In this document: one piece after another, positions 1 through 64,000 of the stretch
Layout: each line of letters opens with the position of its first letter
Numbering within the stretch: the stretch's first letter is position 1
NCBI GenBank assembly: GCA_945904015.1
Contig: CAMDPK010000010.1
Coordinates: 1-64,000, forward strand
Direction: 5' to 3'
DNA: 64,000 bases
Source: Candidatus Kuenenia stuttgartensis
GTDB lineage: Bacteria; Planctomycetota; Planctomycetia; Planctomycetales; Planctomycetaceae
Made by a program: the position numbers and the translations under genes
Notes under the pieces: generated by a model
What the model saw: the letters and a program-made list of their open reading frames with translations, nothing else
Databases searched by the model: none
What the model was told of the DNA's origin: nothing

Positions 1-411
1 GGTCCGGAAGTGAAACGCCGCATCATGCTCGGCACGTACGCGCTCTCGGCCGGCTACTACGACGCCTATTACCTGAAGGCGTTGAAAGTCCGCCGCCTGA
101 TCCGCCGCGACTTCGACGCCGCGTTCGAGCGTTGCGACGTCCTCGCCTCCCCCATTGCCTCGACCCCCGCGTTCCGGCTGGGCGAGTTGGTCAACGATCC
201 GTTGGCGATGTACCTCTCGGACATCTACACGATCAGCGCGAACCTCGCCGGCATCCCCGGCCTGTCACTCCCCTGCGGCCTCAGTTCAACCGGCCTCCCC
301 ATCGGCCTGCAACTCCTCGCCGCGCCGTTCGAGGAAGAAAAACTTCTTCGCGCCGCTCGCATGTTTGAGCGAGCGACCGAGTGGCACATGAAGAGGCCGC
401 GGTCAACGTAG
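1..411 (+). CDS. gatA: Glu-tRNA(Gln)/Asp-tRNA(Asn) amidotransferase subunit A, C-terminal fragment
   Basis: The frame is open from base 1, so only about the last 136 residues are present and the start lies outside the window. The segment has the GatA/amidase-signature C-terminus: a [20 protein letters not shown] helix, the '[13 protein letters not shown]' strand and the '[16 protein letters not shown]' segment, then [10 protein letters not shown]. GatA is the amidase of the GatCAB complex, which releases ammonia from glutamine and transamidates mischarged Glu-tRNA(Gln) or Asp-tRNA(Asn) in the cytoplasm. The catalytic Ser-Ser-Lys region is upstream of the window and cannot be checked. The gene ends only about 10 bp from the convergent acetyltransferase gene. 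Confidence 0.93.
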
Positions 412-421
412 CGACTCCGCC

Positions 422-1147
422 TCACCCGCGTTGCTTGAGGATCGGGCGTGTCAAATCGGTCAAGCGGGTTCGCTGTTGGCCGTTCGCGTCGAAGTTGCTG
501 GGGGCGAGCCACAACTGAAAAGCTTCGCGCAGAGCGGGCCATTCGGTGTCGATGGCGGCGTACCAGGCGGTGTCGCGGTTGCGGTTTTTGTAGACCGTCG
601 CTTGCCGGAAGACGCCCTCGAACGGCAAACCTAATCGTTGAGCGGCGGCTCGCGAGGCGGCGTTGAGCGCATCGCATTTCCATTCGTAGCGGCGATAACC
701 CAACTCGAACGCCCGCTGCATCAGCAAGAACATCGCCTCGGTCGCGGCCGGGCGGCGCTGCAAGCGAGGGGAATAATGAATGTGCCCGACCTCGATGGAG
801 CCGCTGGCCGGAGAGATGCGGAGAAAGCTCGCGACGCCGGCCGGCTGACCGTCGGCCAAGTCGATGATCGCGAAGAACTGCGGATCGTCGCCGAGGCACG
901 ACGAGCTCATCCATTCGCGATAGCTGGTCAGCGTGGGAAATGGGCCGTAGGCCATGTAGGTCCAACTGCGTCCGTCGTCGTCGGCCGCATTCGCGGCGAA
1001 CAATGCCTCGGCATGTCGGTCGGGATCGAGCGGCTCCAACCGACAAAACCGGCCCCGCATCGGCTCGCGAGGTGGATGCGGAGGAGTTGTCCAATTCGGC
1101 AATGGAAAGCCAATTGATTGTCCGAGGTAGTTGAGTGCAAGTTCCAT
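422..1147 (-). CDS. GNAT-family N-acetyltransferase (RimJ/RimL-like)
   Basis: A 241-residue protein with the GNAT fold of the RimJ/RimL type: an N-terminal 'LEPLDPDRHAEALFAA' segment, the 'GVASFLRISPASGSIEVGHIHYSP' beta-4/beta-5 strands, a long helix with 'ATEAMFLLMQRAFELGYRRYEWKC', and the C-terminal 'NRNRDTAWYAAIDTEWP' motif typical of this group. Such enzymes move acetyl from acetyl-CoA to amines of proteins or small molecules; the substrate cannot be told. The frame can start at TTG 1156, overlapping the hemG stop, but the ATG at 1147 follows an AAGGG stretch and is preferred. It is the last gene of the leftward DUF1501 > GroES-like > hemG run. Confidence 0.82.
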   Translation of the reverse strand: MELALNYLGQSIGFPLPNWTTPPHPPREPMRGRFCRLEPLDPDRHAEALFAANAADDDGRSWTYMAYGPFPTLTSYREWMSSSCLGDDPQFFAIIDLADGQPAGVASFLRISPASGSIEVGHIHYSPRLQRRPAATEAMFLLMQRAFELGYRRYEWKCDALNAASRAAAQRLGLPFEGVFRQATVYKNRNRDTAWYAAIDTEWPALREAFQLWLAPSNFDANGQQRTRLTDLTRPILKQRG

Positions 1148-1152
1148 GTCTC

Positions 1153-2592
1153 TCAACCCTTCATCACTTTTTCCGCAGCAGACTCGCCGCTGGCAATCGA
1201 GTCGGGGATGCCGACACCGGTCAAGAAATTGCCGGCGAGAGCCAAACCGGACGATTGCTCTGCTGCGGCTTGAATGCGGGCGACGAGGTCGAGGTGCCCG
1301 ACGTGATATTGCGGCATCGCCCGCGTGTGTCGGTAGACGTTCACGAAGTCCGGTTTGCCGCGCACTCCGAGCAATTCGCTCAGCTCACGACGGACAAGTT
1401 CCATAATCGCTGTATCGTCGAGGTCGCAGAGTTCTGGCTGCAAGGCTCCGCCGATGAACGTGCGCAGCAGGATGTGACCGTCGGGTGCTCGGCCAGGGAA
1501 TTTGCGGCTGGTGAACGAGACGGCTAGGATTTTTCGTCGCTCGATGTGTGGGATGACGAGGCCGAAGGCGTCGAGCGGATGGTTGATGTCCGCCAGCTTG
1601 TGGCCGCTGGCGACGACAATGGTCGAGGCATATTCGATGCGGTTCAGTTCGGCGGACAGCGCGGAGCATTCGCCGGCAAGCACGCTCGCTGCGACGAACG
1701 ATGGCACGGCGAGGATGACGGCGTCAAAAAAGGATGGGCACTCTTGCCCGTCCGCGTTCATGGGTGAAGGGACGGGCAAGAGTGCCCATCCTCCATTCGG
1801 ATTCGGTCGTAAGGCGCGGACCGAGACGCCGCAGCGAACGTCCGCGAACTCAGTCACCCGACGAGACAACACAGAAACCAACTCTTCGATCCCGTTGGGC
1901 AGACTCACGAACAGGCCATATCGCGCGCCGCTGGTACCGCTCGTGTCGCCGCGTGAACGGTCACGAGACTGACGCAGCGCGGCGCGAATCAGGCTGCCGT
2001 GTTGTTGTTCCATTTCGATGAAGCGCGGCAGTGTCGCGAGCAGGCTGAGCTTTTCCGGATCGGCGGTGTAGATGCCGCCGACGAGCGGTTGCACGAGTCG
2101 CTCGAAGGTTTCATTTCCGCAACGGCGGCGAACGAAGTCGGCGAGGCTCTCGTCGGCTCCATCACGGCGAGATCGGACGAACGCTTCGGCGAGCAACCGC
2201 AGCTTGCCGCGCCAGCTCAGCAGCGGTGAGCGAAGCATCGGCCACGCTTGCTCTGGCACCATCAACTGAAATCCTTCGGGAACCGGATGCGCTCGGCCGT
2301 TGCGGAGCACGAGCGACTTGCGGAATTGCGCGTTCGTCGGAATCAGCCGCTCGGTGAGTCCGAGCTTCTCGCACAACCGCACGCCTTCCGGCTTGTTCGT
2401 GATCCACATGTCGGCGGCGTGTTCGACGAGGTACTCGCCGCTGCGTTCGGTTCGCAGCACTCCTCCGAGCCGGTCTGATGCTTCGAGCAGCGTGATTTGC
2501 ACGTCGCGCCGTTGTTCGGCCGCGAGTTCATGAACTCGCAGCGCGGCCGAGAGGCCGGAGATGCCGCCGCCGATGATCGCGATGCGGCTCAT
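1153..2592 (-). CDS. hemG: Protoporphyrinogen/coproporphyrinogen oxidase (HemY-type flavoprotein)
   Basis: A 479-residue FAD-dependent oxidase of heme synthesis. It oxidises protoporphyrinogen IX or, in the coproporphyrin-dependent route, coproporphyrinogen III. Visible features are the N-terminal dinucleotide fold 'IAIIGGGISGLSAALR', the 'ASDRLGGVLRT' second FAD contact, 'GGIYTADPEKLS', and the C-terminal 'LAGNFLTGVGIPDSIASG' FAD-binding segment. The start ATG overlaps the stop of the upstream GroES-like gene (TCAT at 2589-2592 on the plus strand), which implies translational coupling. Oddity: about residues 268-287 are encoded by a perfect 21-bp inverted repeat (1732-1752/1771-1791) that also occurs outside genes at 59021-59062. 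It therefore looks like an in-frame repeat insertion between the substrate and FAD domains; the reading frame stays open. Whether the product is the porphyrin or coproporphyrin type cannot be decided. Confidence 0.92.
   Translation of the reverse strand: MSRIAIIGGGISGLSAALRVHELAAEQRRDVQITLLEASDRLGGVLRTERSGEYLVEHAADMWITNKPEGVRLCEKLGLTERLIPTNAQFRKSLVLRNGRAHPVPEGFQLMVPEQAWPMLRSPLLSWRGKLRLLAEAFVRSRRDGADESLADFVRRRCGNETFERLVQPLVGGIYTADPEKLSLLATLPRFIEMEQQHGSLIRAALRQSRDRSRGDTSGTSGARYGLFVSLPNGIEELVSVLSRRVTEFADVRCGVSVRALRPNPNGGWALLPVPSPMNADGQECPSFFDAVILAVPSFVAASVLAGECSALSAELNRIEYASTIVVASGHKLADINHPLDAFGLVIPHIERRKILAVSFTSRKFPGRAPDGHILLRTFIGGALQPELCDLDDTAIMELVRRELSELLGVRGKPDFVNVYRHTRAMPQYHVGHLDLVARIQAAAEQSSGLALAGNFLTGVGIPDSIASGESAAEKVMKG
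1732..1791. repeat. In-frame palindromic repeat inside hemG (family A)
   Basis: Two perfectly complementary 21-bp arms (1732-1752 and 1771-1791, core GGGCACTCTTGCCCGTC) flank an 18-bp loop. A second copy with one arm mismatch lies between genes at 59021-59062. Here the element is translated as part of hemG. Confidence 0.9.
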
Positions 2593-2951
2593 TCTTCGGC
2601 CAACTCGCCGTCGGCGGAATCGAGTTCATCCAGTTCGTCGCTGGCCCCCCGTTTCGGTTCGGGGGTGCGGCGGAAGACTGCGACGATGTCGGCGACCGGA
2701 ACGACGAACAGCACGTTGGTTTGCTCGAAGTCGACGGGGATCGCGTTCTTCGGATGGAACAACACCTTGTCGTACTTCTCGATCGGGAAATCGTGATCGC
2801 GCTGAACCTGCACGCTGACCTCGACGACGCGGCCGGTGATGGTCGGAATCTCGGCGTGATCGGGCAGCACGATGCCGCCACGAGTTTTCTGGCGGCCTTC
2901 GTCCTTGCGGATCAGGACTCGCATTCCGAGCGGTTCGACATATTCGTTCAC
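2589..2951 (-). CDS. GroES-like (chaperonin-10 fold) protein
   Basis: A 120-residue protein resembling co-chaperonin GroES. The N-terminus 'EPLGMRVLIRKDEGRQKTRGGIVLPD' aligns with the GroES beta-strand and mobile loop, followed by 'GRVVEVS' and 'EKYDKVLFHPKNAIPVDF'. It ends in a non-GroES acidic/Glu-rich tail (about residues 95-120). The chosen start is GTG at 2951, because the GroES N-terminal strand begins immediately after it; an internal ATG would cut the fold. No groEL is nearby, and the gene sits between a DUF1501 gene and hemG, so a specialised chaperone role is possible but unproven. The upstream spacer 2952-3026 is almost entirely repeat family I. Confidence 0.75.
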   Translation of the reverse strand: MNEYVEPLGMRVLIRKDEGRQKTRGGIVLPDHAEIPTITGRVVEVSVQVQRDHDFPIEKYDKVLFHPKNAIPVDFEQTNVLFVVPVADIVAVFRRTPEPKRGASDELDELDSADGELAEE

Positions 2952-2974
2952 GGCGATGGTCCAAATTCACGACG

Positions 2975-3026
2975 GAAAAACGGTATCACGGCTGTCGGCC
3001 ATCGGCTCTCGGCGTTCGGCCGGACA
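2975..3026. repeat. Family I repeat between DUF1501 and GroES-like genes
   Basis: The stretch holding AAACGGTATCACGGCTGTCG followed by degenerate TCGGC units matches, in reverse complement, bases 7352-7402 inside the first PSD1 gene. About four fifths of positions agree by eye. It fills the intergenic gap. Confidence 0.7.
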
Positions 3027-4442
3027 TCACAACACTGCCTCGATGACGTTGCCGCGACTGATTGGGAATTGGCGGCCGAGGGTATCGTGCATCTCGGTGT
3101 CGGGTGCGTAGCCAAGGCAGTGATAGATGGTCGCGAGCATGTCGGCCGGAGTGACTCGGCCTTCGATCGGGAACGCGGCGTCTTTGTCCGACGCGCCGTG
3201 GACAACCCCACCGCGAATGCCACCGCCGGCTAGGGCGATCGAGAAGCAATTGCCCCAGTGATCGCGGCCGGCGTTGCCGTTGATCTTCGGCGTATGCCCG
3301 AACTCGCCCAGCCAGACGACCAGCGTTTCGTCGAGCAGTCCGCGATCAGACAAGTCTTCGAGCAGCGCCGAGTAGCACTGATCCATGATCGGCATCAGCA
3401 ACGATTGCAGCGCCTTCGCGTGAGTCGCGTGCGTGTCCCAGCCGCCCTGATTCGGTTGGTCTTTGATCCGCGTCCAATTGATGCGGACGATCGAAACACC
3501 CGACTCAACCAGCCGTCGCGCGAGCAACACGCTTTGAGCGTATCGCGAGCGGCCGTACCGGTCGCGCACCGAGTCCGGTTCTTGCGACAGATCGAATGCT
3601 CGTCGAGCGGCAGACGCGCTGAGCAAACCGATGGCCTGCTGAGCATCGTCGTTGAAGCGTTGGACCGATCCACCTTGCAGCGTCGTGTCGAGATGCCGAT
3701 TGACTTGTTCGAGCAGACTCCGCCGCGCGTCGAATCGCAGCGAACTGATCTCGTCGGGGAACGACAAGTCGGGGACTCGGAACTGCGTCGAGCTGGGATC
3801 GCAATGAATCAGCCACGGATCGACTTTGTTGCCGAGGAACCCAGCGTCCTGGCCTGGCCACGGAAAGTTGCCGTCGTTCCAAATGTGTTCCGGCAGCACG
3901 ACCGACGGCGGCAAACCGTTTCGTGCCGGTCGCAGCGACCGCACGATCGAGTCCGCGCACGGCCACAGGTTCGGAGCCTTCGACGTCACGCTTTCGGCGC
4001 TGAGCGGAATGTGCGGCACGCCGGTCAGCATTTGATAGCCGCTCGACGAGTGCGCGTTGTCGCCAGTCACGACCGCTCGCAGCGCGGCGATCTTGTCGGT
4101 CAGCTTGGCGACACGCGGCATCAACTCGCCGACGAACAGGCCGGGGGTCTTCGACGCGATCGGGCCGAACGAGCCACGAATCTCGGCGGAAGCATCCGGC
4201 TTCGGATCCCACGTCTCGTGTTGCGGTGCTCCGCCGGTCAGCCAGAACAGGATCACCGATTTTGCCTTGCCGAACGACGCCGCGCGACCGGTTCCGCTGG
4301 CCGCTCGTGCCGCGTTCTTCGCGGCCAGGAGATGCGAGAGCGACAAGCCTCCCGCGCCGAGACTGCCGACACGCAGCCACTCGCGCCGGTTGACGCGGCC
4401 GCACAGCGAAACGCCTTCATCGAGAATCGTCAGCATGAGCAC
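3027..4442 (-). CDS. DUF1501 exported protein (copy 1)
   Basis: A 471-residue member of the planctomycete DUF1501 family, related to the alkaline phosphatase/sulfatase fold; the function is unknown. A Tat-type signal is present near residue 20 ('NRREWLRVGSLGAGGLSLSH'). Family marks follow: 'VILFWLTGGAPQHETWDPKP', 'MPRVAKLTDKIAALRAV', 'RRLVESGVSIVRINW', 'WDTHATHAKALQ', 'DETLVVWLGEFGHTPKING-NAGRDHWGNCFSIALAGGGI', and a C-terminal 'GRVTPADMLATIYHCLG'. The conserved His/Asp residues suggest a metal site. In other planctomycetes DUF1501 genes pair with PSCyt1/PSD1 genes; here the PSD1 gene (4888) is divergent, with a small gene in front of it. An alternative start is ATG at 4436. Confidence 0.9.
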   Translation of the reverse strand: MLMLTILDEGVSLCGRVNRREWLRVGSLGAGGLSLSHLLAAKNAARAASGTGRAASFGKAKSVILFWLTGGAPQHETWDPKPDASAEIRGSFGPIASKTPGLFVGELMPRVAKLTDKIAALRAVVTGDNAHSSSGYQMLTGVPHIPLSAESVTSKAPNLWPCADSIVRSLRPARNGLPPSVVLPEHIWNDGNFPWPGQDAGFLGNKVDPWLIHCDPSSTQFRVPDLSFPDEISSLRFDARRSLLEQVNRHLDTTLQGGSVQRFNDDAQQAIGLLSASAARRAFDLSQEPDSVRDRYGRSRYAQSVLLARRLVESGVSIVRINWTRIKDQPNQGGWDTHATHAKALQSLLMPIMDQCYSALLEDLSDRGLLDETLVVWLGEFGHTPKINGNAGRDHWGNCFSIALAGGGIRGGVVHGASDKDAAFPIEGRVTPADMLATIYHCLGYAPDTEMHDTLGRQFPISRGNVIEAVL

Positions 4443-4488
4443 CTCCCACGGGCGAGCATCGTATCGGGGTCGATGGTCGCGACTCCAG

Positions 4489-4540
4489 CGTAGTTCGGAC
4501 GCCTACGTCCGAACGATCGACCGGACGTAGGCGTCCGGTC
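4489..4540. repeat. Palindromic repeat family E, copy 1
   Basis: Perfect 16-bp arms 4496-4511 (CGGACGCCTACGTCCG) and 4522-4537 lie in the divergent space between DUF1501 copy 1 and the 87-aa gene. A related copy is at 32752-32796. A further hairpin sequence (CCGGCTGAAGCCGG, then ACTACGAACTT) follows at about 4574-4600; the same ACTACGAACTT tail recurs near 25471. Confidence 0.8.
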
Positions 4541-4618
4541 CACTCGGCTTTAGAATCGGCACGACCCGAACAGGCCGGCTGAAGCCGGAACTACGAACTT
4601 GAACAACGGAGTGCCTCC

Positions 4619-4882
4619 ATGACCAAAGAAGAGATCCTGCTAAAAGTCGCCTCAGGCGAAATCACCCCGGAGCAAGCCGGCAAGCTGCTGCTGACTGAAG
4701 CCCCCGCGCGAGGCACGCTGTACTGCAAGGTCAGTGAGAAAGGCGGCCTCAGCGTTTACGGCCTGCAACGGATGCCGGTCACGCTGTACGTCGAACAGTG
4801 GGGGCGGTTGTTGGAATTCGCCGACACCCTCAAGCAGTTCATGGCCGACAACGACGACAAGCTGAAACGCAAAGGGCAGTAG
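4619..4882 (+). CDS. Small conserved protein with SHOCT-like N-terminus
   Basis: An 87-residue protein. The first 25 residues (TKEEILLKVASGEITPEQAG) resemble the short helical SHOCT-like/DUF2089-like module, in which 'I..GEITPEEA..LL' forms a small helix pair. The rest is a basic/hydrophobic segment with no motif I recognise. GGAG sits 8 nt before the ATG. The stop is 5 bp before the ATG of the PSCyt1/PSD1 gene, so the two are almost certainly co-transcribed. The product may be regulatory or oligomerising; I cannot assign a function. Confidence 0.75.
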   Translation: MTKEEILLKVASGEITPEQAGKLLLTEAPARGTLYCKVSEKGGLSVYGLQRMPVTLYVEQWGRLLEFADTLKQFMADNDDKLKRKGQ

Positions 4883-4887
4883 CCGAC

Positions 4888-7800
4888 ATGACCACTCGAC
4901 AAACATTCGCCGCGATCGTGCTCTTGCTGATGAGTTCATCCGTCTCGCCAGCGGCCCCGAAAGACGAAGCTGTCTCTTTCAATCGGGACATTCGGCCGAT
5001 TTTGTCCGACGTTTGTTTTCAGTGTCACGGCCCCGATGCCAAACAACGCAAGGCGGACTTGCGACTCGACAACGACGAGCAACTTTTCGTGGAGCGGGAC
5101 GGCCATCGAGTGCTCGTCCCCGGCGACCCCGCGAAGAGCGAACTGTTTCGCCGGCTGACCGCGACCGACCCTGACGAACGGATGCCGCCGGCCAGTTCCG
5201 GTAAGAAGCTCACGCCGCAACAGATCGAGACCGTGCGCCGCTGGATCGAGCAGGGGGCGAAGTCTCAGGGGCATTGGGCATTCATTTCGCCGACTCGGCC
5301 GCAAGTGCCGCAGATTTCAAATCTCAAATCTCAAATCCAAAATCCGATTGACCGGTTTGTTCTCGCACGACTCGAACACGAGGGCTTGTCGCCGTCTCCC
5401 AGTGCGGCGCGCGCGACGTTGTTGCGGCGAGTGACGCTCGACCTGACCGGCCTGCCGCCGTCGATCAGTGAGATCGAAGACTTTATCGGCGACGATTCGC
5501 CCGATGCTTTCGAGCGGGTTGTCGATCGCCTGCTGGCCTCGCCGCGATTCGGCGAGCGGTTCGCTCGGCCGTGGTTGGATGCGGCCCGGTACGCGGACAC
5601 GTCTGGCTATCAATCGGACGGCGAACGGAGCATGTGGCGGTGGCGTGACTGGGTGATCGAGGCGTTGAACGACAACAAGCCGTTCGACGAGTTCACGCTG
5701 GAGCAACTCGCGGGAGACCAATTGCCGAAGGCGACGATGGATCAAGTCCTGGCGACCGGCTTCAACCGCAATCATCGCGGCAACGCCGAGGGGGGGATCA
5801 TCCCCGAAGAGTACGCCGTCGAATACGTCGTCGATCGTGTCGATACGACGGCGACCGTGTGGCTCGGCCTGACGCTCGGCTGCTGCCGCTGTCACGACCA
5901 CAAATTCGATCCGTTCTCGCAGCGCGAGTACTACCAGCTCTTCGCGTTCTTCAACAACGTGCCGGAACGCGGCCGAGCGGTCAAGTTTGGCAACTCGCCA
6001 CCGTTCGTGAAGACGCCGACTCGCGAGCAGCAACGATTGCTCAGCGGCCTCGATCAGCGACTTGGCTCGGCAGAGCAGCGTGTCGCGAAGTTGCAATCGC
6101 TCGCACAACAAGCTCAACGCGATTGGGAACAGTCCGCACCGAAAACGGTCAGCGATTGGACAGTGACCCACGGCACCGTGTTGCATCTGCCGTTGGATTC
6201 CGATGGCAAACCGACGCCTGTGGCGGCAGGCGACAGCGATGAATCGCGAACGGTCGCTCGTCAACAGCCTCAGCCACTTGGACCGACATCAGGACCGCCG
6301 GTCGTCAACGAAGCGGATCGCACCGAACTCGTGCTGACCGAGGGACGGTTGGGCAAGGCCGCGCACTTCGATGGTCAGCGACGCTTCGCGGTCGGAGATA
6401 TCGCGAACATCGGCTTCTACGAGCCGTTCTCGATGTCCGTCTGGATTCGAGCCGAAGCCGAATCGGGGACGATCCTGTCACGCATGTCCGACGACCCGAA
6501 CTCTGATGGCTACAACCTGTGCCTCGAAAATGGCAAGCTGCAACTGAACCTCATCAAGCGTTGGTTGGACGACGCCCTGCGTGTCGAGACGGCCGACGCC
6601 GTGCCGCTGGGCAAGTGGGTCCACGTCGCGGTGAGTTACGACGGCTCGCGATTTGCCGACGGTGTGCGGTTCTTCGTCAACGGCCGGCCGGCCGCGAAAC
6701 GAGTCGTGCTGGATGAACTCAACCAGGCGTTCGCCTCGAAAGACATTTTCCGGCTCGGCTTCGGCGGACTGACGCCGCCCTTTCGGGGAGCAATCGACGA
6801 TGTGCGACTGTTCGACACAAGTCTCACCGACGATGAGATCGCAATGCTCTCGGTCCCGGAATCCGTGACCGAGTTGATCGCCACTCCGACCGCTGCCCGC
6901 TCGCCGGCGCAGTCGCTGAAACTGCGAACTGCATTCCAGGCGAAGCACGCTCCGGATGACATCCGAACTGCTCACCGGCAACTCACGCTTCTGCGACGAG
7001 AACGCGAGCAACTCAGCGAGATGTTTCCGACCACGATGGTGATGCAGGATCTTCCCGAATCGCGACCGGCGCATGTTTTGATTCGCGGCGCGTACGACCG
7101 ACCGGGTGAGCGAGTTGCTCCGAGCACTCCGGCCGCGTTGACCGCAAAGCGGAAAGTGACAACATCGCGACTGGAACTCGCTGGCTGGCTGGTTGATCCC
7201 GCCAATCCACTGACCGCACGAGTCACCGTGAATCGCTTCTGGCAACAACTCTTCGGCCAAGGACTCGTCAAGACCGTCGATGACTTCGGCTCGCAAGGGG
7301 ACTGGCCGACGCATCCGGAGTTGCTCGATTGGCTGGCAGTCGAATTCGCCGGCCCGGCCGACAGCCAACAGCCGACGGCCGACAGCCGTGATACCGTTTT
7401 CCAAAAATGGGACATCAAACGCATCATCCGCAAACTCGTCACTTCGGCGACCTACCAACAGTCTTCACAAGCCAGTGCCGAATTGATGGCTCGCGATCCT
7501 GACAACCGATTACTCGCACGCGGCCCGCGCTCGCGGTTGTCGGCGGAGATGGTCCGCGATCAGGCGCTCGCCGCCAGCGGCTTGTTGGTCGAGCAACTCG
7601 GTGGCCCGTCGATCAAGCCGTATCAGCCGGACGGCTTGTGGGACGATCTGCAAAGCACGGAGAAGTATGTGCAAGATCACGGCCCGGCTTTGTATCGCCG
7701 AGGCTTGTACGTCTTTTGGAAACGCACGATTGCTCCGCCGGTGATGGTCACGTTCGACGCGGCGGGCCGCGAGACCTGCATCGTGCGAGAGACTCGCACC

Positions 7801-8151
7801 AACACGCCATTGCAAGCGTTGACGTTGCTCAACGAAGTCAGCTTCGTCGAAGCCGCTCGCAAACTGGCTGAGCGGACTCTGACCAGCGGCAGCGCCGATC
7901 TCGACCGCCGCTTGCGGTTCGCATTCCGAGCGGTGCTGACTCGCGAACCGAATGACCGCGAATTCGCCGTGTTGAAACGCGGTGTTGAACAGCATCTCGC
8001 TCACTATCGCGAGCATCCAGCCGAAGCGGCGGAAGTCCTCCGCACCGGGGAATCGGCGGCCGATGTGTCGCTTGATCCCGTCGAAGTCGCTGCCTGGACG
8101 GCGGTCAGCGGGCTGATTCTGAATCTCGACGAGGCAGTGACGAAGGAATGA
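4888..8151 (+). CDS. PSCyt1-PSCyt2-LamG-PSD1 exported cytochrome-like protein
   Basis: A 1087-residue planctomycete surface/periplasmic protein. Order: signal peptide (1-23), PSCyt1 with heme-type CFQCH at 43-47 and '[26 protein letters not shown]'; DUF1549/PSCyt2 from about 150 ('[15 protein letters not shown]...LTGLPPS', '[22 protein letters not shown]') with a second CxxCH (CCRCH, 332-336) in '[11 protein letters not shown]'; a LamG/concanavalin domain at about 430-650 ('[17 protein letters not shown]', '[12 protein letters not shown]', '[10 protein letters not shown]'); then PSD1/DUF1553 ('[20 protein letters not shown]', '[16 protein letters not shown]'). The role is unknown; electron transfer or carbohydrate binding at the cell surface has been suggested for the family. 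Two in-frame repeats are present, at 5312-5345 and 7352-7402. The ATG at 4888 is chosen over an upstream in-frame ATG because it begins the signal peptide. Confidence 0.92.
5312..5345. repeat. In-frame A/T-rich tandem repeat (family J), copy 1
   Basis: Tandem AAATCTC units inside a GC-rich gene encode '[10 protein letters not shown]' at the PSCyt1/PSCyt2 junction. The same kind of repeat sits at the same place in the second PSD1 gene (61550-61597). Confidence 0.8.
7352..7402. repeat. In-frame family I repeat inside PSD1 gene
   Basis: Degenerate CCGACAGCC/CAACAGCCGA units end in GCCGTGATACCGTTTTCC and encode about residues 822-839 ('[19 protein letters not shown]'). The inverse complement occurs between genes at 2975-3026, so a mobile or spreading sequence has been tolerated within the PSD1 domain. 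Confidence 0.72.
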
Positions 8152-8153
8152 TC

Positions 8154-8213
8154 GTGGCCGACGCATCTCGCGTCGGTTTCGCCGGTGGCCGGATGCGAGA
8201 CGCATCCGACACG
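8154..8213. repeat. Palindromic repeat family F, copy 1
   Basis: Arms 8154-8176 (GTGGCCGACGCATCTCGCG...) and 8190-8213 (GGATGCGAGACGCATCC core) follow directly after the PSD1 stop. A related copy occupies 13015-13075. Confidence 0.75.
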
Positions 8214-8216
8214 AAT

Positions 8217-8300
8217 GCGCAAAAGTTCGTCGTTCCGTACCTCGACATCACGCGGGCAATGTGATGACTACAGGCAAACAACGGAACGACGAACTTGCGC
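8217..8300. terminator. Long hairpin between convergent genes, likely bidirectional terminator
   Basis: Arm 8217-8238 (GCGCAAAAGTTCGTCGTTCC) pairs with 8281-8300 over about 20 bp with one bulged A. It lies between the ends of the plus-strand PSD1 gene (8151) and the minus-strand EF-hand gene (8320). There is no T-run, so a termination role is inferred from position only. Confidence 0.5.
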
Positions 8301-8319
8301 GTCTCATCGTCTCTCAGCA

Positions 8320-9006
8320 CTACGCAACCTGATTCGAGCCGCTGGTCCCGGCCGGAGCGGGTGCCCCTTTCTTGAATTCGTCCAAGCTCAGCGATTTGCT
8401 CTTGTCGGTGTCGAGCTTCGCGAAGGCTTGCTCAGCCGTCACTTGCGAGTTGGGCGGTGGCGGCAGCTTCTTGAATTCTTCGAGACTCAAGACGCCGTCA
8501 CCGTTGGTATCGGCTTTCTCGAAGACCTGCTCCGGAGTGGGCGGCGGCAACGTCTTCTTGAACTCGTTCAAGTTCAGCGACTTGCTCTTGTCCACATCGG
8601 CCTTCGCAAAGACTTGCTCGGCGGTCAGTGTTGCACCAGCCGGCTTCGGGGCCGCTTTGAATTCTTCGAGGCTCAGCGAGCCATTCTTGTCCTTGTCGAG
8701 CTTCGCAAAGATCTGCTCAGGAGTCGGTGGGGGCAACGTCGTCTTGAATTCATTGAAGCTCAGCGAGTTGCTCTTGTCAGCGTCGGCCTTCGCGAAGACT
8801 TGCTCGGCGGTGAGCTTTGCACCGGCCGGCTTCGGAGCAGCTTTGAATTCGTCGAGGCTCAGGGCGTTGTCTTTGTTGGTATCGAGCTTCGCGAAAGCCT
8901 GCTCCGGAGTCACCACCACGGCCGCAGCCGCCAAGACGACCCGCACTTCCAGAATTTCGCAGGGAACGTAGTTGATGAACGTAGATCGCATTCTTCGCTT
9001 TGACAT
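8320..9006 (-). CDS. Exported six-EF-hand calcium-binding protein
   Basis: A 228-residue protein built from six EF-hand units. Calcium loops are at about 42-53, 75-86, 104-115, 137-148, 166-177 and 199-210. Loops 3 (DKDKNGSLSLEE) and 5 (DTNGDGVLSLEE) are canonical; loops 1, 2, 4 and 6 have Asn or Lys at loop position 6, where Gly is usual, so their affinity may be weaker. Linkers are Pro-rich (AAPKPAGA, TLPPPTPEQ). The N-terminus has a basic head and 'EILEVRVVLAAA', the LE-R-L type motif found at the start of many planctomycete exported proteins. The start MSKRR at 9006 is chosen over an upstream ATG because AAGGA lies 7-8 nt before it. Alternating near-identical units suggest recent internal duplication. 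The partner is unknown. Confidence 0.88.
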   Translation of the reverse strand: MSKRRMRSTFINYVPCEILEVRVVLAAAAVVVTPEQAFAKLDTNKDNALSLDEFKAAPKPAGAKLTAEQVFAKADADKSNSLSFNEFKTTLPPPTPEQIFAKLDKDKNGSLSLEEFKAAPKPAGATLTAEQVFAKADVDKSKSLNLNEFKKTLPPPTPEQVFEKADTNGDGVLSLEEFKKLPPPPNSQVTAEQAFAKLDTDKSKSLSLDEFKKGAPAPAGTSGSNQVA

Positions 9007-9145
9007 GACGCATTCCTTGAGTGCCGTGTGGTTGAGCAATCATTCGCCAAATTTGCTCGACACAACTAAGAACGCGGAGCACCTGCGATTCTCAACAGGC
9101 AAATTCCAGAAATTTTCTGGAGGCGGTTTGAAGCCCCGAATCCGT

Positions 9146-9212
9146 CGTAGCCACGTTCCCCAGAACGTGGGTGTTTCGCGAATTTGCCCACGTTCTGGCG
9201 AACGTGACTACG
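9146..9212. repeat. Palindromic repeat family C, copy 1
   Basis: Arms 9146-9171 (GTAGCCACGTTCCCCAGAAC core) and 9187-9212 are complementary with two mismatches. They lie between the EF-hand gene start and the kinase stop. A perfect copy is at 53785-53849. Confidence 0.85.
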
Positions 9213-9241
9213 GTTTTGAAATCGCGTCCAGGATCAACGGC

Positions 9242-10573
9242 TCACGACTTTTTCGTCGGCTTTCGACGCCCAAATGGCAGCCAACGGCTCACCCAATTCC
9301 GCCAACGAGACGGGCGTTTTGCGCGGATGCGATCGCCGTTCATGAATCTCAGCAGATCGGCGACGAATGCCTCGACCGAATAATACCGCTCGTCGGGATC
9401 GCGGCGGATCGCTTGCAGGATGATCGTTTCCAGATCGCGCGGAATCTCGTCGTCGATTTTTCGTGGTGGAGTCGGGCCGATTTTCGTGATCGCTTCGACG
9501 AGCGCCATTCGATCGGCTGACTCGAACGCCGGGCGCTGCGTCACCAGTTCGTACAACGTGATGCCCAGCGAATACAGATCGCTCAACTCATCGAACCAGC
9601 CGCTAAAGCGTTCGGGAGCCATGTATCGCAGCGTCCCGGCGAGACCACGTCCGGCCGCACCGTCGGGTGGATCGAGCGGCCGTGCCAGTCCAAAGTCGGT
9701 GACCCACACGCGGCCGGTGCGGTCCATCAAAAGGTTGGCCGGCTTGATGTCGTTGTGCAGAACGCCTTGCCGATGCGCGTGATCGATGGCTCGACCGGCT
9801 TGTGCGACGATCCTCGCGAACAACCGCCACGAGGACCGTCGCACACCATGCAGAACTTGCGCGCTGCCTCCGGCGTTGGCCTTGTCGATCTGCGCGGCCG
9901 CATCACTTTTGGAATCCGAATCGACCGTCCGCTTTTTGGGTTTCGCAGAGGACTTCCCGGATCGATCAGACGCCTGCCGCTGACGGTCGATCTCCGACTC
10001 AAACAGCAGCAATTCCGTTTCATTCAACCGATGCAGTACCCAATCGAGACTGATGCCGTCGATGTACTTCATGATGTAAAATGGATGCTCGTCGTCCTCG
10101 CCGGTGCCGAGCAGTGGGACGATGTTGGGATGCTGCAACCGCTCGACGGTTCTGGCCTCTTGCTCGAATCGCTCGCGCCAGTGCGACATCGCGGTGACAC
10201 GCCACGGAAACCATTTGACGGCGACTCGGTCGTCGTTCGCTCCTCGCCGAGCCTCGAACACAACACCCATGCCGCCGCGTCCGATCTCGCGCACGATGCG
10301 ACAGTCGCCGAGCCGGTCGAACGAGAATTCCTGCGGAATCTCTCGCCGCATCGCGGGGTTCTCGCGGTCGCGCTTGCTCGTCTCCATCGCGAGGATCACG
10401 GGAAACAGTTCGCGGATTTCATCGGCGAGCGCGGGATGCGCCTCGGCATATTGCTCGATCGTCGCGGGGCGTCCGTCGCGCAATTGCTCGGCAAACACGC
10501 TGGCCAATCGTTCGAGTTGCGAGGCTTGCTGATCGCCGTCCACGTCATCGCGCGGCTGCGACGGACGTTTCAT
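9242..10573 (-). CDS. Cytoplasmic Ser/Thr protein kinase with HND catalytic loop
   Basis: A 443-residue Hanks-type kinase. An N-terminal helical region (1-90) carries 'EQYAEAHPALADEIRELFPVI', common in planctomycete kinases linked to sigma factors. The P-loop GRGGMGVV is at 98-105, the ATP lysine at about K120 (VAVK), DFG at 293-295, and 'GTLRYMAPERF' closes the activation segment. The catalytic loop reads HNDIKPAN (273-280): the usual Arg of HRD is Asn, while the catalytic Asp and Asn remain. There is a Lys/Ser-rich insert of about 60 residues (185-248) between the hinge and the catalytic loop. No membrane segment, WD40 or TPR tail follows; it ends in a short basic tail. The start overlaps the sigma-factor stop (10570-10573), so the pair is translationally coupled. 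Confidence 0.92.
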   Translation of the reverse strand: MKRPSQPRDDVDGDQQASQLERLASVFAEQLRDGRPATIEQYAEAHPALADEIRELFPVILAMETSKRDRENPAMRREIPQEFSFDRLGDCRIVREIGRGGMGVVFEARRGANDDRVAVKWFPWRVTAMSHWRERFEQEARTVERLQHPNIVPLLGTGEDDEHPFYIMKYIDGISLDWVLHRLNETELLLFESEIDRQRQASDRSGKSSAKPKKRTVDSDSKSDAAAQIDKANAGGSAQVLHGVRRSSWRLFARIVAQAGRAIDHAHRQGVLHNDIKPANLLMDRTGRVWVTDFGLARPLDPPDGAAGRGLAGTLRYMAPERFSGWFDELSDLYSLGITLYELVTQRPAFESADRMALVEAITKIGPTPPRKIDDEIPRDLETIILQAIRRDPDERYYSVEAFVADLLRFMNGDRIRAKRPSRWRNWVSRWLPFGRRKPTKKS

Positions 10574-11247
10574 GATTTCTGTCCTGAGCGTCGCAGTTCC
10601 TCAAAGCCCGGCAACTGTTGCAAGATGTCTTTCAGCCGTGCGAGTGCTCGCACATACCGGACGCTCGCAGCCTGTTCGGTGAGCTGCAAGACCTCGGCCG
10701 TTTCGTTATTGCCCAGCTCTTCAAAGTGCCGCAGCGCAAGCACCTCCTGATCGAGTTCGCTCAGCGTTTTCAATGCGACATCCAATTGCGCCGACACTTC
10801 CGCTCGCAGCAGCGCCTGGCTGGGCGATGTTAGCCCGCCGAGCAAATGCTCCGCAAGACAAAACGACGTCGATCCCGAATCCCAACCGTCGAGCGATTTT
10901 CGTTCGCGCGTCGCGTCTCGCTTTTCGCTCTGCAAGTGCCGGCGATGCACGTCGATGATCGTTTGGCTGACGATCATCCGGAACCAGATGAATCGCGAGC
11001 CGCTCGATTCGCGAGCGAAATGCTCCGCACGAGCGGTCGCGCTCAGCCACGCTTCTTGCAGCACGTCATCCGGATCGACTCGCCCCTGCAATCGAGAATC
11101 CAACCGAAAGTGAACCAGCCGCCACAACCGCGGCCGAAAGACATCAAACAACTCCGCCAGCGCGGCCGTGTCTCCGCCCGATGCTCGCTGAGTCAACGCT
11201 TCTTCCGAGTGCGATGTCTTCAAGGCTGCGGCCTCGTCACGTCCCAA
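10570..11247 (-). CDS. ECF-type RNA polymerase sigma factor
   Basis: A 225-residue sigma-70 family protein of the planctomycete ECF type. Region 2 holds 'RLWRLVHFRLDSRLQGRVDPDDVLQEAWLSA' and 'FIWFRMIVSQTIIDVHRRHL'; region 4 holds 'TLSELDQEVLALRHFEELGNNETAEVLQLTEQAASVRYVRALARL'. It would direct RNA polymerase to a dedicated promoter set. Coupling to a Ser/Thr kinase by a 4-bp overlap suggests kinase-controlled activity, as proposed for ECF groups next to kinases. The start is uncertain: TTG at 11247, or TTG at 11223, which has GAGG about 8 nt upstream. Confidence 0.9.
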   Translation of the reverse strand: MGRDEAAALKTSHSEEALTQRASGGDTAALAELFDVFRPRLWRLVHFRLDSRLQGRVDPDDVLQEAWLSATARAEHFARESSGSRFIWFRMIVSQTIIDVHRRHLQSEKRDATRERKSLDGWDSGSTSFCLAEHLLGGLTSPSQALLRAEVSAQLDVALKTLSELDQEVLALRHFEELGNNETAEVLQLTEQAASVRYVRALARLKDILQQLPGFEELRRSGQKS

Positions 11248-11286
11248 ATTTGCAATGCCAACCGTCGCACTGAACCCGGCCGAGCG

Positions 11287-12990
11287 TTATTCGGATCGAA
11301 AATCTTTGGCAAAGGCTTTCGGATTGAGTTCTTCCCCGGTCGCAAACTTGGTGAGTTCATTCCAACTCAGAACTTGGCCGGGGGCGATGACTTTGAGCCG
11401 CATGAACTCGCCCACTTTTTTGTCGCCGACGTAAGCCACCGTGCGTGGGTCTTTGCCGCCGCAGACTTCACGGGCGACTGTGTGATGCACCTGCGAGGCG
11501 AAAAGTTCACCCATCATGTAGTTGTGGTAGTAGACCGGTGCTCCGACGATGTGAATCTTGCTGGCATAATCGGGAGCGTTTCGGCCGTCCGGCCGATGGA
11601 CCAGTTGGTACTTCTCGGCCAAGTCCCACCACAGCTTGTTGAGATCCTGATCCGGGTTGTCGTAGAGGCCCTTCTCGAATCGCAACATGACTTGGCACCA
11701 GCGCGAGAAGATCAGCAGTTGATTGCGAAGCACTCGCGCTCCGGCGTCGCTGAGTTTTTTGCGTTCGGCCGCGTCATTGGACGCGATCCCCATCGCTTCC
11801 TGCCACGCGCCGCTCTTTGCGAGCCGGCCCATCTGCATGGCGACACCCTCGGTGGTGAGGATGTGCGACGCTCCGCGAAGCACGTACGGGACCGAGGTCG
11901 GGATGTTTTTGCTGGAATAGACCGAGTGGCCAAGCTCGTGCAGCATCGTGTCCATCCAGCGCTCGGACGGGACGATGTTGGCCAGGACGCGGACATCCCC
12001 TTCGCGGTCGATATCGGTGCAGAAGGCGTGTGGCGACTTGCCGGCCTTCTCGAACAGGTCGCTGCGATCGAGCACGTCGTCAATCGGCAGGCCGATGCCG
12101 GTATAGAACTCGCGGCAGAGCTTCAGGATGTCGGCGTCTTTGTAGATTGCGTCGAGGTCTGTGCCGAACACTGCCGGCGATTCCTGGAAGAACGGATCGT
12201 GATAGTGCCACGGCCGCAGGTCTGCGACTTTCACGCCGCAGTTGGCTGCTAGTCGCTCGTCGATCTCGGCCTTGGCTTTCGCGAACGGCTCGCGCGTGAG
12301 GGCGTCGAGCTCATCGAACAGCTTCAAGATGTGTGCCTGCTCCTGCTCGTTGAGGTGCAGCATCATCTGGTGATAGTTCGTGAAACCAAGCTGCGCCGCC
12401 GCTTGATTTCGCAGCTTCGCCAGCGCGATCAAATCCTTCTCGACGTTCGCGCCTACTCGTTTGCTGCCTTCCCAGACTTTGCGGCGTTCGTCGGACGATT
12501 TCGATTCCTTCAGAACCTTGCGCACGTCGTTTTCACTGAACTTCTTGCCGTCCACTTCCGCTCGGAAGACGTTGAACGCTTTCTCGATGGCGTTGGCCTT
12601 CGCGACCATTTCACGCAAGAGCAGCGGATCGACCTGCTTCTCCAAGTACACCAGATACAGCACGTCGATCTGCCGAGCCAGCAGCTTGTCGCTGATTTTG
12701 CCCGACTCCTTGATCGACTTGAGTTCGCGGAACACCACCGGATCGGCCAATGCGGCGTCGATCTTGTTCTGTGCAACTTCCTTCCGCTGGAAATCTTCGT
12801 CCTTGCCGGAAGTGTTGGCGTCCCACCAGGCGATGCCAGCGTCCTTTTCCAGCGGCCTCATTTTGGCGACGTGTGCATCCACAAACTTCTTCGCGCGAGC
12901 GTCGGTCGCTTCGTCGGAAATGGCTGAACCGCACAGCATCAAGACCAACAACGGGGTGCCAACCAGCAACGACCGAATGCGTGAGAGCAT
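11287..12990 (-). CDS. Exported M2-type (ACE-like) zinc metallopeptidase
   Basis: A 567-residue secreted peptidase with an N-terminal signal peptide (about 1-25). The zinc site is HELGH at 351-355, with a third ligand probably at Glu381 in 'ILTTEGVAMQMGRL'. The spacing fits the M2 angiotensin-converting-enzyme/peptidyl-dipeptidase fold or the related M3 group. Other family-like segments are 'AKLRNQAAAQLGFTNYHQMMLHL' and 'DLAEKYQLVHRPDGR', and 'VYYHNYMMGELFASQVHH', which places the substrate-binding Tyr/His near the C-terminus. It likely removes dipeptides or degrades peptides outside the cytoplasm. It stands alone behind the sigma/kinase pair, transcribed the same way, with about 40 bp between them. 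Confidence 0.88.
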   Translation of the reverse strand: MLSRIRSLLVGTPLLVLMLCGSAISDEATDARAKKFVDAHVAKMRPLEKDAGIAWWDANTSGKDEDFQRKEVAQNKIDAALADPVVFRELKSIKESGKISDKLLARQIDVLYLVYLEKQVDPLLLREMVAKANAIEKAFNVFRAEVDGKKFSENDVRKVLKESKSSDERRKVWEGSKRVGANVEKDLIALAKLRNQAAAQLGFTNYHQMMLHLNEQEQAHILKLFDELDALTREPFAKAKAEIDERLAANCGVKVADLRPWHYHDPFFQESPAVFGTDLDAIYKDADILKLCREFYTGIGLPIDDVLDRSDLFEKAGKSPHAFCTDIDREGDVRVLANIVPSERWMDTMLHELGHSVYSSKNIPTSVPYVLRGASHILTTEGVAMQMGRLAKSGAWQEAMGIASNDAAERKKLSDAGARVLRNQLLIFSRWCQVMLRFEKGLYDNPDQDLNKLWWDLAEKYQLVHRPDGRNAPDYASKIHIVGAPVYYHNYMMGELFASQVHHTVAREVCGGKDPRTVAYVGDKKVGEFMRLKVIAPGQVLSWNELTKFATGEELNPKAFAKDFRSE

Positions 12991-13014
12991 GATTCACCGT
13001 CCGCTCAGGAAAGT

Positions 13015-13075
13015 GGTGGATGTGTCGCGCATCCAAGTGTTGGGTTTTTGAGTCGGATGCGAGACGCATCCGCCA
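13015..13075. repeat. Palindromic repeat family F, copy 2
   Basis: Arms 13015-13034 and 13052-13075 (CGGATGCGAGACGCATCCGC core) are imperfectly complementary. They fill the gap between the RNase Y stop and the peptidase start, both on the minus strand. Confidence 0.7.
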
Positions 13076-13077
13076 CG

Positions 13078-14619
13078 TTATCTCGCGATCTCGATCGCCT
13101 TGGTTTCGCGCAGGACCGTGACTTTGATTTCGCCGGGATAGGTCAAGGCTTGTTCGATGGCGGTGGCGATATCGCGGGCCAACTTGGCGGCCTCGCGGTC
13201 GTTGACTCGGCCCGAATCGACGATGATGCGAATCTCGCGCCCCGCTTGCACCGCGAAGGCTTGGTCGACGCCGGGGAAGCCGAAGGCGACCGCTTCCAAT
13301 TCTTCGAGCCGTTTGATGTACCGGTCCAGGCTTTCGCGGCGAGCGCCTGGCCGCGATGCGCTGACCGCATCGGCGGCGGCGACTAGCACCGTGTAGATGT
13401 ACTCGGGGCGGATATCGTCGTGATGGCCGAACGCGGCGTGGACGACTTCGCCTTTCTCGCCGTACCGCTTGAGCAGCTCTGCACCGACAGCCGGATGCCC
13501 GCCTTCCATCTCGTGATCGGCGGCTTTGCCGATGTCGTGCAAGAATCCGCAGCGACGGGCGATGTCACCATCGAGCCCAAATTGCTCGGCAATCAAACCG
13601 GTCAGATGCGAGACCTCAATCGAGTGCCGCAGCACGTTCTGGCTGTAACTGGTGCGGAAATGCAGCCGGCCCATCAGATCGACCAGCTTCTCGTGCAGTC
13701 CCAGCACACCCACTTCTTGGCACGCCGCCTGGCCGGTCTTGCGAACGAAGCCGTCCATCTCTTTCGTGGTTTCCGCGACCACCTCGTCGATGCGTGTCGG
13801 ATGAATGCGGCCATCTTCGATCAATTTGACCAACGACTGCCGCGCGATTTCACGGCGGACTTTGTCGAATGCCGAAACGATGACCACGCCGGGCGTGTCA
13901 TCGACGATCACGTCGACGCCAGCGGCTTTCTCAAACGCGCGGATATTGCGCCCTTCACGGCCGATGATGCGGCCTTTCATCTCGTCATTCGGAATATCGA
14001 CCGTGCTGACTGCCAACTCGGAGGTGTGTTGCGAGGCACAGCGCTGTACCGCCATGCCGATGATCTCGCGAGCTTTCACTTCCGATTGATCGCGCAGTTC
14101 CGCTTCATGCTTGAGGATCAACGTGCCGGTTTCGTTCTTCAATTCTCGATCGAGCCGGTCCAGCAACTGAGACGTCGCGGTCGCTTTGTCGAGCCCGCTA
14201 ATCTTGTAGAGCTGTTCCTGCTCGTCACGCAGCAGCCGTTCGAGCTCCTTGTCGCGGGCTTCGATGGCTTTCAGCCGTTCCGCCAGCTTCGTCTGGTTGG
14301 TTTGCAGGAACCGTTCCTTCTTGACGAGGTCGTCCTGCTGGTCTTTGAGCGACGATTCTCGCTTGTCGAGCTGCCGCTCAAATTCACGGATCTCATCGCG
14401 GGTCTTGTTGATTTCGCGTTCGAGTTCCTCGCGGCGTTTGAGAACGATCTCTTTGGCCGCGATCTCCTCCGTCCGTTTGAGGTTGTCGGCTTCGCGCTGC
14501 GCCTGAGCGATGATCGCGTCACGATCTTGATACGCGGCTCCGCGCCGCAACCGCTCAAAGAAGAAGCCGACGGCAGCGCCGAGCACCAGCCCTACCAATC
14601 CAACAATCGCTTCGCTCAT
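13078..14619 (-). CDS. rny: Ribonuclease Y
   Basis: A 513-residue membrane-anchored endoribonuclease that starts mRNA decay. It has an N-terminal membrane helix ('[20 protein letters not shown]'), a long coiled coil (about 30-190, rich in '[22 protein letters not shown]'), a KH RNA-binding domain ('[28 protein letters not shown]'), and an HD phosphohydrolase domain with 'RHSIEVSHL' and the HD pair in '[13 protein letters not shown]', then '[10 protein letters not shown]'. Length and order match the family. The ATG at 14619 is preferred over an in-frame TTG at 14661, because the membrane helix then begins directly. The gene is divergent from sufU across a 1-kb spacer. Confidence 0.95.
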
Positions 14620-15626
14620 GGCCTCGCAGCCCTTATCTGATCTGCGAAACCACAAGCTCAACCAACCAGTTGCCGCGTTCGCAAGGTGCGAGTGCGGCTT
14701 CGGCTGAGAGCAGAGCGAGTTAGCGATCTGATCCGCCGCGGCGGATCAAATCTGATGCTTCAACGGCCATCGGAATGCCATCCGCGCAGCTCGTCCCCGG
14801 CACGAGGCCGGATTCGGTCGGGCGGCACTGAGCGATCGCTGACAGATCGAACCGGGCAACGTGCTGGAAGGAAGCCTCCCAGCCGCAGTCGCTTGTCCGT
14901 TATCTCTTGCAGCAGCGCGAAAGGTGACGAAACCCCGCACGACAGCCACCGTCGGAGTCCGGCCGTGAACCGCGAAGCGATCAACGCCGCGCCGCTCAGC
15001 AAAGCCAGCACCCAGACCATCGCCGTCAGCAATGTCTCATCGGCAGTGAACAACACGATGACACCCACGAAAACCGTTGAAGGGACACGTTTCAGCATCG
15101 GCCAATTCGCCAGCCGCCGAAAACGTCTTGCAAACTTGCTCCACTGGCCGTTGAGCCTGTGGTTCTAGGAATTGTGTCCTGCGTCCGCCGAGCACAACCG
15201 CCTGACGAACAGCGTGAGCATCCTAACGCCGAGGCAATATCGGTCAACCAACTCGCAACCGACGCCGATCAGTGCTCTTCGCCACTCAATGCCTCGTCGA
15301 AATCGCGATCGACTTCAAAGCTCGATCGCGCGGTCAAATGCTGGCACCGACTTGGCTCAGCGTCCGAGTCGGAAAAATGTGACACTCAAATTGTTCGGTG
15401 ACGGCTCAGGCTGTGAATTGCGTTTGACGGCATGTTGCAGCCACGGTCGAGCATCCCGAGCGCGTCGCGGCATTGTTCGATTCGACCGTTATCGATCAGC
15501 AAATCTCCGCAACAGGCTTGATCCTTCTGGGGCCGTTGCTATTTTGACAGGCAGACTTGTCGAAAACGAAACTTCAATTGAGCCAAGTAGCAGCGGCGAA
15601 TCGGCCGCGACCGATTGGGTGCTGAC
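14620..15626. other. Long spacer between rny and sufU; no confident gene
   Basis: About 1 kb with poor coding signal. It contains a perfect 18-bp palindrome (14730-14747, GATCCGCCGCGGCGGATC). A weak leftward frame at 14760-15098 could encode 112 residues with two hydrophobic stretches ('VFVGVIVLFTADETLLTAMVWVLALLSGAALIA'), but the C-terminal half is Arg/Pro-rich and unconvincing; it may be a decayed membrane-protein gene. I saw no tRNA or known RNA here. Confidence 0.4.
14760..15098 (-). CDS. Doubtful small membrane protein, possibly a decayed gene
   Basis: 112 residues. The first 45 form one or two plausible membrane helices followed by 'SRFTAGLRRW', and the frame stays open upstream with a basic 'RRFRRLANWP' segment, which looks like a real membrane-protein start. 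From about residue 50 the composition turns Arg/Pro-rich with no recognisable fold. No good ribosome-binding site is visible before the ATG. It could be a remnant or chance. Confidence 0.25.
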   Translation of the reverse strand: MLKRVPSTVFVGVIVLFTADETLLTAMVWVLALLSGAALIASRFTAGLRRWLSCGVSSPFALLQEITDKRLRLGGFLPARCPVRSVSDRSVPPDRIRPRAGDELRGWHSDGR

Positions 15627-16067
15627 GTGAACTCGGACATCTACGACGATTACATCCTGGATCACTACGAATGCCCCTATCACAAGGGGCACATCGCCAG
15701 TCCGACGTGTGCTCACAGCGAGAAAAACCCGTTGTGTGGCGACCAGATCCGGTTGGAACTGAAACTGGATGAATCCGGGCGAGTCGCCGAGGCCTTCTTC
15801 AACGGAAAAGGCTGTGCCATCAGCCAAGCGGCTGCGTCGATCCTTTGTCAGCACGTCGAGGGCAAGACACTGGACGAACTGCGTGGTTTCCAAGCCCCCG
15901 AAATGTTGCGACTGCTGAAGGTGCCGCTGACGGCGACGCGGCAGCGTTGCGGGTTGCTGGGATTCAAAGTGCTCAAAACGCTGATGTACGAATTGGATCA
16001 GGCTCCCGCTCAAGTTCAGCCGCAACCGACGGACGGCGGTGAGCCGGTCGTCGCGACCTCCGGCTAG
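15627..16067 (+). CDS. sufU: SufU-type iron-sulfur assembly protein
   Basis: A 146-residue U-type protein of Fe-S cluster assembly. SufU proteins take sulfur from the SufS desulfurase and/or act as a scaffold. The N-terminus 'DIYDDYILDHYECPYHKG' is typical. Zinc/sulfur ligands are visible as 'NPLCGDQI' (Cys and Asp), 'GKGCAISQAAASILC' and 'QRCGLLGFKVL'. The frame opens with TTG at 15615; the GTG at 15627 gives the normal family N-terminus and is chosen. sufS begins 10 bp after its stop, so the pair forms one unit. Confidence 0.92.
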   Translation: MNSDIYDDYILDHYECPYHKGHIASPTCAHSEKNPLCGDQIRLELKLDESGRVAEAFFNGKGCAISQAAASILCQHVEGKTLDELRGFQAPEMLRLLKVPLTATRQRCGLLGFKVLKTLMYELDQAPAQVQPQPTDGGEPVVATSG

Positions 16068-16077
16068 GAGTCTGCGA

Positions 16078-17340
16078 ATGAGCACGCCGCTGGAAAACTT
16101 GTCTCGCCGACCGTTCGATGTTCAGGCCGTGCGCGGGGACTTTCCGATCCTCGCGCGGCCGCTGCCGAACGGTGCGAAGCTGGCCTATCTCGACAACGGC
16201 GCGACCGCGCAAAAGCCGCAAGCAGTCATCGACAAGCTGCGCGCGATCTACGAGACCTGCACCGCGAACGTGCATCGTGGCATCCATCAACTCGGCGACC
16301 GTGTGACCGTCGAACTCGAAGCGGCCCGCGAGAAAATCCGGCAATTTCTGAACGCGGCCGAAGCTGCCGAGATCGTTTTCACGTCCGGCACCACGATGTC
16401 GATCAATCTGGTCGCGCACGCCTGGGGACGAAAATTCTTAAAGCCGGGCGACGAGATACTGCTCAACGAGATGGAGCATCACGCCAACTTGGTCCCGTGG
16501 CAGCAAACGGCGAAAGCGACCGGTGCGAAGATGCGGTTCATTCCGTTGACCACTGACGGTCGCCTCGATGCATCACACTTCGATCGGCTCATCACCTCCA
16601 AGACAAAATTGGTGGCGGTGACGGCGATGTCGAACGTGCTCGGTACGATCAATCCAATCCGTGAACTCGCGTTGCGGGCGAAGCAAGTGGGCGCGGTGAT
16701 CCTGGTCGATGGCGCTCAAAGCGTCCCACACATGCCGACCGATGTGCGAGATCCGGCCATCGACTTTTTGGCGTTCTCAGGGCACAAGCTGTACGGCCCT
16801 ACTGGCATTGGCGTGCTGTATGGTCGTCGCGAGTTGCTGGAAGCGATGGACCCGTTCCTGTGTGGCGGCAACATGATCAACGAGGTGCATCTCGAATCCT
16901 CGACGTGGGGCGAATTGCCGGCGAAGTTCGAGGCCGGCACGATCCCGATCACCGAGGCTATCGGGTTGGGAGCGGCGATCGACTACGTGCAGTCGATTGG
17001 CTTCGAGGCGATCCACACGCAGGAATCGAGATTGCTCGAACGAGCGTTGCGGTTGTTGCCGCAGCAACCGGGAGTGACCGTTTACGGCCCGACCGCCAAA
17101 CATCGCGGTTCGATCGTCAGCTTCACTGTCGAGAAAGTGCATCCGCACGATCTGGCCGATCTGCTGGATCAAAAAGGAGTCGCTGTGCGGGCCGGACATC
17201 ACTGCACGATGCCGCTGCACGACTGGCTCGACGTCCCGGCGACTGCTCGTGCCAGCTTCGCGTTCTACAACACCGAGGCCGAAGTCGACACGCTCATCGA
17301 CTCGATTCATTTTGCTCGCCACAAGTTTCGGTTGGAGTGA
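16078..17340 (+). CDS. sufS: Cysteine desulfurase SufS
   Basis: A 420-residue PLP enzyme that converts cysteine to alanine and passes persulfide sulfur to SufU. Group II features are present: 'YLDNGATAQKPQAVID', 'NVHRGIHQLGDRVT', 'FTSGTTMSINLVA', 'EMEHHANLVPWQ', 'VDGAQSVPHM', the PLP lysine in 'FSGHKLYGPTGIGVLYG', and the catalytic Cys in 'RAGHHCTMPLHDWL'. A GGAG site lies 7-8 nt before the ATG at 16078. Immediately downstream of sufU, it completes the minimal SufU-SufS pair. Confidence 0.95.
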   Translation: MSTPLENLSRRPFDVQAVRGDFPILARPLPNGAKLAYLDNGATAQKPQAVIDKLRAIYETCTANVHRGIHQLGDRVTVELEAAREKIRQFLNAAEAAEIVFTSGTTMSINLVAHAWGRKFLKPGDEILLNEMEHHANLVPWQQTAKATGAKMRFIPLTTDGRLDASHFDRLITSKTKLVAVTAMSNVLGTINPIRELALRAKQVGAVILVDGAQSVPHMPTDVRDPAIDFLAFSGHKLYGPTGIGVLYGRRELLEAMDPFLCGGNMINEVHLESSTWGELPAKFEAGTIPITEAIGLGAAIDYVQSIGFEAIHTQESRLLERALRLLPQQPGVTVYGPTAKHRGSIVSFTVEKVHPHDLADLLDQKGVAVRAGHHCTMPLHDWLDVPATARASFAFYNTEAEVDTLIDSIHFARHKFRLE

Positions 17341-17351
17341 GGCAGACTCAG

Positions 17352-17999
17352 ATGCGGCAATCACCAAGACTCTTCACTGCGATTCTGAGTTTGGCTCTGC
17401 TGTCAGCGGTCGCCGCCGAGGACTCAAATCGCCGGCAAGATGATCCTCGAACAGACGCCGCAATTCGTGAATTGGTGCGGCAGGGTGCAGTCGTGAAGCG
17501 ATTCACGGTTCTCGAATCGGAAACTGAAGGTCTATTGGTCCGGCTGAAAGCGGAGCACTTGGATCGAGACGGGGTGATCGACTCGGACATCCTCTCGGCA
17601 CTGCAACTGTTGAGTGAATTAGCGCTCGAACTGCGAGGATTGCCATTCAGCGACAACGGCCTCAAATCCTTGCTGGCAAAGGTGAAGCCTGTGGGTTTGG
17701 ATGTATCGGGATCAGAATTGTCGGATCGTGGACTATCGGAGTTCGTGAGTGCGCGATCTCAACTGCGATTGCTCGACCTGAGTTTCACGCGTGTCGGCGA
17801 CGAGGGATTGAAAGCAGTGGCTTCGCTGTCGGAACTGCGACACCTCTCGCTGATCGGCTGCCGAGTGACAGATAGAGGCACCGGTTCCTTGGCACGCTTG
17901 CGCCAGTTGCGTGAGATCTATCTCGCCAAAACTGCCGTCTCCTCGCAGGCGTTGGAGCAGCTACGACGCAAGATTCCAATGTGCCGCATCGAGCAATGA
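17352..17999 (+). CDS. Exported leucine-rich-repeat protein
   Basis: A 215-residue protein with a signal peptide ('LFTAILSLALLSAVAAED') and, after about residue 85, three to four LRR-like units ('LKSLLAKVKPVGLDVSGSELSDRGL', 'LRLLDLSFTRVGDEGLKAVASLSELRHLSLIGCRVTDRG', 'LRQLREIYLAKTAVS'). This matches the short planctomycete LRR type with 'LDLS.T.V.DEGL' repeats. Probably a periplasmic or surface binding protein; the partner is unknown. It starts 11 bp after the sufS stop but is functionally unrelated in appearance. Confidence 0.8.
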   Translation: MRQSPRLFTAILSLALLSAVAAEDSNRRQDDPRTDAAIRELVRQGAVVKRFTVLESETEGLLVRLKAEHLDRDGVIDSDILSALQLLSELALELRGLPFSDNGLKSLLAKVKPVGLDVSGSELSDRGLSEFVSARSQLRLLDLSFTRVGDEGLKAVASLSELRHLSLIGCRVTDRGTGSLARLRQLREIYLAKTAVSSQALEQLRRKIPMCRIEQ

Positions 18000-18007
18000 A
18001 GTTGACT

Positions 18008-18820
18008 TCAGAATCCGTCCAGCGTCGGCTTGCCGGCTTTCTTTTGTGGCGGCTGAGTCGGCACTTTGAGCGTTTCCAAGGTATGCTTCAGACGATCTTC
18101 CAACTTCAAGCGAGCGTCCATCGCGCGCGGAAAGATCAGTACCAATCCGACATGCACGTCTTTGACTTCCATCCAAAAAAAAATGGCGTTGATTGGCTGA
18201 TCCTCCGGTGGGATCGAAATTGATTCGACTTTCTTCTTGCCGACATACGGCGAGAAACTGCGGATCGGTTCCCAAGGCCATGCGGAGTCGGTCGTCTCAG
18301 TCTGCACGTTGTAGGCGTTGGCCAGCACGTTCGTCAGATCAGTGCGATAGTGAAGTGGCTCGATGTCGTTGTTGGTTTGCTTCTCGACCCATCGCGGCAA
18401 GTTGCTGAGTAAGTGCAGGTAGGCCATCCCTTCCCCCGAAGGTTCGAGATCGACCTTCGCTCTCCAGGAGGCCAGCAGTCCATCGAGACGGACGTTGGGA
18501 TGGTAGCCCAGTCGGGTCGGGTCTTCGTTCGGATCAAGCGGTTGTGCTTCGGGCTCTCCGTCTTTGGACGGAGGAGGCGGAAGGATTTGCTCGAAGGGCT
18601 TGGGAACTCGAAGCTCAACTCCTTCAAAAGGGACCACCTTCGACCCGAGCGCCGAGTTCACCTTTTCGAGGTACTCAAAATACTTCTGAGTCTCAGTGAG
18701 GCGATTTTTGTAGGTCTCTGCACCACACCCGATCGCAAACAGCGACGTGCCAGCCAGGCTCGCTAGAAACTTGCGACGATCGAGTCCAAGCACCGGATTC
18801 GACGGAAGACTTTGCGACAT
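18008..18820 (-). CDS. Tat-exported lipoprotein of unknown function
   Basis: A 270-residue protein. The N-terminus reads 'LGLDRRKFLASLAGTSLFAIGC': a twin-arginine motif followed by a lipobox-like end (AIGC), so it is probably a Tat-exported lipoprotein anchored at about Cys31. The mature part has a Pro-rich stretch ('ILPPPPSKDGEPEAQPLDPNEDP') and a C-terminal domain with 'INAIFFWMEVKDVHVGLVLIFPRAMDARLKLEDRL'. I recognise no family. The ATG at 18820 is chosen because it places the RR motif near the start; the longer frame would bury it. It converges with the LRR gene, with an 8-bp gap. Confidence 0.78.
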   Translation of the reverse strand: MSQSLPSNPVLGLDRRKFLASLAGTSLFAIGCGAETYKNRLTETQKYFEYLEKVNSALGSKVVPFEGVELRVPKPFEQILPPPPSKDGEPEAQPLDPNEDPTRLGYHPNVRLDGLLASWRAKVDLEPSGEGMAYLHLLSNLPRWVEKQTNNDIEPLHYRTDLTNVLANAYNVQTETTDSAWPWEPIRSFSPYVGKKKVESISIPPEDQPINAIFFWMEVKDVHVGLVLIFPRAMDARLKLEDRLKHTLETLKVPTQPPQKKAGKPTLDGF

Positions 18821-18961
18821 ACTGGTCTCGCCTAGCGGGATGAAGCGGCTGATATGGGCGAGATTCGCCAACAACGTGCCGCGATTGTGCGACTGGCTCC
18901 GAAGAGCGTCAAGCCAGATAGCGAGCACGTCAACGTCATGATCTCACCAATTTCAAGGCGC

Positions 18962-19000
18962 AAAAAAATCGAGTCGACCCGTGAGGGGTCAACTCGATTT
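18962..19000 (-). terminator. Rho-independent terminator of the Cys-rich gene
   Basis: The 15-bp stem 18966-18980/18986-19000 (AAATCGAGT...ACTCGATTT, one mismatch) has a 5-nt loop. On the minus strand it is followed by seven T's (18962-18968). It lies just past the stop at 19034. Confidence 0.88.
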
Positions 19001-19033
19001 CTTGATTAGCACGTCAAGTTGTCCAGAAGGCAA

Positions 19034-19411
19034 TTACGCCTTCGGGGCCGGAGCGGCTTCTTCCTTCGGCGGCGGAGGAACTTCCTTCACAGCCGGGGCC
19101 GGAGCGCCATGACCGGCGGCCGGAGCGGCACTGCCACAGCAGCTCGTCGGAGCAGAGCAGCAAGAGGTCTTGGCTGCACAGCAGGTCGCGGCTGGCTTGC
19201 AGCAGCTCACCGTCTGGATCTGGCACGGGGCCGGAGCACAGGCGGTGGCGCACGGGGCCGGAGCGGCTTGGGCGCAGCAGGTCGCCTTCGGAGCCTTGCA
19301 GCACTTGACCTTCGCGGGTTTGCAGCAGTGACTGGCTTCAGCGGCTCCGCTGAACGCGGCCAGGACTGCCAGGGTCGCGCTCAACGCAACCAACTTCATA
19401 GAACGACTCAT
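19034..19411 (-). CDS. Exported cysteine- and proline-rich small protein
   Basis: A 125-residue secreted protein with signal peptide 'MKLVALSATLAVLAAFSGAAEA'. The mature part has 17 cysteines, including seven CC pairs (about 29-30, 37-38, 45-46, 70-71, 77-78, 84-85, 91-92) spaced by KPAKVK, KAPKAT and similar. A Pro/Ala/Glu-rich tail (PPPPKEEAAPAPKA) follows. The pattern suggests a disulfide-linked wall or envelope protein, or metal binding; neither is proven. AAGGGAG lies 7 nt before the ATG at 19411, which sets the start, and a strong terminator follows, so it is probably a well-expressed single gene. No close family is recognised beyond the general planctomycete Cys-rich exported type. Confidence 0.82.
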   Translation of the reverse strand: MSRSMKLVALSATLAVLAAFSGAAEASHCCKPAKVKCCKAPKATCCAQAAPAPCATACAPAPCQIQTVSCCKPAATCCAAKTSCCSAPTSCCGSAAPAAGHGAPAPAVKEVPPPPKEEAAPAPKA

Positions 19412-19613
19412 GTTGTCTCCCTTTCCTTGCACTATGATGGCTCGGCCTCTTGGCCTTCCATCGGGGTGAACGAACAAAGCCCTCATGGCTCAGCCGTTCA
19501 GAACGATTCGCATCCGACACTCCCTGTACGCTAGGTGTTACGCAACGTTGACGATCGGACAAACTCTTCCGAATGCGCAAATTGTGCGGGGTAGGATAGC
19601 CGTGACGCCTCCA

Positions 19614-20549
19614 ATGTCAAACCACCGTGAGAATCTGGAACCGCCTGCTTCGCCTCTTCTTCCTGATTTCACAAATGAAGATTTGCCCACTCGCAGTGGA
19701 CGGCCATCCGCCCGTGATTGGCTCGTTGGTTCTCAACGCTGGGAGATGAATGGCCAAACGAGATTGATGGGGATCGTGAATGTCACGCCCGACAGCTTTT
19801 CGGATGGTGGCCAGTTTGATTCGGTGTCGGCCGCCGTTGAGCACGCACTGAGATTAGCCGAGGAAGGTGCCGACATTCTCGACGTCGGCGGCGAATCAAC
19901 TCGTCCCGGCGCAGCAGCGGTTCCGTTGGACGAGGAGTTACGACGAGTCGTTCCGGTGGTGCGAGAGCTGGCTCGACGGGCGCGCGTGCCGATCAGCATC
20001 GACACCTCCAAGGCCGAGGTTGCTCGCCAGTGCCTGGACGCCGGGGCTGTGATCGTCAACGACATCTCTGGCCTGACGTTCGACGCCGATATGCCTCGGG
20101 TCTGCCGCGAGTCCCCGTGCGGAGTGATCGTGATGCACATTCAAGGGACTCCGCAAACGATGCAGGTTGAGCCGCGTTACGACAACGTCGTCGCGGAGGT
20201 GTGCCAGCACTTCTCACGACGTTTGGATGACCTCGAAGCCGCCGGCATTACTCGCGAGCGCATCGTGCTCGATCCCGGCATCGGGTTCGGCAAGACCGCC
20301 GAGCACAATCTGCAACTGTTGTCGCACATTTCCGACTTTCATGCACTCGGCCGGCCGGTGCTCATCGGCCACTCGCGAAAGCGATTCTTGAAGAAGGTGC
20401 TCGGCAGAGAGATCGAGGAACGGGACGCCGGCACGCTTGGCGTCAGCATTGCACTGGCCTCGCAAGGGACTGACATCCTGCGCGTCCACGACGTGCGAGC
20501 GACCCGCGATGCACTGCTCGCATGGCGAACCGTGCTGGCGGGCCGCTGA
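19614..20549 (+). CDS. folP: Dihydropteroate synthase
   Basis: A 311-residue TIM-barrel enzyme of folate synthesis. It joins p-aminobenzoate to dihydropterin pyrophosphate. Signature segments: 'LMGIVNVTPDSFSDGGQF', 'EEGADILDVGGESTRPGA', 'PISIDTSKAEVARQCLDAGAVIVNDISG', 'VIVMHIQGTPQTMQ', 'IVLDPGIGFGKTAEHNLQLL', 'PVLIGHSRKRFLKKVLGR' and 'ILRVHDVRATRDAL'. The N-terminal 45 residues are an extension compared with typical FolP. The ATG at 19614 is chosen; the frame is open further upstream without a good site. Confidence 0.96.
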   Translation: MSNHRENLEPPASPLLPDFTNEDLPTRSGRPSARDWLVGSQRWEMNGQTRLMGIVNVTPDSFSDGGQFDSVSAAVEHALRLAEEGADILDVGGESTRPGAAAVPLDEELRRVVPVVRELARRARVPISIDTSKAEVARQCLDAGAVIVNDISGLTFDADMPRVCRESPCGVIVMHIQGTPQTMQVEPRYDNVVAEVCQHFSRRLDDLEAAGITRERIVLDPGIGFGKTAEHNLQLLSHISDFHALGRPVLIGHSRKRFLKKVLGREIEERDAGTLGVSIALASQGTDILRVHDVRATRDALLAWRTVLAGR

Positions 20550-20552
20550 CGA

Positions 20553-20618
20553 TGTGGAGCACGATTTCATTCTGCTCGAAACCTGACACATCCAGGGCAC
20601 GTTGAAAACGTGCCCCAC
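20553..20618. repeat. Palindromic repeat family D, copy 1
   Basis: The inner hairpin GGGCACGTTGAAAACGTGCCC spans 20595-20615, preceded by a degenerate partner arm at 20553-20576 (GTGGAGCACGATTTCATTC). It fills the gap between convergent folP and the dehydrogenase gene; a fuller copy is at 35363-35416. Confidence 0.75.
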
Positions 20619-20620
20619 GT

Positions 20621-21940
20621 TCACGCTTTGCGAATCTTCTCACGGCCGACCATCACGTTCTTCGTCGCGTTGCGGGTGTCAAGCACCATCTTCGAATGCT
20701 GGACGATGAAGTCGCAGTCGTAGGCCGAATGATCTGTCGCGATCAGCACGCAATCTTGGGCGGCGAGGTACTCCGGCGTCAGCGGTGAGCTGTCCATGTC
20801 GGGGACGTCGTGATGTCGCATCTTCGGCAGCGAGGGGACGTGTGGGTCGTTGTAGGTCACGACTGCTCCGCGACGCAGGAGTTCCTCCATCAACACGAAG
20901 GACGGGCTTTCGCGCGGGTCATCGACGTCCTTCTTGTACGCCATGCCGAGCAGGGCGATCTTGCTTCCCTTCAGCGCCTTGCCGTTTTCATTGAGGAATT
21001 CCATCAGCCGCGTGATGACGTATTCTGGCATCCGCTGATTGATCTCGCCGGCGAGTTCGATGAAGCGCGTGGTCATGCCGTACTTGCGAGCCAGCCATGT
21101 CAGATAGAACGGGTCGATCGGGATGCAGTGACCGCCGAGACCCGGTCCGGGATAGAACGCTTGGAAGCCGAACGGTTTTGTTTTCGCCGCGTCGATGACC
21201 TCCCAGACGTCAATGCCCATCTTGTCGAAGAGCACTTTGAGTTCGTTGACCAGTGCGATGTTCACGCAGCGGTAGGTGTTCTCCAGAATCTTGCAGGCCT
21301 CGGCAATCTCGGCACTGCTGACCGGGATGACCTTCACGATCGCGTGGCTGTAAAGCTGCTCGGCGAGTTTGCCGCTGACGGGATCGAGGCCGCCGACGAC
21401 TTTCGGAATGCGCTGGGCCTGGAAATCCGGGTTGCCCGGATCTTCGCGTTCGGGACTGAAGGCCAGAAAGAAATCGCTGCCGGACTTCAAGCCGGTTTTG
21501 CTGAGGATCGGCAGCACGACATCGCGCGTCGTCGTCGGGTACGTCGTGCTTTCGAGCACCACGAGTTGCCCGGGCCGCAGCGCGGCGCGGATGGATTCGG
21601 TGGTGCCTTCGATGTAGCTCATATCGGGATCGCGGCTCTCGTTGAGCGGCGTCGGGACGCAGATCAGGATGCAGTCGGCTTCCTTGAGGCGGCTCATGTC
21701 AGAGGTCGGCTCGAACTGCTTCAAGGTCAGCCAGTTCGCGATCATCTCGGACGGGATGTGCTTGATGTAGCTCTGGCCTTTGACGAGCGCATCGACCTTG
21801 CGCTGGTCGATGTCGAAACCCATTGTCTTGAAGCCGGCCTTGATGAAGGCATTCAGCAACGGCAGGCCGACGTAGCCCAAGCCGATCACTCCGACGACCG
21901 CTTTTTTGTCGCGAATTTTTTGTTCGAGAGCCTCGCGCAT
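20621..21940 (-). CDS. UDP-N-acetylhexosamine 6-dehydrogenase (nucleotide sugar dehydrogenase)
   Basis: A 439-residue enzyme that oxidises the C6 hydroxyl of a UDP-sugar to a uronic acid with NAD. The Rossmann motif 'VVGVIGLGYVGLPLLNAFIKAGF' is at the N-terminus. Other marks are 'DCILICVPTPLNES', 'LVVLESTTYPTTTRDVVLPIL', 'FFLAFSPEREDPGN', 'AEACKILENTYRCVNIALVNEL', the catalytic Cys in 'GPGLGGHCIPIDPFYLTWLA', and 'IALLGMAYKKDVDDPRESP'. The pattern is closest to the WbpA/UDP-GlcNAc dehydrogenase group (substrate UDP-GlcNAc or UDP-ManNAc) rather than UDP-glucose dehydrogenase, which suggests a role in surface polysaccharide synthesis. No glycosyltransferases are adjacent. Confidence 0.92.
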   Translation of the reverse strand: MREALEQKIRDKKAVVGVIGLGYVGLPLLNAFIKAGFKTMGFDIDQRKVDALVKGQSYIKHIPSEMIANWLTLKQFEPTSDMSRLKEADCILICVPTPLNESRDPDMSYIEGTTESIRAALRPGQLVVLESTTYPTTTRDVVLPILSKTGLKSGSDFFLAFSPEREDPGNPDFQAQRIPKVVGGLDPVSGKLAEQLYSHAIVKVIPVSSAEIAEACKILENTYRCVNIALVNELKVLFDKMGIDVWEVIDAAKTKPFGFQAFYPGPGLGGHCIPIDPFYLTWLARKYGMTTRFIELAGEINQRMPEYVITRLMEFLNENGKALKGSKIALLGMAYKKDVDDPRESPSFVLMEELLRRGAVVTYNDPHVPSLPKMRHHDVPDMDSSPLTPEYLAAQDCVLIATDHSAYDCDFIVQHSKMVLDTRNATKNVMVGREKIRKA

Positions 21941-22097
21941 GTGTCACCATCCAACTGGTCGAGAAGTGAGAATCCGTTCGACGCCTGCAAGGCGCGGCGG
22001 AATGTAGCAATCGTTTTTTTCAGTCGCAATCAAAGTTTCGTCATCCGACTTTCCGAGTTGGGAATCAATTGTCCAACACCTGACTCGGAGAGTCGGA

Positions 22098-24608
22098 CTA
22101 CGACGCAAATGTCGAATGTTGCTGCGCCGGAGCCAATCCGTTCGCGAACAGATTGTTGACAGTTTCAGAAGTCGATTTCTCTCGGCCGGATTGCCAGACC
22201 CACCACAAGCACGCTGAGGCAGCGATTCCGGAAATGACAAGCGTCAGCCAAGTGTAGCGCAGACCACCGTGTTCGAGCAGCACGAACCAATGCCAAAAAG
22301 ATTGTCGAAACTGTTCCGCATGTCCGTCGGCAACTTGAACACCCACTCGTTCGCGCACCACGGAAATCGAATTGAACAGGAAGTGGAAGATGACTCCCGG
22401 CAGCAAACTGTTGCTGCGAAGTGCAATCAGCCCCAGCACGATCCCCAGCAGCGTCGCATTGAAAACTTGCTGGGGAATCATGTGCATCGCGCCGAACGCC
22501 AGAGCGGACAGGCCAATCGCCACGCGAGTCCGGCCATTGCGATTGAAGCCCGTCAGGACGAAACCTCGAAACGCCAATTCCTCGCAAACGGCGGGAGCGG
22601 CCGCGAGTGCGATCAGAATCAGCGGCAACGATTGCTCGCGATCGCCCATGGCTTTCAGCAAACGAGTGGCTCCATCGGGCAACTGCGGGAAGAACCATTG
22701 CATCGACGCCATCAACTCAAGAGACAACGGATGCAGCGCGAATGGCAAAAAGGCAGCGACGGCAACGAACTTCCAGTTTGGCAACCACAGTCGCAACGAT
22801 TGCCGCACACTGGTCGTCAGAATCAAGGCCATGAACAACGCGGGGCAGGCGATGATGGCGAGTTGCTGAATCACCATCAGCTTCATCATCTGCACTCCCA
22901 TTTCGTCTGGCGTCGCAGACGCGATGGACTGGCCGAACGCCCGCATCGAGACGAACTGCGCCAGCATGATGAGCACGAAACAGAAACCCGCTTCGGTGAA
23001 GGTTGGAGTCGGCTCTTTTTCGCGGAGCAGATGTTTCAGCCACAGGCCGACCTCAAAGCGTTCGCCATCGCGGAACAAGACCGCTTCGCTGGAAAACTGC
23101 TCAATCGCCCACCACAGCGCCAGCAAGCTGTAACCGATGCTGGTCGCCAGCACCGGGGCGGCGAAAATCAAAGCCCCTGTGTTGCCCGGATTCAGCAGCA
23201 GCGCCTTCAACAGCAGCGCGATGTTGACCACCGGCATGACGCTGTAGAACCACGACGCTTGGTGGACCGGATAAATCTCGACGGCAGGCGAAAGGCAAAA
23301 GACCGTCAGTCCAATGGAGACCATCAGCAGCGGCGTCAAATAATACTGCCCCTCTTTGGAGCTGCGGGCGAACGTCGCCAGCGCCAAACACATCGCGCTG
23401 AAAAACGCCGACAACGGAATCAACAAAATCAACAGCCAGGCCAGCGCAGGTGCGGTCGGCAAAGTGATGACGCCCGCTTGAGCCAAAGCGCCGCGGCCCA
23501 TGCCGCCAGCCACCGACAGCATGTAATGCCCGGTCGCGCCGATGCTCATCAGGTTCAGCAGCGCGGTGCTCATGCTGAAACACATCACCGTGAAAAACTT
23601 TCCGAGCACAATTTCGGTGCGTGTGGCCGGGCAGATGAGTAGTGTCTCCATCGTGCCCCGTTCTTTTTCGCCGGCCGCCACATCGACCGCCGGGTAGAAC
23701 GCCCCGGTCACTGCCATGATGACCAGGAGCGCCGGAAACAACTTTGACCAGACGTTGGCCGAGATTTGCTCCTCGGCCGCCAAGTCCAAAGGCGCGGAGC
23801 CGACCGGCTTGGTCAGCTCTTCCGGCAATTCGGCCGCTGTCAGCCGTTGCCGCAGGATCTCCCCTTCCCAGGCATCGAGCACTTCGCGAACGCGAGCGTA
23901 CGCGACGACCGATTTGTCGTCGGCTCGGTTCTTGACGATCGTGGGGCGCGGATACGAAAAACCGCCGACCTGCGAGTTATCCCGCTCGACGATCAGTCGG
24001 TTCACTCGCTCGATGTTTTCCTTCAACCCGTCGGGGACGACGATCAGCACTTGAATCTGGCTGGAGGCGAACAGGTCCATCAATTCGTGATCGATGTCCA
24101 CTTGCTTGGCCTGGAGTTGCCCGATTCGCTGCTGAATCATCGCCAGCGATTCATCGGACGAGGCCGCGGGATTTTTCAGCCGCTCGCGCTGCTTCGTCTC
24201 CGCTTGTTTGAGTTCGTTGCCCACCGCCGTGTGCTGCTCGATGCGTTCGCGCAGCGCCCGGGCTTGTTCGAGGAGCAACAGATTTCGAGCGGCATTCAAA
24301 CCACCGCCACCCAGTTCGACCGACGTGTCGGTGATGACTTTGAGCTTGTCCGCGTCGGCCGGATTGTTGAACCAATTCGAGACAAACCTGTCCCCATCGA
24401 GCAATTGCGGCGGCGGCAGATGCTTCTCGCCGAGGATGACCACGGTGCGCGGCTGCTCACTGAACAGCAGCGTCATCTGCAACATGCCGATCCCCATCGC
24501 TGGGTAAAGCAACAACGGCAACACCGCGATCATGAACAGCGTCCGGCGGTCCCGGAGCTGATCTCGCACTTCGCGCAGGAAGATGAGTTTGACGTTCAGC
24601 CAGTTCAT
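22098..24608 (-). CDS. NatB-like ABC-2 permease fused to a CPBP (CAAX) protease domain
   Basis: An 836-residue membrane protein. It has one N-terminal membrane helix (LFMIAVLPLLLYPAMGIGM), a large extracytoplasmic coiled-coil region (about 45-290), then an ABC-2/NatB permease block ('AAGEKERGTMETLLICPATRTEIVLGKFF' and about six helices). The C-terminal half is a CPBP/Abi intramembrane metalloprotease domain with EELAFRG at 676-682, 'ALAFGAMHMIP' and 'GVIFHFLFNS', supplying the Glu-Glu, His and His/Asn active-site motifs. The start is ATG at 24608, 10 bp after the ATPase stop. With the ATPase it would form a Na+ or drug exporter; the protease fusion may process its own partners. Confidence 0.88.
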   Translation of the reverse strand: MNWLNVKLIFLREVRDQLRDRRTLFMIAVLPLLLYPAMGIGMLQMTLLFSEQPRTVVILGEKHLPPPQLLDGDRFVSNWFNNPADADKLKVITDTSVELGGGGLNAARNLLLLEQARALRERIEQHTAVGNELKQAETKQRERLKNPAASSDESLAMIQQRIGQLQAKQVDIDHELMDLFASSQIQVLIVVPDGLKENIERVNRLIVERDNSQVGGFSYPRPTIVKNRADDKSVVAYARVREVLDAWEGEILRQRLTAAELPEELTKPVGSAPLDLAAEEQISANVWSKLFPALLVIMAVTGAFYPAVDVAAGEKERGTMETLLICPATRTEIVLGKFFTVMCFSMSTALLNLMSIGATGHYMLSVAGGMGRGALAQAGVITLPTAPALAWLLILLIPLSAFFSAMCLALATFARSSKEGQYYLTPLLMVSIGLTVFCLSPAVEIYPVHQASWFYSVMPVVNIALLLKALLLNPGNTGALIFAAPVLATSIGYSLLALWWAIEQFSSEAVLFRDGERFEVGLWLKHLLREKEPTPTFTEAGFCFVLIMLAQFVSMRAFGQSIASATPDEMGVQMMKLMVIQQLAIIACPALFMALILTTSVRQSLRLWLPNWKFVAVAAFLPFALHPLSLELMASMQWFFPQLPDGATRLLKAMGDREQSLPLILIALAAAPAVCEELAFRGFVLTGFNRNGRTRVAIGLSALAFGAMHMIPQQVFNATLLGIVLGLIALRSNSLLPGVIFHFLFNSISVVRERVGVQVADGHAEQFRQSFWHWFVLLEHGGLRYTWLTLVISGIAASACLWWVWQSGREKSTSETVNNLFANGLAPAQQHSTFAS

Positions 24609-24618
24609 GGAAATCAAT

Positions 24619-25401
24619 TCATCCCGCCACCGGGGCAAACCCGGCTGCGGAAGGTTGGTTCTGTTGGTCGTAGCGTTCGATCAAATCAAAAAACAATTCT
24701 TCGGTGTCGGGCTGCTGATGCTGTTCCTGAAGCTCCGACAGCGTGCCCATCGCCAGGATCGCGCCCTTGTGGATGATGGCGATTCGGTCACAGAGCTTTT
24801 CGACCTCGCGCATGATGTGCGTCGAAAAAATGATGCACTTGCCCTGATCCTTCAGCGACTGCACGGTCGCCAACACTTTGCGCGCGACAAGCACATCCAA
24901 GCCAGAGGTCGGCTCGTCAAAAATGATGACCGGCGGGTCGTGGACGATGGCCCGCGCGATCGAGACCTTCTGCTTCATGCCGGTGGACATCTTCGCCCCC
25001 AGCGTGTCGCGGAAGTCGTTCATTTGCAGCGTTTCAAACAGCCGGTCCAGACGCAGCTTCAACAGGTCGTCCGGCAGGCCGTACAGCCGGCCGTAGTACT
25101 CGACCATCTCAAAGGCGGTCATGCGGTCGTAGATGCCAGTGTTGTTCGACATGAAGCCGATGCGCTGCCGAACTTCAGCCGGATGTTTGACCACATCGAA
25201 GCCAGAGACCGTCGCGGTGCCGCTGGAGGGCCGCAGCACCGTGCTGAGAATCCGCAGGCACGTCGTCTTGCCGGCTCCGTTGGGGCCGAGCAATCCGAAG
25301 ATCTCGCCGGGCTGCACGTCAAAGCTCACATGATCCAATGCCGCGACCCAACCGCGGCGCAGATCATCGAATCCCTTGGTGAGCTGTTGGACGGAAATCA
25401 T
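24619..25401 (-). CDS. ABC transporter ATPase (NatA-like)
   Basis: A 260-residue nucleotide-binding subunit. Walker A is [12 protein letters not shown] (about 36-47), the Q-loop region reads '[15 protein letters not shown]', the ABC signature is the relaxed form '[14 protein letters not shown]', Walker B is '[13 protein letters not shown]' and the switch His lies in '[18 protein letters not shown]'. The MSTGMKQK signature and the context match NatA-type ABC-2 exporters of Na+ or other cations and drugs. It is followed 10 bp later by its permease, and the two are surely one operon. Confidence 0.93.
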
Positions 25402-25533
25402 CAGGCGGTGTCCCGCGATCGGGGGCTGAAGCGGTGCAGAATGAGCTGAATCTTACCGCCTTCGGGCGGGACTACGAACTTAGCACGTCGCCGAACGACC
25501 TGACCGAGCGGCCATTGGCAGCTTGAGGGAAAA
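25402..25533. other. Short spacer with inverted repeat
   Basis: 132 bp between two leftward genes. It includes the hairpin CCGCCTTCGGGCGG (about 25457-25470) followed by ACTACGAACTT, the same tail as downstream of the family E repeat near 4590. No gene seen. Confidence 0.5.
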
Positions 25534-26808
25534 TCACAGGCTCAGTACCGGTAACGGCACTCGGCCTGATTGATTCGGATCCTCGGCCTCATCGCCTTCG
25601 TCGATGTATTCGTAAAAGACGTTGCGTTGGCGTGGCATGAAGCCAACTTCACGGATACACCGCTTGATCGTCGCCAAACTGAGATGATGTACCGTCCCTG
25701 CCGAGGCGACGACATTTTCCTCGATCATCAAGCTCCCCATGTCGTTGGCTCCGAACAGCAGCGCCATCTGTCCGATTTTCTCCCCCTGAGTCACCCAACT
25801 CGATTGGATGTTTCGCACGTTGTCGAGGTACAGCCGCGCAACCGCCTGAGTCTTGAGATACTCAAACGCCCCAGCCGGCGAGATGTGAGACATGTCGGTG
25901 TTTTCCGGCTGAAACGTCCAGCAAATAAACGCCGAGACTCCGCCGGTCTCGTCCTGCAATTGCCGAATGCGATCGAGATGCTCGATCCGTTCGGCCAGCG
26001 TTTCGACGTGCCCAAACATCATCGTCGCCGACGACTTGCCGCCGAGTTCGTGCCATTGCCGACACACGTCGATCCAATCGTCGCTGAGCACTTTGCCGCG
26101 AGTGATTTCCTTTCGGACTCGGTCCACCAAAATCTCGCCGCCCCCGCCGGGCAAACTGCCGAGTCCTGCGTCTTTCAACCGTTGCAACACCGTCTTGATC
26201 GACAGCTTCGACAGCTTCGCGAGCGCGTAAATCTCGGGCGGCGAAAAGGCGTGCAGGTTGACTTGCGGGAAGCGTTCCTTCAGAGACCGCAGCAAGTCTT
26301 CGTACCACTCGATCGGCAATTCCGGATTCATCCCGCCCTGCATCAGAATCTGATCACCTCCGAGCGCGATCGTTTCCTCAATCTTCTGAAAGATCTCCGC
26401 TTTCGGCAGCACGTACCCTTCGGGGCTTTTCGGGCGTCGGAAGAACGCACAAAAGTCGCATACCGCCGAACAGACGTTCGTGTAGTTGACGTTGCGGTCG
26501 ATGTTGAACGTTCGAAATGGCTCAGGATGAATCCGCATCGTGACTGCGTTCGCGGCAATTCCCAGCGACGCCAGGTCCGAAGATTCCAGCAGCCGCAATG
26601 CGTCCGCGTTCGACAGCCGCTCGCCCGCGACCGCACGTTCCAGGATCGGTCGAATTGCCAAGTTCTCGAACGGTGAGCGACCGCCAAATTGCTCATTCAA
26701 CTGGTCGACAAGTTCGCGATCGACGGGCAAATGCGGCCGCTCAATCCCGGCGAATGAGTGAGTCTCACAATCACGCTCAACGGGAGGACAGGCAATAACG
26801 GAAGACAA
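25534..26808 (-). CDS. mqnC: Cyclic dehypoxanthinyl futalosine synthase (radical SAM, menaquinone)
   Basis: A 424-residue radical SAM enzyme. The cluster motif CxxxCxxC is at about 113-120 ('CSAVCDFCAFF'). Other marks are 'LGGDQILMQGGMNPELPIEWYEDLL', 'HAFSPPEI', 'GLGSLPGGGGEILVDRVR' and 'TMMFGHVETLAERIEHLDRIRQLQ', matching MqnC rather than MqnE. It cyclises dehypoxanthine futalosine in the futalosine route to menaquinone. No ATG is available: TTG 26808, with AAGGGA 6 nt upstream, is the best start, so the gene overlaps the mqnA stop by about 32 bp. With mqnA it indicates a naphthoquinone-based respiratory chain made without the classic Men enzymes. Confidence 0.92.
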   Translation of the reverse strand: MSSVIACPPVERDCETHSFAGIERPHLPVDRELVDQLNEQFGGRSPFENLAIRPILERAVAGERLSNADALRLLESSDLASLGIAANAVTMRIHPEPFRTFNIDRNVNYTNVCSAVCDFCAFFRRPKSPEGYVLPKAEIFQKIEETIALGGDQILMQGGMNPELPIEWYEDLLRSLKERFPQVNLHAFSPPEIYALAKLSKLSIKTVLQRLKDAGLGSLPGGGGEILVDRVRKEITRGKVLSDDWIDVCRQWHELGGKSSATMMFGHVETLAERIEHLDRIRQLQDETGGVSAFICWTFQPENTDMSHISPAGAFEYLKTQAVARLYLDNVRNIQSSWVTQGEKIGQMALLFGANDMGSLMIEENVVASAGTVHHLSLATIKRCIREVGFMPRQRNVFYEYIDEGDEAEDPNQSGRVPLPVLSL

Positions 26809-27619
26809 GATCAATCCCTTCGGGAGCCAGCCCCAATTTGACAGCTAATTCTTGAAACAATCGCAACCCGGCACGCTCGGCCGAACCGAGTGTGAAATGC
26901 AGGTTCTGGGCGAGATAGTCGTGAGCCAATTCCACCGTGATGCCCAGCTTCGGAGCTTCACGCACTGCAATGTCGGCGAGGCGTTCGACCCCACGATCTC
27001 GCGACAGGCACAAAGCGTCTTCGACATCGGCGATCTCGCAGTCACGTCTCGCCGCCCACATCGCAAACACAAACGGCAGTCCCGTCCACTGCGTCCATTC
27101 CTCGCCGAGATCCCAAGTCAAAACGAACTGCTCACGAGGCGGCAGCATGGCTCGGTCCCCGATCAGCAGCACGGCGTCAGCGGAAGTGTTTTCGGTCGCG
27201 AAACCCAGCGACAACAGTTCCGTCGCCGGCCGCACGCCAAATCGTTCGGCCAATAAAATGCGTGCCAGTGCCGCACTCGTCCGAGAACCTTCGTCGAGAG
27301 CCAACGTCTGAATTTGCGCGACGGGAACTCGGCTGAACAGCTTCACGCTGAGAACTGGACCGCGAGTCGCGACACAGGCGTCCGAGACGATTTCGTATTC
27401 GGCGTCGCGCAGCACCTCAATCGACGGAATCAACGCGACATCAAGTTCGCCTGCCGACAAGTCGTCCGCCAATCGGCTGGGGACATCGAGAATCAACTCC
27501 GCGTCGCGAGCCAATTCTGCGAGGTCTTCAATCAGCGGCTTCGAATTCAAATAGCTGACAGCGCCGATGCGAAGAGGTCGCTCGCGGGCCGCAAAATCTG
27601 GAAAGGTGTCGTGCTTCAT
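26777..27619 (-). CDS. mqnA: Chorismate dehydratase MqnA
   Basis: A 280-residue protein of the MqnA/MqnD fold. It removes water from chorismate to give 3-enolpyruvylbenzoate, the first step of futalosine-dependent menaquinone synthesis. Visible family segments are 'RIGAVSYLNSKPLIEDL', 'LDVPSRLADDLSAGELDVALIPSIEVLR', 'VLSVKLFSRVPVAQIQTLALDEGSRTSAALARILL' and 'DAVLLIGDRAML', then 'GLPFVFAMWAA'. The ATG at 27619 is chosen (MKHDTF); a longer in-frame ATG at 27640 adds an unlikely heptapeptide. It is translated just ahead of, and overlapping, mqnC. Confidence 0.93.
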   Translation of the reverse strand: MKHDTFPDFAARERPLRIGAVSYLNSKPLIEDLAELARDAELILDVPSRLADDLSAGELDVALIPSIEVLRDAEYEIVSDACVATRGPVLSVKLFSRVPVAQIQTLALDEGSRTSAALARILLAERFGVRPATELLSLGFATENTSADAVLLIGDRAMLPPREQFVLTWDLGEEWTQWTGLPFVFAMWAARRDCEIADVEDALCLSRDRGVERLADIAVREAPKLGITVELAHDYLAQNLHFTLGSAERAGLRLFQELAVKLGLAPEGIDLVFRYCLSSR

Positions 27620-27720
27620 GGGGTCAGTCCGTTGCGGCAAAAGTTATCGGACACAGGCCGCCGCCGCCAACCAAGCAACCGCCCCGCTCACCCACGATTA
27701 ACCAGAGCCGGCGGATTCGC

Positions 27721-27755
27721 AAAAAAAAAGCCCGGCTTCTGCGAGAAGTCGGGCT
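27721..27755 (-). terminator. Rho-independent terminator of the 235-aa protein gene
   Basis: The 12-bp stem 27729-27740/27744-27755 (AGCCCGACTTCT on the minus strand, one mismatch) has a 3-nt loop and is followed by nine T's on the minus strand (27721-27729). It is 29 bp past the stop at 27784. Confidence 0.92.
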
Positions 27756-27783
27756 GTGAATTTGTTGGCGACGAATTCAAAAA

Positions 27784-28491
27784 TCAATTCTGGTATCCCT
27801 GCTCTCCGTACTCGTCGATTCCCAGGCGATATCGCAGTTCTCCGAACTGCCTCGAGAACTCGTCACTGGAGGAGTGAACGTGCTCGGCTTCAGTGATGAA
27901 CTTGATCTCGTCGTCCCGCTCCAAACCGTGCTGAGCCAGCACCGACTCGAATTCGCTCAAATCCTGGCCGTAAACAATTAACAGCTTGTGCTCGTCGAAC
28001 TGCACTTCGACCGGAATGCGCGGGTTCAATACGGCGATTCCGGTGCAGCCGTCGTTCAGCAGCATTTCCTCGAAGTCGTAGAACATGCTCTTGAGGATCG
28101 GCAGGTCGATGTGTTCGCGGTACAGGTCTTCGTGTCGGCCGTTGTGTTTCTCGTGGCTGGTTTCCAGCACCACATCGACTTCGCCGCCGATGGGATCGAG
28201 TAAATCGACAAACAGGTCGAACAAGTCCTCACGTGACGCCGACGCCATCAACACTGGGATATCCACTCCCGTACGCTCGTCGGTGTATTTGTCGTGACGG
28301 AAGCCGGCTCGCGGAATGATTTGCAGATCGAATGACGGCCGGACCGCATCGGTCAGCGCGTAGCCATCATAGGCCGCGACCTTCAAATGCTTTTCGAGCT
28401 GCTCTTCCGAGAGGTTCTCGAAACTGCTTTGGCCGCGACTTTGCTGGCCGTCTCGAAAGGTGTTCTTGATGAATTTTTTGAGGAAGCCCAT
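27784..28491 (-). CDS. Conserved hypothetical cytoplasmic protein
   Basis: A 235-residue acidic protein with no signal or membrane segment. N-terminal 'MGFLKKFIKNTFRDG' is an amphipathic helix; the rest has 'LPILKSMFYDFEEMLLNDGCTGIAVLNPRIPVEVQFDEHKLLIVYGQDLSEFESVLAQHGL', which looks like an alpha/beta domain, but I recognise no family. The ATG at 28491 is chosen over a longer frame that adds 14 residues. A strong terminator follows, so it is a single-gene unit. The upstream region, to the riboswitch at 28965, has no gene. Confidence 0.7.
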   Translation of the reverse strand: MGFLKKFIKNTFRDGQQSRGQSSFENLSEEQLEKHLKVAAYDGYALTDAVRPSFDLQIIPRAGFRHDKYTDERTGVDIPVLMASASREDLFDLFVDLLDPIGGEVDVVLETSHEKHNGRHEDLYREHIDLPILKSMFYDFEEMLLNDGCTGIAVLNPRIPVEVQFDEHKLLIVYGQDLSEFESVLAQHGLERDDEIKFITEAEHVHSSSDEFSRQFGELRYRLGIDEYGEQGYQN

Positions 28492-28964
28492 CGTGTTTTT
28501 CCATGGGACGGCAGACGTGGTTTGGCGGGACAACCAACTCTAGCACGAGTTCCCAGAGGCACTCTCCGGGCTTGAGACAACCTCTTCAAAATCAACCCCA
28601 CGCGCATGAACAACCGGGGCAAAGGGGGTTTGGCGAAACCTTGTCAGGAAGCGAAAAGGTCCGACAAACGGAAACTTTCCGAATTCTGCCACCCGCACTG
28701 CCCCCGCAGAATCGGCACGTCCGTCACGACTCAGAATCGCCCGTGCCAAAGTCCGTCAAGGCGCTCCAGAAACTCGCATGCGACTGAAGTCGGACGTGAC
28801 GTCACTGTGGCGCACGCGGCTCGCGTGCGTCACGTCCTACCCAACGGTTTGCTTCCCGAAAATGCTAACGGCAGATTTCAACGCTCACGAAACATCCGAC
28901 CGTAACTGCCGATGCCGACGCCACCTGAATGCGGCCTCTTGTGTGCCGACTTCGCATCAGTAAA
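28492..28964. other. Gene-free spacer before the riboswitch
   Basis: About 470 bp without a convincing gene. It holds a 12-bp inverted repeat with one mismatch (28807-28818/28822-28833, GTGGCGCACGCG...). It should contain the promoters of the divergent 235-aa gene and of the riboswitch transcript, but I cannot place them with confidence. Confidence 0.5.
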
Positions 28965-29136
28965 ATCTCCGCCCAAGCAGCCGAATCGGACGCGAGGCGT
29001 CCGAACGGGGGAACCAACGAGCCGATCAGCGGCTCACGGGGCGTAGGTCGTTCAACGCGAAATCCTCAGAAATCGCCGAGAAAACCGGGGTACTTTCAAG
29101 CCCTAGCCCGACAGCTAACCTCGTAGGCGGGTCGAG
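28965..29136 (+). promoter_or_regulatory. c-di-AMP riboswitch (ydaO-yuaA class)
   Basis: The leader matches the conserved core of the cyclic-di-AMP riboswitch in order: GCCGAATC (28980-28987), a 6-bp hairpin GGACGC-GAG-GCGTCC (28988-29002), GGGGGAACC (29007-29015), a hairpin GAGCCG/CGGCTC (29019-29035), GGGGC-TAGGTC, GGGGTACTTTCAAGCCC (29087-29103), and the 3' signature CCCGACAGCTAACCTCGTAGGC (29107-29128, conserved part CCGACAGCTAACCTCGTAGG). The helix closing the aptamer would pair GCC at 28980 with GGC at 29126. Past it, GTCGAGA (29131-29137) can pair with TCTCGAC at about 29185-29191, a possible expression platform. No run of T's follows, so the control mode is unclear. The next gene on this strand is the SPFH protein, about 285 nt downstream. 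Confidence 0.9.
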
Positions 29137-29420
29137 ACATGTGCTCTCGGCCCCATTTGAAAGGGCACTCGCGTCACGAGATCTCTCGACGTTGAGCCGG
29201 CCCGTTCGGGTTACGAGGCGCTCCGCTGGAGAGTTCTGAGAATCGACCGGTCACAACCGGGTCGCATCTGGTTTCGCTGTCCACATCGCGACAGGATGTC
29301 CGCCACTTTCCCGTTCTTCGATTCAAAATCGGAGACAAGGAAAGTGCTTCTGCTGCGAACCAGTGCGCCAAAGAGTGACAATAATTCGATGATCCTCCGC
29401 GCGTGCCCAAGGAGACTTCC

Positions 29421-31655
29421 ATGTCTGCTGTGATTGGTGTGCTGAACTTTGTGTCGATGTCGTCGATCCTCGCAGCCGATTCGGCACCGGTGGGCCTCAT
29501 GCGGCTGCTGACCTGGGTCGTCGGGCCGCTGTTCGGCCTGCTATTTGTCGCGTGGCTGGTGCTGCGGTACATCCCGAACGATGCGGTGGGCATCGTCGAG
29601 AAACTCTGGTCGCTGGGCGGTTCGGTTCCCGAAGGCCGGATCATGGCGTCTGGTGGCGAGGCGGGGTTTCACTCCGACTTGCTGCGCGGTGGCATTCACT
29701 TCGGACTGTGGCGCTGGCAGTACGTCATTCACAAGATGCGGCTGGTGACGATTCCGCAGGGGAAGATCGGCTACGTCTACGCTCGCGACGGCGAGCCGTT
29801 GCCTCCCAGCCAAACGCTCGCGAGAGTCGTCGCCAGCAATCACTTTCAGGACGCGCGAGCGTTTCTCGGTGAACGCGGACGTGACACTCGCGGCCAGCGC
29901 GGTCGGCAGCGAGCGATCCTGCGCGAAGGCGTGTACGCCATCAATCCCGCGCTGTTCATCGTCATCACGGAGACCGCGGTGTTCTCGCTGCGCAACTTGC
30001 AAACGGCTCAGGAACGAGCGGTCGTGGACTCGTGGCAAGCCGAGCTGAAGGAAATCGAGGGCTTCGACCCGGTCGTGGTCGGCGGCGGCATTAAAGTGCC
30101 AGACCCCGTCAATCCCGATCAGACGCTGATCGTGGACAGCATCGGCATCGTGACTGTGCATGACGGTCTCTCGCTGCTGCCGGGCGAGATCATCGCGCCG
30201 ACCGTCGGAGCCGATCCCACTGATCCGCACTACCACAACAACTTCCAAGTTCCGGAAGAGTTTCTCGCGGCCGGCGGTCAGCGCGGCCGGCAACACGCTG
30301 TGCTGACGGACGGCACGTACTTCATCAACCGTTGGTTCGCGACCGTCCGCATGATTCCGAAAACGATCGTGCCGATCGGACACGTCGGCGTCGTCGTCAG
30401 CTACTACGGCCAGCAAGGCCGCGATTTGTCCGGCACGGCGTTCCGGCATGGCGAACGTGTCGAAGAGGGCGAACGCGGCGTCTGGGAGAAGGCACTCGGC
30501 CCCGGCAAGTACGCCTTCAACTCCTACGCCGGCAGCATCATCTTGGTCCCGACGACCAACTTCGTGCTGCACTGGATCACCGGAAAATCTGAGTCGCATC
30601 GGTACGACGAAGGCCTGATGTCGATCGACCTCGTGACGAAAGACGCCTACGAACCGATGCTGCCGCTGTCGGTCGTCGTTCACATCGACTACCAGAAAGC
30701 TCCCAGCGTCATTCAGCGGTTTGGCGACGTGAAAAAACTCATCACACAGACGCTCGATCCGATGCTCAGCGCGTATTTCCGAGACGTGGCACATCGCCGC
30801 ACGATGCTGGAACTGTTGCAACAGCGCGACGCGATTCAAGTTGAGGCTCGCGAAGAACTCCGTTCGCGATTTGGACAGTTTGACATGCAGTGCGTGGACG
30901 TGTTGATCGGCAAGCCGGATACGTCAGACAAAGGTGGTTCGATCGACACGCTGCTGGAGCAGTTGCGGATGCGGCAATTGTCGGTCGAGCAACTCGAAAC
31001 CTACGACCGTCAGCGAGCCGCCGCCGACAAGCAGCGGGCGCTGAGCGAGGCGCAAGCTCAAGCCGCGATGCAGCCGAAGCTGACTCAAGCCCGCGTGCAA
31101 ATCCAGATCGCCGAAAGCGAAGCCGAAGCCGACCTCGCGCGCGCTCGCAAGGACGCGGAGAAGACGATCGTCGCCGCCGATGCCGAACTGGCGAAGTCTC
31201 GCCGTCGCGCCGAACAAACAGTGGTCATCGCCGAAGCCGAAAGCCAGGAACGCATCCTTGCCGGCAAGGGCGAAGCTCAAAAGGTGATGCAGATCGGACT
31301 CTCCGAAGCCTCGGTGCTGCTGCGCAAGGTCGCGTCCTACGGCGACCCACGTTTGTACGCGCTGGCGTTGGTCTCCGAGCAATTGTCTCACAGCACTCAA
31401 CCGCTGGTCCCCGAACGCCTCTTCATGGCGGGCGGCTCCGACGGTGCGAGCACCGGCAGTCAAACCGGCCAAGGCCTGATGGGCCTGCTCATCAGCCTGC
31501 TGGTCGCCGAGAAGTCCGGCTTCGAAATGTCGAACACCACGGAGTTGAACGAACTCAAGCAATACTCCGACCGCATGGTCCAAGAGGCGATGCAGTCAAT
31601 GTCACCGACATCCGCATCTACCGTGTCGTCCGAGACTGAGTCCGTGCTAACGTGA
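29421..31655 (+). CDS. SPFH/flotillin-like membrane protein
   Basis: A 744-residue protein. There is an N-terminal hydrophobic region with a membrane helix at about 35-50 ('VVGPLFGLLFVAWLVLRYIP'), an SPFH/band-7 domain with 'IPQGKIGYVYARDGEPL' and a further beta-rich part ('VPIGHVGVVVSYYGQQG'), then a long Glu/Ala-rich coiled coil (about 540-640, 'QIQIAESEAEADLARARKDAEK') as in flotillins. A final hydrophobic stretch 'GLMGLLISLLVAEKSGF' is present near 700. Flotillins organise membrane microdomains. AAGGAG lies 6 nt before the ATG at 29421, which sets the start over an upstream in-frame ATG. Expression is probably controlled by the c-di-AMP riboswitch upstream. A terminator-like stem follows. 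Confidence 0.88.
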   Translation: MSAVIGVLNFVSMSSILAADSAPVGLMRLLTWVVGPLFGLLFVAWLVLRYIPNDAVGIVEKLWSLGGSVPEGRIMASGGEAGFHSDLLRGGIHFGLWRWQYVIHKMRLVTIPQGKIGYVYARDGEPLPPSQTLARVVASNHFQDARAFLGERGRDTRGQRGRQRAILREGVYAINPALFIVITETAVFSLRNLQTAQERAVVDSWQAELKEIEGFDPVVVGGGIKVPDPVNPDQTLIVDSIGIVTVHDGLSLLPGEIIAPTVGADPTDPHYHNNFQVPEEFLAAGGQRGRQHAVLTDGTYFINRWFATVRMIPKTIVPIGHVGVVVSYYGQQGRDLSGTAFRHGERVEEGERGVWEKALGPGKYAFNSYAGSIILVPTTNFVLHWITGKSESHRYDEGLMSIDLVTKDAYEPMLPLSVVVHIDYQKAPSVIQRFGDVKKLITQTLDPMLSAYFRDVAHRRTMLELLQQRDAIQVEAREELRSRFGQFDMQCVDVLIGKPDTSDKGGSIDTLLEQLRMRQLSVEQLETYDRQRAAADKQRALSEAQAQAAMQPKLTQARVQIQIAESEAEADLARARKDAEKTIVAADAELAKSRRRAEQTVVIAEAESQERILAGKGEAQKVMQIGLSEASVLLRKVASYGDPRLYALALVSEQLSHSTQPLVPERLFMAGGSDGASTGSQTGQGLMGLLISLLVAEKSGFEMSNTTELNELKQYSDRMVQEAMQSMSPTSASTVSSETESVLT

Positions 31656-31677
31656 TGCTCGGCCTGTTGAAGCAGTG

Positions 31678-31710
31678 GCCCGTCACTTCGTTGGTGGCGG
31701 GCTTCTATTT
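31678..31710 (+). terminator. Probable terminator after the SPFH gene
   Basis: The 9-bp stem GCCCGTCAC/GTGGCGGGC (31678-31686/31694-31702, one wobble) has a 7-nt loop and is followed by TTCTATTT. It overlaps the end of the convergent propeller gene. Confidence 0.6.
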
Positions 31711-32727
31711 CTGCGTTGGCAAGACGATCACGCAGGGATCGAAGTCGTCTTCTTTGGAATTCAGTCCCGGTGTCGGCAGAAAGCTCTGCTTTTCTCGGTC
31801 GTAGAGATAGATGTCACGCTCACCCGCGCCACTCAGCCGTTCCGACACGAAGACCAAATAGCGACCGTCGGCAGTAAGCGACGGAGATTGCTCAGGGGCC
31901 AGCGAATTCAAGCCGGTGAGCGGCAGAAACTTTTTCTCCGACCGATCGTACAGATGAATGTCTCGCCCGCCCGCACCGCCGGGGCGGTCCGAGGACAGGG
32001 CCAGCAGCCGACCATCGCCGCTCAGCGAAGGCTGCAGGTCCATGTTTTTCGAGTTCATCCCCGGAAGAGCATCGACGGTCTTCTCGTGCAGATCGCACAA
32101 ATAGATGTCTGTCAAACCAACGCCGCCACGAGCATTCGAGACATAGGCCAAGAAGCGGCCATCGCCGCTGATGGCGGGCAGCCGGTCATCCAGAGTCGCG
32201 CTGATCGGCTTCGGCGAGTCGAGGAATTTCTTGGCGGTCAAGTCGTAGAGAAACAGTCCCCAGCGCGGACTGCCACCCGGCCGCGCCCACGCGCTGAAGA
32301 CCACCAAGGAGCCATCGCCGGAAAGAGTCGGGCTCATCTGGTGGACATTCGGAAAATCATTGATCGCCGGAAACGGGAGCAGCTTCTTCTCTCTGCGGTC
32401 ATAGACTTCGATGCGTCCGCCATCGGTCACTCCGTACTGCGCGGAGAACGCACAAAACCGGCCATCGCGGCTCAAGGAAGGGTGCATGTCCGCGCGAGTG
32501 AAGTTGATCCCCTTGGCGATCGATTCGATCGAGCCGACGAGTTGGCCGTTGCTCACTCCGTCGTGTTCGTAGAAGTAAACCACCGGATACGGCGGAGCAC
32601 GCCGTTCTCGCACGGAGGAAAAAGCCAGCAACAGTTTCGGGCCGGTCGGTTCTTGGACCGACTGCGCGAACGCGACGTCAACGCTGCTGACGATGATGAC
32701 CAGAAAGATAAGAGCACGACTCATCAT
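31705..32727 (-). CDS. Exported TolB/PD40-like beta-propeller protein
   Basis: A 340-residue protein with a signal peptide ('ALIFLVIIVSSVDVAFAQ'). The mature part has six repeats of the WD40-like/PD40 type: 'MHPSLSRDGRFCAFSA', 'MSPTLSGDGSLVVFSA', 'RLPAISGDGRFLAYVS', 'LQPSLSGDGRLLALSS', 'QSPSLTADGRYLVFVS' and a degenerate last one. Each is followed by 'DIYLYDR.EK.FLPL'. It is a likely periplasmic six-bladed propeller for binding proteins or ligands; the partner is unknown. A second ATG, one codon in, is equally possible. Confidence 0.85.
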   Translation of the reverse strand: MMSRALIFLVIIVSSVDVAFAQSVQEPTGPKLLLAFSSVRERRAPPYPVVYFYEHDGVSNGQLVGSIESIAKGINFTRADMHPSLSRDGRFCAFSAQYGVTDGGRIEVYDRREKKLLPFPAINDFPNVHQMSPTLSGDGSLVVFSAWARPGGSPRWGLFLYDLTAKKFLDSPKPISATLDDRLPAISGDGRFLAYVSNARGGVGLTDIYLCDLHEKTVDALPGMNSKNMDLQPSLSGDGRLLALSSDRPGGAGGRDIHLYDRSEKKFLPLTGLNSLAPEQSPSLTADGRYLVFVSERLSGAGERDIYLYDREKQSFLPTPGLNSKEDDFDPCVIVLPTQK

Positions 32728-32751
32728 GTCCTCGCCAATTCGCGAGCCGCC

Positions 32752-32796
32752 CGTAGGTCGGATGCCTACGTCCGACCGAACGGACGTGGGCGTCCG
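32752..32796. repeat. Palindromic repeat family E, copy 2
   Basis: Imperfect inverted repeat around GGATGCCTACGTCCGAC and CGGACGTGGGCGTCCG between two leftward genes; related to the copy at 4489-4540. Confidence 0.65.
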
Positions 32797-32805
32797 TTCT
32801 ACAAA

Positions 32806-34122
32806 TCACACCAAAGCCGCGACCGGCGAGGCGTTGCCGATGAACGGGCGGACGCGCGGATCCGTATTGATGTTGATTCCCAGCACGCGGTACAGAGTCG
32901 CCGCCAACTCCGCCGGAGAAACCGGATCGTTCGCGGGATAAGCGGCTTTCGCATCACTCGATCCCACCACCGTGCCGCCGGGAATTCCCGCTCCTGCCAA
33001 CAACGCGAACAGGCAAGCCCCCCAGTGGTCACGGCCGCCCCACTTGTTGATGGTCGGTGTGCGGCCCATCTCGCCAACGGCCACGATCAGCGTGGAGTCC
33101 AACATTCCGCGCTGCTGCAAATCGTCCAGCAGAGCCGTCATCCCCTGATCGAACCGCGGGCAGAGTTCCTCTTCCATTCGTTCCACGCCGGTGGAGTTGT
33201 AGCCGTGGATATCCCAGGCACCGTCCCAGTCGTACCACTTGACCTGCACGAAGCGTGTGCCCGCTTCGACGAGCCGCCGCGCCATCAACAGCGACTGGCC
33301 AAAAAAGTTCGCTCCGTACCGGTTGCGGAGCGTCTCTGTCTCAAGCGACAGATCGAATGCGTCACGGACTTTGGTGGACGTGAGCATGTTGACCGCTCGC
33401 TGATAGAACGTGTCCAGCCTGGCGACACCAAGACTGCTGTGCGCTTTGGCTCGAAGCTGGTCGATCGCGGTCAGCAGTTCTTGGCGCTGTTGAAAACGCC
33501 CGGCCGAAACGTCCGCCGTCAGCGAGAAATTCGGCAGTTGCACCTGCTTGCCCAAAGGGTCGAGGATTTCCACGGGGTCATAGGCCGAACCCAAAACTCC
33601 GCCCCCGATGCCGGGAGTGTTGAAGATTTTGCCGCCCAGGTGCACATACGGCGGCATGGCTCCGGAGTGGTCTTTCAGCTTGGTCACGACCGCACCATAA
33701 GTCGTCAGACTGTCCACAGCCCCCGTCAGCGCTGGTCGAGCGGTGTGTCCGCCAGTGAACCCGGTCAGCGAGCGAATCAGAGCGTAGCGGTCCATCCGCT
33801 CGGCCATCATCGGCAGCAACTCGCCGATTTGGATTCCCGGCACGTTGGTGGCGATGGTTCCGTAGGGGCCACGCACATCGTCGATCGCGTTCGGCTTGGG
33901 ATCGAACGTTTCCAACTGACTGGGGCCACCTTCCAAAAAAATGAAGATGCACGAAGTTTCGGATGAACGCCTGGTGGTCTGCGAGTTGGCTGTCCGAGCG
34001 TCCGCAGCGCGCAACTCATCGGCCATCGACAGGCCCAGGATTCCGAGGCCACCAACCTGCAGCAACTCGCGCCGGCTGACGCCCTGGCAATTCTTGGAAG
34101 CGACCTGGCCGATCTTCATCAT
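32806..34122 (-). CDS. DUF1501 exported protein (copy 2)
   Basis: A 438-residue DUF1501 protein. The twin-arginine signal is in 'GVSRRELLQVGGLGILGLSMADE'. Core motifs: 'CIFIFLEGGPSQLETFDPKP', 'ELLPMMAERMDRYALIRSL', 'ARRLVEAGTRFVQVKWYDWDGAWDIHGYN', 'DSTLIVAVGEMGRTPTINKWGGRDHWGACLFALLAGAG', and 'VSPAELAATLYRVLGI' near the end. It has no adjacent PSCyt1/PSD1 gene and is divergent from the ROK kinase gene. The biochemical function of the family is unknown. Confidence 0.9.
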   Translation of the reverse strand: MMKIGQVASKNCQGVSRRELLQVGGLGILGLSMADELRAADARTANSQTTRRSSETSCIFIFLEGGPSQLETFDPKPNAIDDVRGPYGTIATNVPGIQIGELLPMMAERMDRYALIRSLTGFTGGHTARPALTGAVDSLTTYGAVVTKLKDHSGAMPPYVHLGGKIFNTPGIGGGVLGSAYDPVEILDPLGKQVQLPNFSLTADVSAGRFQQRQELLTAIDQLRAKAHSSLGVARLDTFYQRAVNMLTSTKVRDAFDLSLETETLRNRYGANFFGQSLLMARRLVEAGTRFVQVKWYDWDGAWDIHGYNSTGVERMEEELCPRFDQGMTALLDDLQQRGMLDSTLIVAVGEMGRTPTINKWGGRDHWGACLFALLAGAGIPGGTVVGSSDAKAAYPANDPVSPAELAATLYRVLGININTDPRVRPFIGNASPVAALV

Positions 34123-34304
34123 GGCAATTACCTCGATGGAACCTGTCAGACACGGACAGCCTCAAGACGTCAGTGAGACGAACCACACACCATGCCAATG
34201 TCCGATCTTGTAACCCGCAGACGTCGTGACTGCAAATTTCTTTTGAGGTGAGTGCGTCGTCGTTACACTCCCGCCGCTCAAGACCAGACCGACGGGAATC
34301 AGAA

Positions 34305-35357
34305 ATGACAAACAACGCTCAACCGCAGCCGCCGTTTTTCATCGGCGTGGACGTCGGCGGGACCACGATCAAAGTCGGAGTCGTCGATGACAACGGTCGC
34401 TCGCTGTCGAAGTGCGTAGTCCCGACCGAAGCGAAGCAGCCGCCTGACGTCGGCATGGCGAATCTCGAACGCTGCGTGCGCGATGCGGTGCAGCAATCCG
34501 GCATGACGATGGACGACATGCACTCGGTCGGCTTGGCGACTCCCGGCACAATGGACATCGCAGCCGGGATGCTGCTGACGCCCGGCAACTTGCCGGCGTG
34601 GCACGGATTCCAGATTCTTCAGCACGTTCAGAATCGGTTGCAGAAGCCGACTGTCTTGCAGAACGATGCCAGCGCCGCCGCGTTCGGCGAGTTCTGGGTC
34701 GGCACCGCTCACGACGCCCCCAGCACAGTAATGTGGACGCTCGGCACCGGCGTCGGCTGTGGGATCATCATTCACGACGTCATCATCGAAGGTCAGCATT
34801 CACACGGCGGCGAGAGCGGCCACATGATCGTGCAAATGGACGGCGGCCGACGCAACGTCGATGGTCGCTTTGGTTCGTTGGAAGCCTATTGCTCCGCGAC
34901 CGCGCTCGTAAAACGCTGCTGCGAAGCGATCGAAGCTGGTGCAGATTCGTCCTTGAGAGCGTTGCTGGATGCGGGTCAAGAATTCACCGCCAAGTCGATC
35001 GCCGATGCCGCCGAAACGGGCGACGAACTCGCCGATCGGCTGGTGATGGACACGGCTCGCATCCTCGGAGTCGCGACCGTCTCGATCATGCACACGATCG
35101 ACCCCAGCATGATCCTGATCGGTGGAGCCATGACCTTCGGCCGCCACGACAACATCATCGGCCGCCGGTTCCTGCAACGGGTCAAAGACGAAGTCCACGC
35201 CCGCGCGTTCCCGATCCCAGCCGCGAAAACTCGCATCGACTACGCCAGTCTCGGCGGAGACGCCGGCTACATCGGAGCTGCCGGCTGTGCTCGGCAACGC
35301 TTCACCGGCAAGACGCCGTCGGGGGCAACCGCCGAACAGCACGCTTATCCGTGCTGA
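34305..35357 (+). CDS. ROK-family sugar kinase lacking the zinc cysteines
   Basis: A 350-residue ROK protein, probably glucokinase-like. Phosphate-binding motif 'FIGVDVGGTTIKVGVVDDNG' is at the N-terminus, the catalytic Asp in 'VLQNDASAAAFGEFW', and 'LGTGVGCGIIIHDVIIEGQHSHGGESGHM' contains the conserved His. The usual CxCGxxGC zinc motif is replaced by 'RNVDGRFGSLEAYCS': the fold is continuous but the cysteines are gone. The family transfers phosphate from ATP to hexoses or N-acetylhexosamines; the substrate is not clear. The ATG at 34305 is chosen because the fold starts there. Convergent with DUF1501 copy 3. Confidence 0.88.
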   Translation: MTNNAQPQPPFFIGVDVGGTTIKVGVVDDNGRSLSKCVVPTEAKQPPDVGMANLERCVRDAVQQSGMTMDDMHSVGLATPGTMDIAAGMLLTPGNLPAWHGFQILQHVQNRLQKPTVLQNDASAAAFGEFWVGTAHDAPSTVMWTLGTGVGCGIIIHDVIIEGQHSHGGESGHMIVQMDGGRRNVDGRFGSLEAYCSATALVKRCCEAIEAGADSSLRALLDAGQEFTAKSIADAAETGDELADRLVMDTARILGVATVSIMHTIDPSMILIGGAMTFGRHDNIIGRRFLQRVKDEVHARAFPIPAAKTRIDYASLGGDAGYIGAAGCARQRFTGKTPSGATAEQHAYPC

Positions 35358-35362
35358 ACTTC

Positions 35363-35416
35363 GTGGAGCACGTTTTCAACGTGCTCTGATTCGGGCACGT
35401 TGAAAACGTACCCCAC
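35363..35416. repeat. Palindromic repeat family D, copy 2
   Basis: Arms 35363-35386 (GGAGCACGTTTTCAACGTGC core) and 35393-35416 (GGGCACGTTGAAAACGTACC) pair with a few mismatches. The repeat occupies the 63-bp gap between convergent genes ending at 35357 and 35421. Confidence 0.82.
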
Positions 35417-35420
35417 GTCG

Positions 35421-36830
35421 TCATGCCAGCAACTCTTCCACGATCTTCGCGTGCGTCACTTCGGCATCGGTCAAGCTCGCTTCGCGTCCCTCGTGCGGAT
35501 ACGTCAGCGATTCGTGTTCGATTCCAAGCTGTTGCAGCAGCGTCGCGTGCAGGTCATGCACGTTGACGACCTTCTCGACCGACTCGTAGCTGAAGTCGTC
35601 GGTCGCTCCGTGGACGTAGCCGGCTTTGAAGCCTCCGCCAGCCAGCCACAACGAAAACGCACGGCGGTTGTGATCACGGCCGTCGGGGCCTTGCGACACC
35701 GGCAGCCGTCCAAACTCTCCGGTCCAAAGCACAATCGTCTCGTCGAGCAATCCGCGCTGTTTCAAATCTTGCACCAACGCGGCGCTCGGCTGATCGGTGC
35801 GAGCGGTCAGCCCCTTCAAGCTTTCGGCGTTCTTGCTGTGCGTGTCCCACGGCTGACCGGCCATGAAGAGCTGCACGAATCGCACCCCCCGCTCGATCAG
35901 CCGCCGAGCGATCAGGCAGCGTGTGCCGTATTCGTCGGTCGCCGGTTGCCCGATGCCGTACATCGCCTTCGTCGCTTCCGTCTCTTGCGAGAGGTCGAGC
36001 ACGTCGGGCACGGCGACTTGCATCCGCGCAGCGGTCTCGAAGTTCGCGATCCGCGCGGCGAGTTCGCTGTTCTCCGGGTGACGCTTGAGGTGCGTGCGAT
36101 TCAGCTCGTCGAGGAACCGCAGTTGATTCTTGCGAGCCTGCGGCGAGACACCGTCGGGCGTTTGCAGATTCAGCACCGGCGACTTGCCAGAACGAAATAC
36201 CGTCCCCTGATAAACCGCCGGCAGCCAGCCGCTGGTCCAATTCTTCTCGCCATCGACCGGCAGGCCGCCTGGATCGGAGAGCACGACGTACCCCGGCAGG
36301 TTTTCGTTCTCGGTGCCGAGCGCGTAGATCGTCCACGCTCCGATCGTCGGCAGTCCCGACAGAAACTTGCCGCTGTGAATCAACCGCAACGCCGATTCGT
36401 GATCGACCGACTCGGTGCTCATCGAGCGGATCAGCGTGATGTCGTCCGCGATCCGCGCCGTGTGCGGCAGCAGTTCCGACAGGACCATGCCGCTCTCACC
36501 GCAGTTGCGGAACGAATACGGTGAACCCAAGACGTTCCCGACCTGCTTGTCAAAGTGCGTTTCGAGTTGGCCGGCCGGATACGGCTTGCCATGAAACTTC
36601 TGCAACGCCGGCTTCGGATCGAAAAGATCCATCTGGCTCGGCCCACCGTGCTGAAACAGACAGATCATCGCCTTGGCCTGCGGCCGCTGATTCGGCTCGG
36701 CCACTGCGCCTCGAACCGATCGCGAATCCGCGAGCATCGACGCGAGCGCCAAACTGCCGATCCCGCCCGCAGATCGGCCGAGGAATGTGCGGCGAGTCAA
36801 TTCGGCAATGGTTGAGTAGATCGGGGGCAT
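35421..36830 (-). CDS. DUF1501 exported protein (copy 3)
   Basis: A 469-residue DUF1501 protein with a Tat signal ('ELTRRTFLGRSAGGIGSLALASML'). Core: 'AMICLFQHGGPSQMDLFDPKPAL', 'SELLPHTARIADDITLIRSM', 'RRLIERGVRFVQLFMAGQPWDTHSKN', 'DETIVLWTGEFGRLPVSQ-GPDGRDHNRRAFSLWLAGGGF' and 'VHDLHATLLQQLGI'. The 'FQHGGPSQMDLFDPKP' subtype is shared with the fragment at the end of the window, so these two are closer to each other than to copies 1, 2 and 4. The start at 36830 (MPPIYST) gives the usual short head before the RR motif. It has no PSD1 neighbour; it is divergent from a Tat protein gene. Confidence 0.9.
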   Translation of the reverse strand: MPPIYSTIAELTRRTFLGRSAGGIGSLALASMLADSRSVRGAVAEPNQRPQAKAMICLFQHGGPSQMDLFDPKPALQKFHGKPYPAGQLETHFDKQVGNVLGSPYSFRNCGESGMVLSELLPHTARIADDITLIRSMSTESVDHESALRLIHSGKFLSGLPTIGAWTIYALGTENENLPGYVVLSDPGGLPVDGEKNWTSGWLPAVYQGTVFRSGKSPVLNLQTPDGVSPQARKNQLRFLDELNRTHLKRHPENSELAARIANFETAARMQVAVPDVLDLSQETEATKAMYGIGQPATDEYGTRCLIARRLIERGVRFVQLFMAGQPWDTHSKNAESLKGLTARTDQPSAALVQDLKQRGLLDETIVLWTGEFGRLPVSQGPDGRDHNRRAFSLWLAGGGFKAGYVHGATDDFSYESVEKVVNVHDLHATLLQQLGIEHESLTYPHEGREASLTDAEVTHAKIVEELLA

Positions 36831-36901
36831 GTCGGTCTCCCAGAACTGCAAAATCGCGAGGCCACGATACCATATCGGCCAAGCACTTCGGGAGCCTCAT
36901 C

Positions 36902-38314
36902 ATGTTCGATTCGACTCTGACCCGCCGAGATCTCTTGCGAGCCGGCACGGCCGGACTGCTCGCGTCCGCGATTCCCATTCTTGGCCGCATGCCGCTGTTC
37001 GCTCAAGAGCGCGGCGAGCGCCCGATGCAATCCGACGATGTGAAGATTGTCACTCCGCGCGGCCGAGTCCCCATCAGCTTCATCATCGACGATTCGACCT
37101 GCCTCGCGAACCTCGCGTATTTTGGCATCCCGCATTTCGCCGAGGTCTATCCCGACCGCTATCGCCAGGACTGGGGCAAGCTGCCCAAAGAAATTCCCGA
37201 TTCGTTCGTCCGCAAGTTTGGCGAGTGGTCCCGCGAGCACGGCATCAAAGGCAAATACAGCATCGTGCCGTACCCGGCCTGCATCGGCCGCGTCGATCAG
37301 AAGCTGCCCGATTGGTCGAAGCAGCAACTCGAAGAGAGCCTCAAGCTGGTCCGCGAGTTCATGACCGTCGATTGGGATATCCACCCGGAGATGGTCACGC
37401 ACACGTTTGCCATCGACATCAAAACCGGCAAGCCGTATCCCGACCGCACCGAAGACTTCCTGGAGAACACCGGCTTCAGCCTCGGCAAGAACGCCGACCA
37501 GCTCGCCGAGTACATCGCGTACGCGCTCCGCATTCTCAAGAACGTCGGCTTGCCGTGCGAAGGAGTCACGACACCCGGCGGCTTCGGCAACAAGGTTCGC
37601 GATGCGCTCTCGCGCGGCACGATGATGGCCGTTCGCGACATCTACAAAGCCGAGATTCCGCATTACTTTCGGCATCTCTTCACCGGCGAGGAAAGCGTCG
37701 CTCCGCGCGTCGAGTTCGCCAGTGGGATCGACACCGACGATCCGAAGTGTTGCGTGTCAATCATCGGCTGCACCGGCGATTGGTTCGGCGGCTGGGACGG
37801 TTTGACTCCCGGCACCGTCGATCAATTCATCACCGAAGATCTGGAATCCGGCCGCATGGTTGACGTCATCGAACGAGGCGACGAGCCGGCCATCATGGTC
37901 TGTCACTGGCCCGGGCTGTACTACAACGGCGACGAGACCGGCTTCGCGATCTTTCAAGACGTCGTCCGCCGCCTGCACCGCCGCTACGACAATTTGCACT
38001 GGATGAAGCTCAGCGAAATCTCCCGCTACTGGGCCGCAAAAGCACTGACTCGCATCGAACGCAAAGAGGATTCCGTGGTCCTCCGCAGCCCGTTCGCCTG
38101 CCCCGATTTCACGTTCGAGATCGAACTCCCCGCCAGTCGCCTGATCCACGCGAAGACCATCGGCTCCGGCAGGTCGCGTTCGCATCCGATCCCAATGAAA
38201 CAAATCGTCCGCTCACTCGACCTCGAATCGGGCGAATGGGTCCACGACGACGAAGTCGCCCGCATCTGCTTGAACCTGCCGAAACGCGAAGATGTCGTCG
38301 TGTCGTGGGAGTGA
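36902..38314 (+). CDS. Tat-exported polysaccharide-deacetylase-like protein
   Basis: A 470-residue exported protein with a Tat signal ('STLTRRDLLRAGTAGLLASAIPIL'). The mature part begins with 'VPISFIIDDSTCLANLAYFGIPHFAE', reminiscent of the NodB-type 'FTFDDG' strand of polysaccharide deacetylases; later come 'KYSIVPYPACIGRVDQ', 'DIHPEMVTHTFAID' and 'PAIMVCHWPGLYYNGDETG'. I infer a deacetylase/glycosidase-like barrel acting on a carbohydrate, but the metal triad is not clear. It shares a 71-bp divergent region with DUF1501 copy 3 and is followed after 50 bp by a Uma2 gene. Confidence 0.7.
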   Translation: MFDSTLTRRDLLRAGTAGLLASAIPILGRMPLFAQERGERPMQSDDVKIVTPRGRVPISFIIDDSTCLANLAYFGIPHFAEVYPDRYRQDWGKLPKEIPDSFVRKFGEWSREHGIKGKYSIVPYPACIGRVDQKLPDWSKQQLEESLKLVREFMTVDWDIHPEMVTHTFAIDIKTGKPYPDRTEDFLENTGFSLGKNADQLAEYIAYALRILKNVGLPCEGVTTPGGFGNKVRDALSRGTMMAVRDIYKAEIPHYFRHLFTGEESVAPRVEFASGIDTDDPKCCVSIIGCTGDWFGGWDGLTPGTVDQFITEDLESGRMVDVIERGDEPAIMVCHWPGLYYNGDETGFAIFQDVVRRLHRRYDNLHWMKLSEISRYWAAKALTRIERKEDSVVLRSPFACPDFTFEIELPASRLIHAKTIGSGRSRSHPIPMKQIVRSLDLESGEWVHDDEVARICLNLPKREDVVVSWE

Positions 38315-38364
38315 CCCTTCAATTAGACTCTGCTCCACCTTCGACCGATCTCAGGAAACTTCTC

Positions 38365-39009
38365 ATGCCTTCCGCATTCGCCGAACCACGCACGCTCGAT
38401 GACCTGCTGGACGAACTCGGCGGCGTTAGCCCGAAACGGATTCGCTTGAATCCGCCACCGGGACGAGCCACCGAGAAAGACGTCATTCGCCTCGAAGCGA
38501 AAGAAGACCGGCTGTACGAACTCGTCGATGGCGTGTTGGTGGAGAAAGTCATGGGAGCCAAAGAGTCGTTCATCGCGAGCATTTTGATTCATCGGCTTTG
38601 GAGTTTTCTCGAAGGCAAAGAACTTGGAGCGGTCCTTGGCGAGGCGGGGATGCTGCGTCTTCGCCCGCGTTTGGTCCGCATTCCCGATGTGTCGTTCATT
38701 TCGTGGGACCAGATTCCTGGAAATGAATTCCCATCCGAACCCATTCCCAACCTCTATCCCGATCTTGCGGTTGAAGTTCTCAGTCGCAGCAACACACTTG
38801 GCGAGATGACTCTCAAGATCGGCGAGTATTTTGAAGCCGGTACTCGCTTGGTTTGGATCATCGATCCCGCGACACACACCGCCGAAGTTTACACCGCTCC
38901 CGACGAATGCCGTCGCCTGAAGGCCACGCAATCCCTCGACGGCGGCGACGTCCTCCGCGGCTTCAAACTGCCGCTGAAGGAACTGTTCGCGACGAAGCGG
39001 AAGCGATGA
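38365..39009 (+). CDS. Uma2-family PD-(D/E)xK endonuclease-like protein (copy 1)
   Basis: A 214-residue Uma2 (DUF820) protein. The nuclease-type core is intact: 'YPDLAVEVLSRSNTLGEMTLKIGEYFEAGTRLVWIID', with the Asp, Glu and Lys expected of the PD-(D/E)xK fold. These proteins are common in cyanobacteria and planctomycetes and are often called putative restriction endonucleases; the biological role is unknown. AGGA upstream supports the ATG at 38365. The frame is open upstream through the end of the previous gene, so a longer form is possible but unlikely. Confidence 0.82.
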   Translation: MPSAFAEPRTLDDLLDELGGVSPKRIRLNPPPGRATEKDVIRLEAKEDRLYELVDGVLVEKVMGAKESFIASILIHRLWSFLEGKELGAVLGEAGMLRLRPRLVRIPDVSFISWDQIPGNEFPSEPIPNLYPDLAVEVLSRSNTLGEMTLKIGEYFEAGTRLVWIIDPATHTAEVYTAPDECRRLKATQSLDGGDVLRGFKLPLKELFATKRKR

Positions 39010-39021
39010 CAACCAACCGAG

Positions 39022-39222
39022 TCAGGACTCTGGAATAAGTCGAGTCACACTGATTGCGAACAGCGCAATGCAGATGAAAATCGCAGTAACAACCGCAAAC
39101 AGCGCCAGTCCGTCTCGAATTGGGCGATCACCGAAATGCGAGATTCTGATCGGACGAAAACGAAACAAAGCCCAAACGATACCGGCCAAGATGATCAACT
39201 CGAATGGAACCGACCCGAACAT
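39022..39222 (-). CDS. Small two-helix membrane protein
   Basis: A 66-residue protein with two membrane helices: 'FELIILAGIVWALFRF' (about 7-22) and 'GLALFAVVTAIFICIALFAISVT' (about 38-60), separated by a basic loop 'RPIRISHFGDRPIRD'. GAAGGAAG lies about 9 nt before the ATG at 39222. The start is 14 bp after the stop of DUF1501 copy 4, so it is probably co-transcribed with it. The function is unknown. Confidence 0.65.
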   Translation of the reverse strand: MFGSVPFELIILAGIVWALFRFRPIRISHFGDRPIRDGLALFAVVTAIFICIALFAISVTRLIPES

Positions 39223-39236
39223 GGAGTATTCTTCCT

Positions 39237-40655
39237 TCACGCTCGTACGAGTTCCGGAATCGCTCGCCCGCCCTGCATGATCGGTACTGGCCGGCCCGCG
39301 AAGTTGCGGAGTTGGACGTCCTCGGCGTCGATGCCGAGGTGTCGATAAAGCGTCGCGAGAAAATCCCAAGTGGTAGTTCGGCGTTCGGTGACGTATTCGC
39401 CGCGGGGGTCGGTCGAGCCGATGACTTGGCCGCCTCGCAGGCCGCCGCCGGAGAACAGAATGCTGGTCGCGCTGGGCCAGTGGTCGCGGCCGGGTTGAGT
39501 CGTGCCGGCGGGGGCGCTGCCGATCCCTTCGCCGGTGCTCGGTTGATAATTGATCTTCGGAGTACGACCGAACTCGCCGGTGACGACCAGCAGCACGCGG
39601 TCGGAGAGGCCGCGCTCGTGCAAGTCGGAGATCAGCGCGGCGACTGCTTGATCGAAGAACTGGCAGCGATACTTCATCGCCTCGAAGCAATTGTGGTTGA
39701 CGGCGTGATCGTCCCAATTGCCGACTCGGCCGCACAGCGCGCCGTCGCACTGTGTCGTGACGAGATCGACGCCAGCCTCAACCAGTCGCCGGCACATCAG
39801 CATCCGCTGGCCCCAGGTGTTGCGGCCGTAGCGGTCGCGCGTCTGCGGGTCTTCCTGGCCGATGTCAAACGCGGCCTTCGTGGCGCTGCCGGTGAGCACG
39901 TTCCAGGCTTGCTCTTCAAACGTGTCGAACGCCCGCATGAGTTGCCGCTGATCGACCTCGCGGCGGAACGAATCGAAATCACGTCGCAAGTCGATGCGTG
40001 ATCGCAGCCGCCCAACCGCGTCCGGCATGAGCCCGATGTTCGGCACCTCGAACGTCGGCAAGTTTGGATCGCCGAAGACTCCGAACGGTTCGAACGCCGG
40101 GCCAAGATACGCGGCTCCGCTGTAATTCACCGGCGGCACACCGACGTAGTTCGGCAGGTCGCGCGTCGGATTGCCTCGCAGGTGATTCGCGATCGAAAAC
40201 AAATCCGGGTCGTCCGGCTTGAGCTTCAGTTCGAGCACCGGGTGCCCGGTCAACAACTGGTGCGTCCCCTGCTGGTGACAAAATCCCGAATGCACAACCG
40301 ATCGCAGAATCGAAAACTTGTCGGCGAGTTTCGCGTGCTGCGGCAGCAACTCGCACAGATCGAGTCCCGGCACGTCGGTCGCAATCGGGTTGTACGGCCC
40401 GCGATATTCCGACGGCGCTTTCGGTTTCGGATCGTAGGTCTCGATGTGACTGTGCCCGCCCGGAAGCCAGACGAGGATCAGCGCGGTTCGCTTGGCTCCG
40501 TTCGATTCAGCCGCAGCCCGTTGCCGCAGCAGCTCCGGCAAGGACAACGACGCGAATCCGGCGAGGCCCGCTCGAAGAAACTCGCGACGACGCAGCGGAT
40601 GCGAAAAACGTCGTTCAGCAGGCCGGTCATTCGAGTTCAATGCTGGCACTCCCAT
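39237..40655 (-). CDS. DUF1501 exported protein (copy 4)
   Basis: A 472-residue DUF1501 protein. The Tat signal 'PLRRREFLRAGLAGFASLSLPELL' follows a longer than usual head (about 25 residues). Core: 'ALILVWLPGGHSHIETYDPKP', 'ELLPQHAKLADKFSILRSV', 'CRRLVEAGVDLVTTQ', 'DRVLLVVTGEFGRTPKINY', 'GRDHWPSATSILFSGGGL' and 'WDFLATLYRHLGID'. The ATG at 40655 is chosen; a GTG at 40682 is an alternative. It is the third orphan copy within 8 kb and is followed by a small membrane protein gene. Confidence 0.9.
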   Translation of the reverse strand: MGVPALNSNDRPAERRFSHPLRRREFLRAGLAGFASLSLPELLRQRAAAESNGAKRTALILVWLPGGHSHIETYDPKPKAPSEYRGPYNPIATDVPGLDLCELLPQHAKLADKFSILRSVVHSGFCHQQGTHQLLTGHPVLELKLKPDDPDLFSIANHLRGNPTRDLPNYVGVPPVNYSGAAYLGPAFEPFGVFGDPNLPTFEVPNIGLMPDAVGRLRSRIDLRRDFDSFRREVDQRQLMRAFDTFEEQAWNVLTGSATKAAFDIGQEDPQTRDRYGRNTWGQRMLMCRRLVEAGVDLVTTQCDGALCGRVGNWDDHAVNHNCFEAMKYRCQFFDQAVAALISDLHERGLSDRVLLVVTGEFGRTPKINYQPSTGEGIGSAPAGTTQPGRDHWPSATSILFSGGGLRGGQVIGSTDPRGEYVTERRTTTWDFLATLYRHLGIDAEDVQLRNFAGRPVPIMQGGRAIPELVRA

Positions 40656-40783
40656 CAGAGGCGGACGGCGGGATTCTGACACGGATCAGCAGATGCCTCA
40701 AGCAGTTTGTTCGGCAAATGGAGACGCGGTCGTTACTCTGCCGACCCTTTCTGAATTCTCAAAGCCATTCCATGAGGTCTGTC

Positions 40784-42121
40784 ATGTCGAGAGTCATTGC
40801 CGGTTGGATGTTCGCAGCGGCGATATTGTTGGCGATGCCCGGAGCGTCGGACGCTCGCGCGGATGACGATGCGATCCCCACCGCGTTGCAAGATTACGTC
40901 AGCAAGCCGGACGATTCATTCGGTTGGAAGTTGATCGGCAAGTCGGAGCAAGCACTCGGCACGATCTACGATGTCGAACTGACCTCGCAGAAGTGGCAAG
41001 GTCTCGTCTGGAAGCACGTCTTCATGATTTACGAGCCGAAGACGCTGCGGCATCGTGAGCACGCGCTGCTGTTCATCACCGGCGGTGGGCATCTCAACAA
41101 GCCGAAGCCGGAAGAGCAGCAGATGGGGCTGATGCTGGCACAGTTGGCGGGTGCTCGCGTGGCGATGCTGCATCAGGTGCCGAATCAACCGCTGTTCGGC
41201 AATCGGGTCGAAGATGACCTCATCACCGAGACGTTGCTGAAATATCTCGAAACCGGCGACAAGAGTTGGCCGCTGTTGTTTCCGATGGTGAAGAGCGCGG
41301 TGCGAGGCATGGACGCGGTCGAGCAAATCGGACGCGATCAAAAATGGGATTCGCCGATCAAGTCGTTCGTCGTGACGGGAGCCTCGAAACGCGGATGGAC
41401 GACATGGCTGTCGGCCGTCGCCGACAAGCGAGTCGTCGGCATCGCGCCGATCGTGATCGACACGCTGAATTTTCAGAAGCAGATGGACTATCAGCTCGAA
41501 ACGTGGGGCAAGTACAGCGAACAGATCGTCGACTACGAGAGCAAAGGGTTGATCCAAAAGATGCGCGACGACCGCACCGCTCCGCTGTGGAGTTGGCTCG
41601 ACCCGCACACCTATCGCTCACAACTGACGCTGCCGAAGCTGATCATCAACGGGACCAATGATCGGTATTGGACGGTCGATGCGCTCAACAACTATTGGGA
41701 TGACCTCGCCGGGCCGAAGTTCATTCATTACGTGACGAATGCCGGGCACAACCTGAAGAACTCGCAGGGTGGCCGCGAAGCCGCGTTGGCGACGTTGGCC
41801 GTATTCTTCGAACACGTCGTTGCCAAACAACCGCTGCCGACGCTCGGCTGGACGCACGCGGATGGCGACGGAATCTGTCGGCTGACGATCACCTCGAAGC
41901 CCGAACCAATCTCCGTCCGCTTCTGGACGGCGGGATCGAGCACGAAGGATTTTCGAGAATCGAAATGGGAGTCGAAGACGCTGACCACGAAGCCCAACGG
42001 CGAATTCATCGGCGACGCCACCAAACCGGCCGGTGGCCACATCGCCCTGTTCGGAGACGCTCAGTTCGCAACTCCGACGGGAGCCATCTTCACGTTCAGC
42101 ACACAAATGCGCCGCGAGTGA
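40784..42121 (+). CDS. PqaA-like (PhoPQ-activated pathogenicity-related) exported hydrolase
   Basis: A 445-residue exported protein with a signal peptide ('VIAGWMFAAAILLAMPGASDARA'). The mature part has an alpha/beta-hydrolase look and matches the PhoPQ-regulated PqaA family: 'MIYEPKTLRHREHALLFITGGGHLNKP', the nucleophile elbow-like 'FVVTGASKRGWTTWLSAV', the acid segment 'LPKLIINGTNDRYWTVDALNNYWDDLAG' and a late His in 'VTNAGHNL'. In other bacteria PqaA is tied to polymyxin resistance, but the reaction is not known. GAGG lies 6 nt before the ATG at 40784, so that codon is preferred over ATG 40772. Convergent with the 776-aa gene. Confidence 0.85.
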   Translation: MSRVIAGWMFAAAILLAMPGASDARADDDAIPTALQDYVSKPDDSFGWKLIGKSEQALGTIYDVELTSQKWQGLVWKHVFMIYEPKTLRHREHALLFITGGGHLNKPKPEEQQMGLMLAQLAGARVAMLHQVPNQPLFGNRVEDDLITETLLKYLETGDKSWPLLFPMVKSAVRGMDAVEQIGRDQKWDSPIKSFVVTGASKRGWTTWLSAVADKRVVGIAPIVIDTLNFQKQMDYQLETWGKYSEQIVDYESKGLIQKMRDDRTAPLWSWLDPHTYRSQLTLPKLIINGTNDRYWTVDALNNYWDDLAGPKFIHYVTNAGHNLKNSQGGREAALATLAVFFEHVVAKQPLPTLGWTHADGDGICRLTITSKPEPISVRFWTAGSSTKDFRESKWESKTLTTKPNGEFIGDATKPAGGHIALFGDAQFATPTGAIFTFSTQMRRE

Positions 42122-42148
42122 GCGACGAAGCGATTTCAAAACCGAAAC

Positions 42149-42235
42149 ACCAGCACGACGCGCCAGCGAGTGGTGAACGCCGTCCGAGGATTGCGAGTCG
42201 TCTGTCCCGACCACTCGCTGGCGCGTCGTGCTGGT
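42149..42235. repeat. Palindromic repeat family B, copy 1 (likely bidirectional terminator)
   Basis: Perfect 25-bp arms 42149-42173 and 42211-42235 (core CAGCACGACGCGCCAGCGAG) have a 37-bp loop. It lies exactly between convergent genes ending at 42121 and 42249. Sister copies are at 48569-48637 and 50629-50696. Confidence 0.93.
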
Positions 42236-42248
42236 TGAGAAACTGCAG

Positions 42249-44579
42249 CTACGGAGCGGCGGCGAGCGTCTTCTTCCATTCGGTGTAGAGGCTGCTTTCG
42301 CGATAGCGGCTAAACGAGCGGCCAGCTCCGACGATCAAGAATTGCATCCCCGTCTTCGTACCGGAGAGAGCCAGTTCGGACTGCGAGCCGAGTGCGAATT
42401 CCGTGGCTCGCATACGGTGGCTCGACGCTTTGTTCTGGCGTTGCCCTTCAAAGACAATCTTCTTGGCCGACGAGGTTGTGTCGTCGATCCCCCAGAATTT
42501 CGCGAAGCTCTTGGGGTCGGCGACGCTGGCCACTGGGCGACCGCTGGCACCCAGCCACTTGGAGACTGTGTAAATGTTGTCGCCGCTCGACCAGGAACGA
42601 TTCTTGTTGGAGTTATCCGCCGTCAGAAACGCTTGGCCGATTCCATCGGCCTTGATCAGGCAGCCCTCGGCGGTGACGGCAATCGGTGTCGCGACGGAAG
42701 GAGCATGGACAACGTTGGTCCCCTGCAACGTACTGCCGCGAATGGTCAACTTTGTGTCTGCCTCTTTCGCCGAGGCATGCTTCACGACGGAGAGGCACTG
42801 ATCGCTGAACAACAGCGAGTTTTCGATCTCGACCTCTTGAGTGCCTTTCGCCGCGATCTCCACGGCGGCTCGGCCACCACCCACCAGGCAGTTCTTCAGG
42901 CGGACCTGCGCCGCGTCGGTAATTTCGATCAGCGCGGCACCCTTGCGGCCCTCTTCGGTGATCGAGCAATTCAGCATCTGCACGGAGCCACCGGCGACTC
43001 GCAGCACGGTCCACGCCACGTTCGAGCCGATCTCCGGCGGATCGAATTCAAACTTCAGTCCTTCGAGCGTCACGGACGCGCCGGACGTCTTGAGCATGTA
43101 CCGAGCTTCGGGATCTTTGTCTGGCCGAGAGCGCACGCCGCGGGAATCAAAACCGATGTCGTACACAAAGGTCGGTAGATAACCATGTCCCGCTTCGATC
43201 GCGAGGCTCTTGTCGAGCGAGACGTGCGGCATCTTGAACGGTCCGTCGCCATCGATTCGCAGAGTCTCACCGGGCATCGCCGCCTTGATCGCTTCGTCGA
43301 GCGTCGCAAAGCGCGGCTTGTCGGCCCGACTGCTGAGCACGAAAGCCTTCTCTGGCTCCCCTTCGAGCAGTCGCGAGATGTCGCTGCCGAGGTTCGCCTT
43401 GCGCAGGAACAAAATCGCGAACGCGGTTTGAGACAGCCCTTTGTCGTTGTGAGCTTCGCCCCACGAACCGTCCGGCAATTGTGATTTGATGAGGATGTCG
43501 GCCCCCTTCGCGTACCAGTCGACGCCGCCGATTTTCTCCAGACCAAGCAACACGCCGAGCCGCTCAATCGTCCACAAGAAGTACCGGGCTTGATCGCCCC
43601 CCTGCACGAATTCACCGGCCTTCGCCAACCCATTCGCGAAGATCGGATCTTTCAGCAACGTGGACGCTTCATCCGCTTTTTCACTGGGTTCCGCTGTGGC
43701 ATCTTTTTTCTCGTCTGGTTTGTCCTCTTTTTTTGGCTCGCTCTTCTTAGCCGACCCCGTCGTTGATTTCTTGGAGCCGCTTGCTCCGGGCTTGTTTTTG
43801 TCGTCGCCACCAAGTTCCCGCTGTTCGAGTTCCTTGCGGAGCTTGTTGGCTCGCGCGACCGTCAGCGAGAACAGTCCCGCGAACGTCATCGCCGAGCCGG
43901 ATGGATTCGCCGCCGACTTGTTCTCGCCCGCATTGGCAACCGTCGTCGTGTACGGCCAACCGCCGTCGCTGTTTTGAGTCGTCTTGAATCGCCGAGCCAC
44001 CGCCGCCATCGGCTGGTCGATGTCCATGCCCGTCCGCGAAGCCGTCCACAAGCCGAGCACTGCGAATTGCGTGCAACTGTTGTCGCCGACTCCCTCCGGT
44101 GCCTTCGGCCGCGATTCGGGATTGGTCAAAATCAACGACGTCACCTTGGCCGGGCACGTGTAGCTCCAGCCGCCACCGACGTTTTGTCCTGCGATCAGCC
44201 GCGCGCCGAGATCGCGAATCATCTGCTTGTTGCCGTACTCGTCCAACCGCGACAAGATCACAATTGCCAGCGCGATGTCATAAGTCGATCCGAGTTCCTT
44301 GGTGTTCTTTCGGACGTACCGGTGCCCCTTGTCGATCACGGGGTCTGACTGCGGAACTCCGTTTTCCAGCAACGCCAGCGTGCAGAGCGCAGTGATCCCG
44401 ACTTCGTGGCCGGCGAATTCCCAACTTCCCTCGTCGAGCTGTTTCGACTTGAGAAACTCGACCCCCTTCAACCGTGCCTGAGTGACTTGCGATTCGTTCG
44501 GCGCAGGAGCTTGCGACCAACCGAGCGTCGGCAACAGCGCAACGATCAAGCCGACAGAACCAACGATTCGAGTCACCAT
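42249..44579 (-). CDS. Exported terpene-cyclase-like plus beta-helix protein
   Basis: A 776-residue exported protein with a signal peptide ('IVGSVGLIVALLPTLGWSQA'). The N-terminal half carries prenyltransferase/squalene-cyclase-like alpha-alpha repeats ('GVEFLKSKQLDEGSWEFAGHEVGITALCTLALL', 'LIAGQNVGGGWSYTC', 'KTTQNSDGGWPYT', 'IKSQLPDGSWGEAHNDKG'). A Lys/Glu/Ser-rich linker lies near 258-305. The C-terminal half (about 415-690) looks like a right-handed parallel beta-helix ('FEFDPPEIGSNVAWTVLRVAGGSVQMLNCSITEEG'). No catalytic DxDD motif is visible, so it is probably a structural or binding protein. GAGGA lies 6 nt before the ATG. It is the second gene in a leftward pair with a rhodanese, 118 bp apart. 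Confidence 0.78.
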   Translation of the reverse strand: MVTRIVGSVGLIVALLPTLGWSQAPAPNESQVTQARLKGVEFLKSKQLDEGSWEFAGHEVGITALCTLALLENGVPQSDPVIDKGHRYVRKNTKELGSTYDIALAIVILSRLDEYGNKQMIRDLGARLIAGQNVGGGWSYTCPAKVTSLILTNPESRPKAPEGVGDNSCTQFAVLGLWTASRTGMDIDQPMAAVARRFKTTQNSDGGWPYTTTVANAGENKSAANPSGSAMTFAGLFSLTVARANKLRKELEQRELGGDDKNKPGASGSKKSTTGSAKKSEPKKEDKPDEKKDATAEPSEKADEASTLLKDPIFANGLAKAGEFVQGGDQARYFLWTIERLGVLLGLEKIGGVDWYAKGADILIKSQLPDGSWGEAHNDKGLSQTAFAILFLRKANLGSDISRLLEGEPEKAFVLSSRADKPRFATLDEAIKAAMPGETLRIDGDGPFKMPHVSLDKSLAIEAGHGYLPTFVYDIGFDSRGVRSRPDKDPEARYMLKTSGASVTLEGLKFEFDPPEIGSNVAWTVLRVAGGSVQMLNCSITEEGRKGAALIEITDAAQVRLKNCLVGGGRAAVEIAAKGTQEVEIENSLLFSDQCLSVVKHASAKEADTKLTIRGSTLQGTNVVHAPSVATPIAVTAEGCLIKADGIGQAFLTADNSNKNRSWSSGDNIYTVSKWLGASGRPVASVADPKSFAKFWGIDDTTSSAKKIVFEGQRQNKASSHRMRATEFALGSQSELALSGTKTGMQFLIVGAGRSFSRYRESSLYTEWKKTLAAAP

Positions 44580-44604
44580 GATGAGTCCTCAGTTCGGAAG
44601 AGGG

Positions 44605-44690
44605 ACGTCGGAATGCAGAAAGCAAATGGCGGAAAGCAGATGGACGAGTCACTGATTCTCTCTGCTTTGCCTTCTGCTTACTGCCTTCTA
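44605..44690. repeat. Inverted AGAAAGC/GCTTTGCC-type repeat
   Basis: GCAGAAAGCAAATGGCGGAA (about 44614-44633) is complementary in style to CTGCTTTGCCTTCTGCTTAC (about 44661-44680). It is an imperfect inverted repeat of a low-complexity family that fills the gap between rhodanese and the 776-aa gene. Confidence 0.55.
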
Positions 44691-44697
44691 CCTTCAA

Positions 44698-45045
44698 TCA
44701 ATATCTCGGCAAGCTGGGATCAACCTCGATCGCCCACTGGTCGATGCCGCCCGCCATGCTTTGAGCCTTGGAAAAACCTTGCTGCCGCAGCCAATTGGCG
44801 ACTCGCAGACTGCGACCGCCATGATGGCAATGAATGACGATGTCGTCCTCGCGATGCGACTCCAATTCGGCGAGCCGATTCTGAATCTCGCTCATCGGGA
44901 GCAGCCTCGCCTGCTGAATCGAAACCGTCTGATATTCGTTCGGCTCGCGGCAATCGAGAAACACAAATTTTTCGCGGGCCTCCAGCCGAGCCTTCACTTG
45001 AGCACACGTCACTTCGACAGGCACAGAACTTTGCGGAGCAGACAT
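44698..45045 (-). CDS. Rhodanese-like sulfurtransferase domain protein
   Basis: A 115-residue single-domain rhodanese. Visible: 'VKARLEAREKFVFLDCREPNEYQTVSIQQARLLPMSEIQNRL' and the active-site loop 'DIVIHCHHGGRSLRVANWLRQQGF' with the catalytic Cys in 'HCHHGGRS', followed by 'SMAGGIDQWA'. Such proteins move sulfur as a persulfide, commonly in sulfur relay or detoxification. The start is set at 45045 (MSAPQSS); the longer frame adds an unlikely N-terminus. It is divergent from carB. Confidence 0.88.
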   Translation of the reverse strand: MSAPQSSVPVEVTCAQVKARLEAREKFVFLDCREPNEYQTVSIQQARLLPMSEIQNRLAELESHREDDIVIHCHHGGRSLRVANWLRQQGFSKAQSMAGGIDQWAIEVDPSLPRY

Positions 45046-45278
45046 CTTGGCAACGACACCTTTCTGATGCGTGGCTGAGTCCCGCCTTCCGGCGGCCAAT
45101 CGTGACGGATTGTAGAACGATCAAGCCGGTTCAGGGAACGAGGCCGTTGAAACCAACAAACTCCTGCGGCTTGCTTGAAACTCCACGACCAGCCGTTACC
45201 GTTGCCGCAATTTGCGCGCGACATTTTGCGCCCAAAGGGAGTTTTTGAGGTTCGCCCAGACAAACTAAGGACGTCTCC

Positions 45279-48200
45279 GTGCCGCGACGAAATGACATTC
45301 ACAAGATTCTGATCATTGGCTCCGGCCCAATCGTCATCGGGCAGGCGTGCGAATTTGATTATTCGGGGACGCAGGCGTGCAAGGCGCTGCGTGAAGAGGG
45401 CTATGAGGTCGTGCTGGTCAACTCGAACCCGGCGACCATCATGACCGACCCGGAGACCGCCGACCGGACCTATGTCGAGCCGATCACTTGGGAGTACGTC
45501 GCCAAGATCATCGAGAAGGAACGTCCCGACGCCGTGCTGCCGACGCTCGGCGGGCAGACGGGACTCAACACGGCGATGGAACTGCATCGCCGCGGCGTCC
45601 TCGAAAAGTACAACTGCGAACTGATCGGTGCGAAAGCTGATGTCATCAAGAAGGCCGAGGAGCGGGACGCCTTCAAACAGGCGATGCTCAAGATCGGCCT
45701 CGATGTGCCGCAGTCGGCGGTCGTCCACAACATGGACGAGGCTCGCGAGGCCCTCAAGTTGGTCGGACTGCCGGCCATCATCCGAGCCAGCTTCACGCTC
45801 GGCGGCACCGGCGGCGGCATCGCGTACAACCGCGACGAGTACGAGGACAAAGTTCGCAAGGGACTCGCGCTCTCGCCCGTCACTGAAGTGCTCATCGAAG
45901 AGTCGGTCATTGGCTGGAAAGAGTACGAGATGGAAGTGATGCGCGACGTGGCCGACAACGTCGTCATCATTTGCTCGATCGAGAACTTCGACCCGATGGG
46001 AGTCCACACCGGCGACTCGATCACGGTCGCTCCGGCACAGACGCTGACCGACAAGGAATATCAGCGGATGCGCGATGCGACGATCGCCTGCATGCGCGAG
46101 ATCGGCGTCGAGACCGGCGGCTCGAATGTGCAGTTCGCGATCAACCCCGTCACCGGCCGGATGATCATCATCGAAATGAACCCGCGCGTCTCGCGGTCGT
46201 CAGCACTCGCCTCAAAGGCGACCGGCTTCCCGATTGCCAAGATCGCGGCCAAGCTGGCGGTCGGCTATCGGCTCGATGAAATCCAAAACGACATCACGCG
46301 TGAAACGCTGGCCTGCTTCGAGCCGACCATCGACTACGTCGTCACCAAAATTCCGCGCTGGGCGTTCGAGAAATTCCCGGATGCCGACTCGACGTTGACC
46401 ATCCAAATGAAGTCGGTCGGCGAGACGATGGCCATCGGCCGGACGTTCAAAGAGTCACTGCAAAAAGCGCTGCGAGGTTTGGAGACTGGCCACTTTGGAC
46501 TCGGCGGCGGCAAGAAGGATCTGTGGGGCACCGACCAGCAGCCGAGCATCGATCAGATCGAGTCGATGCTGTCCCGGCCGAACGCCGAGCGAATTTATTT
46601 CATCCGCTACGCCTTCAAAGCCGGGATGTCGGTCCAGCAGATTTTCGAGCTGACGCACATCGACCCGTGGTTCCTGAATCACATACGCGAGTTGCTCGAG
46701 ATCGAATCCGAGATTCGCGCGGTCACACGACTCGAAGCGGCCGACGCGGCGCTGGTCTGGAAGGCCAAGCAAGCAGGCTTCTCGGATCAGCAACTCGCCG
46801 GTTGGTGGGACGTCGCCGAGATGGACGTTCGACGGTATCGCAAACGACTCGGCATCGAAGCGACCTTCAAGCAGGTCGATACCTGCGCCGCCGAGTTCCC
46901 CGCGTTCACGCCGTATTACTACTCGACCTACGAGTCCGAAGACGAAACGCCCGCGAAAAAGCCGGGCAAGAAGCGGATCATGATTCTCGGCGGCGGTCCG
47001 AATCGCATCGGGCAGGGGATCGAGTTCGACTACTGCTGCTGTCACGCCAGCTTCGCGCTGCGTGAGATGGGCATCGAGTCGATCATGGTCAACTCGAACC
47101 CGGAAACCGTCAGCACCGACTACGACACGTCTGACCTGTTGTTCTTTGAGCCGCTGACAACCGAAGACGTGCTCAACATTTGTGACCGCATGAATCCCGA
47201 TGGCGTGATCGTGCAGTTCGGCGGACAGACGCCGCTCAACTTGGCGAAGGGGCTGGAAGCGGCCGGAGTGAAGATCATCGGCACGTCTCCCGACATGATC
47301 GACGCGGCCGAAGACCGCAAGCGATTCCAAGTCATCCTCGATCAGCTCGGTCTGCATCAGCCGCCGAACGACACTGCGACCGACATCACGGGCGCGCGTC
47401 ACGCGGCCGAGCGGATCGGCTATCCGGTGCTCATCCGGCCGAGCTTCGTGCTCGGCGGTCGCGCGATGGAGATTTGCTACGACGAAGCCCAGCTCGTGAA
47501 GTACACCAGCGCCGCCGTCGAAGCCTCGCAAGGCCGCCCGGTCCTGATCGACAAGTTTTTGGAGGACGCGACCGAGGTTGATGTCGATGCGCTCGCCGAT
47601 TGGAACGACGTGATCATCGGCGGCATCATGGAGCACGTCGAAGAGGCCGGCGTGCATTCGGGCGACTCGGCCTGCGCGCTGCCACCGAACTCGCTGCCGA
47701 ACACGGTCATCGAGGAAATCCGCGAAGCGACTCACAAACTCGCGCGAGCGTTGCAGGTCCGCGGGCTGATGAATATCCAATTCGCCGTCAAAGAAGAAAA
47801 CGGCCACCACACGGTCTACGTCCTGGAAGTGAACCCGCGAGCCAGCCGCACGTCGCCGTTCGTCAGCAAAGCCACCGGCCGGCCGCTGGCGAAGATCGCC
47901 GCGAAAGTCATGGCCGGCGTCAGTCTCCGTGAGCAAGGTGTCACCGAAGAAATCTGGCCGACGTACACGGCGGTCAAAGAAGCGGTCTTCCCGTTCAACC
48001 GTTTCCAAGGCGTGGATATCATCCTCGGCCCGGAGATGCGCAGCACCGGCGAAGTCATGGGGATCGACGAGGACTTCTCGATCGCGTTCGCCAAGAGCCA
48101 AATCGGTGCGGGAGCGAAACTGCCGACCGGCGGCAGCGTCTTCATCAGTATGGCCGGCCGCCACAAGCAACTGATGATTGAACCGATTCGCCGTCTGCAA

Positions 48201-48560
48201 CAACTCGGCTTCAAGATTCTCGCGACCAGCGGCACCGCGCGAGTCCTCACCGAAGCTGGCCTGCCAGTGACGACCGTCAAGAAGCTGCAAGACGGCCGGC
48301 CGAATCTGCTCGACTTCATGGCGAACGACGACGTGCAGCTCATCTTTAACACTCCGTCTGGCAAAGGTGCTCGCACGGACGAGGGCAAGATTCGAGCGGC
48401 ATCCGTGATGCACGGAATCTCCTGCGTCACCACCGTCCCGGGCTGCCTTGCCGTCGTGCAGGCGATCGAGGCGCTCGCTCAGAACCCCACCGTGCGTGTG
48501 CGTTCTCTGCAAGAATGGCTGACCCCTGCGGAACCGCCGTTGGTCCCCGCCAAGACGTAA
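45279..48560 (+). CDS. carB: Carbamoyl-phosphate synthase large subunit
   Basis: A 1093-residue enzyme that makes carbamoyl phosphate from ammonia, bicarbonate and two ATP for arginine and pyrimidine synthesis. The duplicated structure is clear: the first half begins '[29 protein letters not shown]', the second at about residue 566 '[22 protein letters not shown]'. ATP-grasp motifs ('[14 protein letters not shown]', '[15 protein letters not shown]') and '[15 protein letters not shown]' are present in the expected order. The C-terminal MGS-like domain follows ('[26 protein letters not shown]'-like). The start is GTG with AAGGA upstream. carA is not in the window. Confidence 0.97.
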
Positions 48561-48568
48561 TCCGGGAC

Positions 48569-48637
48569 ACCAGCACGACGCGCCAGCGAGTGGTTGTCTT
48601 CGATGCCGTTGATCACTCGCTGGCACGTCGTGCTGGT
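48569..48637. repeat. Palindromic repeat family B, copy 2
   Basis: Arms 48569-48593 and 48614-48637 pair with a single mismatch (core GACGCGCCAGCGAGTGG). It starts 8 bp after the carB stop and 20 bp before the helicase ATG, so it could insulate the two same-strand genes. Confidence 0.9.
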
Positions 48638-48656
48638 ATCAGAAGTCCAACACCAA

Positions 48657-50624
48657 ATGCCACTCGATCATTTCCAACGGTTGCTGCGCTGCCTGGAACT
48701 GGAAGCGGAGGCAGAAGCGGCGGAGATCGTGAAGCGGTCGCAGCGGGCCAGCGGCGACGCGGCCGAGCGGTCCGGCATCTGTCTCGTCGGCTTGGCGATT
48801 CGTGAGGAGGAGACGGGGTTCGGCGGACGGGCGGTGGTCACGCTGGGCAAACGGGATCGGCGGGCGGAGTTGCCTTGGACGAAGTTGAATTCCGGCAGCC
48901 CGGTCGTGTTGTCCGAAGAGCAGGCCGCCGAGAGCGGTGCGTGGCGAGGCGTCGTGACCGATCGGAATCGAGAGACGATCACCGTCGTGCTGGCTCAGTC
49001 GCCGGAGCCGACGGCCGATCGTCCGACGTTTCGATTGGACTTGTCGTCGGATGAAATCTCGCGCGTGCGGCAGCGATCGGCACTTCAGCAAGTCGCGACT
49101 GCGGACAGCGGACGGCTCGCGGCGTTGAAACGCAAACTGCTTGGCGAGGAAGCGCCGACCAGCAGTGAGAGTGACATCAGCCGGAACGCGCTAGCGTCCG
49201 GTTCAGATCATCGGCAACCGGACGCTAGCGCGTACCGGCTGATGAACGCAGGAACGTCAACACCAACCGATCGGCCGCTCGATGAATCGCAGCGGGCGGC
49301 GGTCAGTCACGCTCTGGCGGCGAAAGAGGTCGCAATCATTCACGGCCCGCCGGGGACGGGAAAGACGACGGCGGTCGTGGAACTCATTCGACAGGCGGTA
49401 CGACGGGGTGAGCGTGTGTTGGCGTGTGCTCCCAGCAATCTGGCGGTCGACAATTTGCTGGAGCGATTGCTGGCCGCTGGCGAACGAGCGATCCGAATTG
49501 GGCATCCCGCCCGCGTGTTGCCCGAACTGCGTGAGCACACGCTCGACTTGCAAGTTGCCGCGCATCCCGATTTGAAGTTGGCTCGCGAGTGGACCAAGCA
49601 GGCGTGGGCACTGCGGCGTCAGGCCGGCAAGTTCACGCGAACCGCTCCGGAACGCGGGGCGCGGCGCGAACAGCGCGACGAGGCGAAGCGGTTGCTTGCC
49701 GACGCTCGGCGAATGCAAGAGCGGCTCGTCGCGCACTTGCTCGATTCGGCGACGGTCGTGTGTGCGACGCTGACGGGGCTGGATGACGAGTTGCTCGGCA
49801 ACTTGCAATTCGACCTGGCGGTGATCGACGAGGCGGCTCAAACCACTGAGCCAGCCTGTTGGATTCCATTGCTGCGAGCCAAACGGCTCGTGCTGGCGGG
49901 GGATCATTGCCAGTTGCCGCCGACCATCTTGTCGAGCGAGGCTCTGCGGCTGGGCTTCGACCTCAGCCTGATGCAGCGTCTCGTCACGCAATGGGGCGAC
50001 GTGATCTCGCGACAACTCACGACGCAGTACCGGATGCACGAGCAAATCATGCGGTTCTCGTCGGCGGAGTTTTACGAGTCCTCACTCATCGCCGCCGACA
50101 GTGTGCGCGAACATCTCTTGGCCGACCTGCCGCACGTCTCGCCAATCCCGCTGACTCAAACGGCGATGCGGTTCATCGACACGGCTGGCTCGGACTGCGT
50201 CGAGCAGGCGGAGTCCGAAGGCTCCAGCCGCAACAATCCCGGCGAAGCAGACGTCGTTGCTCGGCAAGTCCAGGAGCTGCTCGCCGCGGGAGTCGCTCCG
50301 TCCGAGATCGCGGTCATCACGCCGTATGCGGCGCAGGCTCGTCTGCTGCGAACGCTCATCGGCAACGCGGCGATCGAGATCGACACGGTCGACGGCTTCC
50401 AAGGCCGCGAGAAAGAAGCGGTCGTCATTTCGCTCGTGAGATCGAACACAACGGGCGAAGTCGGCTTTCTGGCGGACACGCGCCGCACGAACGTCGCGCT
50501 CACGCGAGCACGCCGCAAACTGATCGTCATCGGCGACAGCAGCACGCTCGCCAATCACGAGTTCTATCGCCGGCTGCTCGATCACTTTGAACGCGAGGGA
50601 GCCTACGGAACGGTGTGGGATTGA
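48657..50624 (+). CDS. SF1 (SMUBP-2/IGHMBP2-like) DNA/RNA helicase
   Basis: A 655-residue UPF1/SMUBP-2-like helicase. An N-terminal beta-rich domain (1-170) precedes the motor core: Walker A 'IIHGPPGTGKTT' (GPPGTGKTT at 230-238), 'CAPSNLAVDNLLERL' (Ia), Walker B 'FDLAVIDEAAQTTEP' near 390, 'LAGDHCQLPPTI' (III), 'QYRMHEQIMRFSS' (IV), 'ITPYAAQARLLR', 'DTVDGFQGREKEAVVISLVRSN' (V) and 'NVALTRARRKLIVIGD' (VI). This group unwinds DNA or RNA 5' to 3'; the cellular job is unknown. Residues 173-196 are encoded by a 29-bp inverted repeat (49175-49244), an in-frame insertion in the linker just before the motor. Confidence 0.92.
   Translation: MPLDHFQRLLRCLELEAEAEAAEIVKRSQRASGDAAERSGICLVGLAIREEETGFGGRAVVTLGKRDRRAELPWTKLNSGSPVVLSEEQAAESGAWRGVVTDRNRETITVVLAQSPEPTADRPTFRLDLSSDEISRVRQRSALQQVATADSGRLAALKRKLLGEEAPTSSESDISRNALASGSDHRQPDASAYRLMNAGTSTPTDRPLDESQRAAVSHALAAKEVAIIHGPPGTGKTTAVVELIRQAVRRGERVLACAPSNLAVDNLLERLLAAGERAIRIGHPARVLPELREHTLDLQVAAHPDLKLAREWTKQAWALRRQAGKFTRTAPERGARREQRDEAKRLLADARRMQERLVAHLLDSATVVCATLTGLDDELLGNLQFDLAVIDEAAQTTEPACWIPLLRAKRLVLAGDHCQLPPTILSSEALRLGFDLSLMQRLVTQWGDVISRQLTTQYRMHEQIMRFSSAEFYESSLIAADSVREHLLADLPHVSPIPLTQTAMRFIDTAGSDCVEQAESEGSSRNNPGEADVVARQVQELLAAGVAPSEIAVITPYAAQARLLRTLIGNAAIEIDTVDGFQGREKEAVVISLVRSNTTGEVGFLADTRRTNVALTRARRKLIVIGDSSTLANHEFYRRLLDHFEREGAYGTVWD
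49175..49244. repeat. In-frame palindromic repeat inside the helicase gene (family G)
   Basis: The 29-bp arms 49175-49203 and 49216-49244 (core ACGCGCTAGCGTCCGGTT) have one mismatch and a 12-bp loop. The reading frame continues through both arms ('DISRNALASGSDHRQPDASAYRLMNAG'). Confidence 0.92.
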
Positions 50625-50628
50625 CACC

Positions 50629-50696
50629 CCAGCACGACGCGCCAGCGAGTGGTCAACCGCTGGAACAGCAACCACTCGCTGGCGCGTCGTGCTGGT
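50629..50696. repeat. Palindromic repeat family B, copy 3 (likely bidirectional terminator)
   Basis: Perfect arms 50629-50653 and 50671-50695 (core CAGCACGACGCGCCAGCGAG) have a 17-bp loop. It sits in the 84-bp gap between the convergent helicase and GntP genes. Confidence 0.93.
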
Positions 50697-50708
50697 TTGA
50701 GGTCCGAC

Positions 50709-52121
50709 TCACATCGTCGCCCAACTGGGAAACCACTTGAACAGCGCGATGGCCAGTGCGGTGCCGGCAGCCGGAAGCAGCACGGTCGTCACGAAGATCG
50801 GCCGGTACGCACGCGCGTGAGTCTCGCCGCAGATGTTGCGGATCAGCATGACGAGATAGCCGTTGGCCGGCAGCGAATCCAAACTGCCGGACGCGATCGA
50901 GACCACGCGATGCAACGCTCGCGGAGCGACGTCCAATTGGTCGATGTAGATCGGCTTGAGAATCGGCAGCGCGATCCCTTGGCCTCCCGATGCCGAACCA
51001 GCGATCCCTGCGATGACTGCGACCGCAATCGCGGCGCTGATCAGCGGATTCTCGAACGGCAAATGAGTCACCCAAGTGACCACCGTTTGAAACGACGGCA
51101 AGTCCTTGACCGCTGATCCGAACCCGACCACCGCGCTGGTCGAGCCGACCGCCAGCAGGCCGTTGACGAAGCCGTCGCCGAAACATCGCCACACGTCGAT
51201 CCGCTGTCGTCGCATGACCACGACTCCCGCGAGCACACCGAGAAAGATCGCCAGCGTCGCGTCTTCCGGAAACTTGCTCAGCACGGCATGCAGCGTCGGC
51301 GCATTCGACTCCGACACGAGCGTCGCGGCCGCTCGATGACACAGCCACGGCAACAGATTCAAAACCAGCAACGTCACCACTAGCGGAGTCGCAGCCGCGA
51401 TGAAGCTCGGAGCATTCGAGCCGGCTTGAGTCGCGACGTGATCGCCATCACGAGCCTCGAAGTGCTCGCCATCGGCGATCGCTCGGCGAATCACGCGGTC
51501 GAGATACCACTGGCCGACGACGAACATGAACGTGGCGACGATGATGCTGACCGGCCATCCGGCTCGAGCATCCGTCAGTGGCTGACCGGCCGCATCAACC
51601 AGATATTGAATCGGAATCAAATTCTGAATCTCCGGCGATCCGGCCGAAGTCATCGTGAACGTGATCGAGCCAAACGCGATTGCCCCTGGAATGAATCGTC
51701 TCGGCAAATTCGCCGCTCGGAACAATTGCACCGCGAGCGGATAGACCGAGAAGCCGACGACGAACAACGACACGCCGCCGTAGGTCAGCAAGGCGCAGGC
51801 CAGCACAACCGCCAAACAGGCTCGCTGTTTGCCGAGCAGCTTGCCGACTCCGTGTGCGACGGTGATGGCGGCTCCGGAGTCTTCCATCAGCTTTCCGAAG
51901 GCCGCTCCGAGTGCGAAGATCAAAAAGAAACGCCGCACATAATCGGCGAAGCCCGTCATGTAGGCTCCACTCATTTTCGCCAACGGGTCTTCGCCGCTGA
52001 GTGTCACGGCGAGCAACGCACAAAGCGGCGCGACCACGAAGATGCTCTTGCCGCGCACGACCAAGAACATCAACAGAGCCAGGCTGCCAAACAGCACGAG
52101 CAGGTGATAGGCGTCATTCAT
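50709..52121 (-). CDS. GntP-family organic acid permease
   Basis: A 470-residue membrane protein of the gluconate:H+ symporter (GntP) type, with about 12 hydrophobic helices. Typical segments: 'FFLIFALGAAFGKLMEDSGAAITVAHGVGKLLGKQ', 'ALLTYGGVSLFVVGFSVYPLAVQLFRAANLPRRFIPGAIAFGS', 'FTMTSAGSPEIQNLIP' and 'AVIAGIAGSASGGQGIALPIL'. The family imports gluconate, glycerate, D-serine, citrate or similar acids with protons; the substrate is not known. It is divergent from mmsA and an iron alcohol dehydrogenase, which could handle its substrate. Confidence 0.9.
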   Translation of the reverse strand: MNDAYHLLVLFGSLALLMFLVVRGKSIFVVAPLCALLAVTLSGEDPLAKMSGAYMTGFADYVRRFFLIFALGAAFGKLMEDSGAAITVAHGVGKLLGKQRACLAVVLACALLTYGGVSLFVVGFSVYPLAVQLFRAANLPRRFIPGAIAFGSITFTMTSAGSPEIQNLIPIQYLVDAAGQPLTDARAGWPVSIIVATFMFVVGQWYLDRVIRRAIADGEHFEARDGDHVATQAGSNAPSFIAAATPLVVTLLVLNLLPWLCHRAAATLVSESNAPTLHAVLSKFPEDATLAIFLGVLAGVVVMRRQRIDVWRCFGDGFVNGLLAVGSTSAVVGFGSAVKDLPSFQTVVTWVTHLPFENPLISAAIAVAVIAGIAGSASGGQGIALPILKPIYIDQLDVAPRALHRVVSIASGSLDSLPANGYLVMLIRNICGETHARAYRPIFVTTVLLPAAGTALAIALFKWFPSWATM

Positions 52122-52140
52122 GGGTGACTCGGCGGGGTTT

Positions 52141-52324
52141 GGCAGAACAATGGGGGCAGAACGATGGACTCAATAGTTTCGTTCGGTGTCTTCATCGTTC
52201 TGCCCCCATCGTTCTGCCATTTGGCTTCCCAATTCGCGACCGCGTTGATGTTTCGCGGAGTACGGGGAATACTCGGAGTATGACCGAATCGGGCGGTTGG
52301 CAGAATGATGGGGGCCGAATGATG
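52141..52324. repeat. Family K repeats in the divergent GntP-mmsA region
   Basis: Units of 26 bp (type GGCAGAACGATGGGGGC): 52141-52166 and 52193-52218 are inverted to each other with one mismatch. A third, diverged unit at 52299-52324 (GGCAGAATGATGGGGGC...) runs in the first orientation and ends with the ATG of mmsA. Confidence 0.85.
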
Positions 52325-53788
52325 AGCGTGCCTGTGCTGGTTGGAGAACGGTGGGTCGTGCCGACTGTTTCGGCATGGGGGTCCGTCTTCAATCCGTCCC
52401 TCGGCGAAGAGATCGCTCGTGTGCCGATGTGCGGAGCGGCCGAGGTTGAAGTCGCGGTTCAAGCGGCGGCAGCGGCTTTCACGACTTGGTCGAAGACAGC
52501 CGCTCCGGCGCGAGCTGCGAAGATGTTCGCGTTCAAGGCGCAGCTCGAATCGCACTTCGAGGAACTCGCCGCACTGATCACTCGTGAAAACGGCAAGACG
52601 TTGGAGGAGGCTCGCGGCGACGTGCGGCGCGGGATCGAAGTCGTCGATTTCGCCTGCGGGATTTCGCACCTTTGCAAGGGAGAAACTCTGCCGCAGGTCG
52701 CGGACGGCATCGACGGCGTGACGATGCGAGAACCGATCGGTGTCTGCGCCGGCATCACGCCGTTCAACTTTCCGGCGATGGTCCCGCTGTGGATGTTTCC
52801 GATTGCGATCGCCTGCGGCAACACATTCATTTTGAAACCGAGTGAGAAGGTTCCGCTGACGGCCGTGCGTTTGGCAGAATTGTTTCTCGAAGCGGGACTG
52901 CCTCCGGGCGTGTTGAACATCGTGCACGGCGGTCGCGAGGCAGTCGATGCGTTGCTGGAGCATCCTGGCATCGCGGCGATCAGCTTTGTCGGTTCGACCC
53001 GCGTCGCCGAGCATGTCTACGTCATTGGCTGCCGGCACGGGAAGCGAGTGCAAGCTGCGGGCGGCGCGAAAAACGTGATGATCGTGATGCCCGATGCGGA
53101 CCTCGACGCGACGACTCGCGCGATCATGGGTGCGGCCTTCGGCTGTGCTGGGCAGCGCTGCATGGCCGGCTCGATCCTGATGGGAGTCGGCGATGCGGCA
53201 CCGCAAGTGCGAGATCGACTCGCCGCCGCGATCGACAAGTTGGTGATCGGCGACACCTCAGCCAACCCCAAAGCAGACATGGGGCCAGTGATCGACTCCG
53301 CCTCACGCGAACGAATCCTGCGATCCATCGAATTGGGTGTCGCCGAAGGAGCCGCTCTGGTTCGTGGCGGCCAGCACGAGAGTCAGAGCCGTGGCTTTTT
53401 CGTTTCGCCGACACTGTTCGACCAAGCCAGTCCTGGCATGCACATCGCTCGCGAGGAGATTTTCGGACCGGTGCTGACGATGCTGCGACCGCGTGATCTC
53501 GACGAAGCGATCGCCTGGGCGAATCGGAATCCGTACGGAAACGGCGCGGTGATCTTCACCAACAGCGGCGGAGCGGCTCGGCAGTTCGCTCGCGAAGTGC
53601 AGTGCGGCATGGTCGGCGTGAACGTCGGCGTGCCGGCTCCGATGGCGGCGTTCGCGTTCTCCGGTTGGAACCGCTCGTTCTTCGGCGACCTGCATGTGCA
53701 AGGAATCGAAGGGGTGATGTTCTACACGCGGCAAAAGATTGTGCTGTCGCGCTGGGACAATGCGTATCGACGAACGCAAGGTTGGTAG
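52322..53788 (+). CDS. mmsA: CoA-acylating methylmalonate-semialdehyde dehydrogenase
   Basis: A 488-residue aldehyde dehydrogenase of the MmsA type. It turns malonate or methylmalonate semialdehyde and CoA into acetyl- or propionyl-CoA with NAD+. Visible: 'REPIGVCAGITPFNFPAMVPLWMFPIAIACGNTFILKPSEKVP', 'ISFVGSTRVAEHVYVIGCRHGKRVQAAGGAKNVMIVMPDADLD', the catalytic Cys280 in 'CAGQRCMAGS', 'EIFGPVLTMLRPRDLDEAIAWANRNPYGNGAVIFT' and 'VGVNVGVPAPMAAFAFSGW'. 'MVGVNVGVPAP' and 'FSGWNRSFFGDLH' are MmsA hallmarks. The ATG (52322, or 52319 one codon earlier) lies within a family K repeat unit. The TAG stop lies within a family C repeat. The gene is followed by an iron alcohol dehydrogenase. Confidence 0.93.
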   Translation: MSVPVLVGERWVVPTVSAWGSVFNPSLGEEIARVPMCGAAEVEVAVQAAAAAFTTWSKTAAPARAAKMFAFKAQLESHFEELAALITRENGKTLEEARGDVRRGIEVVDFACGISHLCKGETLPQVADGIDGVTMREPIGVCAGITPFNFPAMVPLWMFPIAIACGNTFILKPSEKVPLTAVRLAELFLEAGLPPGVLNIVHGGREAVDALLEHPGIAAISFVGSTRVAEHVYVIGCRHGKRVQAAGGAKNVMIVMPDADLDATTRAIMGAAFGCAGQRCMAGSILMGVGDAAPQVRDRLAAAIDKLVIGDTSANPKADMGPVIDSASRERILRSIELGVAEGAALVRGGQHESQSRGFFVSPTLFDQASPGMHIAREEIFGPVLTMLRPRDLDEAIAWANRNPYGNGAVIFTNSGGAARQFAREVQCGMVGVNVGVPAPMAAFAFSGWNRSFFGDLHVQGIEGVMFYTRQKIVLSRWDNAYRRTQGW

Positions 53789-53849
53789 CCACGTTCGCCA
53801 GAACGTGGGATTTGCGCAGCGTTCCCCACGTTCTGGCGAACGTGGCTAC
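53785..53849. repeat. Palindromic repeat family C, copy 2
   Basis: Perfect 25-bp arms 53785-53809 and 53825-53849 (core GCCACGTTCGCCAGAACGTG) with a 15-bp loop. The mmsA stop codon (TAG, 53786-53788) is inside the first arm. Could attenuate or terminate transcription between mmsA and the next gene. Confidence 0.93.
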
Positions 53850-53885
53850 GTTGTGATCGAAAATATTTCTGACAAGGCCAATCCA

Positions 53886-55055
53886 ATGCTGACGGCGTTC
53901 GGTGCCTTCCATGTTCCTGCGACCATCCTGATCGGTGGCGGTGCGCGGCGCGAGCTGGTTGCTCAACTGCAACGGTTCCTGATTCAGCGAGTGCTGCTGG
54001 TCACGGACACCGGCATGATGCAGCTTGGGCCGGTGCGTGAGATCGTGGCGGTGCTCGATGACGCGGGCATCTCGGCCACGATCTTCGACGGCGTGCAGCC
54101 GGACCCGACCGACAGGAATGTGGCTGACGGATTGGCTCGGTATCGTTCGGAAGGCTGCCAAGCGCTCGTCGCGGTTGGTGGTGGATCCCCCATCGACGCG
54201 GCAAAAGCAATCAACGTGCTGACGGCGAACTCGCCGCCGCTGAGCCAATACGCGGGGTATCACAAGATTCCGCGAGCGGGTGCTCCGCTGATCGCGATCC
54301 CGACGACGGCCGGCACCGGCAGCGAAGCCACCAAAGTCGCGGTCATCACTGACACCGAGCGGGACGTGAAGTTGATGATCCTGAGCGTCCACTTGCTGCC
54401 GACGATCGCGCTGGTTGATTACGAACTGACGCTGACGATGCCGTCTTCGCTCACGGCGGCCGTCGGTGTGGACACACTGACTCACGGGATCGAGGCGTTC
54501 GTTTCGCGCAAGGCCAACGGCATGACCGATCCGCTCGCGCTGTCGTGCATCGAACTGGTCGCAAAACATCTGCGGACGGCGTATCACGAACCGAACAATC
54601 ACGAGGCTCGTGCGGGCATGATGCTGGCGGCGTGTCAGGGAGGCATGGCGTTCGCCAACAGCAGCGTTTGTTTGGTGCATGGCATGAGCCGTCCGATCGG
54701 CGCGGTGTTCCATGTGCCACACGGCTTGTCGAATGCAGTCTTGTTGCCGACGGTCACACAATTCTCGTGGCGTGCGAGCGTGGAGCGATACGCGAAGGTC
54801 GCCAGGCTGCTCGGCTGCTGTCCAATTCAGACACCCGACGAGACTGCGGTCGAGTCGCTCGTCGCAGGCTTGCAGCAGCTCAACGCCGATCTCAACGTGC
54901 CTCGATTGCGGGATTGTCGCGGCGTGGAAGAGGCTCGATTCCGAACGCTGCTCTCCAAGATGGCCGCCGATGCGCTCGCCTCCGGCAGTCCGCAAAACAA
55001 TCCGCGAGTGCCGACGGCCGAGGAGATCGTGACCCTGTACGAAGCGGCTTGGTAA
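53886..55055 (+). CDS. Iron-dependent alcohol dehydrogenase (group III)
   Basis: A 389-residue Fe-ADH. NAD site 'LVAVGGGSPIDAAKAINVL'; 'IPTTAGTGSEATKVAVITD' is typical; metal ligands are seen in 'IALVDYELT' (Asp), 'DTLTHGIEAFVS' (His), 'LVHGMSRPIGAVFHVPHGLSNAVLLP' (two His). Substrates in the family include lactaldehyde, 1,3-propanediol, 4-hydroxybutyrate and other hydroxy acids. The ATG at 53886 has AAGG upstream; GTG at 53853 would add 11 residues. Following mmsA, it could supply the semialdehyde that MmsA uses. The repeat at 53785-53849 lies between the two. Confidence 0.9.
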   Translation: MLTAFGAFHVPATILIGGGARRELVAQLQRFLIQRVLLVTDTGMMQLGPVREIVAVLDDAGISATIFDGVQPDPTDRNVADGLARYRSEGCQALVAVGGGSPIDAAKAINVLTANSPPLSQYAGYHKIPRAGAPLIAIPTTAGTGSEATKVAVITDTERDVKLMILSVHLLPTIALVDYELTLTMPSSLTAAVGVDTLTHGIEAFVSRKANGMTDPLALSCIELVAKHLRTAYHEPNNHEARAGMMLAACQGGMAFANSSVCLVHGMSRPIGAVFHVPHGLSNAVLLPTVTQFSWRASVERYAKVARLLGCCPIQTPDETAVESLVAGLQQLNADLNVPRLRDCRGVEEARFRTLLSKMAADALASGSPQNNPRVPTAEEIVTLYEAAW

Positions 55056-55244
55056 CTGTCATGTCGCGGGGGTGGCGGATCCTTTGGGGAACTTTAATGG
55101 CCCAGAATCGGTCCATTCGTCACAAACGTTGTCGAGTTCCGATGGGAGCCTTCTCGCCCCCGCGCTCGCAAGACACTTCCGCGAACTCGTGGTATTCTGC
55201 CTTCGATGGTTCCAATCACTTCAGCAAAACGGAATTGAGTTTCC

Positions 55245-57791
55245 ATGTTTCCGACCTGTCCCGCGTGCAAACAATCGGTCCTGGATGACGATGTCGAGAA
55301 CTGTCCGTTCTGCGGCGCGAACATGAAAACCGGAAAAGGGGGCGGCCAAGTCGCCGCTCCGAAGGCAACGCCGAAGCCGGTCGCCAAAGAACGGTCGGGC
55401 GTACCGAGTACTCCCGCAGCCGCGGCCCCGACCGCCAAGGCGGCTCCCGCCAAGTCGGCCCCTGCCGCGAGCAAAGACGACGACGATGATCCGTTCGGCG
55501 TCGATGCTGCGTCGAACAGCCGGGCGATTCCGCTGTCGCCGCGTCCTGCCAAGGGCAAGACCGTGCGGCTCATTTGCCCGATGTGCGAGACACCGGGCTT
55601 CGCGGCCAACGATGCGGCAGGCAAAGAAGTGAAGTGCTGCAACGAGAAATGTGCGCTGCCCATTTTCACGGCTCCGAAGAGTGGCGGACCGAGCTCGTCA
55701 TCCGATCCTCGAACTCACGCGACTCCGATCGCGACGGCCGCTCCGCCCTCTGCGAAGAAAACATCACCGGCGATGATTCTGACGGCGGTCAGCATGTTGG
55801 CCGTGGCTGGCGGCAGCCTGTGGTACTTCGTGTTCAGCGAGCCGGCCGGGATCAAACCTCCGCCCGCGGCACCTCAGACCGGCGGTCAGTTGCCGATTGC
55901 GAGCGTGCCCAATGCGACTACGGAAAAAGAAGACGAGAAAAAAAAGGCGGCCAAGTCCAAACCGCGTGGCGAAGAATTGCGAGCGGCCATTCTGTCAGTC
56001 CTCGTCGATTTGGCTCGCGTGACGGAGAGGAACCGCAGCAAGCATTTCTGCCGCCGATTGACCGCGGAAGCTTACGTTGAGGCTGGCGATCTCAAAGCCG
56101 CTCGTGAGAACATTGATCAGTTGCTGAACCTCGCACAGAAGCTGCCGTACCATCAGGTTTCGCCGTTGACTCAGATCGCCTGGCGTGAATTGACGCTGGG
56201 CAACGCCGACGAAGCTAAGGCCGCGCTCGAAGCCGCTTGGAAGACAGCTCCAGAGCTGCCAGTGGGCCGACACACGTTTGATGCGACGACGGACTTGGCG
56301 GCGGCGCTCTTCGTCAGCGGACGCGCCGCTGACGCGCAAAGCCTGATGAAAAAAGAAAACATGCTGCCGTCGGGATCGAGCGGATCATTGGCCGGCCTCT
56401 CCCGCCGAGCACGATTGACTCGCTCGTTCGATTTGGACGAGGCGGCGGCATCGCTGCCGATCATCCCCTGGAAATCGCCGCAGTGGATCGTGACGACGAT
56501 CACGTTGGTCCTGCGCGGTCATCCGGACAAGGGGGTGGAGTGGCTGAAATTCGCCCCGGATGCTCAGACCAAAGCCGAGTGCTGGGCGGCCTGGGGAGAC
56601 GCCGTGGTCGCCTCGCCGAACTCGGCGGCCGCGAGCAAAGACGACTCGATCACGGCTGCGGTACGCGACGAATCACTCGCTACACAGGCTCAAGTTTGGG
56701 CGCGAGTCGCTGTGGGCCGTTTGACGATCAAGCAAAACGAGGCCGCGAATCGCGCAATCGCGAACGCGGCGACAGCGATGACCTCGATCCCACTTCCGCA
56801 GAATTTCGTCATTCCCGAAATGAAGGAGATGCAGAAGTTGGACCTCTCCGACGCGGTCGCGCCGAAATTGAACGCGATCGCAGCGGCGGAGGTGGCTCGC
56901 GCACAGACGCTGCTCGGCCAGACGCAACCGGCAACGGAATCGCTGGCCGCTGCGATGCAGCATCTACGCGGGCACGCGCCCAGTCCGTTCGTGGCAAGCC
57001 GGCTGTTCGAGGCGACCTCACGCGACGTCAATGCGGTCAAAGCGCAGTTGAAGTCCGCCTTGAACTTGAGAACTGACGACAAGGTCGTGCAGGCCTTGAC
57101 GACCTACCGCGCGAAGTGCCGCTTGATGTTCGATGCCGCGAACGCGAGGTTCGCTCTGCAAACGGAATTGCTGAAGGCGGCGGTCGATTGGCCGCTGCTC
57201 GATGCCGTTTGGAACGAAGCGACCGCTCACTCGGGAGACAGCACTCCGCCGGAAGCTCGCGAGGATTTTCTCAAGACCAACTTGTCCGTGCGTCTCGGCC
57301 AAAGGCTGCGCGCGGCGGGTGAGATCGAGCAAGCTCGGCAATGCGAGAATGCGGTCACGACCGGTGAGCTGACTGACGCTCGCGACGCGCTGCAACGCGA
57401 GACCGCCAACGCGGCCCAAAAGAAAGACGTGAACGTGAACAGCCTCGCCCACAAGCTCGAAACCTATCAACCGGCGAAAGCCGACGGTGGGAAAGTCTCG
57501 ACCGAAGACACCGACTGGCCGTTGCTCTGGGGATTACGGTTGGCGTGTCGCCTGGCCAAAGCGGGACAGACCGAACAGGCTTTCGATCTCGTCAGCAGCT
57601 TCAAAACCGAGATGCTGTGGCGTGAGGAAGGCTTTGAAATGCTTGCCGCGATCATCGCGAAAGACCCCGCCGCCGCTGAGCCAATCTGGAAGAAGTACCG
57701 CCCCAGTTTGATGTCGCCCACCGAAAAGATCGCCATCTTCCGCGGCCTTTGCGCTGGTTTGTCAGCGTCGTTGACAACCGCCAAGCCGTAG
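55245..57791 (+). CDS. Membrane-anchored zinc-ribbon protein with helical-repeat domain
   Basis: An 848-residue protein. The N-terminus is a zinc ribbon ('CPACKQSVLDDDVENCPFCGANM', about 5-26), a low-complexity Ala/Pro/Lys region (30-105), then a second Cys cluster ('LICPMCETPGFAANDAAGKEVKCCNEKC', about 108-136). A single membrane helix 'MILTAVSMLAVAGGSLWYFVF' is near 176-196. The remaining 650 residues are Ala-rich helices with TPR-like pairs ('AYVEAGDLKAARENIDQLLNLAQKL', 'LGNADEAKAALEAAW'). This architecture is common in planctomycetes; the role, possibly protein assembly at the membrane, is unknown. No catalytic motif is visible. The start MFPTCPAC is the only one that keeps the first zinc ribbon intact. 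Confidence 0.8.
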   Translation: MFPTCPACKQSVLDDDVENCPFCGANMKTGKGGGQVAAPKATPKPVAKERSGVPSTPAAAAPTAKAAPAKSAPAASKDDDDDPFGVDAASNSRAIPLSPRPAKGKTVRLICPMCETPGFAANDAAGKEVKCCNEKCALPIFTAPKSGGPSSSSDPRTHATPIATAAPPSAKKTSPAMILTAVSMLAVAGGSLWYFVFSEPAGIKPPPAAPQTGGQLPIASVPNATTEKEDEKKKAAKSKPRGEELRAAILSVLVDLARVTERNRSKHFCRRLTAEAYVEAGDLKAARENIDQLLNLAQKLPYHQVSPLTQIAWRELTLGNADEAKAALEAAWKTAPELPVGRHTFDATTDLAAALFVSGRAADAQSLMKKENMLPSGSSGSLAGLSRRARLTRSFDLDEAAASLPIIPWKSPQWIVTTITLVLRGHPDKGVEWLKFAPDAQTKAECWAAWGDAVVASPNSAAASKDDSITAAVRDESLATQAQVWARVAVGRLTIKQNEAANRAIANAATAMTSIPLPQNFVIPEMKEMQKLDLSDAVAPKLNAIAAAEVARAQTLLGQTQPATESLAAAMQHLRGHAPSPFVASRLFEATSRDVNAVKAQLKSALNLRTDDKVVQALTTYRAKCRLMFDAANARFALQTELLKAAVDWPLLDAVWNEATAHSGDSTPPEAREDFLKTNLSVRLGQRLRAAGEIEQARQCENAVTTGELTDARDALQRETANAAQKKDVNVNSLAHKLETYQPAKADGGKVSTEDTDWPLLWGLRLACRLAKAGQTEQAFDLVSSFKTEMLWREEGFEMLAAIIAKDPAAAEPIWKKYRPSLMSPTEKIAIFRGLCAGLSASLTTAKP

Positions 57792-57821
57792 GCAGCGAAG
57801 CCGTTCCACCGGAATGCAAAA

Positions 57822-58436
57822 TCACGACCGCGGCTTCTGCCAATACTCCGGTGGTGTGAAGATGTCGGCCACGGCGATGCGGAAGTCAGGCAGAATCGGC
57901 TGAGCAGTCGCTGCGTGCCGCCACGAAAGGTTACCGCTGAGCGTCTCGTGTTCGCGAGCCGCCTGGTTCGCGTAGCCGGGGCGAATCGTATGCACCGCTT
58001 TGTCATTGGGATCGACGATCCACAAAACTTCCACACCCCAGTTCGTGTACTCGAACACGCGGTCGTTCAGTGACCAGCGGCGGTCATTCGAGGACATGAC
58101 TTCGACAACCAGCGCCGGCCGAGTGTCGGTGATGACCTTGTCGGTCTCGGCGAACAACTCGCCGCCGAGGAAATAGCTGATGGCAGGAAACCGAACTGTG
58201 TCGGGATTACGGCTCACGATCAGCCCCAAATCGAAGCAAGGGTAGCCTTCCCGATGCACATTCAAATAGCCGGCCAACGCCTTCGACAAATTCAAGACCG
58301 CGACGCGATGCTCCTCTTCCGGAGGACTCAGAATTTCGACGCGGCCGCGCACCAACTCGACCCATTGCCCGCCATCGGGAAGGTCATAGCGCGCGTCGTC
58401 AAATGATTCCGCACTCAAACGGGCAACGTCGATCAT
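57822..58436 (-). CDS. Uma2-family protein with altered active site (copy 2)
   Basis: A 204-residue Uma2/DUF820 protein. The fold-defining segment reads 'RPALVVEVMSSNDRRWSLNDRVFEYTNWGVEVLWIVDPNDKAVHTI': compared with copy 1 ('YPDLAVEVLS...LKIGEYF') the Asp of the PD motif is Ala and the Lys is Arg, so nuclease activity may be lost. 'LPDGGQWVELVRGRVEILSPPEEEHRVAVLNLSKAL' opens the domain in the usual way. The frame is open far upstream, but the ATG at 58436 (MIDVARLS) gives the normal family length. It is divergent from an acetyltransferase; the space between carries an ACGGACAACGGAC-type tandem repeat. Confidence 0.8.
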   Translation of the reverse strand: MIDVARLSAESFDDARYDLPDGGQWVELVRGRVEILSPPEEEHRVAVLNLSKALAGYLNVHREGYPCFDLGLIVSRNPDTVRFPAISYFLGGELFAETDKVITDTRPALVVEVMSSNDRRWSLNDRVFEYTNWGVEVLWIVDPNDKAVHTIRPGYANQAAREHETLSGNLSWRHAATAQPILPDFRIAVADIFTPPEYWQKPRS

Positions 58437-58505
58437 GGCAAGGCGGTGGCTCGTGGTCCGTGGCTGCGATCTAACGGGAGAGGATGATACGCTGTGCCGT
58501 TCTGC

Positions 58506-58532
58506 AAACAACGGACAACGGACAACGGACCA
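58506..58532. repeat. Short tandem repeat upstream of the acetyltransferase
   Basis: Three tandem copies of ACGGACA (CAACGGACAACGGACAACGG) lie directly before the GNAT gene, with related GTGGTCCGTGG sequence on the other strand sense at about 58450-58462. Confidence 0.6.
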
Positions 58533-58541
58533 ACCCGCACC

Positions 58542-59009
58542 ATGCTCATCCGCCCCTTCCGCCCTGACGACTTGCCAACCCTGAAGCGGATCACCGTCTC
58601 CGCGTTCGACGGCGTGTCGATTGACCAGGGGATGCAGAAACTCTTCGGACCAATCCACGGCCACGACTGGCAATGGCGGAAGGCTCGGCATTTGGACGAA
58701 GACGCCGCTCGCGAACCGAGCGGCATCTTCGTCGCGGAAATCGACGGTCGAATCGTCGGCTGCGTCACGACGTGGCAAGATCGCGAGGCGGGGATCGGCC
58801 ATATCCCCAACCTCGCGCTGGAAGCCGACAGCCGAGGCCAAGGCTTGGGCCGCAAGCTGATCGAGTTCGCCTTGCAGCACTTCCGCGATTGCGGCCTGAC
58901 TCACGCCAAGATCGAAACGCTGGCACAAAACGCGGTCGGCGAGCACCTCTACACGTCGCTCGGTTTCCGCGAGGTCGCCCGGCAGATTCACTTTGTCGCT
59001 GAGTTGTGA
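58542..59009 (+). CDS. GNAT-family N-acetyltransferase
   Basis: A 155-residue acetyltransferase. 'FVAEIDGRIVGCVTTWQDREAGIGHIPNLALEADSRGQGLGRKLIEFAL' shows the acetyl-CoA P-loop (RGQGLGRKL), and 'AKIETLAQNAVGEHLYTSLGFREVARQIHF' is the usual C-terminal end, as in RimI-like single-domain enzymes. The substrate is unknown. The ATG at 58542 is chosen over an upstream ATG because the fold starts immediately ('MLIRPFRPDDL'). Confidence 0.85.
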   Translation: MLIRPFRPDDLPTLKRITVSAFDGVSIDQGMQKLFGPIHGHDWQWRKARHLDEDAAREPSGIFVAEIDGRIVGCVTTWQDREAGIGHIPNLALEADSRGQGLGRKLIEFALQHFRDCGLTHAKIETLAQNAVGEHLYTSLGFREVARQIHFVAEL

Positions 59010-59020
59010 AAGTTGTAAGT

Positions 59021-59062
59021 TGGGCACTCCTGCCCGACCGGACGGGCAAGAGTGCCCATCCT
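59021..59062. repeat. Palindromic repeat family A, intergenic copy
   Basis: Arms 59021-59036 (TGGGCACTCCTGCCCG) and 59043-59058 pair with one mismatch. The element lies between convergent genes and is homologous to the in-frame copy in hemG (1732-1791). Confidence 0.85.
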
Positions 59063-59064
59063 AC

Positions 59065-59499
59065 TCACGGCTTCGGTGAGTACTCCGTCGCCTTCATGTA
59101 AACCGCTTCGACCTTGGCCACGATCTTGCCGTCCTTCTCCGATTCATCACGAGCCTTGTGCCATTCCGGATCGTTGCGGAATCCGTCCCACGACTTCTTC
59201 GCCGCTTCTGGGCTGGCATGCCAGATCACGTAGATCAGCGTGTTGTTCGCGGTCTTCTCGTCGGTCGGCGTCCAATACATCACGTTCTTCATGCCATGCT
59301 TCTCGAAGAGCTTCAGCGTGTGGTTCTTGAACCGAGCATTCAGGTTCGGCAAGCGGCCTTCCAGAGTTGTGTACGTTCGCAGTTCAAAGACTCCCGGCAT
59401 TTTCGGTTCCTCGCCAATGGTGATGTTCGATCGCAAGGCGACGACGGCCAGCAACACGCTCAGCACGAGGCCCCACGCGGACAGGGAATTCAACTTCAT
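59065..59499 (-). CDS. Exported NIPSNAP-family protein
   Basis: A 144-residue protein with a signal peptide or anchor ('SLSAWGLVLSVLLAVVALRS') and a NIPSNAP ferredoxin-like domain: 'GVFELRTYTTLEGRLPNLNARFKNHTLKLFEKHGMKNVMYWTP' then 'LIYVIWHASPEAAKKSWDGFRNDPEWHKARDESEK'. Function is unknown; exported NIPSNAP proteins are abundant in planctomycetes. AGGAGAG lies about 7 nt before the ATG. Confidence 0.88.
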   Translation of the reverse strand: MKLNSLSAWGLVLSVLLAVVALRSNITIGEEPKMPGVFELRTYTTLEGRLPNLNARFKNHTLKLFEKHGMKNVMYWTPTDEKTANNTLIYVIWHASPEAAKKSWDGFRNDPEWHKARDESEKDGKIVAKVEAVYMKATEYSPKP

Positions 59500-59617
59500 G
59501 ATGCGTCTCTCCTGGAAAATGTAGAATCTCGTCCGGCACCCTCACCGAACGTCGGGCGGCAGCATAAGCTGATCTGAGATCGTCCGAAACTCACGACACA
59601 AGAACGAGAGACTTGCG

Positions 59618-59995
59618 ATGAGTGACCTCAGCCACAGCCAGATCAGCCAAATCGCGATCATCGTGCATGACCTCCCGAAAGCGGTTGCGTTCTATCGCGA
59701 CTCGCTCGGCCTGCGGCTGCTGTTCGAGATGCCGAAGATGGCGTTCTTCGATTGCGGCGGAGTCCGGCTGATGCTCGGCATTCCGGAAAAGCCGGAGTTC
59801 GATCACCCAAGTTCGATCCTGTATTTCAAAGTCCCTGACCTCCGTGAGACGCATCAAACGCTGACCGCTCGGGGAGTCGAGTTCGTCACTCCGCCACACT
59901 TGATCGCCAAGATGCCCGACCACGAACTCTGGATGGCCTTCTTTCGCGACCTCGACGGCAATACTCTGGCGTTGATGAGCGAATTGCGTTCTTGA
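59618..59995 (+). CDS. VOC-superfamily (glyoxalase/dioxygenase fold) protein
   Basis: A 125-residue VOC protein: 'QIAIIVHDLPKAVAFYRDSLGLRLLFEMPKMAFFDCGGVRLMLGIP' and 'LYFKVPDLRETHQTLTARGVEFVTPPHLIAKMPDHELWMAFFRDLDGNTLALMSE' give the two beta-alpha-beta-beta-beta modules. Metal-ligand positions include His in 'IIVHD' and Glu near the end ('MSE'). Substrate unknown; could be a lyase or resistance protein. Ten bp before the DUF2007 gene, probably one operon. Confidence 0.88.
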   Translation: MSDLSHSQISQIAIIVHDLPKAVAFYRDSLGLRLLFEMPKMAFFDCGGVRLMLGIPEKPEFDHPSSILYFKVPDLRETHQTLTARGVEFVTPPHLIAKMPDHELWMAFFRDLDGNTLALMSELRS

Positions 59996-60005
59996 GGAGT
60001 TTCCC

Positions 60006-60473
60006 ATGCCGACCGCCAATCTCAAATTCGTCGAAGCCTACCGAGCGGCCCATCCGATCCAGGCGCATGCCTTGCGAATGGCGTTGGAAGAGGCCGGAAT
60101 CCGCGTCATCATCGAAAATGAATCGCTGCAAGGGGCAATCGGGGATGTCCCTCCTGGCTGGTCGTCCGCTCCACGTCTGATGGTCGAGGAATCGCAACTC
60201 GCCACCGCGCGAGCGATTATCGGCCAGACGGATCACAGCGAACGTGACAGCCTCGGATTGAAGCCTCACGAGACCGCAATCACGATGACCGCCGCGACTC
60301 TGGGCCTCGTGGGAATCGCATTAGCCGCCCTGAGTCCCGAGGCGATCGCCGTACCGGAGCAATTCGAAACAACTCGCTGCCTGGCCTGCGACGCGATCAT
60401 GGCAGACTCCGAAGTCACTTGCCCGAAGTGCGGCTGGTCCTACGAGTCCGCTGACTCGGCCGATCCGCTGTAA
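60006..60473 (+). CDS. DUF2007-domain protein with C-terminal zinc ribbon
   Basis: A 155-residue protein. The N-terminal 75 residues are a DUF2007 (putative signal transducing) domain: 'FVEAYRAAHPIQAHALRMALEEAGIRVIIENESLQGAIGDVPPGWSSAPRLMVEESQLATARAII'. A short hydrophobic stretch (about 95-110, 'TAATLGLVGIALAAL') follows, and a C-terminal zinc ribbon 'CLACDAIMADSEVTCPKCGWSY'. Possibly membrane-associated; the role is unknown. GAGGAG lies 6 nt before the ATG. Confidence 0.82.
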   Translation: MPTANLKFVEAYRAAHPIQAHALRMALEEAGIRVIIENESLQGAIGDVPPGWSSAPRLMVEESQLATARAIIGQTDHSERDSLGLKPHETAITMTAATLGLVGIALAALSPEAIAVPEQFETTRCLACDAIMADSEVTCPKCGWSYESADSADPL

Positions 60474-60482
60474 CTGTACGGC

Positions 60483-60872
60483 TCAAGACTCGCTGATGTC
60501 CGCCATGACATACTTCTTGATGAAGAAGATTTGTGAGCCGAAGTTGGCGAGCAGACCATGCTCGATGCATGACGCTCGCAGATAACCGAGAAGCTGCGCC
60601 ACATGCTCTGGTGCCGTCGCCCGAACCGCTTTCAACTCGAGGATCAGACAACCCTCGACAAACACGTCCGCGAAATACTCGCCGAGAACCGTGGCGTCTT
60701 CGTCATAAACCGCCAATGGAAATTGCTGCTGAACATTGAGTCCGAGCTTTCTCAACCGATGCACCAAAGCGTTCTCATAAACCTTCTCCAGATGCCCCGG
60801 CCCCAGAAATTTATGAATCGCAAAACTTGTCTCACGCACGATGTCACACAATTGAAACACACGATCTTTCAT
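60483..60872 (-). CDS. GxxExxY-family protein
   Basis: A 129-residue protein of the GxxExxY family: 'CDIVRETSFAIHKFLGPGHLEKVYENALVHRL' contains GHLEKVY, and 'EYFADVFVEGCLILELKAVRATAPEHVAQLLGYLRASCIEHGLLANFG' carries a possible PD-(D/E)xK-like core (D..ELK). These proteins are of unknown function and are widespread in planctomycetes and Bacteroidetes. AAGGAG lies 6-7 nt before the ATG. It ends 9 bp from the convergent DUF2007 gene. Confidence 0.87.
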   Translation of the reverse strand: MKDRVFQLCDIVRETSFAIHKFLGPGHLEKVYENALVHRLRKLGLNVQQQFPLAVYDEDATVLGEYFADVFVEGCLILELKAVRATAPEHVAQLLGYLRASCIEHGLLANFGSQIFFIKKYVMADISES

Positions 60873-61069
60873 GGCTGTCTCCTTTTTGCGTCTCTTTGAG
60901 TTCTTTGCGGCCCACTGCCTTCATTCTGACTTGATGGCCGCAAGAAACGCAAAGAACCGCAAAAAGAAGATCAAAGCTGACAAACCGGCTTTGCTTTGCG
61001 CTTCCGCTGCAAAGCGGCTCCGGCCAAACTGATGCCGTTGCCGGATCGCGGTTCTGCGAGGAAGGGGCG

Positions 61070-63757
61070 ATGACGATGCGTCTGTGGTTTTGGTTGCTCG
61101 TGGTGTTGCTGGGCGGGTTTGTCGTTTCACGCAGCACCATCGCTGAGGAAACACCCGCCCCAAAATTTGAAACCGACATCGTGCCGATTCTGGAAGCACG
61201 CTGCCTCAAGTGTCATGGCGACGGGAAGCTCGAAGCGGGCTTGGATCTGCGGCGCAAGTTTTTGATTCTCAAAGGTGGCGACAGCGGAGCGGGATTCGTC
61301 GCTGAGAAGCCAGACGACAGTTTATTCATCCAAAAGATTATTGCCGATGAGATGCCACCCAAGGACGAAGGCCGGCTGGACGACAAGCAGAAGTCGCTCT
61401 TACGACGCTGGATCGCGACCGGAGCCAAGACCGTCGCCGAAAAAGAAAAACCGATCGACGAAGCCGAACAAGCCAGCCGCTTGTCCGAAGAAGATCGAGC
61501 GTACTGGGCCTTCCAGCCGCCAAAGAAACCGCCAGTCCCGCGTCTCGCAGATTTGAAATCTCAAATCTCAAATCTCAAATTTGCAATTTCAAATCCCATT
61601 GATGCCTACGTGCTCGCCAAGTTGGCTGAGAAAGGTTTGGCCTTCAATACAGAAGCCTCGAAACCAGTGCTGCTTCGGAGACTGACTTTCGATCTGCTCG
61701 GCCTGCCACCGACGCTTGATGAATTGGATGAATTCCTCGCCGACGAGTCGCCTGACGCCTACGAAAAAGTAGTGGATCGACTGCTCGCGTCGCCTCGATT
61801 CGGCGAGCGCTGGGGTCGGCAGTGGCTCGACATCGCGGGATATGCCGACTCGGACGGATACCTCGCGGCGGATAAGTTGCGGCCCGAGGCGTGGCGGTAT
61901 CGCGATTGGGTGATTCGGGCGATCAACAGCGATCTGCCGTATGACCAATTCGTGACGCAGCAGTTGGCGGGCGACGAACTCAGAGACTGGCGGCGAGCCG
62001 ACGAGATCACTCCGGAGGTTTACGATCAGCTCGTGGCGACCGGCTTCCTGCGAACGGCGCTCGACCCGACGTATCCCGGCTACATCGAACCAAACGAGGT
62101 CCATCAAGTCCTGGCCGACACGATGCAGATCGTCGGCACAACGTTCCTCGGCCTGACCGTGCATTGTGCTCGCTGCCACCAGCACAAGTTCGATCCGATT
62201 TCACAGCGCGACTATTACTCGCTGCAAGCAGTCTTCGGCGGGGCACTCGATCCCGCTCGCTGGCAGCCCTCCGAGGTGCGCGGGATTCCGTTTGCCAGCG
62301 AATCGGAAGAGGCACGTATCAACGAACACAACAAACAGACCGACGCTCGCATCACCGCGCTCACGGCATCGCTCAATGAACTGATACTGCGATTCCGCCG
62401 CCGCGTGCTGGCCCGGCCGATGGCTGATGGCCGAAAGCCGATCGCCGATATCCCAACCCTCGACAAGTTGATCGCCGCGTTGATTGTTGATGCCGCCAAA
62501 CGTAATGACGAGCAAAGGAAACTCATCGAACAACACGGACTCGCGAGCGTCTCACTGACCGAGGCCGATCTCGCCGCGCGCTTCAGCGATTACCGTGATG
62601 ACTCTGCCAAGCTCAAAGCCGCGCTCGCCGCCGAAGCCGCATTGAAGAAGACGATCACGCGCATTCGCGGTCTGACGGACATCGACGAGAAAGCCGCAGT
62701 CGGCCACATCCTGCGGCGCGGCGACTACAACAAACCCGGAGCGGAAGTCACTCCCGGAGTGGTGGAAGTACTTGCGCCCGCCGGATTCCAACTCACGCCG
62801 CAAGCCGGCTACAAAACGTCGGGACGTCGCACCGCACTCGCGCGCTGGCTGACATCGCCGGAGCATCCGCTGCTGGCTCGCGTGCATGTGAATCGTCTGT
62901 GGGCGGCGCACTTCGGCCGAGGCATCGTCCCGACCATCGCCAACTTCGGCCGCAGTGGAGCGAAGCCAACACACCCGGAGTTGTTGGATTGGTTGGCGAC
63001 GGAGTTCGTCAACGTAGACGAGTCACTCCGTGACTCGAATCTTTCCGGTCACGGAGTGACCGGTCTACGTTGGTCCCAAAAGCGTCTCCACCGCCTGATC
63101 GTCACCTCCGCCGCTTATCGCCAGTCGGCGGATGTCGATCTCGCAAAAAGTGCCGCCGACCCCAACAACATCCTGCTCGGTGCCTGGTCGCCGAAGCGGC
63201 ATCAGGGCGAAGTCGTGCGCGACAGTTTGCTGACAGTCTCCGCGCGACTGACACCGACACAGTTCGGCAAGTGGGCGAACGTCGCCGCGCAAGGCGACGG
63301 CTCGGTCATCGACACCGACGACGAACCAGGCCGCCGTCGCTCGATCTATCAAATCGTGCGCCGCAGCCAGCACCTCACGATGTTGGAACTCTTCGACACG
63401 CCGCTGATGGAAATCAACTGCCCGGAACGAACCGTCTCGACCGTCCCGCTGCAAGCCCTCGCAATGCTGCACGGGCCAATGTCCGACCGCGCTGCCGGCG
63501 GACTGACCGAACGCATCTGGTCCGCCGCTGTCACCGATTCCGACCGGATTCGCTTCGCGTTTCGATTGCTGTTCACTCGCGAACCGTCCGCCACGGAATC
63601 CGACCGCATCCTGCGAACACTCTCGGAACTTTCACGAGAACAACTCACGAACAAGCCCACGCCCACCGATCCCGAAAACGAAGCCGCCCTCAAAGCCGCG
63701 TGGCGGCAGGTCGCCCTGGTCCTGCTCAACAGCAATGAGTTTGTCTACGTGCATTGA
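61070..63757 (+). CDS. PSCyt1-PSCyt2-PSD1 exported cytochrome-like protein (second copy)
   Basis: An 895-residue relative of the gene at 4888, without the LamG insertion. It has a signal peptide (1-25), PSCyt1 with CLKCH at 45-49 and 'DEMPPKDEGRLDDKQKSLLRRWIATGAK', DUF1549/PSCyt2 ('PIDAYVLAKLAEKGL...LLGLPPT', '[25 protein letters not shown]') with CARCH at 366-370 ('CARCHQHKFDP'), a coiled-coil segment, and PSD1 ('VHVNRLWAAHFGRGIVPTIANFG', 'PERTVSTVPLQALAML'). The start is ATG 61070 (or 61076), with AGGAAGGGG upstream. Two in-frame repeats are present (61550-61597 and 63011-63071). It is followed 11 bp later by a DUF1501 gene, the usual planctomycete pairing. Confidence 0.93.
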   Translation: MTMRLWFWLLVVLLGGFVVSRSTIAEETPAPKFETDIVPILEARCLKCHGDGKLEAGLDLRRKFLILKGGDSGAGFVAEKPDDSLFIQKIIADEMPPKDEGRLDDKQKSLLRRWIATGAKTVAEKEKPIDEAEQASRLSEEDRAYWAFQPPKKPPVPRLADLKSQISNLKFAISNPIDAYVLAKLAEKGLAFNTEASKPVLLRRLTFDLLGLPPTLDELDEFLADESPDAYEKVVDRLLASPRFGERWGRQWLDIAGYADSDGYLAADKLRPEAWRYRDWVIRAINSDLPYDQFVTQQLAGDELRDWRRADEITPEVYDQLVATGFLRTALDPTYPGYIEPNEVHQVLADTMQIVGTTFLGLTVHCARCHQHKFDPISQRDYYSLQAVFGGALDPARWQPSEVRGIPFASESEEARINEHNKQTDARITALTASLNELILRFRRRVLARPMADGRKPIADIPTLDKLIAALIVDAAKRNDEQRKLIEQHGLASVSLTEADLAARFSDYRDDSAKLKAALAAEAALKKTITRIRGLTDIDEKAAVGHILRRGDYNKPGAEVTPGVVEVLAPAGFQLTPQAGYKTSGRRTALARWLTSPEHPLLARVHVNRLWAAHFGRGIVPTIANFGRSGAKPTHPELLDWLATEFVNVDESLRDSNLSGHGVTGLRWSQKRLHRLIVTSAAYRQSADVDLAKSAADPNNILLGAWSPKRHQGEVVRDSLLTVSARLTPTQFGKWANVAAQGDGSVIDTDDEPGRRRSIYQIVRRSQHLTMLELFDTPLMEINCPERTVSTVPLQALAMLHGPMSDRAAGGLTERIWSAAVTDSDRIRFAFRLLFTREPSATESDRILRTLSELSREQLTNKPTPTDPENEAALKAAWRQVALVLLNSNEFVYVH
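61550..61597. repeat. In-frame A/T-rich tandem repeat (family J), copy 2
   Basis: AAATCTC tandem units encode 'LKSQISNLKFAISN' at the PSCyt1/PSCyt2 junction, the same position as in the gene at 4888. Confidence 0.82.
63011..63071. repeat. In-frame palindromic repeat inside PSD1 gene (family H)
   Basis: Arms 63011-63037 (AACGTAGACGAGTCACTCCG...) and 63046-63071 (CGGTCACGGAGTGACCGG core) pair with a few mismatches and encode about residues 648-668 ('NVDESLRDSNLSGHGVTGLR'). Confidence 0.82.
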
Positions 63758-63768
63758 ACGAGGTTCGG

Positions 63769-64000
63769 ATGATGCTCTTCCCAACTGACTCAACCCTTTT
63801 CGCGGATGTGATCTCGCGCCGCGATCTGTTCACTCGCACCGCGTCTGGCTTCGCTGGGATCGCGCTGGGCGGAATGCTCTGCGAAGAAGCCGCGCGGGCG
63901 GAAGGCTCAAGCGGAACCAACAACGGGTTTCACTTTGCGCCGCGAGCCAAGGCTGTGATTCAACTCTTCCAACATGGCGGGCCGAGTCACATGGACACGG
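63769..64000 (+). CDS. DUF1501 exported protein (copy 5), N-terminal fragment
   Basis: The frame runs off the end of the window; the first 77 residues are visible. A Tat signal ('ISRRDLFTRTASGFAGIALGG') is followed by 'AKAVIQLFQHGGPSHMDT', the start of the DUF1501 core, and this is the subtype of copy 3. ATG at 63769 or 63772. It lies 11 bp after the second PSCyt/PSD1 gene and is surely co-transcribed with it. Confidence 0.9.
   Translation, partial: MMLFPTDSTLFADVISRRDLFTRTASGFAGIALGGMLCEEAARAEGSSGTNNGFHFAPRAKAVIQLFQHGGPSHMDT

Follow-up and report, generated by a model that had tools for sequence, protein, structure and literature searches.

A GTAG-tagged REP dimer in frame in a planctomycete protoporphyrinogen oxidase gene, and unrelated REP families in the same protein loops across one genus

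Introduction

REPINs, which are inverted pairs of REP sequences, have been described mainly between genes. Their mobilization in trans is attributed to RAYT, a Y1 transposase (Bertels and Rainey 2011, PMC3116915; PMC8266576). The GTAG REP super-family consists of short tagged hairpins that occur mostly as head-to-head dimers, in high copy and with several families per genome (Di Nocera et al. 2013, PMC3733652). Some GTAG REPs lie inside genes, where they code for 20-30 residues; Planctomycetes (R. baltica) are among their hosts, and recB of two Xanthomonas species carries different REPs at about the same site (PMC3733652). The palindromic elements of Rickettsia (RPEs) are mobile sequences of several families that sit in frame in housekeeping genes, and they are described as 100-150 bp long (Ogata 2000 and 2002, cited in PMC10969869). 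In orthologous genes, RPE-4, -6 and -7 occupy common sites, for which one diverged ancestral insertion was favoured and hot spots were left possible; the debate in Rickettsia is whether a site with different palindromes was hit several times independently or holds a single insertion that diverged (PMC3767692). A genus with many such sites, separately amplified families, empty sites and scars makes this question testable.

Here, we analyze a palindrome, family 1, from a 64,000-nucleotide stretch of planctomycete DNA (hereafter the window). Family 1 has the features that define the GTAG REP super-family, namely a GTAG-like tetranucleotide tag, a self-folding, imperfectly palindromic unit of 20-40 nt and dispersed copies that are often head-to-head. 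It differs in being a new family sequence with about half of its tags reading GGAG and with spacers unrelated between copies. Moreover, about a fifth of the sampled copies are in frame, and two or three families share a loop in six or more proteins within a single genus. With RPEs, family 1 has in common that it is an in-frame palindromic insertion in a conserved gene, absent from close homologues, and that different families lie at nearly the same site in orthologues. Unlike RPEs, it consists of paired 22-nt hairpins that bear GTAG-type tags and enclose a free spacer, and it measures 62 bp in HemG; both this size and an interior that is unconserved between copies, rather than shared family-wide, set it apart by the RPE descriptions. 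The first-pass annotation of this DNA had proposed that a heme gene absorbed a palindromic element like those of Rickettsia. The uptake of a mobile palindrome holds, as does the likeness in behavior, but by structure the element is a GTAG REP dimer and not a member of an RPE family. As in REPIN/RAYT systems, several families here flank RAYT genes, whereas family 1 is without a linked RAYT in the genomes sampled. Intragenic REPs and RPEs are already known; what is new is how widely, and how independently, the same loops have been colonized in one genus; we found no report of same-loop colonization for Planctomycetes in the open-access literature.

Results and discussion

A perfect inverted repeat encodes a loop of HemG

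The element and its host gene comprise the following features.

1153-2592, minus strand: host gene, encoding a 479-aa protoporphyrinogen oxidase (hemG / hemY / pgoX type); assigned by TIGR00562, AlphaFold model and solved relatives
1731-1792, no strand assigned: family-1 REP dimer GWALLPVPSPMNADGQECPS, in frame, HemG residues 267-288
1770-1792, minus strand: arm 1 (5' arm in gene sense) GGATGGGCACTCTTGCCCGTCC, encoding GWALLPV, itself a hairpin
1731-1753, plus strand: arm 2 (3' arm in gene sense), encoding DGQECPS
1754-1769, no strand assigned: 16-nt spacer of the HemG copy, unrelated to the spacers of other copies
1791-1794, minus strand: GGAG tag, 5' foot of the HemG element in gene sense

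The HemG protein matches TIGR00562 at 288.9 bits (cut-off 97.85), and the best solved matches of its AlphaFold model (mean pLDDT 92.7; 77-94 across the loop) are protoporphyrinogen oxidases, at Z 40-46. We retained the label hemG from the earlier annotation; HemY and PgoX are frequent names for an oxygen-type FAD enzyme of this kind. The inverted repeat had been called perfect, which it is, but its length had been put at 21 bp, and we found arms of 23 nt each (1731-1753 and 1770-1792), 100% complementary and 16 nt apart, in an element of 62 bp in total. The estimate of about 20 encoded residues agrees with the in-frame span of residues 267-288, for which the DNA encodes GWALLPV...DGQECPS. On the arm opposite the GGAG tag, the tag has decayed to AAAG. 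The 22-mer of the arm has exactly three exact occurrences in the window (at 1732, 1770 and 59040), with 0 expected from 100 dinucleotide shuffles, and the RNA strand of 1728-1795 folds at -54.7 kcal/mol, against -20.2 +/- 2.8 for shuffles (z -12.1). GWALLPV of arm 1 forms strand 269-274 in the HemG model; the remainder of the insert would be an exposed loop, judging by its position in the fold.

Among 95 distinct Planctomycetes HemGs, the peptide was found in two, those of the source genome (G000) and of its sister species (G009). Because it occurs in these two species alone, the palindrome is, by this alignment, an insertion unique to them, as first supposed; the same peptide on unrelated DNA was not encountered across planctomycetes. 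Inverted repeats whose perfect arms reach at least 14 nt are, in the 95 genes, confined to the insert loop and to the genus. In relatives outside the genus, the insert site is the most length-variable place of HemG (SD 3.9 residues). Native HemGs of relatives also have a β-hairpin there, as would be expected if the loop were native and its codons palindromic by chance. However, the 23-bp perfect repeat is identical to many other genomic copies, the element recurs in the sister genome (L032), which was assembled separately, and the reading frame is open and conserved on both sides of it. We consider that a native loop, or an assembly or pseudogene artefact, has next to no chance of being the explanation.

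Family 1 is a high-copy REP dimer

Family 1 is a GTAG/GGAG-tagged REP dimer, REPIN-like in that two 22-nt hairpin units lie head to head. The repeat proved to be genome-wide: its 18-nt core has 262 arms (up to 2 mismatches) in the 7.43-Mb genome, and a reversed control gave 0. The genomes analyzed are fragmented MAG assemblies. All 12 genus genomes carry the family, with 27 to 202 arms at one mismatch, G000 having 202. Outside the genus, among 297 genomes of the class, high copy was found in G219 only (141 arms), and the family is otherwise nearly absent. G219 belongs to another genus of the same family, and the other sampled genomes of that genus have 0 or 1 arms, which suggests a sporadic or horizontal burst.

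To describe the dimers, we sampled 71 family-1 sites of G000 by region, about half of all sites. Head-to-head (+-) arm pairs occur at 68 of the 71. In order, the layout comprises a tag, GATGGGCACTCTTGCCCGTCC, 0 to about 40 nt of spacer, which is unrelated between different sites, and the reverse complement. Arm-end tags are GTAG in 59 cases and GGAG in 57, together 116 of 132. A single unit folds on its own (-11.9 kcal/mol, z -3.2), and its stem shows a compensatory change at pair 3-20, where 206 arms have A-T and 27 have T-A.

About 16 of the 71 sampled copies lie in frame, in open frames whose coding signal extends to either side of the dimer, so the first-pass view that such elements are normally confined to spacers does not hold for this genome. 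The host genes encode PurL, an IscS-type cysteine desulfurase, ApbE, CbiM, GlcE, a heavy-metal P-type ATPase, two RND pumps, an ImuB-like protein (a name taken from reading the sequence, as no family matched) and PSCyt/PSD1 proteins. By hand tally, the first arm reads GxALLP in eight copies and GTLARP in eight, and no in-gene copy uses the frame in which GTAG supplies a stop. Spacer length equals that of the orthologue in 9/9 coding copies and in 9/14 intergenic ones; frame conservation would explain the difference, which falls short of significance (P 0.06).

Two host genes have further peculiarities. The ImuB-like gene (L271 / L083, G000 C90) is one open frame that contains four REP dimers, which belong to three families. 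A single 982-residue open frame (L024, 3-2948, minus strand) joins a heavy-metal P-type ATPase and an HflK/Band_7 domain, and also holds a REP dimer.

Arms are conserved as DNA

We compared nine genes between G000 and G009. In flanks, arms and spacers, respectively, silent sites diverge by 0.327, 0.077 and 0.272, and amino-acid-changing sites by 0.056, 0.051 and 0.224; dN/dS is 0.13 in flanks, 0.65 in arms and 0.79 in spacers. This pattern indicates that the flanks are under protein selection, the spacers nearly free and the arms held as DNA. The arms have 7 silent changes against 29.7 expected (Poisson P 6e-7), a low divergence that is partly an effect of ascertainment; in the subset found without using the element, there are 5 against 15.8 expected (P 0.0016). 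Arm divergence is 0.080 in intergenic copies and 0.071 in genes. Hypermutability of the spacers was also considered and is weakened, since the majority of orthologous spacers can be aligned and have diverged to roughly the extent expected of neutral DNA.

These values bear on whether selection retains GWALLPV...DGQECPS for enzyme function. The HemG arms differ from those of the sister species at three positions, 3/3 silent, and the model has a confident hairpin for the peptide, both as recruitment would predict; the differences in the HemG spacer are mainly amino-acid-changing substitutions. Across the nine genes, however, the arms are poor in silent as well as amino-acid changes, which places the constraint on DNA, and sister species have no such peptide, or another one, at the HemG site. 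We therefore rate recruitment as highly improbable. The comparison argues instead that the conserved arms would reflect a DNA-level process (copying, conversion or hairpin function) and not use of the peptide. With arms conserved as DNA inside genes, the question arises of what acts on the hairpins.

Unrelated families occupy the same loops

In the HemG loop, family 1 is present in G000 and G009, family 2 (GTCGGGAGTCTTTTTC) in G002 and G004, and a degenerate third family in G007. HemG of G006 (L045) has an insert of about 68 residues in the same loop, in which no repeat or inverted repeat was detected. At the IscS site, we found family 1 in G000, G009 and G002, family 2 in G004 and family 4 in G006 and G007; a second IscS site holds two further families, in G002 and G007. 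PurL carries family 1, the GTAGACGAGTCAC family (also in the window, at 63010-63072) and the GGGAGGGCGAGGCTCCC family; the three lie close to residue 681 in an open frame of 1055 residues. Altogether, three families each were found in HemG, IscS and PurL, and two each in ApbE, CbiM and both ImuB sites. In CbiM of G006, a complete new dimer stands beside half of an older family-4 dimer.

Other-family events fall within 22 residues of the G000 site in 10 of 12 cases, from an event list assembled by hand, where 1.4 would be expected from uniform placement over the scanned range. This coincidence was reached 0 times in 200,000 simulation trials, which account for the partial coverage of some orthologues. 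The genes had been selected for carrying family 1 in G000 and for being mostly single copy, irrespective of the same-loop property.

Families are also distributed differently among species: arms of family 2 number 355 in G004, 152 in G010 and 128 in G002, and are lacking from G001, G003 and G008 (0 arms). In a six-protein tree, G000 groups with G009, and G007 groups with G004, G010 and G002; therefore, for PurL, three different families occur in the latter clade alone. ImuB site 2 is clean and unoccupied in G003 and G010, and IscS of G011 has a scar that retains only CTTCGGAGGATGGGC of the first arm. These empty sites and the scar show both gain and loss of dimers. PurL of G007 (L272) is closer to that of G000 (95%) than PurL of G009 is (93%), and in HemG the order is reversed (79% vs 87%); gene exchange that carried a REP along is a possible cause.

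One ancient insertion per site, later diverged into apparent families, has been proposed for RPE-4/6/7 (PMC3767692). Its counterpart here would accommodate the fact that genus members share occupied loops and that some copies are degenerate (G007 HemG, G001 ApbE). Against it, the families show no sequence relationship, and each forms a high-copy repeat in its own right, with its own species distribution; their arms match elsewhere in the genus at 90-100%, and ImuB site 2 is clean in G003 and G010. Such an origin is very improbable, and independent invasion of the same loops by unrelated families is the better reading here.

How the loops came to be shared is a separate matter. Transposases might prefer certain sites or existing REP DNA, with the first REP serving as a landing pad. 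The occurrence of different families in one loop, in HemG, IscS (two sites), PurL, ApbE, ImuB (two sites) and CbiM, would fit such target choice, as would the new dimer adjoining half an older one in G006 CbiM. However, the HemG site is the most indel-prone loop outside the genus too, so tolerance alone may suffice, and no common motif is visible in unoccupied sites, for which clean pre-insertion DNA is available for a minority of events. We consider target choice unlikely. A related idea, to which we give somewhat more room while holding it only tentatively, is that loops act as safe harbors with succession: later families would insert into or replace a resident dimer, giving a continuing turnover of unrelated palindromes, and the resident arms would be held as DNA by copy correction or hairpin function, suppressing even silent changes within essential genes.

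Candidate mobilization and the fate of in-gene copies

A search of the 8 Y1 genes of G000, and of the sampled relatives, found no RAYT flanked by family 1, and in one genus genome with family-1 arms no Y1 gene was detected. For these reasons, we infer the mover of family 1 from other families. RAYT genes are flanked by families 3, 8 and 4 in G000 and by families 7 and Y in G007, and families 3, 4, 7, 8 and Y are also found in occupied protein loops. In two genera, RAYT genes are bracketed on both sides by REPs of families 8 and 3: L354 (G000 C5), L384 (G219), L353 (G000 C69) and L380 (G219).

We hold it very probable that a mobile REP dimer inserted in HemG, spread genome-wide and is tolerated at the loop, and that the same loops were taken by unrelated families; insertion, genome spread, in-frame placement, loop tolerance and same-loop takeover by unrelated REP families are directly documented by the comparisons above. 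The family-1 dimer would be a non-autonomous mobile palindrome, most likely mobilized as single-stranded hairpins by a transposase of the RAYT type (Y1). Its insertion in HemG would date to the ancestor of the source species and its sister, and the landing place would be a surface β-hairpin tolerant of length change. The arms contain no stop codon in any of the six frames; together with a total length that fits the frame, this predicts read-through translation, with the arm peptide supplying one strand and the loop of the modeled HemG hairpin. Selection would remove insertions elsewhere in genes while tolerated ones survive, and the effect on the HemG enzyme is probably near-neutral. Such dimers would provide a steady source of new loops of 20-30 residues in essential enzymes, beyond obligate intracellular bacteria.

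Other palindromes in the window

Three further REP dimers of the window belong to family 1 or to other families.

59015-59064, no strand assigned: second family-1 REP dimer, between genes, spacer 0 nt, GTAG-type ends (GTAA...CTAC)
63010-63072, no strand assigned: REP dimer of another family, GTAGACGAGTCACTCCGTGACTCG, in frame in a PSCyt2/PSD1 gene (ORF 60935-63754, plus strand)
49175-49244, no strand assigned: REP dimer of a further family, CGGAACGCGCTAGCGTCCGGTT, in frame in an SMUBP-2/HCS1-type helicase gene (ORF 48561-50621, plus strand)

The first of these had been reported at 59021-59062 as the same element as in HemG. It does lie between genes, but its arms (59015-59039 and 59040-59064) are imperfect, at 84% complementarity, and no spacer separates them. 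Relatives of the dimer at 63010-63072 sit in PurL of two other species, and the dimer of the helicase gene lies between the 1B and AAA domains.

The CCAGCACGACGCGCCAGCGAGTGGT palindrome family has three copies, at 42149-42235, 48566-48640 and 50629-50695, which are without good coding frames; those at 48566 and 50629 flank the helicase gene (48561-50621). The GTAGCCACGTTCGCCAGAACGTGGG family has two copies in the window, at 9146-9212 and 53785-53849, and a relative of it lies inside the ImuB-like gene of the same genome.

What the first reader, a model, noticed from the sequence alone, without database searches (positions are those of the whole stretch)
28965..29136. c-di-AMP riboswitch in front of an SPFH/flotillin-like gene
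The leader has the ordered conserved blocks of the ydaO-yuaA aptamer, from GCCGAATC to CCGACAGCTAACCTCGTAGG, with two hairpins between them. Known c-di-AMP riboswitches mostly control cell-wall hydrolases, K+ or osmolyte transport in Firmicutes, Actinobacteria and Cyanobacteria. Here the next gene on the strand is a planctomycete membrane-microdomain protein, which would link c-di-AMP to membrane organisation.
Basis: partly seen in the sequence, partly recalled or inferred. Interest (0 to 1): 0.88.

Follow-up and report, generated by a model that had tools for sequence, protein, structure and literature searches.

The report
c-di-AMP riboswitch controlling SPFH membrane gene
In planctomycete bacteria, an RNA switch predicted to sense the signalling molecule c-di-AMP sits in front of a gene for a large SPFH-type membrane protein; the pairing is conserved in dozens of species, which suggests that the signal controlling potassium uptake also controls a membrane scaffold.

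Summary
Confirmed and extended. RF00379 (c-di-AMP riboswitch) matches window 28969-29143 (+) at 49.1 bits (gathering 38). It is the only copy in the genome, which also encodes a DacZ-type diadenylate cyclase and a PgpH-type phosphodiesterase. The next gene (29421-31655) is Band_7/SPFH, with no gene between. The link is conserved: SPFH genes are the largest downstream cluster (28 of 93 planctomycete hits), and 45 of the 80 best SPFH relatives in GTDB carry the aptamer core 100-531 nt upstream on the same strand. The other copies mostly precede K+ transporters (APC/KimA-like, TrkH, KUP). Most SPFH-linked copies share a feature that RF00379 does not model: a covarying hairpin inserted between P1 and the pseudoknot's 3' strand, so the true aptamer ends near 29163. 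A conserved hairpin follows (29163-29203). A -10 box (TAAAAT, 28961-28966) lies just 5' of the aptamer in most relatives. One congener has lost promoter, aptamer and hairpin but keeps the gene. I found no paper linking this riboswitch to SPFH genes or Planctomycetota. Binding, direction (OFF inferred) and level of control are untested. The protein is SPFH but not a plain flotillin: its N-terminal half resembles vault-protein repeats, so 'membrane microdomain' is inference.

The parts
28939..28966 (+). promoter-like: TTGTGT (28939-28944), 16-nt spacer, TAAAAT (28961-28966)
   Evidence: Conserved: a -10 match of at least 5/6 lies within 30 nt 5' of P1 in 31 of 46 SPFH-linked copies, against 0-2 of 46 in each farther 30-nt window. 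The -35 match is weak.
28969..29143 (+). c-di-AMP riboswitch aptamer as modelled by RF00379
   Evidence: 49.1 bits, gathering score 38
28980..29128 (+). aptamer core helices: P1 28980-28982/29126-29128; P2 28986-28992/28998-29004; P3 29005-29010/29119-29124; arm 29019-29024/29030-29035; GGG/CCC 29039-29041/29107-29109; last stem 29088-29091/29100-29103
   Evidence: pair counts on 28 and 40 relatives
29093..29163 (+). pseudoknot: loop CTTTCAA 29093-29099 pairs with TTGAAAG 29157-29163
   Evidence: 96.9% of cells paired in 28 copies with U-A to A-U change; 4 of 7 pairs change on both sides in 40 copies
29129..29153 (+). hairpin inserted between the P1 3' strand and the pseudoknot 3' strand (stem 29129-29137/29145-29153)
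   Evidence: 8 of 9 pairs change on both sides, 6 of 8; absent from K+-transporter-linked copies other than G103
29163..29203 (+). conserved hairpin after the pseudoknot, probable expression platform (GGGC 29163-29166/GCCC 29200-29203; inner CGTC 29172-29175/GACG 29188-29191)
   Evidence: found in window and 28 relatives; inner stem differs in sequence but still pairs; U-run tail in some relatives, degraded in the window
29398..29414 (+). CGCGCGTGCCC (29398-29408), complementary to 29163-29173, followed by Shine-Dalgarno AAGGAG (29409-29414)
   Evidence: own-partner duplex energies better than swapped partners, permutation p 0.006, relatedness not corrected
29421..31655 (+). SPFH/Band_7 protein, 744 aa: N-terminal TM helix, beta domains, SPFH domain, long C-terminal helix
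   Evidence: Pfam Band_7 51.5 bits; AlphaFold model pLDDT 73; Foldseek to MVP, prohibitin, flotillin

Best explanation
The leader is a member of the ydaO/yuaA c-di-AMP riboswitch class in a planctomycete structural variant. Transcription starts just 5' of P1 (inferred from the conserved -10 box). The RNA folds into the ydaO core closed by a pseudoknot whose 3' strand is carried past an extra hairpin (shown by covariation). Two c-di-AMP would bind (inferred from class membership) and lock the pseudoknot, which shares its last base with a conserved hairpin at 29163-29203 that would stop transcription or block ribosome access to the SPFH start. So the SPFH protein is made when c-di-AMP is low, as with the K+ importers that carry the same switch in this phylum (direction inferred from the class).
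For: RF00379 over gathering score. Covariation of core, pseudoknot and inserted hairpin. Conserved placement: 24 copies in the family (window included) upstream of orthologous SPFH genes and 3 in other families, one scoring 99.9 bits; 45 of 80 GTDB relatives, none on the other strand or downstream of the gene start, with RF00379 confirmed in 16 of the 17 core-positive loci tested. SPFH is the largest downstream cluster. Promoter box. c-di-AMP cyclase and phosphodiesterase in the genome. Same switch at TrkH, KUP and APC genes.
Against: No binding or expression data. In the window the U-run after the hairpin is degraded and no consensus terminator stands there. The leader between the hairpin and the gene is long (about 215 nt) and a second promoter there is not excluded: a congener keeps that part although it has lost promoter and aptamer. 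30 of 80 SPFH relatives with at least 400 nt upstream lack the aptamer, so the link is not obligatory.
Confidence: 0.86

Rival explanations
1. The aptamer is a real c-di-AMP riboswitch, but the SPFH gene is mainly read from a second promoter between 29203 and 29421, so the switch has little effect on it.
For: The 29203-29421 region is kept at about 80% identity in congener G112, which has lost promoter and aptamer but keeps the gene. The leader is long.
Against: Placement upstream of SPFH genes is conserved across several orders of Planctomycetota, and in some relatives the leader is as short as about 100 nt. No sigma-70-type promoter found in the window stretch.
Confidence: 0.1
2. Same RNA, but an ON switch: c-di-AMP raises SPFH expression by freeing the Shine-Dalgarno region from 29163-29173.
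For: 29163-29173 pairs with 29398-29408 directly before the Shine-Dalgarno, better than swapped partners (p 0.006).
Against: Studied members are OFF switches (PMC9960051, PMC6488665). The pairing is not uniform across the family (per-locus ranks 2 to 21 of 24) and relatedness was not corrected.
Confidence: 0.12
3. The inserted hairpin marks a ligand-specificity variant that binds something other than c-di-AMP.
For: Lower RF00379 score than the K+-linked copies and a structural insertion.
Against: Core blocks are conserved (GGGGGAACC, GGGGCG, CCCGNCAGCTAACC). The insertion lies outside the core. SPFH-linked copies without the insertion exist (99.9 and 84.5 bits). The cyclase is present.
Confidence: 0.05
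4. Chance structure or a decayed aptamer without function.
For: Score only 11 bits over threshold; one copy in the genome.
Against: Covariation and conserved placement.
Confidence: 0.01

Closest known systems
ydaO/yuaA c-di-AMP riboswitch (RF00379), Bacillus kimA (ydaO) leader
   Same: Same aptamer core, same helix order, closing pseudoknot between the last loop and the 3' tail; leader of a membrane-protein gene.
   Different: In the crystallised ydaO RNA (sequence printed in PMC5393176) about 4 nt separate the P1 3' strand from the pseudoknot strand; here a hairpin of about 25 nt is inserted. Target is an SPFH gene, phylum Planctomycetota.
c-di-AMP riboswitch of Bacillus thuringiensis kdpFABC (PMC6488665)
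   Same: Aptamer with a long leader before the start codon; K+-linked regulon.
   Different: There an intrinsic terminator with U-tract is shown experimentally; here the hairpin's U-run is degraded in the window.
Corynebacterium glutamicum nlpC riboswitch (PMC9960051)
   Same: Member of RF00379 that appears to act on translation rather than by a terminator.
   Different: Controls a cell-wall peptidase; other phylum.
SPFH proteins (prohibitin, flotillin, HflK/C) and major vault protein
   Same: Band_7 domain, long C-terminal helix; Foldseek matches to both.
   Different: 744 aa with N-terminal TM helix plus MVP-like repeats; monocistronic (the next gene in the window is on the other strand).

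Membership tests
RF00379 c-di-AMP riboswitch | Covariance-model score over gathering threshold | tested here: met
   49.1 bits against 38
RF00379 c-di-AMP riboswitch | Conserved core blocks and helices | tested here: met
RF00379 c-di-AMP riboswitch | Pseudoknot between last hairpin loop and 3' tail | tested here: met
   CTTTCAA 29093-29099 with TTGAAAG 29157-29163; covaries; interrupted by an inserted hairpin
RF00379 c-di-AMP riboswitch | Host makes c-di-AMP | tested here: met
   By gene content only: DAC 82.5 bits, DacZ_P+DAC, 7TM-HD phosphodiesterase
[quoted passage not shown]
   needs in-line probing or ITC
RF00379 c-di-AMP riboswitch | Ligand-dependent control of downstream gene (OFF) | not testable with these tools
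   needs reporter or in vitro transcription
OFF switch by intrinsic terminator | GC hairpin followed by U-run | tested here: inconclusive
   Hairpin conserved. U-run in 14 of 44 relatives, 6.5 expected; degraded in the window.
SPFH/Band_7 proteins | Band_7 Pfam domain over cut-off | tested here: met
   51.5 bits against 23.6
flotillin | Flotillin-type architecture (about 400-500 aa, no N-terminal repeats; recalled from general knowledge) | tested here: not met
   744 aa, N-terminal TM helix plus beta domains; best Foldseek hits are MVP and prohibitin, flotillin lower

The most novel reading that the evidence does not exclude
Planctomycetota use a distinct c-di-AMP riboswitch variant (extra hairpin threaded into the pseudoknot) to put a membrane-anchored, vault-like SPFH cage under the same control as K+ uptake, so that c-di-AMP sets membrane architecture together with turgor.
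Probability: 0.45. Interest if true: 0.8.

Novelty: new variant of a known kind. Interest (0 to 1): 0.64.

Why it matters
It adds to c-di-AMP control a target class, SPFH membrane scaffolds, that I did not find described, in a phylum known for unusual membranes. It predicts that scaffold and K+ importers share one signal. The inserted hairpin in the pseudoknot linker is a structural variant that can be tested directly, and cultured relatives (for example Aeoliella straminimaris) make the tests possible.

Tried and rejected
Whole-leader MFE folding of 472 nt does not return the ydaO fold and was not used. Sigma-70 and terminator consensus scans of the window leader found no promoter and only weak terminators. 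Terminator scan of relatives' leaders: signal only about twofold over shuffles. Shine-Dalgarno sequestration by 29163-29173: p 0.006 but confounded by relatedness, kept as a rival only. First AlphaFold model (27 rows) was poor (pLDDT 56) and was replaced. PDB sequence search gave nothing useful. The original class papers (Nelson 2013, Block 2010, Jones 2014) are not held, so novelty rests on open-access text and memory. Ligand switch rejected because core blocks are unchanged.

Full report
Observation. cmscan of the 64-kb window against Rfam 15 gives one hit over threshold: RF00379, 28969-29143 (+), 49.1 bits, gathering 38 (repeated on the leader alone). It is the only RF00379 hit in the genome. 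The downstream gene 29421-31655 is Band_7/SPFH, preceded by AAGGAG at 29409-29414. The upstream neighbour (27784-28533) is divergent and the next downstream gene (31705-32727) lies on the other strand, so the SPFH gene stands alone.

Machinery. The genome encodes one DAC protein (82.5 bits) of DacZ_P+DAC type and one PgpH-like 7TM-7TMR_HD protein (65.8 bits).

Distribution. In 170 genomes of the family, 42 have RF00379; in an even sample of 392 genomes of the phylum, 46. Besides the window I fetched the surroundings of the hits; 93 downstream proteins could be read. tblastn with the window SPFH protein finds an orthologue downstream, same strand, in 23 family loci besides the window. One more (G139) begins like SPFH but breaks off, and in three the contig ends too early (G059, G104, G146); for G059 and G146 the SPFH gene starts at the edge of another contig. 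In other families SPFH follows at G370 (99.9 bits), G409 (84.5) and G304 (76.2). Clustering the downstream proteins gives SPFH 28, APC 24, TrkH 20, another APC-like group 5. Pfam on ten representatives gives AA_permease_2, TrkH, K_trans and, for one APC-cluster member, only Usp; the one tested member of the group of five has no Pfam hit. K+ function of the APC members is by analogy with KimA.

Reverse test. Starting from the gene, 31 of 170 family genomes have an SPFH relative (E<=1e-30). A GTDB scan gave 80 best relatives, all planctomycetes by title apart from one MAG titled only 'bacterium'. 45 have the aptamer core upstream on the same strand, none on the other strand or downstream of the gene start; 30 with at least 400 nt upstream lack it, for example Singulisphaera. 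RF00379 is over threshold in 16 of the 17 core-positive loci re-scanned. Carriers include Aeoliella straminimaris, order Pirellulales, and records titled Schlesneria, Planctomicrobium and Fimbriiglobus. These 80 overlap the family set. Not all homologues are linked: two other full-length relatives in the phylum sample, G521 and G172, have no hit in the flank held.

Natural deletion. In congener G112 (SPFH 88% identical) the window segments 28535-28719 and 29203-29480 both align at 80%, but the 484 bases between are replaced by about 90, so promoter, aptamer and hairpin are gone.

Structure. Relatives show that RF00379's nested model stops before the pseudoknot strand. In the window the loop CTTTCAA (29093-29099) pairs with TTGAAAG (29157-29163). 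Between P1 and that strand lies a hairpin (29129-29153). Pair counts on 28 family copies (two of them, G005 and G103, not SPFH-linked): 90.6% of cells paired, 26 of 48 pairs changed on both sides, score 0.383 against 0.169 shuffled and at most 0.125 when slid; inserted hairpin 8 of 9 pairs changed on both sides. On the window and 39 GTDB copies: 92.4% paired, score 0.365. The structure was drawn from the window, which favours it somewhat in the slide control. K+-linked copies mostly lack the insertion, as do SPFH-linked copies in the other families.

Promoter and platform. A -10-like hexamer lies within 30 nt 5' of P1 in 31 of 46 copies, against 0-2 in more distant windows. Directly after the pseudoknot strand, sharing its last G, is a hairpin GGGC...GCCC with an inner stem (29163-29203), found in the window and 28 relatives with varied inner stems. 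I did not run a formal pair count on it, and the search required a GG-starting outer stem. Some relatives carry a U-run behind it; overall 14 of 44 terminator-like against 6.5 in shuffles, so termination is possible but not shown. The window's U-run is degraded.

Protein. AlphaFold on 68 rows (pLDDT 73, pTM 0.57) gives a TM helix (22-47), beta domains, the SPFH domain and a long helix. Foldseek's best hits are major vault protein and prohibitin, then flotillin and HflK/C (E 3e-8 to 1e-4; TM-scores by query length only 0.11-0.18). Fold kinship is supported; cage formation is inference.

Mechanism. Shown by sequence: aptamer class, pseudoknot, insertion, placement. Inferred: start site, binding, OFF direction, platform action, physiological link to K+ and turgor. 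Known members are OFF switches acting on transcription (PMC6488665) or translation (PMC9960051).

Novelty. Open-access searches found no paper on c-di-AMP riboswitches with SPFH/flotillin targets or in Planctomycetota; key subscription papers are not held. I file it as a new variant of a known kind.

Noticed in passing
L081, L102, L121 and others: Across Planctomycetota RF00379 copies precede APC/KimA-like, TrkH and KUP transporter genes, a K+ regulon I found no paper on.
   Followed up: partly
L100 (G247:C12:180800-180933): The pseudoknot 3' strand (CGAGGAG) appears to be the Shine-Dalgarno of the APC gene whose ATG follows at once; would be a compact translational switch.
   Followed up: no
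window 29421-31655: The SPFH protein's N-terminal half matches major vault protein repeats by fold: a membrane-anchored, MVP-like bacterial protein.
   Followed up: partly
L002 (G000:C19): Diadenylate cyclase is of DacZ_P+DAC type; DacZ is known from archaea.
   Followed up: no
L128 (G112): A congener has lost promoter, aptamer and following hairpin but keeps the SPFH gene and the flanks.
   Followed up: partly
L037 (G059:C318): The insertion between P1 and the pseudoknot strand is enlarged to several hairpins here.
   Followed up: no
L131 and L132 (G145:C286, G139:C967): Second, shorter SPFH paralogues (about 650 aa) without the riboswitch in genomes that also have an RF00379 copy at an SPFH gene or SPFH-like fragment.
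   Followed up: no
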